Made by a program: the position numbers and the translations under genes. A DNA stretch of 64,000 nucleotides from Branchiostoma floridae. Its lineage: Eukaryota; Chordata; Leptocardii; Amphioxiformes; Branchiostomatidae. Numbering within the stretch: position 1 is the stretch's first letter; each line of letters begins with the position of its first letter. The stretch lies in NCBI RefSeq assembly GCF_000003815.2, contig NC_049997.1:14610666-14674665 (forward strand). Reading direction: 5' to 3'. This document shows, one piece after another, positions 1 through 64,000 of this stretch. The notes under the pieces are model-generated. The model had not been told where the DNA came from. It searched no databases and saw only the letters and a list, made by a program, of their open reading frames with translations.

Positions 1-220
1 CTGTGGAACGATTCTGTTCTCGTGGTGCTACGCGTTGTATTGGTCGTCCTGTGAGCTGCGGCTTCAGACCCTGGATCGCCTGAAGGACCCAGGCGTCCGA
101 CGTAATAGCCTGCCACTGTGGCAGGAAGTGTTGTAGCCGGCCAGCTACTTGGGTAAGAGGCTGCAGCGCAGGGGGCGACCGGGGTGATACCACCAGGGAG
201 GGGTGAGGTGTAACCTCTAG
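1..220 (-). CDS. DIRS-like retrotransposon pol (reverse transcriptase) 5' part, cut by window edge
   Basis: On the minus strand the frame that begins right after the gag slippery site stays open to the window edge (about 73 codons). It contains GRLQHFLPQW and ITSDAWVLQAIQG, which resemble the block just ahead of the reverse transcriptase core in DIRS1-type tyrosine-recombinase retrotransposons. The frame is -1 relative to the gag ORF and has no start codon of its own at the junction, so translation most likely depends on frameshifting at 220-226. The RT catalytic box, RNase H and recombinase would lie beyond base 1 and cannot be seen. The family assignment rests on motif resemblance only. Confidence 0.7.
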
Positions 221-1634
221 TTTTTTGCCTGGCGCTTCCCCTTGTGGAAGTTCTTTGAGCCCTGGGGTTTGTGTGAGTCACGAAAGGAGCGGTTAGATTG
301 ACCGTGATGACGTCCTCCCCTGGAGCGGTGCCTCCCCCCAGGAAGGTTGGTACCAGAAGACTGTTGAGTCTTCGGTGATGCCGGTTTGTTGTAGAGAAGG
401 GCCGGCTTGTTGGCAGCGAAACCTGAGCTGTTTAGCCTGGCCACTGTCTTTTCCGTTTTCTCACAGTCCTCAATGTTCTTGATGATATCCTCTCCCAGGA
501 GCCACTTACATGTGGCATTGGTAAGGCGTCCATCGACATTCTGGGACTTCCCAGGCACCTTTTGCTTGTCGTGGACCAAGCATTTGAACCTTGGGTCCAC
601 CCACTCGTGGACCAGGCGGCGCCTCACTCCTGTGATTTCATTACAGACACTGCCCAGGAGTTGGCCCGTAACCTTCAGGTTGGTCACAAGTGTGTTAGCT
701 AGTTCCGATAACTCCTTGTTATCGGACACAGTAAGGGGTACTATCGTGTCAAGAGACACTAGTAAGGGCTGTACTGCGCGCAGTACGTGCTCCTGGATTT
801 TCTTGATAGAGTCATCGTGTTTGACCGCTTGGACCGAGTGTTTGATCCCCTCCCACTTCTCCCTCAAGAGAGGTTGTAGGTTTGGGGCCGAGACAGCTTC
901 CAACTGGCTCTGGTCCAGTAAGTAAGGTTTGACGGTGGTGTCAAAAGTCTGCTGAGAAAACAACAGACACCTTTCATTTTTGAACCAGTTGAGTAGCTTG
1001 TCTGAAACAAGTACCCCTGTTTCCTTAGGTTCAATGGAAGTGAGGAGGTCGTAAGGGTCTGGAGGGGGGGACGTGGTCACCTCCTCCTCCTTCTGGTCAG
1101 GGATGAGTTCCTGTTCAACTTCAAGGTTCCGCTCCCGCTCATGAAGCTCTGATTCGGAGGGAGCAAGGACACTAATGTCGTCCCGAACCTGAGATGTCGA
1201 CGGGCTGGTCGGGCGGTGACTCCTAGAACGGGACCGAGAGCGGGACGAGTAGCGACTCACGTCATCCCTTTGGCGGTGCAGGGGGGACCTGGACCGCTCA
1301 TGGCGCCTGTGCCGACGATAGCGAGCATCGTCCTCGTCTTCCGAGCCGCTGCCGCTGGAAAAGCTTGAGAAGCGGCTCCTGGACCGACTGTTGCGGTCCG
1401 TAAAGGCCCGCATCGAACCAGACACTGCCTCAGCCACCATTTGTTGGAGGCCCTGCACAAACGCTGGATCTTGAAAGATCTGCGATCCGACTGACAGAAG
1501 TTCGGTTCCCGCCAAATCGTGGGGGGAGCCGCCGTGTGCATGGTATGTGTGGTCCCCCGGCACCTCAGAGGTGGCGGGCGGGCCATGTGCGCTTGGCGCG
1601 ATCGACTGATTTTGACCGTTTCCCGGCGCTGGAG
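217..1634 (-). CDS. DIRS-like retrotransposon gag-like ORF
   Basis: The frame is open from just below a TAA at 1635 down to TAG at 217-219. The N-terminal third is SR-rich (runs of RSRSRSR). The middle is helical and charged, and the C-terminus is Gly/Arg/His-rich and basic (GGRHRSRGGRHHG), as expected of a nucleic-acid-binding capsid-like protein. No in-frame ATG exists near the top of the frame; the first candidate inside is a GTG at 1563. An ATG at 1664 opens a different frame (+1) whose first ten residues look like a plausible start, so this copy probably carries a one-base indel between 1635 and 1664 and may be inactive. The stop sits directly behind an A AAA AAC heptamer. Confidence 0.65.
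220..226 (-). promoter_or_regulatory. -1 ribosomal frameshift site between gag and pol
   Basis: On the minus strand the end of gag reads GCA AAA AAC TAG, so the heptamer A AAA AAC lies in the correct zero-frame register (X XXY YYZ) immediately before the gag stop. Slipping back one base reads CTA GAG and enters the open pol frame. Short inverted repeats follow (GAGGT-TAC-ACCTC and GGTG-GTAT-CACC) that could form a stimulatory structure. Confidence 0.7.
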
Positions 1635-1664
1635 CGGCAGGAAGGGAACTTGATTAGAAGACAT

Positions 1665-2170
1665 ATTGAGCTGAAGAACGCGCTGCCGAGTGGGTAATGA
1701 AAAATATCTTACCTCGCTCAGTCGAGCTAAGTTAGAAGAGGAGGATCCGGATGTGACGTGTGGTCACCCGGATGTTTTTCTTTGCTGTAAATAGCTGCCA
1801 TCTAGCGAGCGCGTTAGGAACGCCATATGTTTCGGAGATTGCGACGGATAACTCACCCATGTCGATCGTACAGCGGTGAAACACACATCAAAATGGCCGT
1901 CAGCGTCTTGTCCAAATGATGCCGCCTTTTGCACACGTCACCCGCGCTTCCCAAATAAGGAAATACGCGGAAACTGCCCGCATGCCGATCTCAGCCTCGG
2001 GTGATCTTCGGCCAAGCTCGGACGCGTGACGTCACAGTCGGGCTCTTCTGATTGGCGCTCGGTTAAAAATGGCGCCATGCCCTGAACCCAACATCAGATC
2101 AGAGCGGCACCGCCGGAGGGCGTAAACAAAAGGCCGCCACGGGAGCTAGCGGGTCTAAACAATAGCGCGC
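1665..2170 (-). other. 5' flank of the DIRS-like element, promoter-like, GC-rich
   Basis: No gene is seen. The stretch lies upstream of the gag-like ORF and is much richer in CpG than the flank beyond 2170. It holds a palindromic CRE (TGACGTCA, 2027-2034) and an inverted CCAAT box (ATTGG, 2051-2055). It may be the element's 5' terminal region, but the outer boundary and any terminal repeat could not be fixed. Confidence 0.35.
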
Positions 2171-4376
2171 AACGGGGTATTAAGCCCGTCCAATCTCCTT
2201 CTGAATATAACTTCCTTGGTAGGACATAGAGTCACCACAAAAAAATAAAGCCACTGTGAATATTTTAAGATTTACAGTAATATTTTGCATCCTGTGCATG
2301 AGGCCTGTTGCATATACATTTTTGTAGGTATCAGGGGCGAGATGTAGACCATAAAAAGTCTTAAACATCTCAACGTAAATCTTAAACATATGTTAACTTA
2401 CAAAAGATCGGCGTTTCATGCAAATATCTATTGATTAAATATTCTGCAGTTAATTGGTAGATATACGGTACGAAAATAGCGATGCATAAAAAATCTGCTC
2501 AAGCCCTACGGATCTGGAATTAGCTACCACCAGGAAGCTTCTGATCGCGAGATTTTAATTGGGAAATCCTTGAAAAATACCTGCACAAAACCTGTCTTGT
2601 CCAAGCCTGTTCCCTCGGAGTTGCTGCCGCCATGTTTTCTCCCTTTTCCCGCCGAACTGTCCGGGTTGTCCCGGGGTCTGGGGCACGAGCCTGGACATGT
2701 ACACCGCTCACACCAGCCCCGTATGGGTCGGACACGATCGCGGCCGGCTATACCCTCCCCATGCACTTCTGACTGTGTTTTTGTCCTGTGAAGATGAGAT
2801 ATTCTCTTCTGATCTTCAGCTCCGAATCGGCGGGGAGTTAGCTGGAACAGTAGTCAGGTCATAGGTCAGGCTAGGTCACGTGTTGGCTTGGGCAAGCCCA
2901 AGTTAGTATTTTGGATGAGGTGATGGGGACGATAAAATTTCATGTGAGAATATGGAACGAATTGTTTTTGTGACAGGAGACTGTGGCATCGTGTAGTGTT
3001 TTTGTTAGCATTTGGACCCAAATTAAGGNNNNNNNNNNNNNNNNNNNNNNNNNNNNNNNNNNNNNNNNNNNNNNNNNNNNNNNNNNNNNNNNNNNNNNNN
3101 NNNNNNNNNNNNNNNNNNNNNNNNNNNNGTTACTACGGAGGATGATACTCAGGCTAGAATTTTCTCACTTCAGCCACAAATGATTACGTAGCATCTATAA
3201 GGGTCATACATGTAACGTTACCTCTGATAGGATGCTATATGGCAGTCTCATGTTTGGGGAGAGCAACACTTTGAACACGTTAAAGAACCCACCACACTGA
3301 TTGAAAAGGGTAGGGGCCGGCCGTCCCGGTGTGAGCAGTTAAAACTTTGGTTTGAGTACCATGCTTAAGGCCCTCAACATATATTATCTAAGATTTAACG
3401 TTACCACGTAATAACAAAGAAAGAGAAAGATGATATCATAGATTTCTCACTTGCTTAGCATTTCTACCTACATTTCTACCCAAAAGAGATCTGTGTCCGG
3501 GGACATATTCTAAGTTTATAAAGAGGAAGATGAGGCTAAAAGCACACTTCAGTTCAAAAACAGAAGTAGCATCCAGACTATGATAAGCCAACACTAATAA
3601 CTATATACCAAGTTCATTATTTAATAGCTAGAAGATAGTCACTTTGTCTAGTAAGGCTTGGTGTTCTCTACAACTTTGCAGTCACAAAAATGGTAAGGAT
3701 CTCAAGGAAAGTATGTTTTATTTCGTTACATTTCTAAGTAAAGGAGCATGTGCAAAATTTAAACTTCTTAGGAAATGCATGTTGAACGAGACGTTAAATA
3801 GTTGCTTTTATGCATTTCTTGTTTCATTTATTGAGGTTTGAGGTATCCAATTACGTATTATGCTATCCAATTTATTGCATGTTTCCATTTTACAATCGTA
3901 CATCCTGCCACTGTGCAATGGTAAAATAACACATACTAGGACAAACAGACCGGAAACAATATTACAAATTGAGAAGACGAATTTGATTCTTGAGCTGAGC
4001 TGAGCTTTATAAATCCCTGAAATCATGCAAAAGCATCAAAGTTTACACTACACCTTCCTGAGATACAGGTAAAATCATTGGTAAATATTCAGTACAAAAG
4101 GAACAAATATCTCTGAGTGTTGTGAAATGCATGTAATTGACAAGATGTGTGTCGTGTATAATTCTGCAATGCGTCAAAATACCTCACTCAAGAAATCTGA
4201 AGGGGGTTCCTGCTTCTACAATACAGTCAACTAAATTGCACAAGATAACTCAATGTGAACAGTTCAGGAACATGATTGACGGCGATAATATCTCAGTAAA
4301 TACTTCCATTTTTAAGTGCCTATTGCTATGATATTCCTTTTAATAGTTATGATGATACATTCATGAGCACAAGGGC
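2171..4376. other. Non-coding, with assembly gap
   Basis: No supportable gene. Short ORFs here lack family resemblance and splice context. A GC-rich patch at about 2590-2770 has no motif I recognise. A run of exactly 100 N at 3029-3128 is an assembly gap of unknown true size. The segment lies beyond the 3' end of NADSYN1 and may include its distal 3' UTR. Confidence 0.5.
3029..3128. other. Assembly gap (100 N)
   Basis: Exactly 100 consecutive N, the usual placeholder for a gap of unknown size. Confidence 0.99.
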
Positions 4377-4379
4377 ATA

Positions 4380-4587
4380 CTGTAAATGCAGAAATGTTCG
4401 CGGTGGATAAATGTTCGCGGTTTTCGCGGTGACCACTTCACCGCGAAATTACAACCGCCGCGAACATTTTTCTATCATGGTATTAGACTGCAGTCTATGG
4501 TGTTACCACGAACTTAAATCCACCGCGAAAAGTCCTTTTTCCCGCTACCGCGAAATTAAATCCCCGCGAACTTAAATGCATTTACAG
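4380..4587. mobile_element. MITE family 1 (CTGTAAATGC ends), copy A
   Basis: A 208-bp element whose ends are inverted repeats (CTGTAAATGCA / TGCATTTACAG), flanked by TA on both sides. The interior contains many copies of CGCGGT, CGCGAA and their complements, so the whole element can fold into a long hairpin. A second copy lies at 41211-41412 and shows that TA is the target duplication. It has no coding capacity. The TA target suggests mobilisation by a Tc1/mariner-type transposase. Confidence 0.85.
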
Positions 4588-5236
4588 TATTTCTGAGTAG
4601 ATTGCGAAAGTGCAGAAATTTTTCTTGATCATATCCATTGTTTTGTAATGATTAAAATTGTAAGTGCTATGTGACTGGACAGCTTGCATATTTTCCTTTA
4701 AAATTGTACCTTACTTGCATTTCTTTGATGACATTTCTGTACAACAAGCACCATGAGCAATTTTGCTGCATTGGTAGGTTGCCCAAAAAAGGACCAAGAC
4801 TTCCCTGTGAACAGCAAACTGTGTTGACACTATTATTTTGTGACACACTCATTGTCAGCTCTTGCTCAACCTTTGAAAGTAGGGTCATGGCAAATTTTAA
4901 AGTTGGCATCATTTTCATAAAAGGTACTAACAGAACTGTTAAATTGTACAAATTCCTCAATGTATATAGCAGCTTTTCTTCACATTCATCATAAAGATTA
5001 CAGGTACAGTACAGAAAAGGAAGTTACAACCAGAACTAAAATTATGGTTACATCATTAATTGTACATACATGTAGTACTTTGAAATACAAACATGCCTAT
5101 TCACGTACAAGACAATCTGCTTTCCGATCCTTGCATGTACATGAACCTCTATCAAAGTAAAACATATTCAGTATTCCATGGATCCTTTTAAAGTATACTC
5201 ATTCAAAGACTACTCTTCCTAATTTTTAAATTTACA

Positions 5237-8200
5237 TCAATCCTGAGATGATGAGGCAGGTTCCCCTGTGTTGGAGGTAGGCTTGGTTTTCTCCAGTGTC
5301 TCAACCTGAAACAAAAACAACATGTCATCAGTCAACATGGTCATGACTAAAAGTGGTCAGTGGTTCTTTAACTGATTTTTCTGACCTGGCCATTAGTAGC
5401 ATCAAATGGAAAAGTGGCTTAGCCACATGATTAATTCCTGTAAATTCTATATATTTTGAAATCTTAGGAGGTGGTTTTATTTTCACTGTGACCTTTCTAT
5501 CACAAATTCATGTGTCATGTGTTCCTTTTCAATGGATTTTCAGATAAAGTCTCTACACGTGTTACTTCCATACTACAGAAATGTTTCAAACATGAATTTC
5601 AAACACTGCAAAAAGGCTCCTTTTCCTTTATACAGCAAAATAAAAACACCACAAAAGTAAATAAAATTTACAGTCTTTCATCTGCGTGCAGGATGAGGAA
5701 TCTATGACAGAATGGAGATTCCTTTATGAACAAACAAACAAACAGGTCTCACCTGTTTGTCTATCGCCCTGAACTGCCATGTCCACGCCACATTGTACAA
5801 GAACTGCCGCAGGTCAAAGCGATTGTCGTCGGGGCTGTAGTTTTCTGCGTGGAACGACGGAGTCAGGGTTGTCATCTTGTGACGATTGATCGAGTAGGAC
5901 CTAAAGAAATGTTTCACTTTGGCTGCAACCTGCAATTAAAGTGGAGAAACAAAATCAACATGAATATTTATTAAAAGTTACTCCCCAAAAGCTAATTGCA
6001 AGTTATAAGACAAAAACAGTGAATACTAATGCTATATAGACATATGACTAGTCTTATAAGTGCTAACTGAGTCTCTAAAATTTAACTCATTAGTTTCTTT
6101 CTTGAAGAAAATAAAAGACAAAATACACATTGTACCCAATTCTTCTGTTAATCTGTCACTTTTGTGTTGTTAAAAATATAGCCTATAGTTTTTGTCTGTA
6201 CAATACTTGAAAAAATTTGATTTTTTCGGGCCAAAAATATACAATGTACTATGTAAGACAAGGGCTGCCTCCAGCTTTAAATTCTGTTCCATTAATTGGG
6301 AGTCTATGTTGTTGATTTTTTTTTTTAAATCTGTCGTTTCAAGCTAAAGCAAATAGATTTTCATCAATTTCATGTTACACATGTATGAAGCTCAGATTTA
6401 TTTTGACAGAAGTTTCTCCATCACAACAAGCAAATTTCCATCCTAGGACAAAGGGACAGGTCCTGGTGACAGCCCTGTGCACGACCTTAGAAAATACTTT
6501 CCAAAGCAACGCCTATTTGCAAAAAGTTCTGATACAAACCTGTGCAGGGCTACATGTGTTCTTCCATGTGTGGATGAGTTTACAGAACATGCTGTAAGGT
6601 CCACACTTCATCATCTTCCTCAGGCGACCATATATGGACAGTTCTTCATACGTCATCCCCATGTCCTCCTGCGGTAAACAAGGGTTAATAGAAATACATG
6701 AAGTATATTATACTGTAGGACACCCTTTGTTCATGTTCTTAACCTTCCTCGTGTTAAATCATCTGTTTATCGGAACTGAAGCTAATAATACGGTATTACC
6801 AGTAGCATGCTAGCCTAGGTACCATACAATCTTTACCAGGGCTCCTTGTACTCGCTGCCCTAAAAAAACTCAAGACCGAGTAGGCCTAACCATGCCCAGG
6901 CGATTTTTAAGGCAGCGAGTGCAAGGTGCCCTGGTAGAAATCGGATGTTAACCAGGCTATTATTAGTATGCTACATGCCTGCTTTTTTTTACCAATATGG
7001 CAGCTTCTACAAACAATTAGCACTTTTTGATATATAGTCTTAGATACATGTAATGATTTACTTGATATAGCATTTGCGACATGTCCCAAAGATTTCAAAG
7101 TGTCAAAATTTAAAAAAGATGAGAGGGACAAATAAGATTGCCATGAATGCATTGACTGCACTACAAACCTCATCAGTTTGGGCAATCTGGCCTTCAGCAA
7201 GAGGCTCGAGTTCAGCTGTTGGTGGAGCGCCGTATATTCTGGAAGAAAAAGGAAGGAAAAGCCTTATACATTACTAATATTTTTGGGTACAACAAGTCGA
7301 ATTTTCATCTTCATATCTGTCATACAGGTAGCGTATAAAGCCTTTAATTCATAGGAAGCAAATATTAATTAATGGCTATTCATTTGTCTTAAATTCAAGT
7401 AATATCAGTCAATACAATTCAACCATAACATGCGTCGATGAAGGTTACACACCTAGATGATAAGATATGCCAAATGGAGCATTTACTCAAGCAACTGGAT
7501 ATGATTTTGGAAACGGTCAGACGGAGGGAGGACAACTTGTAAAGGTGTTGATACACCTGTTTTGTCCTCCCTTCCACTTGTTTTTGCATGTGGTGAATTC
7601 AAATAAAGAAATAAAGAAATAAAGACGTTTCAGGTAGAATGCACTACCTTTCGTCAGTGACCTAAAACGCTGTTTCCAACATCATATCCAGTTGCTTGAG
7701 TAATTGCTATTTGGCCGACCTCCTGGCATGTACATGTGCTTGGTTTTGCCTTGTCTCACTACCGTTTGAACTTTAAACTATGGAACATTGACAACTGGGA
7801 TTAGGGGTGTGTACGGTACACTGTACCGATACAGTACCGGTACAATCAATTAGGTACAGATACAAAAATACCGGAACCCTGGTGTACAGGTACTGGACCT
7901 GTATCTAATTAGTGCAAGCCAGGCAGGATAACAGGTCAGGGGATGGCCACTTTGACAGTTAAAATTACTGTGAAATCACCATAGCAGTCTCTGAGCCCCA
8001 GTGAGGGAAAAACAACAAGGGTCAAATTTTTGTTGCATAGGATAAGTAAGTAAGTAATGTGTCTACCATAATAAACACGTTTTTATTGGTTCATTCAAAC
8101 ATGCTTTAACCCTTTTAATACATTGTTTTGCCGTTTTAACATAATATAATATTATGATATAATATTCAATGCCATGCATTTAGGTCCGGACTCATTAGGT

Positions 8201-11200
8201 CTGGACCTGTACCTAAACCTCTGGATTCGAATCCGGACCTGTACCTAAACGTGGGTTTAGGTACGCATCCCTAACTAGGATGCCATGATTGTTTCATGGT
8301 AAACACAAAGACCAGTATATCTTGGGTGCTTATTTTTACCTTATGCAACTCAGAACCATTCAACTGTACCAATGTGACCTGAATGATCAAATAGAAGTGT
8401 ATTATATGTAGAACTTACTCCTCGAGCGCAGTGAAGCCAAACTTGTCCACACAGAAGCGTATGAAGGCCCTCAGGTCAGTCTTACTGATCCCACCTATGG
8501 GGTTAATGTCAGCGCTGGAGCAGTCATACTTCGTCATGTAGCCTCGGAGACTATAAAAAACAAATAATGAAAAACATTATGTAGAGACTTTAAAAAAAGA
8601 CATATTCATGAACAATGAAACTAAAAAAAGTAATAAATTAGAGATATAGACCAGGTCACATACGTTGCACAATCATCGTATGATCACCGTTTGATCACAA
8701 ACTTAAAGCGTTCTTGGGATAGCAAGGTTGGATAAGTCCACTAGTTTGATTGTCCCGGGCAAGTGAAAGTGCCGATCGAGCAAGCGCATGTCCGACCTTG
8801 CTTGCACTTGCCCAAGAAGACAAGTGAATTTTAAAAAACTTGCCCAGCCCTGGATAGTAATGCATGTGTCCTGTAAAGTTCGGATGTCTTGCTTTGGTAA
8901 AAGCTGTTTTAAACACTTGTCTGTGGTTGGTTCTCTCAAAGTTTGCTTTAAATTTCTAAGGCATCAGAATAGCACAACGTCCTATGACTAATCTCTTCTA
9001 AGTGATTTAGAATCAAAACCACAATTAACTATTACTGTTACAGTTGGCACATTGGCTACAATGATAGTTTGTTGGTACTAAAAAGTCTTCTATTCCATGT
9101 CTAACTGCCACTAAACTAAAAGAAAAAGGTATTATACTATGTACTAGGTACTATACTGAAGCTTTAGGCTCATTGATGTTGAAGCCAAATATAGTGAAAA
9201 CTCCATTCAATCTATCTCTGTACTACAGAACTAAAGAGGGTGTGTATGTAGGAGATCTGTATACCTCTCATCCACATTAGAGGAACCCAGTACCAGTAGG
9301 CCCCCTGGTCGACCTTGTGCCCACAGGGACAACTGGGCAAACAGGTACGCCAGCACCATTCGTAAACGGGCCTAAAAATATACATTTGAAAAAATTATAC
9401 GTTAGTGGACAAATATTTCACATAAGTTACACAATATCACACAATGTGTGTTGCTTAATAGTCACAGTCACCACATATCTTAATGTAAAGCTCTACATTT
9501 AGAGGAATCTTTGGAATTTGCTGTCTCTGCAAACTGTACATTCAACAGCTTTTTCCATACATGTAGAATGACTTGCATGTTGAGTGACAAAACGGTCCTC
9601 AAATTACAAAGCAAATGTCTCAAAACGTCTACAAAAACTCCAATGTGTTACCTGTACATTCTGTAGAGCTAGGTTCTCTCTAGGACTGCCGCCGTGAACT
9701 TTGAACTTCGGTACAACAGCGGTGACTGCTGTGAATATGCCGATCACCGCACTGACAGCTGTGTCGATCTGGATAGAGTGGTGACAGCTACACATGTACA
9801 GCAAACAGAATTACATTAAGACTTCTACATTGTATCATGCTCTTATTTTGCAATTAGCTATATGTTTATTGTTTATTCTCAGGCACTGTGGCCCATAAAG
9901 ACAAACGATGTGTTAAAAAACAATAATCTACTACACGTATAACTATGCCAAGTTGGACTTTCTTTGGATAGGGGTACTAATTTACAGAACTAAAAAGGTT
10001 ACATCACATGCCTGAAAGGTGATTGGCCAACTTCTTGATGGCTTAAATTTTTTAGTACCTTCAAATTTCTAAGTACAACTTAATATATTATATTGAATGA
10101 CTGCTTGAGCTCTTTAAAAAGTGACTGTTAGACCAAATGTTTGTTTTCAAAGTTGTATATATGCGCCACCTAGCGATTCATACAGGATACAACACAGTGT
10201 ATATTGCATTCCGTATCAACAAAAGTATACAAACAACAATGTACCAACCAAAGGTCTGATCACCGTCTTGCATTGTCATAGTGCGCCACCTGGCAATTCA
10301 AAGAAGTACTGGACAAGGTACAATGTACTTCTCCTAAACACGGTTGTGTGTACCACCTAGTGATTCTACAAGAATAATGCACAAGATACTTCTCCTAAAC
10401 AATGATGTTTGGGCCACCTGGCAATTCACACAAAAACTGCACCAATTACTAGTACCTATAGCCTGGGTACCATTCAGAAAGTAGTTTACTCTTGTTACTT
10501 CTCGCTCTGACATTTATCATACACTATAAACAGTCCCTTCTCTGTTGTTCCGTGTGGGAACCTTGACCACGTTATGTCTGAAATGAGAGGGTGCTGATTG
10601 GTCCCTTCAGCAACCAAAAGGCCTCCGTCCACTTGCGGGAGGGTCTGTTGTCATCAAACGAGCGCTCTAGAACCCATTCTTAATTTGCTCATTAACTGAC
10701 GTTAGCACCAAATGGTTTGAATGTGCAAGTCTCCAGACAAGTAGTAGAAACGAACATAGGAGCGAACTACTACCCAGATGGTACCCAGGCTAACAAACCT
10801 AACCATTGAGATATAATAATAACATAAGGAGGAACACAAAACAATTGTTCACGTACCTGCCGATTTGCTCCGCCAACAGCCGCGCCCTGTTTCTGGTGAC
10901 CTCTGAAGAGTTTTCACTGGCCATATAACAGGTAACGAAGATTCTTCCTGCAAGTTCCTGGGGATCCTGTGGGACGTAGTCAGGATTTCCGACTACCCTC
11001 CTCACATCTGTCAGGACCTGGGCATCTGGAAGAAAAGTTTGTGGTGTTTCAGTGCACTATTGTGGGTTCTGGACCTACTGACAGATCAATACTAAACTTA
11101 CATCTCCAATGAGATCTCTTAAGTGTCACTGACAAAACATAACAGATGTTGTCTGAAACATCTGACTGTTTCAAAAATCATATCTAGTTGCTTGTGATGA

Positions 11201-14200
11201 GTAACTGCTTTTGGCATGGATGTTTAACTGTCATAGACATATTTTTCACAATTGGTTATAATGTCAATAGGATAAGAATCTGTGCAAGACTGCAGATGGT
11301 CAGGAAAAATCCACTTACAATGGTTACATTATGTAAAACAGTACTAAGTCAAAAGTAAATGGCTGATACATAATTATTTTTTATACATCTTTATTATTTT
11401 TCTTTTAGCAATCTGCTTTTCATTCTGTTACCATATACATGACATATACCTTTCTGACATATGTTTTTTCTTACACTTTGTGTTACAACATAGTTTCAAG
11501 GTCACACAGTTACACTTGGAGCCCAAATCTATGTACGATCTGCCCCAAGAGCTACCTAGCACTCAAAAGTCATGACTGTAGCAGGTCCAGAATGCAAGAT
11601 ACAAAAACTGGAAGTTCCTTAGAAAGCTTCTAGTTGGCCCATTATAATTATCAAACTTGACCTATTTTTCTGACCCCCACCAAATTACTAAATACCATAA
11701 GGCTCCATCCAAAGCTTCTCATGTTGTCCTCTCAACTGACTGACACACAAATGTAACAAATGTTAACAGAACTAGAGTTATACTAGTCCTTACCTCCATT
11801 GGTAACAGCCTGACAGACCAGGTGACACATTGATGCCACGATACAGGCTGTGGAGGAACTGTCAATACCTCCACTCAGCGGCAGGAAGAAACCTCCCTAC
11901 AAAATAAAACAGAAACATACATGTACATTTAGTTAAATAATGAAAATCCATTTAAATAATGGATATCCAGTCTTTGATTATACTGCTGCTTGGGTCCCTG
12001 ACACAGGTAGGCAGCAGTCGGCTAGTCTTCACACTGTGCTTCCATGCGGCTCTGTCCAGTCGGTTCACCCCTGTTAGACCGCACATTTTTATGTCTCTCC
12101 TAACACATTCCATCCAGGATTTCCTTGGTCAACCACAACCTCTGTTGCCTGACAATTTCAAAAAAGAGAAGTTTCCAACATTTGATTTGAACACTGAGAA
12201 CAAACATCACTGTCTTAAATGTTGGTGATCAAATTGTTGTGATGATGAAGTTCTAGCAGTTGACTAGTGACTGTGGAACTTGCCGCATTTTTACAATGAT
12301 TGTTGAAAACTCACATCATCAACCAGCTATATAATAAGCCTACAGCCTGATGAAAGACTATGAGGCAACCTTTACCCTTACCTCTACCTTTACCTCTACC
12401 TTATCAAGTTTACATACCTGCCCACTTCTCCTGAGGTAGTCCCAGAGCCAGCAGGCAGGGCCTAGCGATATCTCCTCCTCTGGACTGTGGTACCGCCATT
12501 CCACGGGCTCGTACGATGGCAGGAAGATGTCATCGTCTTTAGACAAGGAGAAATCTGTCCTGACCCTGGGGTAGGGCTCCGATTGGGCGGCCTGTGGTGA
12601 AGTGAAATCATCATCATCATCTATAGTAGCATGGTATCCACCCTACTCTTAGCCTGGGTTCCATCCGGATAGTAATTCGCTCCAGCATTTATCATATAGC
12701 CATATAAAGTTGTTTCTCACTCTGACATTTATTTTACACTATATACAGCCGCTTCTCTGCTATACTGTCTGGGAACCTTGACATCTTGTATAACACAGGC
12801 TTTCATCCAAGAAATAGAATGCACCATGCCCATCGATGCTATTTATGAAATCACAGTTGCAAGCGAGTTCTTTTTCAAATTTTTCTCGAATTGATGTTCT
12901 TAAAGAATAAAGTTGTTGGTGCAGGTTGAAACAACATGTCAAATTTTATCCTTATTATGAGTAGCTTGGCAAATAAATTGATATTTTCCAACCTGGGTAT
13001 GACAAATAAAATATAACACGGTGTATTTTGTATCACCCTTGGTCCCAGCATTCCCACAGGTCAAATCGGTTTTCAGCCATCGGGCGATCTGACCCGCGGT
13101 CGGGCTGGTACTAGTACTTTGGCTGATACAGAATACACCATACAGAATAGAATGTAAAATAAGTCCTCCTACTCACAGCCCGTGCTCTTGAGGCAAAGTT
13201 CCCTCTGTAACTCCTGACATCCTCCAGGTCTAGTGTAGCAGTGAGGACCTCTACCTCATCCAGCGAGAACTGCGAGCCTTGCACAACAAAGCTGCCATTG
13301 ATAGCAATCATTGCGCAGCCGTCGTAGTACAGGCGGTCTCCGTCACAGCCTTTCTGGTTCGCAAACAAGTAGATCCCTCCACACTGTAGTATACAACAGT
13401 AATGTAATCAAAATAAAGAACTTGAGTAATACCTACATCAGGGCTCGAAATACTTTTTTCTGCATACCTGCACTGGTGCAGGTCACATTTAGAATTACCT
13501 GCACCAGACAAATTTTACCTGCACCACTCTGAATCTAGGAAGTATGGATCACAATAGAATTTTTGAGGAACCATTGCTATTTTTCCTTCATAATTTATAG
13601 GTGGTAAAAGTCAATGCAGCTAATAACAATCCATATACACCTACATCATAGGACATTTATGTATAAAACCCAGTACTTGGACCAGTGCAGATTAGGTGCA
13701 GGTAGGCACCAGAAATACCTGCACAGCTCCAATTTTAGCTGCACTAACCTGCATATGCAGGTAATATTTTGAGCCCTACTACATGCAGGTGACAAGTGTA
13801 ATAACATGGTTAAGGGTTGTTGACTTAGAATCTAAAGGTTCTGGGCTAAATCCCTAGAAGGTCCCAATACCACACCTTTGGGAACCCACATTTTCTCACT
13901 TCACTTAGGAGAGCAACACCTCAGACAACTTCAAATACGTACCAAACATATAAAAAAGATTAGAATTCGTTGTGTGAGTGGATTCAACCTTATAGTTTTA
14001 CAAAACTTGTGTGATATGACTTCATATAATTAAAGGGGATAATGCCTGATGTACAAAGGGGCTAATAAACTTGCAATGTGGACGTGCTAACTTAACTAAG
14101 TATCTAAGACCTGCTCAGAAAAGTCATACCTTCAGGTACCAGGTTTATCAACCTAGGAATGTTCACAAATTTGTTTTCTAATGGAGTTGTCATTGCCAAG

Positions 14201-17200
14201 AAGTACAGTACAGGTAACCTCATTAGATAGCTTAAAACTGGGCTTGCAGCTAGACATGCAAAAGTTAGGTGTGACAGGTTCTTCAGTGTAATATAACCAG
14301 CTATTGCTGCAACTACTTGCCTTTTACAAACCGATACAGAAGCTTAATACAGAAGAGCCGTTATACTGGCTAAAGATACAGTGATTAATGTTGACCTTGG
14401 CAGTTGCGGACTTGACCAGGTCTACTCGTACATAAGCCTTCCTCAGACTGAAGTGACTCCCGCTGGCGTTGGTGAAGATTTCTACTCCATCCAGACTCTG
14501 TGCAATATGGGAACTACAAAATAAACAAACAATAAAGGTTACAAAAAACACCTTGGCGACCTACCGGTTAATCATTTAAATAATACCATTGCCAGATGTG
14601 GTCAAACACATTTGAAACATCTATAAAGACTATTTTCTGTCCCTTAATATGCCTCCGACTAAGAGGTGCAGCAAAAATTTCACTATTCCACATCAGCTAA
14701 AGCATGGATTCTACAAAGTTGTGTACGTACCCTAGGCACATACACCAGTCTAAGCACTATAGCTACTACTTTACATCTAGGACATATACCTGCTTGGTGC
14801 CCATAGTTCCTCACAAGTCTCACTACCAATACAGGTATCCCGGGTGGAAATTACTGCATCTCCGAATGGAACGGTTTTCTGAGGAAGCAAATGTACATTT
14901 GCCATCAGAAAAAAGTGTGACAATGTTGCTCAATGTAGTACAACATAGTTTTTAAGAAAGCAACAGTATGTCAAATGTCAGTAGCCATAAATTGAATATT
15001 GAAACAGGCAGATATTACAATGTAGCCCCTGACCAAAGGTTCTGTCCTTTCTGTCCAAAACATATTGAAGATGGATTTCACTTTTTAATGGAATGTTCTA
15101 GATACGCTATTTTATGTAATGAGCTATTCACATTTCTCAAATCCAGTACAGTAACAGCAGATTTCAAAAGACTTGATGCTACAGACAGATTTGTAAATAT
15201 CTTTAGATGCCACAACTCCCATAATGCAAAGATAGGCAAATATATCGAAGACTGCTTTGCTATTAGAAAGAGTAATGAAACTCATGATTAGCCCAACTCG
15301 ATTGTAACACTATATCAAAGACTTGTGTTAGCCCTTCTTGTTATGTCAATTAGGATATCAAGTCTTATTCTATACACCTATTTTGTACTTTGTGTAACAG
15401 TCGTTGCCATACATTGTACCATGTACAAATGTCGAGCAATAAAGTTCTTCTGTCAAATATTTAGCCCCGAAAAATAACAGAGTCTTAAATAGTTTGGCTT
15501 AGACCCCTTTCAACTAGATGGTAAATGCTGAGCAGCTGTACAGCTATTTGCGTCTTTCATGTCATTATTGTAACCTTTTGTTATTAGTTTTATTCTTATT
15601 GTCTGTGTCATTACTTCTGCATATTTGTTCAAGGAGAAGACCTGGATTGTTGCTTTTTGTCTCCATCCTCATTAGATGAATGTGAATAAATTTTTAAAAA
15701 TACATATGTTTAACATGTAATGTACCATAGCCTAATGTATCATGCACACAGGGAACTACACTAGAGATGGCTGACTCACCTGTCCTGTTATGGAACTGAT
15801 CATCCTGGGTAGGAAATATTCCTCCACCTGTCTATGGCGGCACAAGGTTACTAGATATTAGATATCAGTATATACCAGTATAGATGGTTAACCTAACACA
15901 GATATGACATGATGAACATTAATACACAATTTAATGTACAAATAAGATCCATTAGTAGCTGAGATTGGTACTCAAATTTCACACACTTTTTTAATAATAT
16001 ACAACTCAACAAGTTCTTTTAAGTAGTCAGGGCTCGAAATTCATTTTGGGGATTAGGTGCACTGGTGCACCCAGCTTAAAAAATTGGGTGTACCAAAGAA
16101 AAATTGCGTGCATCGTCGTCGTCGTTTACTTAAATCACTTTTAATTAAGTAATAACCTAATAATAAACTTTAGTTACAAGCTATCAAAGTCTTAAACAAG
16201 TACCATGACAGACATTCTTATTATCTTTCTAACACTTACATGTCAAGAATATGATGTATACAAGTATACTTTGATATCTTTACCTACATAAACCTAAGAA
16301 AATATTTGGGTGCACCCTGTGCACCCACAGAAAAAAATTGGGTGCACAGCTCCAATTTTGGGTGCACCTGCACATGCACCCAGTATTTCGAGCCCTGAGT
16401 AGGCAAATGAAAAATGAACCATAGAACCTAAAATGGAAAAGGTGTGGCCTGGGTTTTCATGAGATTGAGAGTATTAATTAGACATACCTTAGCTTCATCC
16501 ACCGAGTGAACCACCTTTCTTCCCTGTAGTTTCCATCGTTACACAGATGCATCTTGGGACGAATGAGGAGAATCTTCCTGTAAGAGTGATGAACATATGT
16601 CAACATATTCCTGGAGGAAAGGGGCTCCGCCCCTGAGCAGTTGCTAAAAACATTTTATTTATTCATGCCTTTAGCTTGTCTAAACACCAATCGTATAGCC
16701 CCACCCACCTCTGACAAAATGTAGAAATGCAAATAATTAAAGGACATGCAGGTACTCTCCCATTGGTCAAATTGCTTTATTGCTGTTCTGTCATTAGTAG
16801 AACTGTTGATTGGTATGGACTGTGATTTGAGTGTCATGTAATTAACATTTTTATCTTTGATACTAGTAGTATCAGTTTCCACACTTACTTGTTCAAGAAG
16901 ATGACTCTGCAGTTGTAGAGCACATTCTTATGCATGATGGGCCTGTGGGATGTAAGAAATCATTAACGGGCTCCTAAGTTCATGGTGAGAGTATTCAATG
17001 AGTGCTCTAAAAAGTCCTCCCTCCAATCACTATTCCTTGAAATGCATAACAATTTGTTGGAACCCTTTATACATGTACATATAGTCTCCAAGCAGACCCT
17101 ACGGTGCCTTAGAAATAGTATCAAAGCTGGCAAAGGAGTATAGCCGGCCAAAGGGAGATAGCCGGCTAAGGGAGTCAAACGGGCACCGGAGGTCTGCCTG

Positions 17201-20200
17201 CACTGAAACAGGGTGGAGCGTTTCTATTCAACAATGGTGTCGCTGCCCCACCCTGTTGTCAAGTGCTAATTACTTTACGAGCGACTTACACTGGACGAAG
17301 TCAGTGATAGCGCGCACTTCCCAGCGGTAGGTTCGCGCCAAATGGCGCCGGATTGAAAAATTTGACAGCATCGCAACGTAATAGAACAAGCGCCACAATA
17401 CATAAAATATTTAGTTTAAAATCGATTTGAAGTCTGAAAATAATGCTAAACAAACTACAAATTTCGATATACATATATAATAACACCAAACTAACGTTAT
17501 GAGTTTTAAAAACATGCCGCCTGATCGTAATCCTCTCTGTTATGTTTGGATGCGGTAGAAAGAACCACAACAAGCCAAGCGCGCTGCCATTTCTGTCTCC
17601 TGAAAGTTTATTTCTATTTCGTTCTGCGATTTTGTAATTTCGTCCGGCAAAAACTGCGTCAAGGACCAGATGTTTGCTCCCGGCTAGCAACTATGGCTTG
17701 CATTGGTAGCATAGGGATTTCCCCTGACCGGTAGCGATGCCGACAAAGACATCCTTGCCTTCCAGAGTGGCCAAAATGGAATCGAGCTGTGCTTTCTTCG
17801 GCTCGAATCCCCATACATCGTGGAAAACACGATGGCCTCCATTGTTGCCGGCATTTTAAATCTGCCGGTAACGGTCATCGTAGGTGACCCGTGACGTGAC
17901 TTCCCGTGAGACGGTGCAGGGGCGCACGAGCCATCCCAGGCCGGGAGGGCAATTAACACCTACTCGGCAAGCACAGTTTAATAGGCAACAAATAGATGCT
18001 AATAGCGTCAGATCAGCCCGACTGAGGGCAGACCCTGGTGCCGGTATACCAAGTCCCTGGCCAGCTTTGATACTATTTCTAAGGCACCGTAGGGTCTGCT
18101 TGGAGACTATGTACATATACATTTGTGCCAGTTTAGAGATATATTTGTCATAATCTGGATGCTAACAGGGGTCTTCTCCAAAGGTCAACTAATCAGACAG
18201 GCTGATAGAAACAGGCCAATGCTCAGCACACTTGGCTGGATAAATCACCCCTAAGGCGACCAGAGGAGAATGGTGACCAGGTAAGTTCAAGTCCCAAACA
18301 GTACGGTGACCGTTGCGGCCTATGACCACATTCTACCAAACAAAACTGAAGTAGGGTGAAATTTTATCCAGCAATAGAATAGAAAGCATCATTTCAGCAA
18401 AATCAAGTCCTGGCAAAAATAGATTTATGAATTCACAGTACTTACATGCCTACATCACAGATGATGTCCTGAGTAACAGGAGACTGTAGCAGCATGGCCA
18501 ACACCTCATAACTGTGCAGGAGGGTGTCACCCTCGTAGAAATGGTCGTAACAGCCATAACCACTGGGGAAGGGATACATTTAGAATTGTCATCATTATTC
18601 GGTGTTTTGTACACATAGAATACAACACCGGGTATTCCGTATCACCCAAGTACAGACCGGCCGCGGGTTGGATTGCCCGAAGGCCGGAGGGACATCTGAC
18701 CCGCAGGAGAGCTGGGACTGAGGCAATACAGAATACCCCATGTTGTATTTCATTTATATCATGCCAACCCAAGCAAACTCAAGTTTATTGCAAAAAAAAA
18801 AGAGCAAAAGACACCAATGCATGTAGTGTGTAAATGTCAATATTCAGACGAAAGAACCGGGCAAACTGACAGCCGTTGAAATTTTGGACAGCAGCGCAGC
18901 GAGTTCCAATCGTTTGAATCGAAATATGGAGCCCCAGCAGGCTGTCCTGTGTACTGTAAAATATGGCCCGGGCAGAGCACTGATATTGAACTTAAAATTA
19001 AGTTAAATACGGCAGACAGTTTATTTATTGAGATCTACCACATTTGTGGAAGGAATGACATAACAGGTGACTATCACCTTTTCAAGATGTCAACCCAAAG
19101 ACCAGACTGTACGATTTGATCCACGTAAGTGAGGCCGGTTATTTAATAATAATGTGCACGAGGTGTGCCTCTCCTCAAACATGGGACCTCCGTTTAACGT
19201 CCTATCTGAGGGAAAACCCTAATTCGAGCCAGGTACTCATTTCCATCCGAGTGAAGTGAGGATTTAGTCGACTAATTTAAAGTGCCTTTCCCGAGCACAA
19301 TAGATCAGTGACATAGAGCAGATTTAAAATCCGGAACTCTGGGTTCCAGGCCAAACATTCCACCGCCATCCCACCACAATACCATGCTCCACTGTTGCAG
19401 AAGTGAAACACTTTATTTTGCACCAGTCCTGTTTGCACTAATAAGCCTTCTCCAAGAGTCTCACATGTGCGGCGACAGGAATTCTAGGTAATATGTCAAA
19501 GGGTAAGACACAAAAAAAGTAAACAGTCTTTGTCTTTACCATTGTTTTGATTTGCATAACAATATCGAGACAGGTTTTGTTTTCTTTTTGTGTGCCCAAG
19601 GAGGTTATTGGTGTGCCTTACCCTTTGACATATTACCTAGAATTCCTGTCGCCACACTTGCGTCCTGACTAATTATTTGTGAGAAGGCTTATTCACCAAG
19701 GTGCATTGTAAACTTGAAGCTTCACACTCACCATATCTCCAACTCTGAACCTAATCTGTAGGCTGCTTTCTTCTCCTTAGCAATTTCAATACCTGAAAGA
19801 TAGGAATGTTCCTTCATAACTCTTCACGTTCAACACGCAACTAATGAAATACAGTAACGTTATGATGGAATAAAAAAAGTAATAATCATTCTCCTTCAAC
19901 CATTTTGTTTGCAAAAATTAATAGTGCTCGCGAAATTAAATAACAGTTGATATAACGTCGACCACGTTAATCAGCCTCATTACTCATAATGGGTACCTAC
20001 TGGCTGGCAAAATACACCTGGTGATTATTATCATTATTATTATTATTAATGTTTACATGTTGAATACAAAGTCTACCTGAGTTGGGGGAGGGGGGCGCAC
20101 AGTTTATCCTAAAAATTACCACGAAAATAAAGGTTTGAGGACGTTTAATTAACATTAAAGAGAAAAATTCACTTTTAAGTATCCTCTTTGAGTTTCCCTC

Positions 20201-20257
20201 GAAGTCCATGGCCCACTGGTTGAGGGAACATGTCGCTAAAGTCACTTTTCTCCCCAT
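5237..20257 (-). CDS. NADSYN1: Glutamine-dependent NAD+ synthetase, complete 19-exon gene
   Basis: The enzyme amidates deamido-NAD to NAD+ with glutamine and ATP, in the cytosol. Exons (minus): 20173-20257, 19732-19792, 18446-18562, 16889-16942, 16488-16577, 15780-15831, 14790-14878, 14396-14513, 13177-13383, 12418-12591, 11794-11896, 10857-11025, 9652-9787, 9265-9371, 8419-8550, 7169-7238, 6540-6668, 5753-5929, 5237-5305. All phases agree, giving 712 aa (human about 706). The N-terminal nitrilase-like glutaminase domain keeps the triad Glu45 (LGSELE), Lys114 (RPKM) and Cys175 (CEELW). The synthetase domain starts with the PP-loop LSGGIDSSS. The start ATG opens [10 protein letters not shown], as in vertebrates. 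All donors are GT; exon 8 has a weak one (GTCAAC). The introns carry many mobile elements but the reading frame is intact. Confidence 0.97.
7469..7715. mobile_element. MITE family 3 (ACTCAAGCAACTGG ends) in NADSYN1 intron 15
   Basis: Imperfect inverted repeats of about 45 bp frame this stretch. The left arm runs from GCCAAATGG through ACTCAAGCAACTGGATATG, and the right arm reads CATATCCAGTTGCTTGAGT. A second full copy lies at about 35605-35747, with single-arm traces near 11160-11205 and 63700-63730. No coding capacity. Confidence 0.7.
7801..8274. mobile_element. Inverted-repeat element (TTAGGGRTGYGTAC ends) in NADSYN1 intron 15
   Basis: The left end reads TTAGGGGTGTGTAC; the right end, complemented, reads TTAGGGATGCGTAC. 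Inside are repeated words around GTACCTAAAC and GGTACAG. A related fragment (CCTGTACCTAAACCTCTGG) occurs near 47230. No ORF. Confidence 0.55.
10155..10440. repeat. Degenerate short tandem repeat in NADSYN1 intron 12
   Basis: The word GCCACCTAGCGATTCA or a close variant recurs near 10162, 10281, 10350 and 10411, with intervening sequence rich in TACTTCTCCTAAACA. It reads as a decayed minisatellite or repeated fragments of one element. Confidence 0.4.
10459..10792. mobile_element. MITE family 4 (TAGCCTGGGTACCAT ends) in NADSYN1 intron 12
   Basis: The ends are inverted: TAGCCTGGGTACCAT on the left and ATGGTACCCAGGCTA on the right, 334 bp overall. A solo left half occurs at 12650-12780 (TAGCCTGGGTTCCAT and the shared TCTGACATTTAT block). 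Similar ends frame shorter hairpins at 45167-45258 and 60195-60315. No coding capacity. Confidence 0.7.
13009..13140. mobile_element. MITE family 5 (AACACGGTGTATT ends), copy A
   Basis: The left arm ATAACACGGTGTATTTTGTAT is mirrored by ATACAGAATACACCATA on the right. A copy with the same layout (GAATACAACACCGGGTATTC and GAATACCCCATGTTGTATT) lies at 18617-18750. Both share the central words CATC-GGGC and CTGACCCGC. It sits between exons 9 and 10 of NADSYN1. Confidence 0.6.
13439..13778. mobile_element. hAT-like MITE (CAGGGCTCGAAAT ends), copy A
   Basis: It begins CAGGGCTCGAAATA and ends TATTTTGAGCCCTA, with the six bases CTACAT repeated immediately on each side. The interior is built from words such as CCTGCAC and TGCAGGT. 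Copy B is at 16028-16397. CAGGG termini are common among hAT-type elements, which normally make 8-bp duplications; only six matching bases are visible here. Confidence 0.65.
14968..15460 (+). mobile_element. LINE (non-LTR retrotransposon) 3' fragment in NADSYN1 intron 6
   Basis: The ORF 14968-15291 contains [25 protein letters not shown] spacing (C-x2-C, then H-F and a following C). This is the C-terminal Cys/His motif typical of non-LTR retrotransposon ORF2. It is followed by a short 3' UTR ending in GAGCAATAAAG at about 15445. The reverse transcriptase is missing (5' truncated). It lies antisense to NADSYN1. A similar 3' tail (TGTGCAATAAAG) is nested at about 21182-21234. Confidence 0.7.
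16028..16397. mobile_element. hAT-like MITE (CAGGGCTCGAAAT ends), copy B
   Basis: It begins CAGGGCTCGAAATTC and ends TATTTCGAGCCCTG. The inner sequence is rich in GGTGCAC and its complement, matching the layout of the copy at 13439-13778. It is in NADSYN1 intron 5. The flanks share AGTAG but not a clean 8-bp duplication. Confidence 0.65.
17083..18108. mobile_element. 1.03-kb element with perfect 49-bp terminal inverted repeats, in NADSYN1 intron 3
   Basis: Bases 17083-17131 and 18060-18108 are exact inverted copies (49 of 49), starting AGTCTCCAAGCAGACCCTAC. The perfect match implies a recent insertion. The interior carries a RecQ-like helicase remnant (17690-17880, minus) and a CpG-rich, promoter-like stretch. 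A smaller hairpin at 22877-22999 starts with the related CTCCAAGCAGAGG. No transposase is visible, so it is non-autonomous. Confidence 0.8.
17690..17880 (-). pseudogene. RecQ-like helicase N-terminal fragment
   Basis: Read on the minus strand in one frame, about 46 codons encode [11 protein letters not shown] then [25 protein letters not shown] sequence. This matches the start of the helicase core in RecQ-family DNA helicases, with a Walker A box (ATGQGKS). The likely initiator region (MEAIVFS) lies just upstream in another frame. The continuation ([12 protein letters not shown]) is in yet another frame, so at least two frameshifts separate the parts. It lies wholly inside the inverted-repeat element and is presumably part of a decayed transposon-borne helicase gene, not a host exon. 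Confidence 0.6.
18617..18750. mobile_element. MITE family 5, copy B
   Basis: Inverted arms GAATACAACACCGGGTATTC and GAATACCCCATGTTGTATT enclose a GC-rich centre. It is related to the copy at 13009-13140 and lies just upstream of NADSYN1 exon 3, in intron 2. Confidence 0.6.
19432..19700. mobile_element. MITE family 2 (AATAAGCCTTCTC ends), intact copy with empty TA site
   Basis: The outer arms AATAAGCCTTCTC and the long inner arms (GGCGACAGGAATTCTAGGTAA through ATGTCAAAGGGTAAG) are inverted copies of the right half. It lies in NADSYN1 intron 1. A second copy, at about 41152-41527, is interrupted by MITE family 1 at the TA in CTAGGTAATATGTC; here that site is empty. Confidence 0.75.
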
Positions 20258-21066
20258 TTTGTCGAAGTTTTCGCGTGTTGCTAATGGAGCCGAAGAGCAC
20301 TGTGTACGTCCGCAACCTTTGACCTATAAAGTAGTACTTTAAAAAAAAGAACGTAGCTTTGTTATACTTCAAAAAGTTCTCTGATCAGCAATAACGCCAA
20401 ATTTACTACCAGTAGAATCAGCTCTGTAAATCCAGTACAGATAAATATTTGTCTGCCCAGTGGGCGACGCAGTAATATTAATGCGCGTGACCTAGCCACA
20501 ACTTCTGCCTCTTTGTTTAGCTGCAGTTCTACTTCATTCCGCTAAGTGGTGTCCATGTACCGTAGCTTTTCAAAATCGAAACTTTGCCGGTTTGAAGATT
20601 TCACTTTAATTACAACGTCCAATAAAGCACCCTAGCAGGCTATGAGAGGAGTTAATATGCGGGCTTACATTTGTATGGGGATTAATATGTATTCATTAGT
20701 AGAATTGCGTCAAAGAAAATAAAGTTTTCGATAGAATTCTAATTTCTTTCCAATTACCGATGATGAAGGAGAAAAGGTGGATGAAGACCATGCGACATGT
20801 CACTCTAACGTCTACTAGCATTGGGAAGCAGGTTAAAAGAAACGACACCTAGCGACTGAAAGATCACAAACAACAAACACGTCGGTCACTCTGAAAGACA
20901 CACGACTGGATATCTGCATGCTCTTTGATGATAACATGTGGACGATGTGCAAATTACTTATAAAACCATTATGTTCATAGCACTAAACAAGACAAGTTTA
21001 CTATGCAATGCCATGTATTTTAGGTCTCTTGGTGAACAGGATAAGTTACAGACCTTAAGTTGATAA

Positions 21067-21298
21067 TACCCCTGTCACATTACCCATGATCTTCGGGCGT
21101 ATCGATGGAAGATCGGCCATATTTAAGATCAACAGAGAGTTGTGCGTATTTTTCACCTGAAAACCGTCCCTGTCACATATAAGCCATACTTTGTACCTTG
21201 TACAATTGTTGTGCAATAAAGTCATTATTACAAGCGAGGTTCGGGCGATCGCCGCAGAATCGTCGTCCGATCGGTTTTCGCCAAATGTGACAGGGGTA
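21067..21298. mobile_element. MITE family 6 (TACCCCTGTCACATT ends) with nested LINE 3' tail
   Basis: The ends TACCCCTGTCACATT and AATGTGACAGGGGTA are inverted, and the interior has further CGGGCGATCG-type words. Bases of about 21182-21234 (CCATACTTTGTACC through TGCAATAAAG) are a LINE 3' end resembling the one at 15400-15455, and have inserted into the element. Confidence 0.65.
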
Positions 21299-22155
21299 TA
21301 AACATTGGGCAGGCTATTGTCTGTTTTTGATTCATGCCGGGTTTCAACCAGATAAAACTTTCTTTACACATATACACACTATGATCATGAAATGACATAA
21401 GGTCGATGAGAGTAGCAAAACATTGTCTGGATTCTGCCGTTCTAAGTTTGTCATTTCACCCGTCCCATAATTCTGTGAATTTTGATAAATAAATGAATAA
21501 AGCCGAAATGCGCGATCCCTTTTTCTCACTCTTGGTTTTAGGATTCTTTTAGGACATCTGAAATTAGGCTCTCCTTTGGCTAATATGCGCGCGTGGCATG
21601 GTTATTTTTGGAACGCTGTAATAAAAAAAAACATTAATCATAAGTAAGAAAGTTCCACACCTTTATACCTATCACCAGAAATAACTCACCCATTTCTTTT
21701 GTCACGATCAGGGCTCAGTTGGAAACATCACTACTCTTGATGTGGGGCGTCAACGTCCGGACTTGAACGAGAGCCAGGCACCCAGCGGGGCAAACAATGC
21801 CAGCAATCGCCTTTATTTTACTATGATTGCGTAAAGCTCTTAAATTTCCCATACATCTGCTTTGTTTGGCAGTTGCAGACTTGGCTAATTTTAGTGTGCT
21901 GACGCCACACTCCGTCACACCAAATCAATATCTCTAAAAGCTTGACGTGTGTAAGAAGCTTAAGGACAGGTGAACCCTACGTCTTGCTTGGAGATTAAGT
22001 GTCTACAGATCAAGGTGCCATATTCACTCACTCATTCATTCTTCTGTATCCATCCACTCATTCACTTACTGTCACTCTTTCATGCACCCTTTCCGCATTT
22101 ATTCCAGACACGTGGTCAAAATGTTACAATAGATAACCGGATACAAGAATAACAC

Positions 22156-22193
22156 ATGTGTGTGTGTGTGTGTGTGTGCGTACGTGTGCATCT

Positions 22194-22279
<86 letters not shown>

Positions 22280-22372
22280 GCATCTGCGTGCGCGCGCGCG
22301 CGCGTGTGTGTGTGTGTAATAGTGTATGCGTGTGTGTACGCGCGCGTGTGTGTGTGCGCGTGTTTGTATTTC
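22156..22372. repeat. (TG)n microsatellite with CG-variant blocks
   Basis: About 215 bp of TG dinucleotides interrupted by TACG and CGCGCG blocks. All long ORFs here (poly Cys-Val or Thr-His) are repeat artefacts. CGCGCG and TG runs are alternating purine-pyrimidine tracts. Confidence 0.97.
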
Positions 22373-22876
22373 ACAGGTGATTGATGATCTAAATTTATAT
22401 TTTACGTTATATCAGTAGCGGGGGCTGGCTGCTGTTTTAATTTCCTAGTACGAAGCTGTACCGTTGACAGACTTATGCAAGAACATGATCTATCTCCTCA
22501 AGAAATGCCCAAGGCTTCTGTAATGACACCATACAGCCCTAGATTTACGTTAGTCAGACGCTTCTTAAATTATGCCCGGGTTTCCTCTCGGTCCACAGGT
22601 GCAACGGAAGAGACCAATGTCTGACGTCATGACTTGACCCGTGTCACAGACGATACTGCACCGGTTATTTTCAACCCCCCTCCCGCCTAGGGCATGTCAA
22701 TTAGGATCATGTAAGGACAACGATCGCCCTATGCAACTTCTTTGCCTTAGAAGACATGCATTTTCTGAGTAAGGTCATACCAAGATGGTTTCATAGACGG
22801 CATCCACGGGCGGACTGATTTCCCCCTGGGTTTGAAAAAAATAAAAATAAATTTCGTTTTCCTTCACCTTGTATGT

Positions 22877-22999
22877 ATTCTCCAAGCAGAGGTCGGGTCG
22901 CGAAGATAGTAGTGGTCGAGATTTTACGGAATCGTAGCCAGTAAAAATTCCGACCACTTCTATCTCCGGATCCGCGACCCAACCTCTGCTTGTAGAATA
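22877..22999. mobile_element. Short hairpin MITE
   Basis: The arms ATTCTCCAAGCAGAGGTCGG and its near complement CCAACCTCTGCTTGTAGAAT enclose about 80 bp that also pair (GGTCG-CGAAGATAG with CTATCTCCGG). It shares the CTCCAAGCAGA start with the larger element at 17083-18108. Confidence 0.6.
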
Positions 23000-23084
23000 C
23001 TTGTGTGTAGCTTCAAACGATACCCCCAAAATCTTCTTGGAGAAAGTATGATAGAGATTTTAAAATAATAAACAAAGAAAACGA

Positions 23085-23160
23085 ATGAATGAATGAATGA
23101 ATGGATGAATGGATGGATGGATGGATGGATGGATGGATGGATGGATGGATGGATGGATGA
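23085..23160. repeat. (ATGG)n / (GAAT)n microsatellite
   Basis: GAAT units grade into about 13 GGAT units. Low-complexity sequence with no gene. Confidence 0.95.
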
Positions 23161-23337
23161 AGAACTAAAGAATGGAAAAAGGAAAAAAGAAACGCCTTGA
23201 GCTGGCCACACGTGTATGTACGATATTAATAAAGAGTGACAGTTTCTATTATTGGTATCCGCACTTACGTAATATCGGAATATTCATAGAACAAGGTCGT
23301 CACTTACACACGTCAATCACTCTACAGTCCAACAAAG

Positions 23338-23415
23338 TGGGCGGGGCTTAAATACCAGCTGTCGCAGATTCTTTGAAAAACGGTCATCAGAAATGACGTA
23401 ACGAAAGTATAAATA
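23338..23415 (+). promoter_or_regulatory. Promoter of the Reeler-like gene (GC box and TATA box)
   Basis: A GC box (TGGGCGGGGC, 23338-23347) is followed by a consensus TATA box (TATAAATA, 23408-23415), 73 bp upstream of the ATG at 23488. Transcription would start near 23440, leaving a short 5' UTR. A clear TATA box fits an inducible or tissue-restricted gene. Confidence 0.65.
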
Positions 23416-23487
23416 GCGTGCGCACCTGTAACTACACAAGCCACTGGTAGAGTACAGGAGAACCCGGTGAACTAACTTTTTGCAGCC

Positions 23488-26400
23488 ATGTGGTCTTTAG
23501 TTGTGGTTTCTTCATTCTTCCTTCTCTCCGTTGTGAAGTGTCTACCACTGAAAGAAGACCCTATGATGGCATGTCTTGCAGGACTTTCTGAAAACGGTAT
23601 GTGCTTTTATTTTTTCATTTCAGACTGAAGACTAGACCATAAAGACGAGCATTGTTTATTAGTTCTGTTAATCGCGTTTCTTTTCTACCGGTAGATATAT
23701 CACTGTTTCTGTCCACATAGTGAAATGTTTGCGTTGAATCGTTTTCGCAAAGTACAGCAACTGTGCAAAATCGTTAACGTTACAGTCCGAATACGTGTTT
23801 TGTTCCAGTCTACTGTATCAAATTGTTTTATTCATGAATTCTAAACGACGCGAAAACCTCTTTTCCTTTCGTCTGTGAAATAAAACTGCGATTGTAAATC
23901 TGACGTGTGCAATCCATGGCCATAACGTTATGTTCTATTTTATAAAAACATGTCGACCGCTCAGAGATTCAAAAATGGGAAACTGAAACTGTCATCGAGT
24001 GTAAAGTTATCTTTGATTTGGCTATAAAAATTATTGGAAATTCTGAAAATACACTGTTACTCTAAATCCATATTGTCCATTGCGAAGACCTAAAAGTGCT
24101 GTACAAACAGCAGAACGTTGGGCTCGATTTGACGACTGTTAAATATGGGATATGGCTTTCCTCGTATTCATAAAGAATCAGTCGGGCCCGCTCATGAGTA
24201 CAAGTATTTTGTAGATGATTTTCCCACTTCCCACTTCGCTCATGATCGTACGTTTGCATCCATAAATGACTAGCCTAAATCTAAGCATTCACTTCGCTTG
24301 ACTTTTCTTGTTAGCGGTGCGCCGCAGCTCAATTGAGCCCGACAGTTTTCGACTTATCTGGGACGAAGTCTTCCAACCTCGAACAACTTCCAGCGTTGTC
24401 CAAAATTACAGGGCACTTTGAGTTTTAAAGGACGTTTCAACTTTGTGATGATTCAGTCAACTGTCACTATCACTGTATCATCGTTTTGTACGTTGTAAAA
24501 AACATGAAACATCATAAAATAGAAGAAAGCGCAATCTTTCAAATGGCACGCTAACATGAAAATAGCTAGGTGTACGCCTTCCTAAGCAAATGGAACAATG
24601 AACTAGCTAATAGAGTTATGTTTTTGGTAGCTATAGCGTTAACGTTTATGTGCATGTATGCATATATGTATTTTTGAATTTTTGTATGTATATTGACGAA
24701 CACAAAATTCGAGAATTCCTAGATACTAGTATTTGTATGTACATAGGTCGTGATAAGACCTCAAAATCATTAGCTTTTCAGCCCCCTAGCGGCTTGCTAA
24801 GGTTTTGCAATGGAACCTAAGGTTTTGATATACGGTGTTCTGGACATGCTATGGGTGTGCCAAGGGTACCACAGTGGTGTATCTTGTGGAAAAGACTAAA
24901 CTTTACGTAACCAACACCAAGTTAAATTGTCATTTACCAACACAGATGAACTTTATTTCATGCTAAGTAGTGTATCTTCTTTTCTACAACTTCACTCAAT
25001 GCCACAACGATAATATGGTAACTTCTGCAAATTCACTCAAGGCTGCTACAAGAGATATACTTTTCTGTACTTTCGGTACTTTCTTGTTTTGTTGACCATC
25101 TGCGGAGTTGAACAAAAATTTTTTACTGTTTTTTTCGAAATCAGGAGAAAATTAAAACGCGCGCGGGTCATCTATAGAACTCACTTTCAGTATACCATAC
25201 CTTGCCATTAGAAACAGTGGCTGTACTAATCCAAGTTGAGCAAAGTTGATGACAATTCTTATTGCTTCCAAAGTAACGTTAATTGGAACAGGCATACTCA
25301 GAGATATAGTTTTCAGTACTTTCGGTATTTCATTTCTTGTTGTGTTGACCATCTGCGGAGTTGAACAAGATTTCTGTTGTTTTTTTCGAAATCAGGCGAA
25401 AATCAAAACGCGAGGATGTCATTTATACTAGAATTCACTTTCGGATGCCTTACCTTAACAGACTTGATTATTTGGTCCATCTATTTGGTGCTGAAATTCT
25501 TTAACGTATAAAAACCTACTTACCTACCCAGCCCCTGTAAAAACAGAATAGTACAACCTTGGCATTAGAAACAGGAGCAGTACAAATCCAAGTCGAGCAA
25601 AGTTGACGACAATTCTTATTGCTCTCAAAGTAACGTTAATTGGGGCGGGCATATCCAGGTCTAAATATATCCACTAGACACTAAACAGCCTTCTTACACC
25701 GTGGGAGGTTCACCCTGTTTCGCGATGCTCAATTGAAAACCAATTTTTATCCGAAACCCGAGCGCAACTAACGACGGTTAATGACGTCATTACCAAGCTG
25801 AAAGACGTCTGAAGAGACTACAGTTTCAAGTCGAGGGAAAATGAAATGTAAATTTCGTCGTTTTCTGGTTACTTTCATGTCTCTTTCATGAAGTTATGAT
25901 ATCAACTATGTGGTCACTACAGGGTACTGACTCGAAATAACCTTACTGTGTGTGGCCGAGTATTACACACGTTGTAGACAGGCTAGTGACCGTCCTTAAC
26001 TCCAAAAGAGTGTTACTTGCGGGTAGATACTAATTTAGGAAGTGAAAAATAATACTTCTTCACATTTTACAGTAACGTACCCAATTTATTCTACTAAACT
26101 CACAACGGTACTAGTACTCTCTAATCAAAGCTGGCTGTATATATGGCTGAATACAATGTGTCTGACGAGGCCTGACAAAGGCTATGTTAAACCATTTGAG
26201 CGGAGATTTTGCGCCTTCTTCGTATGCACATCGCCCCTCGTTTCTGCCAAAACGTTTCATGATGGAAGTGTCTATATGTATATAAGGAATGCATGGGTAG
26301 GGTCTCCATGGATTTCTTTAGTGATGTTTATATTGTTTTAAACATACACGTCACGTTGTTTACCACAAGCTTAAGTGGAAATCTGCAAAAAGTTCTCTGA

Positions 26401-29400
26401 TTTATGTACTCTTTGATATATCTATTGAAAAAAAAAACAATCGGAGTTTCGTGCTCCTTGTAACTCGGCCATGACATGTTGACTTGGTTATTGGTATATG
26501 GATGACATCAGCGTGCATCGATTTTCATCCGTTTCCAAACGAAATATAACCATACTGTAAAAATAGTAAATATATGCTTTAAGTTGCAAAAATAACATTG
26601 GAAAACGGATGCTGATGTTGTTCTAATCCTACCATGTTACCGATCTTGTGCTCTCGGGAAAGGTATTTACTATTTTGCACAACTTTTCTCACTCCAGTCT
26701 CAGCTGTCTCTAAATGTGCTTTAGCATTTGTTATTATATTTCAAATTGCGACGTTATGACTACACGCGGACTGACTTCAACTCCTACTCTGCTTGCAGGT
26801 CTGGAGAAACCCGTGCACCCAAACCATGACAGCCGGGTAAAGTACGTCCTCACCGTGAGTGGTCATGACAACGACTTGGGTCTGATACAAGCAGGTGGGA
26901 GCTACAACGGTGAGTTAAACTAAGAATTTTTTTCTTCTTGAGTTGAATTCTTTCAATGAATTTATTGACATTGAGGTCACACATAAATGGAAGTCTGAAC
27001 GGCGTTGATATTAACAATTGAAACACGGGTTGACAAATATATACATTCCGCCTGATATGACGCCCATTATTTAGTACATAATAGAACTAATAATATGGCC
27101 AAATTGTATACATGTAGATTGGTTGAATTATTGTCTTTGAATTATAATCTGCATGAAAAATGGATGTATAGTTTTCACTCTTCATGGATTTTTTAAGTGT
27201 GTATGCATGTCCGGTGGAGTATCTAAAAAAACCTCTGGATGGACTGCGATGGCATTTGGTACATTAGTAGATCGATATTTTTGACCTGACAGTCTTCTTG
27301 GATTTTTGGCCTCCTAGTGACCGACTTTGCAACAGACCTTTCTCTTCTGCGTGTCCGGTAGAATATCGTAACATTTGTTGATAGATGTGGTGTTTTTGTT
27401 ACATTTTTGGTCGTACGTCGGTCGGGCAGCCAGAAACACAGCATGTTTTAGGCATATCTACTTACGAGGGGCATTCAATAAGTGATGCCCCTGACCCACT
27501 TTCAGTTGTCTGATCTAAATGAAATTTTGCATGTGTAATGAGTCATATCTCTATGGGTTATGTTGCAAAAAACAGCTCTGAACTAATTGTGGTTACTGAT
27601 TTACTGGTGTTTGAACTGAGTCAGGTGTGAGATGGAGCAGGTGTGAAATGGAGCAAGTTGAGTGTCGCGCAGTGATCCGGTTTTTGTATTTGAAAGGACG
27701 CACACCAAAGGGGACTTTTGATGAAATGAAAAACACTTATGGTGATGATGCCCCATCATATGACCTTGTAAAACGCTGGCATCCTGAATTCAAACAAGGT
27801 CGGAAGTCTGTGGAAACAGCTCCCAGACCTGGTCGTCCCTCTTCTGCCATTGATGAGGCATCTGTCGGAGGACCAACCTGGGATGTCCTACAAGAACGGT
27901 GTCCAGAGCTACATCAAATGATGGGAGAAATGCAAAACTCTGGGTGGTTCCTATGAAGAGAAAGACTAATACCTGTGCCAAGTTTCATTAATCTCCTGCT
28001 ATGGGAAATGGGTCAGGGACATTACTTATTGAATGCCCCTCGTATCGTCCATCATCTGCTAAGGCTATGGGGCATGGTAATTGTTACAACTTTTCTGATC
28101 ACATAACCCGACTACAAAAAGCTGCGTTCCTGTTCTAAGTTAGTACTAGAGACAAACTCAAGAATTTTGCAAGTAATATTACAATACTGCTGCAGTCTGA
28201 TTACTTCAATCAAGTTCAATGCCTAACTTTTCCGTCCTCTTGTAGTGTCCTTATCGGGACAGTACGGATCACAGTTCCGCCAGCTTGTGGTGGTGGCCAG
28301 CCGGGGACGACTTCAACCCCTCCCGGGTGTCTCTGGGCTGCGTGCCGGTACATGTCTCGGGCTCTCCACGGTCACAAACACAGACAACCGAACCACGAAC
28401 ACGGTCTTTTTCACCTGGGTGGCACCTGACGAGCGCCCTCTGGATGAAGAATGTGTTACGATCAGGTTGGTATACATTTATTCAAGTCTCTGTAATACCC
28501 CCTTCACATGTAGCGAAAATCGATCGGACGACGGGTCTGCGAGCTCTAAATTACGAGGAGGCATGACCCTGACGGGAAGGGGGGACTGCATACACTGCTA
28601 ATAAAACATAAGTACATCATGCTAAAGAGGAACTACGTTTCTTCTAATTCATTTGCTGCAGAGAATTTTGCTGCTTTCCTCAATAACGTATTCTAATAAC
28701 CTCTTGATTTGTTGTTTATCATGCAGGGCGGCTGTCGTCGATGATAAACAGTTTCTCTATCAAAACGATGACCCACTGACCGCACAACTGTGCAGCTCAT
28801 CATGGAAGCAAAGAAACCCGTCGAAACAAAGCAAAACTTCAACCTTACAGTCACCTCTGAGAAGGAAACCGACTCCATCCTCGTCTACCCGACCAGAATC
28901 AGTCCTCTCTTCGCGAAACCAAAATCACGACAGTGCTGAAAAGGAAGGCATACATGTGTATCAAGCTAAAGACAACATAGAAAGCAGTACTGTAACAGTG
29001 AATTCTCAACTACAAGACTTTCCAATGAGAGAGATGCTTCAAAGCATGAACGGAGGGTATCGCACAGGGAAGAGGAAGACACAACCACAATCCCGCCGCT
29101 TTAGAAACCTCCTGAACATTTTGGTGAGACATCGAAGAGAATCTCCGTCGTCGCGGACAGACTTGGCCACAACGACCGAGGACGACCGATCGCTGAAGTG
29201 GCGGCTGATATCAAAGGCGTGCTGTCGGTCAGGCAGTCGTTTTGGAAGCAAGCCTCATCCTACAGACTGTGACGAGGCGTCCAGGAAGTTTGTATCCCGC
29301 AACATTGCCGAACTAACGCACCTACAGCCCGTCTGTGTCGAACAATTTTCCCTCTGTTGCAAGGCAAAACAGAAAGAAGGAGGCTACCTCATTGACAGTA

Positions 29401-30692
29401 GCGATGCAGGACGAGAAGATCAACCAACAGACGATAGCACTGATCAGCGAGCATCATCTGAAACAGCGATATCTGACTCACCGACTGGAGCCAGTTCATC
29501 CACAGCTGTTGGGAAAGAAATATCAACTCAGCAAGCTTGCTGCCTCAACGGACTAAGAACCGCCTACGACTCTGACAAGAGCTGCGTCGACGAAGGCAAG
29601 ACTTACGCCAATCAAACGGATGCTGATGAGCAGGAATATGCTGATGCGGCAACGGCCTGCCTGGCGGAGTTCTCGCGATGTTGCGAGGAGCTACGAGAGC
29701 ATGTCGGAGGGAGTCACCTGCCACATGTAGATGTGTCCACTCTACAACTAGTACAAGACCTGCAGTTAGAGCAACACTGTTGTAGACAAGGGTCCGTTGA
29801 GGGACTATCACCTGAAGCAGACTGTGAGCAGAGTGCCACGGAGTATGTCCGGCTACCGCTCAGAAATTCCACCGACAGGCAACTGCAGTGTTCCGGCAAG
29901 TACACGGAGTGTTGCTCGGCAAGACAGGCTCAGAATGCCAACCTAATAGCACTGATCTATCCAAGTATTCGTCACAACAAAACCCTAAAGACAGCTTCGC
30001 TATTCAAAAACGTAACAACTGATGATGTTCAGAGCCAAAGCACTGACATTGGCTCTATCATAGATAGAATTTGGACACTGGAACCCCAAGTAACAAACGT
30101 CTTACAGTCAGAAACAACGCCTTTAAGGATGGAAGAGGAGGACTCTAGCCAGTCTGAACAGAGTTCGGCAGCCCTCACTAACTTTGACAGAAATGGCATG
30201 ATTCAACCTGTCACCGAAGTAGACAATCCCAGTCAACTCGCTGAAGGTCCAACTACCGCCCCCTTGCGACCTGTTACTGAAGGACACATGACACAGTCAA
30301 TCTTTGAGAGATCAAGGGAACCCACAGCTAGTCCCAGCCCAATGGCACAACGTTCACAAAGCCCACTGAGCTGGTACGACATTGGCACCGACACGTTGGT
30401 AGTGCTCTCAAAACACAGGCGGACACTGCGGCTGTGCTGTCTGCAGGGTAAAGCGGTAGATGTCGACACTGACCACCCAGAGTCCTGCCAACTGGACGCG
30501 GAAAGCTACACGAGTGGAACACGCCTAACTGACCGAGTGAAACAGTGCTGCAAGGACATTTTTGTGCACTGCTGTGAAAGTATGGACCCGGGACACAGGG
30601 GGACGACGTTAACTCGAGCCTCCGTCAGCAACATCAGGCGGTTACTGACGTACAGCGGGGAGAACACAAACAGAGACAGATACTACAGCTGA
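23488..30692 (+). CDS. Secreted Reeler-domain protein with four anaphylatoxin/fibulin-like Cys repeats
   Basis: Exons: 23488-23596, 26799-26909, 28246-28465, 28727-30692. Phases join cleanly to give 801 aa. Residues 1-18 are a signal peptide (MWSLVVVSSFFLLSVVKC). Residues of about 26-169, spread over exons 1-4, resemble a Reeler domain: SGQYGSQFRQLVVVASRGR, a central Cys, VFFTWVAPDERPLDEECVTIR and a terminal LC. The last exon encodes a Ser/Thr/basic linker and four repeats at residues 312-358, 418-466, 498-543 and 717-763. Each is CC-x(13-15)-C-x(20-24)-C-x6-CC, the cysteine pattern of anaphylatoxin and fibulin type I modules with a longer third spacer. No transmembrane segment is visible, so it is probably secreted. 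The splice model is inferred from sequence. I do not recognise an orthologue. Confidence 0.85.
25060..25665. repeat. Interleaved local duplication in intron 1 of the Reeler-like gene
   Basis: Block X (CTTTCGGTACTTTC ... TTGACCATCTGCGGAGTTG ... TCGAAATCAGG) occurs at about 25065-25180 and 25310-25425. Block Y (GCATTAGAAACAG ... GACAATTCTTATTGC ... AAAGTAACGTTAATTGG) occurs at about 25195-25295 and 25555-25645. The order X-Y-X-Y indicates duplication of a unit of about 250-360 bp. Confidence 0.75.
27465..28042 (+). mobile_element. Internally deleted mariner transposon in intron 2 of the Reeler-like gene
   Basis: Inverted ends of about 33 bp (CGAGGGGCATTCAATAAGT... and its complement) are flanked by TA on both sides. 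Inside, the ORF 27627-27956 encodes the N-terminal helix-turn-helix of a mariner-type transposase (VIRFLYLKGRTPKG, YGDDAPSYDLVKRW, SVETAPRPGRP). It then jumps to unrelated-looking C-terminal codons; the catalytic DD(E/D) core is missing. At 578 bp it is less than half of a full mariner, so it is a non-autonomous deletion derivative and not a host gene. Confidence 0.9.
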
Positions 30693-32707
30693 TCTGCAAA
30701 GAAACTTTCTGCAAGGAAACTGAACATACAATCTTATCCAACCCATTCTCCTATGCAGAGCATCACCGATGGCTAGTACAATATACCTTGTGATGCTCTG
30801 GGCTGAGTTTTTCCTTTTTTTTATTTCTTTGGGGTTGGCCTCAGACCAGATGTCAGCCAATCAGAGAATCACCTGACAGTTTTCCTTTAATAGCTAAGCC
30901 AATAAGGTTAGAGGCCATAGCCAAGAAATTGGAAACCTCAGCCCAATTTTGCAGAGCCTCAAGATGTTACATTGTATTGGTCACGGGTGAGACTTTGCAA
31001 GGGAGAATGATGCAACCCAATGTAGAAACAGTTTTACCAAATCTTTAGCCTTTTCTTTCCGCATTTTTAAGACATTACTGTCAGTCAGTGTATACAGACT
31101 ATGAGACAAAAGCTGCACAAAAAAGGGAAAAATGGATCATAAGCTGATTATATGGAGATGGAGCGACAAGATGTGATGATGATACTATTCCACTACTGTA
31201 GACATGGTGTAAGCTTTGTTGACAAAAAAAGAGAGCAATTTTCAGAAAAGACTTGCAACAATTCTAGCATAGTTAGGACATGTGTCACAAAGACAACATA
31301 CAATGATATAACTGAAGCACAATAACTATGGTAATGTACCAATGGACCAATCCTTAAAAGTCCCATCCACCACCAAAAAACCTTGCCACTCTCTCATTGG
31401 ACTAACTGCTAATAGCCATTCTCTCATTGGTGGATCTACTGATTATAAAGGACAGTCAGGATTGGTCTATTGCTGTATGTCTAACATATGTACTCACAGC
31501 TGGCAATGTGAGAGAAATACGATACAATCATACAGATTATAGAAAATAGATTATAAATAATAGAATAATGATGACTGAAGTAGATGCCTATATATTCTGT
31601 CTTTGATAGACTATATTATATTAATTATTCATCGATAAATGACTTGGACTTGGATTTATGGCAGTGTGTACAAAAACATAGAAACAAATAAATTGTCTTC
31701 AAGGCTGTTTTAAAATGATGAAGTGTTGATTTCAATGTAAACAATAAAGTTATCTGTAAAAACTTGAATGCAAACTTTGTGCTAAAAGTTTTCTTTTAGA
31801 CATTATAGCTTTAATGATGTCCATAGAGTCCGGCTATATCCTACTCCTTCTTATGATTACATCTAACCTGAAAATTCTGCCATTGCAACAGGACAAGACA
31901 TGAACAGTATTTTAGACCAGCTTTATTCAAAGTCAAGACTGATAAAATATGACAACTTTTTGACATACGTTTGGCAGAGTATATTAATCAGGTGAGGTAC
32001 AACTGGGCAAGAGTGTAACAACATAACTGGTAATGGATAAAAACTTCATTTGCAAAGAAAATGGAATGGTTTAGTTAGCAGCAAAATAATTCATATATCG
32101 TCCCTAACTTCATAGATAGTGAAAACCTTTCTATGGTGCATTACCATACAACTGAAAATATATAGAAGAAAAGTGTGCATGTTGTAACAGTGCTCCCTGG
32201 CAAAATTGTGTGGAATTTCACCTACATGCCCTGATTGAAAGGTTTTTGCCTTGAGCTTTGGACTAAATTCCAATACTGTACTTCTCCTAGGTTGCTTTGG
32301 ACAAAGACCTTTTTTTTCTTTGAATTGGAAAAAACAAAATGATGATAGTTATGCCTGGGGACTACTTGGAACTTCAAATATGGCAAAAAATTGCCCTGTA
32401 CTATTACATGCCAAAATTCTTTTAAAAAAAGAACAAAACATATACTATTCGGCTTTTTTTAGCATGGTGGCTCCAAAAATATACATTGTACTTAGTGTAA
32501 TGACTGACTTCATGAGTTCAAAAGGTAGGATTAAAACTTGTGGTCAAAGAAGAGTACCTTTTGACACATTTTCATACAGTACAAACTAAAACAATAAAAC
32601 AGCACTGTGGTGCAGACGTAGACCCTGCATTTAGTCTGACGAGAGTCTGACATCGTATTACAACCTTACCAATGATGAGAGGCCCCCTAAACCCCATGTA
32701 CAAAACA
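30693..32707. other. Convergent 3' ends of the Reeler-like gene and CCNC
   Basis: No coding region. Plus-strand poly(A) signals AATAAA at 31687-31692 and 31743-31748 suit the Reeler-like gene. A minus-strand AATAAA at 31922-31927 suits CCNC. The two 3' UTRs would end about 200 bp apart. Near 31360-31440 a short CTCTCATTGG word is tandemly repeated. Confidence 0.5.
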
Positions 32708-35700
32708 CTACTTCTGAGAACCCCCTTGTGAGCCTTGTTTTCCATCTGATGATTGCCTGCAAGGAAATTACAAAACTATGTCACATCAGAAAAACCATAT
32801 CTACATGTACATGACTTTGTTATTATCATGTGTCTCATTTGCATTTGTGGTGAAAATCAATGCATGCAATACTAAAACAAGAACTGACAGCATGAACTGC
32901 TACTTTGCAGAGCATGGTATCTTTTTAAAATATAAAAGCATAGTGCAACACAGAATGCAGCAGGATCAATTTAAAGGTATATTCAAACCAGTACCTAGCC
33001 CGTTTTAACTTTCCAGCAGAGCTTGAAAGAAATCTTGTACAACATGTAAGACATAAGAGTCCTAATTTCTTCACTCACTGAGGTTTTCGGAAAACCCTGT
33101 CCAGTTCAGACAGGGGAATGGTGCGGAGTACACTGTCCAGTCCAGTAAAGCCAATATAGGGCATTTTTCAAACCATAGTAAATTTGTAACCTATAGAACC
33201 ACATTTTTTTATCTGACATGTGCAGAAATAACAGTGATGGTTAACGATTGTTAAGTTTTTTTTATGCAATTGTGTCACATTTGTTATTTCTGTAGCTTAC
33301 AACTTATACCCCCACGCAGACCCTCTTTAAGACTGGACAAGTTTTTCCACTGTCCGGTCTGTACGTGTTTTTCTCAAAACCCACTCACTACACCTAAACA
33401 ACTACTCACCCAGGCTGGGCAATTCTGGCTTTGGGCATCTTACTGAGCAGACTGAGGATCTCCTTCCTCTCATCGTACTGTTTCCACAGGTCGTACAGCC
33501 GCAGGATGACTCGTGTGATCTCTAACATCTGTGGAAACAACTGGCATCAAGACCTACCCACATACAAGATGTTATCGTCACAGTGTTCTCACCAGGATTT
33601 TTTCACAGCAAAGGGGCATCTTATAATTAGTGCAGCAAAGTCACGTGGTAAGCGACGCAGGTGTGAGCAATGTAATCAGTTTGAAGGAATCCTCCCCTGA
33701 AAATTTTTGCATTTAAAACTATTAGGAACACTATTTCCTGCATTTTTAGGGCCAAATTTAGTGAGATGAAGCCAGAATTCTTCACCTTTGTTACAAAGCA
33801 ACAGAAAAAGTCACCTTCACTCATTGAATACAGCAAAATCACAGCATAAAGGATCCAAATCACATAATGAAAAAAGATTTCATAAAAACACCCAGAGACA
33901 CCCACCTTTTCCATATCAACTGACAACTCTGCAAACCAGTGTTTAGCATCTTTCTGTAAGATGACACAGGCCATGTGCAGTGCAGCTATAGAGAGAAGGT
34001 TTAACATAGTGTCACATTTGAAACAAATATCAACGTAGACAGTACTGGTTAAAGAGAAAAAGGGCTTCAAATTTGAACACGACATTTATATCCCAAGATG
34101 ACAAAGAAATGTTTCAGTCATACAAACACATATTCCCCATTACAAAAAAATTAGCATTTTATTCATTGGCACCTTAACATACAAAATGTCACATGATGAA
34201 CTTTTACGTCAAAACTTAACATAGTGGTGCAACAAGATTAAATGTAGAACATTTCATACTTACCATGACCATGCCACAAGCTAACACAAAATATTTAAGA
34301 ATTTACTATTCAGCTAGCTAGAATCATAGTAAGTGCAGCAAAACTAAAACAGTAAAAGAAAGAGCTTACCTAGTGCAATCATGAAAGGAGGATACAGTAG
34401 ACAAACATCTGTCCGATAACTGTCATTAACTATTCGCCTGGAAACAACACCAGAAAGAAGAGTTAAACAAGATTCTTGCTTATGAAAACTATGATGCCAT
34501 GTACGTATATGTATCAGCAAAAGGGCAACTGTAACTGTACATCATTGCATTTTTTTTCACATTCCACTACTAAAACAAGACAATACATGTCATCTCAAAT
34601 TGTTGAATATACTTATTCTTCTATGCAAAGTCTTGCCAAAAATATAGAGCCTTGCCAAAAATATACCTTGGGAAGGCTCTGCTAACTCATTGGCTATACA
34701 TTACAGGGATGAGGTTTTCAACATTTGTAGGTGTGACCTCTAACCAATTGTCAGGCAATCAGAGAATTGCCCAACTGTTTTCCTTTGGTAATTTGATTCT
34801 CTGATTGGATAACAAGGCCCTGAAAGGCCAATTTAGCAGATCCTCCCTGAGGTACAAAATGTACATTGTACATACATATTGTATAGGCCATGGATGGGGC
34901 TCTGCAAGAAGCCCTATAACTAAAAACTAGAATGTGTTTGACTACATTGTCCTATTATCTCTATATAGGCATACATCATGATTCTGTACCCACCATGCTA
35001 GAGGCAAGACTGTGTCCTCCTGCCCCATGTCCTGTACATAAGAGGTCAGAGGTCGGTAGGGGTGGTACACAACCAAGCAGCAGTCCTGTTCACAAGATAT
35101 AAAGGCTGTATTATAAACTGGTACAAGAACACACAGACACATACAGAGACATAGAAATACACTAGAAGTTATGTCATGACTAAAAGGTGGTATCTCACTG
35201 CACTCGGGGCACCGGTGCAGCACTGCAGGGTTCCTTCACTGCGGCACTGTTGTGATATTTGCGTCAATTTTTTATGATTTGGATATTGCATAATGCGTAA
35301 AATTACGACTTAGAAGACAACAAAAGACACAAAATGTAAGAAAATTTGTTATTTACTGTATGTCTGAAATTCGTTACGTAATCTTTCAAACCCTTAATCA
35401 ATATGTCAAAGCTTTGGTTTACAAAATAAGATTTCCATAATCTATAAAATAGACATTGTGAAGTACAGACATATAGGTAGATGATAAAATAACCAATGCA
35501 TTCCTCTACTACTCTTTTTCTTCCACTTCTAACTTGGTTCTTCCCCTTCTCTCTTTTCATCTGTCGATGAAGGTTAGACATCCAAGTAAGCAGATACGAC
35601 AAAAAGCAGTTACTCAAGCAACTGGATATGATTTTGGAAACAGTCATATGTTTCAGGTAACATCCATCATCTTTTGTCAGTTACACTAATGTTACCAGAA

Positions 35701-38700
35701 ACGTCTGACCATTTCCAAAATCATATACAGTTGCTTGAGTAATTGCAATTTCATCAAATCTTTTCATCTGTTTTTAAACTTTTTCTTTCACTTGGTTGCT
35801 CTCTTTCTCATACATATGTGGCAAATGCAAAAAGACTTTAACTCACCATCATTTCTAATAGGTAGAATTCACATTCTAGTACCTGAAAAACATTTCATTA
35901 TGCATGGTTTAGACTTTGAATACAAACTAAATGTCACTTAAGGAAAACATCACAATAAACAAAGTACATTACTATCGAATAACTCCAGCAAATCAAAGAT
36001 TAGTTGCTGCATTAAAAAGTGATTAATCATTGACAAGAAATTCAATAATAACACTGTTTCAGCTTTCAAGATTATAATTCACAGAAATACATCAGGGATA
36101 GATAATCACCTGAAAACACATCTTAACGCAAACAGAAGGGAAAACTTACATGGTTTATTCTATAGGGAAATTCCTGGTTGAAGGCATAGGAAAACTTGTT
36201 CTTTACTGCAATGGAAGATAAATGGGAAGATTGTCATTTCTGAAGACAAAAATTGAATCTTAAGTCTTAAGACTAAAAATCAAGTTGTCAAGCACTGAAG
36301 TTCTGGTCTTATCTGTATTACACATTGCTGAAAGTGTCAATCTATGATACCAGTAATCATGATTTAGAATTAGATGGTCAAGACAGCCATTACACAAATG
36401 GTAGGCAAAGAGTAGCTTAAAAGGCCCTGCACCTGAGGTGTTGCCAACAATGCTTTAACAAAATACTCACTGACAGTCTGGCATGCTGTTATGAGTCTAC
36501 TATTTGATATGACTCCAAACTCCTGAAATATACAAAACAAGAATGGTTTCTCAATAACAGTAATTAGTCAATACATAGAGTGAATAATCAGTGATACACA
36601 GTGTAATAGAAAAAAATTTTAACACCCCCTTCAATAAAACAATAAAAGCAAAAAACCCCAAAAGAGGTTGAAATAACCTCCCGTATTTCAACTTCCTTGG
36701 ACCCCCTTTCCACAAGAATCTGCAACCACTGAGAACCCAACCATTTAACAGATTGCTTAACAAATTTCTTATATATCAAGAACAAATTCTTTTTTAACTA
36801 TGTATTTTGCTGTCTTTTTTTTAATCATACTTAATCATTGTGTATCATTTCCAATTGTAAATTCAAGGGCCACATAAATTGTTAATATCTAGTAGAAAGG
36901 GGCTTGGATGATATACATGACATTGTAGTAAAATAAGCCCAAATTCAGAAGTTGCCGTTTTAAATACAATGTATGGAACACTGTTCTAGGAGAGAGTGAG
37001 AGGGAGTAATAAATATTTTAATTACCTCCACTTTTGAAGCCAGGAACACACAGGTAGGTCCCATCAGTAGTGGGTCTATTGTCCTAAAGGAATACCTGGA
37101 ACAGTAGAGATGTATCAGTGGACCAGATTTTAGACAAATTAAAAAATGAACAGATTATACCAGCAAGCATTCACATGTCTGGGGGCTTACTAGTGCAGGA
37201 CCAAGAAAATAACAAGAGCGAAGTAGAGGAGAGCTGCAGCCAAACTTGGTCTAAAACAGTGGCAGCTAATAGTATTCTTTACTTGAAGATGGGATTTTAA
37301 AATGTCGGATAATCCACCAAACCATTCTTTTGAGTATAGTCAATTCACAAATTTTCCCAGATAATTAGGTCCAGGTTCATCTCAAAGCGATGTGACTCCA
37401 CTGCCCACCCCAAAAAAGTCTTGGGTCAATAATATTATTATCAGGATATGTACTAATCAACATATTCTGAGAATGATTACTCACTTGGAATAAAATCTTT
37501 TAAAGTAAACTGTTGCCGTGGCAATGACCTGTTGTCTAAGTTTCAGTTGCTCTCCGACTGCCTGGATCACTGGAAAATATTGTTACATACATCAAATATA
37601 AACAGGCTTACAACAAAAAAAGCAGTCTGAGACTATTCACATTACTAGAGTTCATCGAACACATCCCTTCGCCAAATAATCATGCCTTTATTAATACTTT
37701 AAGGTCTTTTTCATGTATTACTAAATAGTACCTACCCCAATAGCAAATGACTGCATGAACTTGTGTTCCTCACAAACCCATAAATGCTACCAAAGATAAC
37801 CTTCTTGGCCAACTGGTGACAATGGAATTATGTACACTGTTGTGATACTTTCTAGCGCAACTTTCATAGTGCTTTGTTAAAATCATGTAGTCTCTACCAG
37901 ACTCCAGCCTGGCCGAATAGTATTGATGATAGGGGGCATTGGACTGTGACCAAAGATGACCTCAGTGGTAGCATCCCTGGTCAATCAGAATTTCATGCTT
38001 GTCAAGATGATTTTCACAGTGTTAGGGGTCCAGGTCACAAGGCTTCTCAGGCAAAACATCTGGCAAACAGCTGTGTCCTTAAATATAGGTCAAAATGAGA
38101 TGCATCTGTATATAGAAAACACTGTTTATTTCTGTTAATTGCAGAACTTTCCCTAAGTAATTATATCAAATAGATGTTGATAATCAACCAAAGTACCTAG
38201 CTACCAAAAACAAAAAATATCCATCAATCTCCTCTGCAGTTATCCTTCTTAAAAGCTACAAACTATAAGACCCACTGCAGTTCCAAACAAGCTGCTAGGG
38301 GGCCCAAAATTAGACCATTGGCTCCTAGTACCAACAGCTATCCACCATTAAAAAATCATGAACCTGGCACTTCTGGAAAATTTAGGCGCAAACTTTGATG
38401 CTCACTTGCAGTACCAAAACAAGTCGCCAGGAGGCCCATTATCGAACTTGACCTTCCTTTCTGTGTCCCCTACCTATCAATCAAATATCATTAGCATCCA
38501 TCAAGAACATCTCGAGTTATCTTGCATAGACAAACGCACTTACATACAAAGCCAGCTACAGCACCATAGGTAAAAGGTAGCTAAACCATTCTTGCACATG
38601 ACAATCCTTTCCACAACCGCTAAACACCTGCCAAATATCGTGGAAATCGCCCAGCTACATTTTGACTTATGCTTCCCGAAAAAACACCAAAAAAAATACC

Positions 38701-39535
38701 AAGCTCGCTAATGTACCGTAGGAAAACGCCAGGTAACCCATTTTCGAACTAGGCATGCCTTTCAACAACCGCTACACACCTGCAAAAAATAAAAAAGTTC
38801 CATCCACAATTTCTCGAGTTATATTCTGTTGACCTACATACAGACCCAAGTCAAGCAAAAACATAATCTTCTTGGCGAAGCTAATTATCATATACTATTA
38901 GACATCATCATACAAATGTACAAATGTATATCTAGCCATGATGACACAGCTTATAGATGAATTCCACTTTTCCTTCATCCAGCCTTTTTCTTGCTGGCCG
39001 GGCCAGCTTGTTGCTCCCTTTGTCTTCCAAACCTCCTTTCCTGTGTGGCTGGGCACTAAAATCTCACCAACACTTCCTCACTGTTTGTGATCTATCAGTA
39101 TTCCTACATTTCGTTTGTCTTTGAATTGCTGTGCCATTTTGGTGGATCTTGTTTTCAGCATTGTCAGATCCTATTCTGTGGGGAAAATGGAGCCTTCTGA
39201 TTGGTCAACATTGTCTGGCTATATGATAATAGGTGTAAGTCTTACCCCCGCAGTAGAAGATGTGTACTTTCTGGTATTCATCATCAGGAAAGTTGGTCAG
39301 GTCGTCTTGCCGGTCACGAAGGAGATCTTGTTTATCCAGGATCCACTGTTGACTGCAAAATAACAACAAATGAAAATTCATTCTTCCCACCTAGATGTAT
39401 CCTGTTTTAAAGTCAGCAACTGGAATGTCCCTGCAGTTCCAAAGAAAGCTACTAGAGGGCCCAAACTTATGTCACTTCTTAGCACCATAGCTCTCTACAG
39501 ATCACAAATCATGGCCATAGCATGTCCAGAAAATG

Positions 39536-39579
<44 letters not shown>

Positions 39580-39901
39580 AAGGAAATTCCTGCTGCAGTA
39601 CCGTGGAAAGCCGCTAGTAGATCCATTTTCTTCCTTTCTGCGATCACCTTAAAACATGTTAACCTGAGTACCATCCTCCTTAGTTAGTGACCACTGGCTT
39701 AATAAAAATAAAATAAAAAGTGTTCCTAGAATTCTCATATGATTTTCTCCGATGATTTACCACGATAACAACAATGCAAAGCAATGGAGCTTAAGCTTAG
39801 TCCAAAAATTATGCCCCCCCGGGCCCCCCCCCCCCCCCTTTACAATGAAAGAAAACATTTGCAGCTTACCAGTGCGAGCTCTGCCAAAAGTTACCAGCCA
39901 T
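32708..39901 (-). CDS. CCNC: Cyclin C, complete 12-exon gene
   Basis: Cyclin C pairs with CDK8/19 in the Mediator kinase module in the nucleus. Exons (minus): 39870-39901, 39246-39352, 37485-37569, 37026-37095, 36471-36522, 36150-36205, 35847-35882, 34994-35085, 34370-34437, 33906-33985, 33410-33528, 32708-32756. Phases agree, giving 281 aa (human 283). The protein opens MAGNFWQSSH and keeps QWILDKQDLL, the first cyclin box (VIATATVYFKRFY), the DCCLVVYHPYRPL and DMGQEDTVLPLAW blocks, QKDAKHWFAELSVDMEK in the second box, and a Ser/Gly/Gln-rich tail. It is a plain orthologue with no break. It is head to head with the Mdm2 gene. Confidence 0.97.
35605..35747. mobile_element. MITE family 3, second copy, in CCNC intron 7
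   Basis: The arms ACTCAAGCAACTGGATATG and CATATACAGTTGCTTGAGT are inverted and match the element at 7469-7715. The copy is shorter, with the shared centre TTTCAGGTAACATCC and TTACCAGAAACG. Confidence 0.7.
38265..38880. repeat. Degenerate tandem repeat of about 130-155 bp in CCNC intron 2
   Basis: A unit beginning near TGCAGTACCAAA...GC(C/T)AGG(A/G)GGCCCA recurs at about 38274, 38406, 38551 and 38710, with CACCTGCAAA and TCGAGTTAT words at matching places. Dispersed relatives occur at 39430, 39590 and 58404. Non-coding. Confidence 0.5.
39541..39576. repeat. (TA)n microsatellite in CCNC intron 1
   Basis: About 18 uninterrupted TA units. Confidence 0.95.
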
Positions 39902-41207
39902 TCCAAGAGAAAATAATTCTTACTTTACGGCCCAAACAAAATAATCATCGAAAACGAACGTCCATAAAGCATAAACAATAGATTTTCTCGACTTTTTTCC
40001 GGTGAAAATGTAACCGCGCAATCTTTTCTCAGGAAGACCTTTCCCCTATGACCTTTATCCTGATTCTTCCTGATTGTCGAAATATGTTAGATTGTCTGTC
40101 AAGATAGTGAAAGTAACAACGAGCAACGTTTATAACTGTATTGCAATATCAACATTTTGGATGGTAACTTTTCAGTGCCTGGTGATATACTTTATCCTAT
40201 AAAATCCTTAAACTAGCCTTTAACGCGCTAAAATGAAGGCTAAAAATGAAAACTTGACAGTTGACATTTTAGCGTTACGTGATAGGGAACAAGTCTGCAC
40301 AGGTACCTGAGGCAAACGCGGAGGGTTATTTCGTGAAGGGGCAAGAAAATAATCCAACAATTAAAATCACACATACAAGTAGATAGAAGAACAAAGACCA
40401 ATAAATCTGATTAAATATCATAAATAGATATATTTTCAATTGTTTGCAAGTTTGGTTTGTGTCGTGTGAGTGTTGGTTGCAAGATAAGGGGCAGAAAGTT
40501 GGACGAATTACTGTATACGTCCGCCCTCAACCCCTGACCTCTGGATGGGACAGAATGTGGTCCACACGGAAATTCTGAGGCGATGTCGATTTTAGTTCCT
40601 TCTAACGACAAGTTAGACAACTAAACGTAAGTTACTAATGTTATTTAGGAGTATAAGAGTCCAGGATTAATGGGGGCCAGGTTTGTTAGAAGCTGTGAAA
40701 AAATAAGCTTTATTTTCGTAGAAATTATTTCGCTTTTTTTTGCGGGGGAGGGGGGTTTTGTAACGTTATAATTTTCGAGTTCTTGATACCTACAGTACTT
40801 TTATGACATGCCAAATCGTCCTTTCAAAATAACTTGCAGTTGATTAAAACTTTGCTTAAGTCATGCTAGAAACAATTGATATGATTTACGTTTACAGCAT
40901 TATGTCTATATATGACGTGTAACACCTAACAATTTGTATATAGCCTATATACTCTTAGGTCAAACGTATACAAAGCCATAGTCTGTGTAACACAAACTCC
41001 GCTGTCCAGGGCTCTAACTGGCGGCGGATGTTTGGTGGGCTGCTATAAGCGAGATTTAATCAGGCTAACAAAGCCAGTCATACTTATTTTAGCATTTTCC
41101 GAGAGGCTGGCTACTACTAAAATGCCACTCTCCTTCACTCCCGCACAAATCAAATAAGCCCTTTCACAGAGATCAGAACACGTGTGTGGCAACATGAATT
41201 CTAGGTA
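39902..41207. promoter_or_regulatory. Left part of the head-to-head CCNC-Mdm2 intergenic region
   Basis: The ATGs of CCNC (39901, minus) and Mdm2 exon 1a (41826, plus) are 1.9 kb apart. The stretch must contain the CCNC promoter and probably one Mdm2 promoter. I see no obvious TATA box or consensus CpG island; a G-rich run lies at about 40740-40757. Two nested MITEs occupy most of 41152-41527. Confidence 0.4.
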
Positions 41208-41527
41208 ATACTGTAAATGCAGAAATGTTCGCGGTGGATTAATGTTCGCAGTTTTTGCGGTGACCACGAACTTAAAACCACCGCGAACATTTTTCTATTA
41301 TACTTGTAGTATTAGATTGCAGTCTATTGTAGCGAACTTAAAACCACAGCGAAAAATCCCTTTTCCCCGCTACCGCAAAATTAAATCCCCGCGAACTTAA
41401 ATGCATTTACAGTATGTCAAAGGTAGAGCACCAGAAATGAGAACAGTCCTTGTCTCGACCATTGTTTCAATTTGCATAACAACGTCCAGGCGGGTTTTCT
41501 TTTTCCAGGCCTTTACCTTTGACATGC
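41152..41527. mobile_element. MITE family 2, copy interrupted by MITE family 1
   Basis: The left arm (AATAAGCCC...GTGTGGCAACATGAATTCTAGGTAA) and the central AACAGTCCTTGTCTCGACCAT block match the element at 19432-19700. The copy is split at its TA by the element at 41211-41412. The right arm stops near TACCTTTGACAT, so this copy is also truncated. Confidence 0.7.
41211..41412. mobile_element. MITE family 1, copy B, nested in MITE family 2
   Basis: A 202-bp element with CTGTAAATGC / GCATTTACAG ends and TA on both sides. It is clearly related to 4380-4587 across its length, with small indels and substitutions. The host sequence is CTAGGTAA-TA-ATG..., so one TA became two. Confidence 0.9.
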
Positions 41528-41825
41528 AATTGCATAACCTGTATCATATTTGATTTAAAGGTAACAAAAAATTTACAAACCCGGGTTGAATAGAGATGTG
41601 GGTTCTCTTGTTTTTCATAATGTATAGTATCTCTTGCATGTTTAAAATTAAAGGTGAGATTTGCCATGTCATGGTGACTATAATGGTAGTTGTCAGTAAA
41701 TAACACAAAATTATGTTTGATAAGTTATACATTGATACAATCCAGTTTACTCTTTTAAAAACCTTTTACCAAAGAAATTTTTAAATCTTCCCTTTTTCTT
41801 GTCCTAATGTGCAGGTTAACCCACC

Positions 41826-53586
<11,761 letters not shown>

Positions 53587-55620
53587 CGCCGTCAAACTGG
53601 TTGTTTTGATATATGCACAAATGTGAAGGTCAGCGTATATGCTGAGAGCTTGGCTTGATGCTTTGAAAAGAGAAACGCACAAGGCATCTTTAACAACATA
53701 TCATGAAGAACTTGTGTTGGGAAATGTGTGTCAAAGAACAGTTGAAGGCTTTATGGTAAATTTGTCTATTTTTACAGGGACGTTATTTTGCTGCTTGAGA
53801 GGTAATGGAGGGATTTGTTATTAGTTTGTGGTTGAGATGTAGTAACACTGCAAGACAGCACACATTCACAGCAAATATGCAGCAAATGAGTACATTTACA
53901 GTTTGTCAAAGCTCTGTTGTATGCAGCATTCTAAGATGTTTCTGAAAGCTGCTAGCCCAAAAGAATGACACTCCTCTCTTTCACAATGAAGATTCCATAC
54001 TGTAGCCTGGATACCAGCCTCCTTAGGGTTACGTTGTGAGCTATGGAGTCAACTTGAGCCTAAACAGGATGGCACCCAGGCCACATCTACTACATGTACA
54101 AGCTCAGCTGCATTTATTAACAATTTAGCCAAGACACCATCTTCCCATCTGTTCTTCTTACTGGCAGCTATGCAGAGTTGTGTAAGGTAAATATTAACAT
54201 AATACATGTATGTTAGCATCATATTGATGTCTAAAACTTTGAATTGAATAAGTTACTGTCCAAGTGTCTACATATAGAAGGCACACAAATTTGTCATTTC
54301 ATGATGTATTATATTGTCATTGTAACTTGTTGCAAAATTATCGTCTGTTGTAAATAGCATATTGTCATTATGGTTTATTTGTGAATTTGAATCTTGTGGT
54401 GAGTATGACGTAGGTATTCACTCTCATTGTAATGTTAGAAAGAGGTTGGTAAGGTAGCGTTACATACAGTTTACAGTTCAAAGTATTTACAATGGGCTAC
54501 TCAACTCTGAAAACAGATATAATTTTGAAAACTTGCATTCAGTGAAAAGAATTGTTCTGTTGTGACAAACTTGAGCTGTTATAAGTACAGTTGAAGCGAT
54601 TACTTTGTTTCAGATGTTGTGTTCAGCTGAATGGACAATACTTGTGATCGCTTGCTTGCAGCATTGAATTAACGATACTGCTTATCCTGTGTGTTTCCGA
54701 ACAACAGTAAGCACTACTGTATGTTTGTGTTCTTTCATTTCGTTCACATTATGTTTTCCTTGCCAGGTTTTGAATTGTTATGGTTTGGTTTGGTTGGAGT
54801 TGCATATTGAAACTCTCTGACTTTTCAGTGATGTATCACTAGATGTACATGTACCTATTGGAATGTATTTCATAGACTTGAATGAGAAATATTAGTGACG
54901 TACAGCTCCTGATGTAAGCTATTAATTTGTTATCCATAAAAAATGCATTGTAAACACTTATATTTGGTTGAATATGTTACACATTTCAATGTTACTATTA
55001 GATCTATGTCATAGGGCTATTTTATGGATGCATTAATTTCTAAGGATTGGAATTTCTTCACAGATTTTGAATTGAAGGTTACAGCCATGTTGCAAAGAAT
55101 GTATTCTGTAGATTCTATCTTCCACAGAAAGCAACTGGGTGTATCTTGCAACTCAGGTAAGTTGAAAGTTAACCTTCTTATGCAGAAAATGTGACAAAGT
55201 CATATTACAGTTTCTGGCTAATTCTGTTCAGCTTTTTGAAAGTTTGGCTAGAGTTTTGGCCCTCTTTTCAGTTTGGACCTGAGAGAGACATTGGAACTTT
55301 TGACTTGAGACTTTTGTTTTGGAACCAGCAATGAATGCTGAGAAATTTCTGGAATATGTTTTGTTACCGAGGACATTTGATTGTATTCTTGAAATAAACA
55401 CATAATATATTTAACAATGAAGATTGAACACTGCTTCCTATGGAAGTACAAATGTAAATGCAATGTTATGTTATGTTATGTAAAGCAAAAAATAATAAAT
55501 CTTACTCAAACATGTCTGTGTTGTAAATCACTAGTATATATTAATTAATAATGTAACGAAATCAATATTCCGGATGCCCTCTGAACCATTGCGCTACCAT
55601 GCTGGTACAAAGGACTGTGC
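53587..55620 (+). other. Mdm2 3' UTR
   Basis: AT-rich sequence after the TAG at 53584-53586, with no credible ORF. Poly(A) signal AATAAA at 55393-55398 and a further AATAAAT near 55494. A 1.8-2 kb UTR is plausible. A hairpin-end motif (TAGCCTGGATACCAG) lies near 54004. Confidence 0.5.
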
Positions 55621-56260
55621 AACTCGGAGCTGACATTTACTTTACACCAGTCACCAGTGCCATCCATATAAATATTATGGGTATCAGACTATACAGAAGA
55701 GAAGTGATCAAAGGAAAAATCTACAGTTAGAATAGGATGGATACCAGACTACACTGACAAGACCATACGCACAGCAATCTAATTAATGATTTGAGACCTT
55801 TAGAATATGGCTTACATATACCAAAATCACAGTATATAAAGTACAATATAAAAAAAACTTTGTGCTCATTCTACAGAAATCAGACACAATTTCTTTCATA
55901 GCACCTACATTTGTAGTGAGTAAAGTTACCATTTACAGGATCAAACTCGGGGTAAAGGTTGAATGTATAATAAGAGAAAGGGGTTGACACTTGACAGGAT
56001 CATGAGACGTTATTCACAAGAGGTTGTAAGGTACGCTTTGATTGTTGCAGCTGACTTCTGACTGAATCCCAACAGTTCCTGTCAATAACGAGCAGTAACA
56101 GCCAGCCAATTAGTGCAAAACAATTTGTTATTGACAGATACATCCTGTCAATAGTACAAAACAAATTTATGTTGATCCTGTACAAAATGTACATCCTGTC
56201 AATAGTCAACATTTGAAATATAGACCATAACTGTAATTTTAAGCATTAGATACAGTCAAT
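55621..56260. other. Non-coding, probable 3' region of the zinc-finger gene
   Basis: AT-rich. Around 56085-56215 the phrase ATCCTGTCAATAGT recurs three times as a short tandem repeat. No gene seen. Confidence 0.4.
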
Positions 56261-58360
56261 TTACATATGATACTTGTCACTGGCGTGGTTCCTCTTGTGT
56301 CTGATGAGACTAGTCTTGTCTGTAGTCATATGTCCACACTCCTCACACATGAAGGGTTTCTCCCCGGTGTGTGTTCGCATGTGGTTGGTCAGGTGCGTCC
56401 GTCGGATCGCCCTGTAACTACACAGCTCGCACTTGTAGGGTTTCTCTCCCGAGTGTGTCCGCAGGTGCCTGACCAGGTTGCACCTGAAGGCCGTCCTGTG
56501 CCCGCATTCCTCGCACATGTACGAGCGCTCGCCCGTGTGGCGGGTCATGTGGGTGTCCAGGTGGACCTTCTGGGAGGCCGAGTAGTCGCACTCGGAACAC
56601 TTGAAGGGTTTCTCGCCGGTGTGCGTCCGGATGTGGTGCTGCATGTTGACTTTGACCTTGGAGGTGTATTCACACTGCGGGCATTGATAGACGTCTTCTT
56701 CGCCACCCTGCAGACACAAAGTAATATTTGAATGAAAGCTCATCTGTGTTGGTAGAATCCATAGTTTAAGCTTTATCCAACACAAGAAGAGGGGTATATG
56801 GGGAGGCCATATACATTAGGGCTCATCAACCCTCTCTGAACTGTGACGGTGGCAGGTTCCGTCTTCCCGCCATTTACAATTCGTCGTCACTTCCGACTTA
56901 TGTTTGACCGAAAATTTATGGTGAGTTCTTTCCATTTGTGTTGGAACAAAGCTTAAACTTAACAACTAAAAATTCATACAGTCACATGTACATGTAATAA
57001 GCTGTTTCATGGTTTGAACTTCACATACACAAGGTTAAAGTTAAGGCCCTTGACTAGCAATTGTAAATGGTCACATATTAACCATAAGGCAACACACAGA
57101 ACATATGCAGATCAAACCATGAACTAGCTTATCAATAAGACTGGAGCAACAGAATATATCAAAGGCAACAAGAAAGATTTAGTGTGGGCTATTGTCATAC
57201 TTTCTCATAGCAGTTTTTTTTTTAGTTGGCAACAGTTGCTTCATTAAACTTAAAAAGGGGGAGTTGACAGAACAAAGAATTTCAAGAACAACTCCCAATT
57301 TGGTAAACTAATAGTAACAGAATAGCTCTCACAAAAGTTGGCCTCTTCTGTTGACCACAGAAACACAGTTCTACGTACTATTAGATACATGTATGAAGGG
57401 ATACAATACCTCACAACCATCCTGACTGCCTTTGCGGATGGCCTTGGGTACTGCTGCGAAGTCGGAATCTTCATCAGAGCCCGACCACACTTCATCGATC
57501 TTCAACTTCTTTTTCTTTGTTTTCGTCCCCCTCTTGGTTGGTGTCGCCTTCCTCGGCCTGCGTCGTTTTCCGGTCACCAAAGACGACTCCTGTGGCTTTT
57601 TCTTAGAAACCTTAACATCTTCAGAAGTACTATCCTCAAGTTGTGCTGAATCTTCAACATTCGTGTCATTACTCTGAGATGGCTTAGGGCAACCACCAAC
57701 TGCTGTATCATTCTTGGTGGGAGCATGTTGCTCCAAGGTCTCTGATTTGTTGTGATCCCAGGTTGCATCTTCAGTGTTCGGTGGCGGCCCTTGAACCATG
57801 ACAATCTCCGTCTGATGAGAAGTTTCCTTGGACTTGACATTGAAGTTTGCCTCCATACTCTCCTGCCTTGTCTTGCTGAATGATGCAGTTGGCTTGTGCA
57901 TCGCTGTGAACGTGGGGAAAATACTGAAGTTTGTGTATTCCTCTCGTGCAGTTTTGTTGGCGGAATTCTCTACAGACGTCGAGCTATACTGAGTGGATGG
58001 GATTGGTGGGGACCAGATACTTGACATTGTCTGGGCGTACGCGCTCGGGAAGTTCCCTTCGTTTGCAAACTGTTGCATTTCTGTGCGCGGATTGGCTGGG
58101 AATGGCATGCGTTTACGCTGTTGTTCGCCCCAAGCAACACCATAATCCACAGCTTTTTGAACGGCTTCTGGATTCGCAGCACGGTACTCGTATTCAATTA
58201 CGTCGCGAAGGACCGTCACTAGGTGTTCCCTACTGCTGTATTCGGTGCTGATATTTCTCCGGCCCAGTTCTATGAGAAGTTCCTCCAAGTACAGTCTTGG
58301 TAGAACGGCTAATGTCACATCCTTGGACAGACCGCAAGCTCTGATTTCGGGAGTCGACAT
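56261..58360 (-). CDS. SAP-like / AT-hook-like / five C2H2 zinc-finger protein
   Basis: Two coding exons (minus): 57410-58360 and 56261-56707, both phase 0, giving 465 aa. Residues of about 10-60 (VTLAVLPRLYLEELLIELGRR ... REHLVTVLRDVIEYEYR) resemble a SAP-type helix-extended-helix DNA-binding motif. The middle is Ser/Thr-rich and disordered. It ends in a basic run with an AT-hook-like core (GKRRRPRKATP), then KTKKKKLK and an acidic WSGSDEDSDF. The last exon holds five C2H2 fingers with TGEKP linkers (QCPQCEYTSK; FKCSECDYSA; YMCEECGHRT; YKCELCSYRA; FMCEECGHMT). This suggests a nuclear sequence-specific DNA-binding regulator. An acceptor (TTTTTAG) sits four bases ahead of the ATG, so a non-coding 5' exon is expected upstream. 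I cannot name an orthologue. Confidence 0.85.
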
Positions 58361-59319
58361 TTCCTAAAAAGCAAAAAGAGAGTAAGATACCAAAACCTGA
58401 CGTTCTGCTGTAGTACCAAAGAAAACCACAAGGGGCCCTAAATTTAATCATTTCTGCGATAGGAATTTATGTCTAAATCACATACTTCATGACAATCCAT
58501 CCACAGCTTTATCGTTATCATTAATATGATAAAAAAATAATAATAATAAATACAGACGCTATCAAAACAATAACGGTCTAAGGTAAAAGAAAAACTCGAT
58601 ATAAGGTCAAGCACGTTAGATATTTTTTGTCAACAAATGTCCCACCCCTCTCAACCAACTGCAACACCTGCAGAATCAAAACAACACAGTCGAGAAAGAC
58701 TTAGCGAAAATAAACAAAGAAATCGGTGCTAATCTCTACTTCTACACCCCAAATTTTGTTTATAACAGTCTAAATTCCTCACCTAAAACTTCCAAGCCGA
58801 TGTCTTGTCCACGAAAGTCAAAATATCTCGAGTAGATTGCCGGAAAACAGACTTACGGATAAAATGGAGGGGAGCGAAAGACAGAATATGTAGGGTTCAA
58901 AGGTCAAAAGGCCACAAGGGTTGACTTCACCTGATCCTCTGATTCTGTCGACGTCTGTCAGTCAAACATTCACAGCATTCACACCATCATCATAGTTCAC
59001 CATGATGTACAGTTAATTGCCTGATATGAGATAGTTAACATTTTGGCTAGCAAAAGGACTCAACGATACGCAATTAAATAACTAGAGTTCGGAGACCTAA
59101 TGCAAATGAAGATGTGATGCAAATTACTAGTACTTCGTTGCCATCGTTTCCAGGTCCGTCAAGACCCAACGAGCTAAGAACTAAGTAGAGGAAAACGTAA
59201 ATTCATTCTCAGATGTTCGCTCTGTGTGGTATTGTGTATGTCTTGTTGATACGCTCAATCATAGTAGAAAGTGGAATGGAAGGTCCAGTTTTAGCTCACA
59301 GAAGAGCTATTCTTTCACT

Positions 59320-59564
59320 GTCGTGACAGAGAGGACAGCCGCTATGTAACGTTACAGTAGTTACAGGTTCATTGTACCGGGGAAATTCGCCTAGCTCTTT
59401 TCGACAAGCACAATAAACTGTTGGCCACGACTAAACGTCATGTCCTAGGGACTGCAACCCTTTCTGGTAGCATTACTTGTCGGGTGAGCGACACAGCCGG
59501 AAACAAACTCACGACTTCTAGTTCCACAGGTAGGACCGCTAACCATTGGACTACGCACGCTACC
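59320..59564 (-). mobile_element. tRNA-like SINE, minus copy
   Basis: Read on the minus strand it begins AGGTAGCGTGCGTAGTCCAATGGTTAG and includes an A-box match (TAGTCCAATGG). It runs through GGAACTAGAAG, CGAAAAGAGCTAG and TTTCCCCGGTACAATGAACC to CTGTCCTCTCTGTCACGAC. Same family as 50712-50960. Confidence 0.75.
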
Positions 59565-60194
59565 TAAATATATACATACATACATATTAATACTTGATCA
59601 GTTTAACTAAATATAGTATTATCGGAAGGGTCTATCAATGACAGCCGTAGGAATCGGAATAATGAACAACGGTATGACCTGCTACTGTGTTGACTTGAAA
59701 CTATGTCCTTTTTTTGTCTTTAGACCATGGGGTAGCAGCATTTTGCAACTATACATTTCTGTACGTTAGACATACGCCATACATGATGAGACGCTTGATG
59801 CATATCGCATGCAGCATGGGATGGAAAACATCTTGTTTCTGCGAAAACTTGATTTCATTTGGATATTGATGAACTGTGACGTATTTTTGGATACCAAAAT
59901 TTAATAATCTGTTTCGTTTTATATACACACCCTGAATTTCTCTTACCGCTTCAATACGTCGGTAGTTGGTCACATGTGCTTTCAGAAACAAAAAAGTCGA
60001 AAATGGACATTGATCGAAGTAGTTTTCAGTGACTTTTCTGGACACTGGTCATAAAAGAACCTCCAGTGAGCCAAAATATCAGTGTCAAAAACATCACGTC
60101 TCACACGGATTGCCATTACCAATCTGCTCTCCCAGACAGACAATTTCAGTCACAAACATGCATGTCATTTGCTCTGCTTGCTTCTGAATGTCCA

Positions 60195-60315
60195 TAGCCT
60201 GGTATCCAGCCGTATTATGATTCTATTATGGCTACCAAGTCTCTTCTGTCTTTTCCATATTTGCGGAGATGATAGAAGAGACCCGGTAGCTATAATACGG
60301 CTAGATACCAGGCTA
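60195..60315. mobile_element. Hairpin MITE (TAGCCTGGTATCYAGCC ends)
   Basis: TAGCCTGGTATCCAGCCGTATTAT is mirrored by ATAATACGGCTAGATACCAGGCTA, and the inner arms GGCTACCAAGTCTCTTCTGTC and GATAGAAGAGACCCGGTAGC also pair. The element is about 121 bp and almost wholly self-complementary. Confidence 0.8.
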
Positions 60316-60691
60316 GAATATTCAATATCCAAGGCTCGACTGCTCATGCCCACCCGCGAAGCCACCCACGTCATGTATGCAGCAAAATTGTCTAGAGAAG
60401 TCAACAGCAAGTACACATTCGGACTTACAGATCATCATCGGACAGCGTTCGACTGCCCGGGCCCGAATTGGACGCAAAGCTAGGTCTGTTTACCATTGTT
60501 TTTCTGTCACTTTTTGTCACTTGCAATTAGCCCTCGGGCAAGATCTTGCAATAAACTAAATTTAACAGTGGCGATTTTTAAAAGAAACGTTTCTATCGTG
60601 GATCTTACTGTGGCTACGGGCAAATCTAGTATCGTCCTATGATCAAGGCGCGTTGTTTAGTACAGAAGAGTGAACCTCAGCAAATGCTGCA

Positions 60692-61513
60692 ATGATGAAA
60701 GTTCTAGTCATCTTGTGTGCACTTTTTATCATCATTGTGTGCGTGGCTACAACCACCAGGAGTGAAGCCCTCCCTACAGACTGTATCGAGTCAAAAACAT
60801 CGGTTACTGGTGCGCTGCGTGTGATAGTAACGTGTACTGGTCGAGAGTTGACCAGCTTCCCTGACGACATCCCGCCTGATACTATTGCTCTGAAGCTAAC
60901 GGAAAACAAAATCCGTCATGTTCCACATATTCCACTGCTGAAAAAATTGAACTTGTTGTTCGACTTGAGTAAGAACCTGATCGAAACTCTGTCTTGGCGG
61001 TCACTCTGCAACATTTCTGCCGTGAGTCGAATCTACTTGAATCGAAACAGGATCGTAAACGTCGAATTTGGGAGCTACATCAACGAGCTGAGAAATCTCC
61101 GGTATGTAGATCTGGCATGGAATAGGATCGCATCCTTGGCTGAAAGTGATCTTGGACTGCCCTTGATGAAAGCAAAAATCCACCTCATTCTCAACCCGTT
61201 CCACTGCGACTGCAAGCTGGCATGGCTAATCAACAAGATGAAATGTTTGCGAGACAGTGGAGATGATATTGGGGGAGCTAAATCATGCAAAGCCTCGAGC
61301 TCCTTTCTTTCCAACGCGCACTATCTAGGCGGAACTGGCTCCATGTACTGTGCCTCACCACGTCAGTTACATAAAAGGCCTCTGTCATCAGTTTCCATAC
61401 CTGGGTTAGCTTGTGCAACGATGCCTCCATCAACATCACTGAGGATTTCAACGCATCAGCAAATGAGTGGAAATACGGATGTTGATAGCGCCACCGAGAC
61501 TATGGACAGTTGA
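60692..61513 (+). CDS. Leucine-rich-repeat extracellular protein
   Basis: 273 aa from the ATG at 60692. A second ATG follows at once (MM). A signal peptide spans about residues 1-26 (VLVILCALFIIIVCVA). An N-terminal cysteine region (DCIESK...VTCTG) precedes about four leucine-rich repeats (ALKLTENKIRHVP, LLFDLSKNLIETL, RIYLNRNRIVNV, YVDLAWNRIASL). A C-terminal cap has the typical CxC (NPFHCDCKLAWL) and further cysteines. The frame stops at TGA 61511-61513 with no membrane segment. A transmembrane/tail ORF follows in another frame, so the real gene may continue by splicing or this copy may be frameshifted. Amphioxus has a large family of such LRR proteins; an immune or adhesion role is only a guess. 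Confidence 0.8.
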   Translation: MMKVLVILCALFIIIVCVATTTRSEALPTDCIESKTSVTGALRVIVTCTGRELTSFPDDIPPDTIALKLTENKIRHVPHIPLLKKLNLLFDLSKNLIETLSWRSLCNISAVSRIYLNRNRIVNVEFGSYINELRNLRYVDLAWNRIASLAESDLGLPLMKAKIHLILNPFHCDCKLAWLINKMKCLRDSGDDIGGAKSCKASSSFLSNAHYLGGTGSMYCASPRQLHKRPLSSVSIPGLACATMPPSTSLRISTHQQMSGNTDVDSATETMDS

Positions 61514-61629
61514 AAAATCTGTCGACTGACCTGCTCTGTCGTACTGAACTGTATCTGGTTTATCATTTCCACCAACATGTATTGTTTTGTGTTTTGTGTT
61601 ATTTTTTTGAAAGTGTTCTATGGTGTAAC

Positions 61630-61938
61630 ATGATAGAACTGTTAGTGTTACATTATTCGCCGGGACGGCTCAAGGTTAAGCCATGGGGGAGTGTAGGGAT
61701 GGTGATCGGAACCGTCCACATCATCATCATCATGACATCAGCCGGCCTTGTCGGGATAGTTTTAACCGCCTGTGTGATCTTAGAGTTAATCAAATACCGA
61801 CGGTTGCAGAATCTCCCAAACAGGGCAGCAAATGTCCTTCAGCACCAGAACACCGTACCGTTTCAAAACCCTGTTTACGAATACGCCAGCAACAGCGCCG
61901 ATCAAACTGGACCAACATCCTCCATAGAACTATCATAG
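61630..61938 (+). CDS. Transmembrane and cytoplasmic-tail ORF, probable end of the LRR receptor
   Basis: From ATG 61630 the ORF encodes about 102 aa. It has one strong membrane segment (VIGTVHIIIIM...GLVGIVLTACVIL), a basic stop-transfer (KYRR), and a short tail with NPVYEY, an NPxY-type motif, ending at TAG 61936-61938. Its frame is shifted relative to the LRR ORF, which ends 117 bp upstream. The order (signal, LRR, LRRCT, then TM with NPxY tail) is that of a single-pass LRR receptor. An unrecognised intron or a one-base shift between about 61410 and 61690 would join the two. No clear donor/acceptor pair was found. Confidence 0.5.
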   Translation: MIELLVLHYSPGRLKVKPWGSVGMVIGTVHIIIIMTSAGLVGIVLTACVILELIKYRRLQNLPNRAANVLQHQNTVPFQNPVYEYASNSADQTGPTSSIELS

Positions 61939-62499
61939 CTCGCCTTTCATAATCCAGCCTTGCAAATTAAATCTAGACACACTTAGTTCAAAATCCTCCT
62001 CCGCCAATACAAAATGTGTCCTATCACAGCAGCAAGTCAGCCTGTTTCCCAACGCAGGCTCAAAAACCTGACCATTATTATACCATATAATTACAACTCA
62101 CTCTTGTACCAGCTCACGTTTACATTCAAGTCTTTCAAAAAAGTTAAACATTTTCTTGGTTTCTTAGTATAGTGTAAGAAAATTAGACGATGCCCGACGT
62201 GTGTGAAGAACTGGGAAGAGACAAGAATCTTTTCCGACGATCGATTGAGTTGAGTTGAGTTGAACCACATAGTTTCCCAAAATTGTCTCTGGGTTAATGA
62301 ATTATTTCTTGAGACCAACTAATGCCACATCAACAAAGTCAAAGATATAAAAGTCTAGCCGTAAAAATCTGTTGGGATCAGTATGTAGAAGTGCTTGTTG
62401 TGTTTGATGAAGTTGTACGGATTATTTTAAGTCCAGCGTTGAGGTATTATTAGCCATCCAGATGTTTGGAAAGTAACTTCAACATTATATTGTGACAAG

Positions 62500-62800
62500 T
62501 CCCTGTCATAAGAAAACTTGTGTCTAGATCTAGAAATCAGTATTAAAATGTTTTCTTGTCAATATGTGAGTATATGATGTTAAAAAAATCATACAAATAT
62601 TGAGAAATGTATTTTATGTTTTGTTTCATTGGGAGTTGGGATTAGTACAAGTTCCTGTTATGACAGAACTTGTGTCTAGATCTAGAAAGCATTATTAAAA
62701 TGTTTTCTTGTAAATATGTGAGTATATAGTATATAAAATCATACAAATGTTGAGAAATGTATTTTGTGTTTTGTTTCATCGGGAGCTGGAATTAGTAAGA
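62500..62800. repeat. Tandem duplication, unit about 160 bp
   Basis: The blocks CTTGTGTCTAGATCTAGAAA, TTAAAATGTTTTCTTGT, ATATGTGAGTATAT, AAATCATACAAAT and GTTTTGTTTCAT occur twice in the same order, at about 62517-62640 and 62678-62785. Non-coding. Confidence 0.85.
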
Positions 62801-63439
62801 CATCGCTACTTCACAATACATTGAGAAGTGTTTCTTGAGGTTTTTATGGATTAACATTATCAATTGTACATGTTTGTTTATTTCCTAAATGATTTAGATG
62901 AAGCATTTACATGTACATCCTTACATCCAAAAAATGTATGGGATCCACGTATCGTAATTAACATGTATATACAGCAGTTACAACACCTTTGTGTGGAACT
63001 TCTATATCTAAAGATAAAATAAAATGCATCGGTCGGTGTGAAAATGTCTTTTTCTTGTCTTTTGTTGACATACGAAACAAACTGATGGTGTAAACTATGG
63101 TTCGGCGACCTCATATATCCGTGAATGATTTTATGCAAATAACTAACTCATTTGCATAACTTATGCAATCTGATGTTCACCTTCAACTAACACAAGCCAT
63201 GAGTATAAAGTTCCAATCATTTAATTTTTATCATTAAGCAGTTCGCCAATTTTGTACCAATTATGTAATGACGACGATGATGATGATGATGATGCAACTC
63301 AGTTCCTCATTGCAATTGCATGACGCGTGATGTATATAACAGCTATTGCTAGCATAGTACGTGGGTATTAACTTAAAGCAAATCTTAAAGCATAACTTAA
63401 TCCCAAGGCTCATCTTGGACTACCTTCTAAGAACAGACA

Positions 63440-64000
63440 AAGACAAGCGAAAGAAAGGGATCAATAACATCAGTAAAACAAACAGATCGGGGGATAAGCA
63501 ACAGTCTGTTTGATGGATAGTCAAAGACTACCCTTTAGCCACTGTCTGGCGATGGATTATAGTTGCACGAGCAATCGTAAACAAACGCTTGATAACAATC
63601 CATTGAAAGCTTATATTCACGAAGAAAAAAGATAATCAAACGACTTCAGTCTTAAGTCTATGAAGGTTAGACATCCAGGTAATACGATACACGAGGTAAC
63701 TAACATACAGCTACTCAAGCAACTGAGTAGATATTTAGTTTCAATAATCTATCCAGGTGTTTATATTACAGATTTAGAACATCCATAGGCCAGCGAAAGA
63801 AAGGTATCAATAACATTGGTAAAACAAATGGATGAGAAGGATAAGCACAAAACTGCTTGATGTAAGAGTCAAAGACTACACTATAATCACTGTCTGGCAA
63901 TGGATTATAGCTGCACAAGCAACAGTAAACAAGCGCCTTATAATAAACCATTGAAAACTTCTATTTACAAAGAAAAAGATCAAACAAACGACTTCAGTCT
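63440..64000. repeat. Tandem duplication, unit about 348 bp, running off the window
   Basis: The block AGCGAAAGAAAGG ... CACTGTCTGGC ... ATGGATTATAG ... AACGACTTCAGTCT occurs at about 63446-63653 and again at 63793-64000, with roughly 80 percent similarity by eye. The spacer includes a single MITE family 3 arm. Confidence 0.85.

Follow-up and report, generated by a model that had tools for sequence, protein, structure and literature searches.

A lancelet gene predicted to encode a secreted protein with a Reeler domain and four anaphylatoxin-like modules

Domains of the anaphylatoxin fold are known mainly from complement components C3-C5 and from fibulin-1 and fibulin-2. Fibulins figure as carriers of anaphylatoxin-like modules in PMC11220139 (PDB 8r5w), according to which the fibulin-2 modules dimerise, Cys500 being reported to link chains; modules 1 and 3 have the spacers 12/12/6 and 12/9/6, as computed from the cysteine numbers, and module 2 contains two disulphides rather than three. 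C3-like proteins, as described in PMC8960428 and PMC8089394, carry an RxxR site at the beta-alpha junction ahead of the ANATO domain, and in the pearl oyster C3 this site (RDRR, 658-661) is separated by 14 residues from the first CC (676-677) (PMC8089394). Reeler domains are found in other surroundings: those of F-spondin are described as binding heparin (PMC3117680), and insect and crustacean Reeler proteins reportedly bind bacteria and influence nodulation or the growth of bacteria (PMC12113285). Here we analyse a 64,000-nucleotide stretch of the Branchiostoma floridae genome (the window), in which a single gene appears to join modules of these two kinds.

The gene and the domain order of its product

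An earlier note on this DNA had proposed a joined protein of 801 residues, and this was reconstructed on the forward strand from four exons with GT/AG borders, 2406 nt in all, encoding 801 residues plus the stop and ending at 30692. Exon 1 (23488..23596) holds the start codon, residues 1-36 and one base of codon 37, and includes a putative signal peptide recognised by eye at about residues 1-18. Exon 2 (26799..26909) encodes residues 37-73 and one base of codon 74, comprising the N-terminal part of the Reeler domain, and exon 3 (28246..28465) encodes residues 74-146 and two bases of codon 147, with the Reeler core and its Cys110 and Cys143. Exon 4 (28727..30692) begins inside codon 147 and is a single open frame, stop codon included, from which follow in order the last Reeler strand (residues 148-170, with Cys169), a basic linker, a furin-type site and four cysteine-rich modules.

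Four orthologous models served for comparison, namely P0001 (LOC144865527, B. floridae x B. japonicum; 89% match to the joined protein), P0002 (Hypp8877, B. lanceolatum; 70%), P0003 (a B. belcheri model; 61%) and P0004 (LOC109476513, a B. belcheri model; 57%). Exon 4 is conserved in P0001-P0003. The first exon of the P0004 model matches the signal-peptide exon 1 and the models of P0001-P0003 begin otherwise, so that the support for exon 1 comes from P0004 and the open frame. The P0004 model lacks about residues 148-274, its Reeler exon 3 being joined straight to the furin-site region, possibly as an isoform or a model error, and it was omitted from alignments A2 and A5.

A TATA box (TATAAAT, 23408..23414, forward strand), identified by its sequence pattern, lies 80 bases 5' of the ATG and may act as promoter element; candidate polyadenylation signals, likewise by pattern only, lie at 31743..31748 (forward strand) and at 31687. 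Neither a scan for bacterial promoters in the start region nor Rfam across the 64-kb window at the gathering threshold returned anything. About 500 bases 5' of the gene there is an imperfect inverted repeat (22887-23010), with arms of some 45-50 bases as judged by eye, and intron 2 contains a decayed mariner-like element (27463-28044) whose inverted ends of 69 bases, 78% complementary, enclose a remnant with the Mos1 HTH_48 domain (34.5 bits against a cut-off of 24.1).

The Reeler-like N-terminus suggested earlier is borne out by two kinds of match. The Pfam Reeler model (PF02014) covers residues 43-155 at 28.5 bits, above its cut-off of 21, and is matched in four of the five sequences comprising the window protein and P0001-P0004; the exception is probably P0004, since it lacks the residues mentioned above and has no precomputed Pfam domain. 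A PDB search with the N-terminal 171 residues retrieved three solved Spondin-1 Reeler chains at whole-sequence E-values of 0.0007 to 0.0014 (the best single stretches, in two alignments, having E 0.019 and 0.031), the match covering residues 65-170 with Cys110, Cys143 and Cys169 in register in both alignments and Cys29 outside them. The assignment of the N-terminal domain to the F-spondin type of Reeler is thus well supported at the level of sequence. With the reelin_N domain of F-spondin it shares the family, the N-terminal position in a secreted protein and the three aligned cysteines, whereas the spondin domain and thrombospondin type 1 repeats of that protein were not found here by Pfam. 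With arthropod noduler and LvReeler it has a secreted Reeler domain in common, but there the domain fills nearly the whole protein, and CC modules are not among the features described in the relevant passages (PMC12113285).

The linker that follows (residues 171-284) is basic, with a net charge of +14, and ends in the furin-type site RHRR (residues 281-284; 29127..29138, forward strand), with E285 next. Beyond it the four modules occur exactly where, and with the spacers that, the earlier note had given them, all on the forward strand: module 1 at residues 312-358 (29220..29360; CC-x14-C-x21-C-x6-CC), module 2 at 418-466 (29538..29684; CC-x13-C-x24-C-x6-CC), module 3 at 498-543 (29778..29915; CC-x13-C-x21-C-x6-CC) and module 4 at 717-763 (30435..30575; CC-x15-C-x20-C-x6-CC). 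The linkers between them measure 31-173 residues, and none of 20,000 shuffles that preserved the protein's composition reproduced the four-module pattern. The six cysteines noted for the layout are present in every module, though module 4 holds a seventh, Cys754, which the window protein and P0001 alone share (two of eight proteins); one may speculate that it links chains, like Cys500 of fibulin-2.

Predicted processing and possible function

On balance, the explanation that we consider best is that the gene encodes a secreted, furin-processed extracellular pro-protein consisting of a Reeler domain and four divergent anaphylatoxin modules. The signal peptide would be removed on secretion, and furin would cut after Arg284. 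The motif RxRR-E is present in all eight proteins considered (the window protein, P0001-P0004 and three paralogues, P0005-P0007), ending 26-27 residues ahead of the first CC, and cleavage at this conserved site is rather probable; judged by sequence, the product would be a secreted protein of two fragments. In the first, the Reeler domain and basic linker could provide a detachable anchor on sulphated glycans or on the surfaces of microbes; the second, starting 27 residues ahead of module 1, would be a bead-string of disulphide-locked helical modules, which, like those of fibulin-2, may bind other proteins or associate with one another in the matrix. We give about even chances to the main role being that of a matrix or adhesive scaffold, and favour it over that of a defence ligand. 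The likeness to fibulin-1 and fibulin-2 lies in several helical CC...C...C-x6-CC modules within one secreted multidomain protein (PDB 8r5w; PMC11220139). In the fibulin-2 described there, however, the modules are contiguous, share helices and are followed by EGF domains and domain III, whereas here linkers of the lengths given above separate them, and neither EGF-like domains nor the fibulin C-terminal domain III were found by Pfam in the eight proteins.

The comparison with complement C3, C4 and C5 yields shared features of another kind, namely the order of the six cysteines, the CCxxG motif, the ending C-x3-[FY]-x2-CC and an RxxR site shortly before the module. A rival explanation is a role in defence: the Reeler domain would bind microbes or glycans, like the noduler-type proteins of arthropods, and the anaphylatoxin-fold modules, once exposed by furin, would act as attractants in solution or as partners of opsonins, a signal that resembles complement without the thioester machinery. 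The bacterial binding reported for arthropod Reeler proteins (PMC12113285) agrees with such a role, as does the order of elements in the C3 alpha chain, which also starts with RxxR and then ANATO, albeit with a gap of 14 residues in the pearl oyster (PMC8089394) against 26-27 here. Nevertheless, the proteins compared here have four modules and the complement components one; the thioester motif GCxEQ is absent from all eight, and no other complement domain accompanies the modules, macroglobulin domains and C345C being without Pfam match in the same set. Module 2 (net charge -8) and module 3 (net charge -4) are acidic, unlike C3a and C5a, which are basic. Furthermore, the C-terminal Arg described for C3a-type peptides (PMC8960428) has no conserved counterpart after module 1: across the five sequences of alignment A1, no Arg is invariant in the stretch that separates module 1 from module 2 (residues 359-417), which argues against a C3a-type receptor tail at that place. 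The C-terminal NIRR (residues 782-785) was also considered as an Arg end of this type and was discarded, the RR being absent from the paralogues. Taken together, we regard the defence role as unlikely, if conceivable.

A bolder version, to which we assign a distinctly low probability, is that lancelets evolved a dedicated precursor of anaphylatoxin-type ligands outside complement, with a Reeler domain that senses glycans or microbes in one paralogue, a first module exposed by furin and four modules that signal to or recruit cells. If true, recognition domain and anaphylatoxin would reside in one polypeptide that requires no convertase, and the first module would lie near the new N-terminus, as in the C3 alpha chain.

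Affinity of the six-cysteine modules

A slightly wider pattern recovers four modules in each of the eight proteins, 32 in total, all with the ANATO cysteine order CC, C, C, CC and the ending C-x6-CC, with spacers of 13-15, 20-25 and 6 residues; the Gly of CC-x2-G is invariant in all 31 distinct modules. When a profile of three module types was scored on the fourth, against 2000 cysteine-keeping shuffles each, window modules 1-4 scored 42.0, 29.5, 37.9 and 27.2 (shuffle means 5.6, 4.4, 7.3 and 1.1), and for none of the four did any shuffle reach the real score, so that the modules are alike beyond their cysteines.

Curated models are silent on them. Pfam ANATO (PF01821) gave no row in the eight whole proteins, nor in the four single window modules, one shortened module and one three-module stretch; stray Pfam hits went to Hepatitis_core (0.05) and to Penaeidin (8.9), each in a single member, and, in the module search, to a nucleoporin model (0.13) whose cut-off was not reached. 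For some members NCBIfam gave two weak families of no relevance. As the ANATO cut-off is missed, we do not file the modules under that curated family. A phmmer search of the PDB with exon 4 alone had no match, and a profile with short flanks (A3, which drew on 20 modules and omitted from the total of 32 those of P0001, P0004 and P0007, 12 in number) did not find C3a or C5a there. The profile A4, with longer flanks and all 31 distinct modules, was built after A3 for structure prediction, and its PDB search was thus a second try; C3a and C5a made up 12 of its 15 matches, with the six cysteines and the Gly in register in two alignments, at single E-values that are weak.

Structure prediction gave a confident three-helix bundle for module 1, and by alignment to it modules 2-4 would share this fold. 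In the predicted models the helical fold has a C5a-like topology, C5a is the best fold match, and C3a and C5a lead the structural rankings of two different modules. In the exon-4 model the C5a match spans module 2, and fibulin (PDB 8r5w) ranks second, though at an rmsd of 11.1. For the module model Foldseek alone produced four weak unrelated rows, C5a appearing only after its 24 best chains had been realigned. From the register with C5a, the module cysteines should pair 1-4, 2-5 and 3-6.

The alternative is convergence, in which a small helical disulphide fold of separate origin would have arrived at the cysteine layout of anaphylatoxins. It could draw on the silence of the curated HMMs, on those weak E-values, on a Foldseek list without C5a and on a tetraspanin loop that outranks C5a in the A4 search. 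This loop is a single match that has the motif only in part (E 0.21), and it was rejected. The spacers, too, are longer. The earlier note had regarded the middle one alone as extended, which holds for the middle spacer, but the first also exceeds that of C5a (11) and fibulin-2 (12), and the values of 13-15 and 20-25 fall outside the C5a and fibulin-2 range of 11-12 and about 9-12. Against convergence stand the 12 C3a and C5a matches with cysteines and Gly in register, the structural lists that these two head, and the pearl oyster C3, an invertebrate protein in which the module already reads CC-x15-C-x15-C-x6-CC (Cys 676, 677, 693, 709, 716 and 717, as given in PMC8089394); since both spacers are 15 there, spacer length varies within the anaphylatoxin family. 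An assignment to some other known fold was looked for in the sequence and structure searches and none came up. The albumin/ECM1, GDNF-receptor and saposin-like folds, considered for their CC patterns, surfaced in neither the fold nor the profile searches and were set aside as less likely. We rate convergence as quite improbable.

The anaphylatoxin-like character ascribed to the repeats from their cysteines is accordingly upheld by profile alignment and predicted fold, in the face of the curated HMMs, and supports their reading as divergent relatives of the anaphylatoxin fold, a variant with longer loops. For the protein as a whole, the identity of its domains, Reeler plus anaphylatoxin-like modules, can be held with high confidence. 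This would add a third setting of the anaphylatoxin fold, so far confined to lancelets and missed by the curated Pfam model, would mean that longer spacers are compatible with the fold, and would link the matrix and complement lives of the module through the order of furin site and module outside any thioester protein.

Lancelet distribution, origin of the array and neighbouring features

Searching with A2, a profile built on the exon-4 sequences of four proteins, recovered the second family, the Reeler-less paralogues P0005-P0007 (LOC118425117 of B. floridae, Bbelb_301290 of B. belcheri and LOC144859449 of B. floridae x japonicum). They share with the window protein the four modules in equal order and the RxRR-E site, and differ from it in the N-terminus, which has no Pfam match, and in the linker ahead of module 4, which is longer and Arg-rich. 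In the module tree the position labels need three changes, the minimum possible, and bootstrap support for one group per position is 100% for modules 1 and 4, 43% for module 2 and 1% for module 3. The arrangement of the tree by position suggests that the four-module array most likely existed before the families with and without Reeler separated, and the existence of the Reeler-less sister family makes it possible to ask which N-terminus has been gained or lost.

Three protein searches, each scoring about 8000 candidates that shared most words, returned Branchiostoma proteins only, and the family was found here only in lancelets. Among the open-licence papers listed for Reeler together with anaphylatoxin or amphioxus, covered by titles and the starts of abstracts, we found no description of this architecture, and there was no paper on five of the protein names or accessions. 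Both results agree with the earlier judgement that the combination is not a standard one, and the association of Reeler and anaphylatoxin-like modules in one protein looks new.

The idea that the last exon belongs to another gene is nearly disposed of, because exon 4 encodes the end of the Reeler domain (residues 148-170) and all modules in one uninterrupted frame; an artefactual fusion of a Reeler gene to a neighbouring CC-module gene, for which one might cite the family with modules but no Reeler and the one B. belcheri model that lacks the Reeler end, is extremely improbable in view of this shared frame and of the full fusion in three of the four orthologue models (P0001-P0003).

The window contains several other features. 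An open frame of 478 residues on the reverse strand (220-1653) has no Pfam match at E 0.01 and is possibly part of a retroelement, and an exon-like open frame at 13114-13407, also on the reverse strand, matches carbon-nitrogen hydrolases (PF00795, 33.8 bits). Assembly gaps of 100 N each lie at 3029-3128 and 42855-42954. Downstream of the gene, a forward open frame at 53155-53583 encodes a C3HC4 RING finger (PF13920, 41.4 bits), resembling the C-terminal RING of the MDM2 type, and a C2H2 zinc-finger array lies on the reverse strand (56264-56815). Finally, a leucine-rich-repeat frame at 60674-61510 on the forward strand (LRR_8, 27.4 bits, cut-off 27) has a start that by eye resembles a signal peptide, and the ORF after it (61489-61935) contains, again by eye, a membrane-like stretch.
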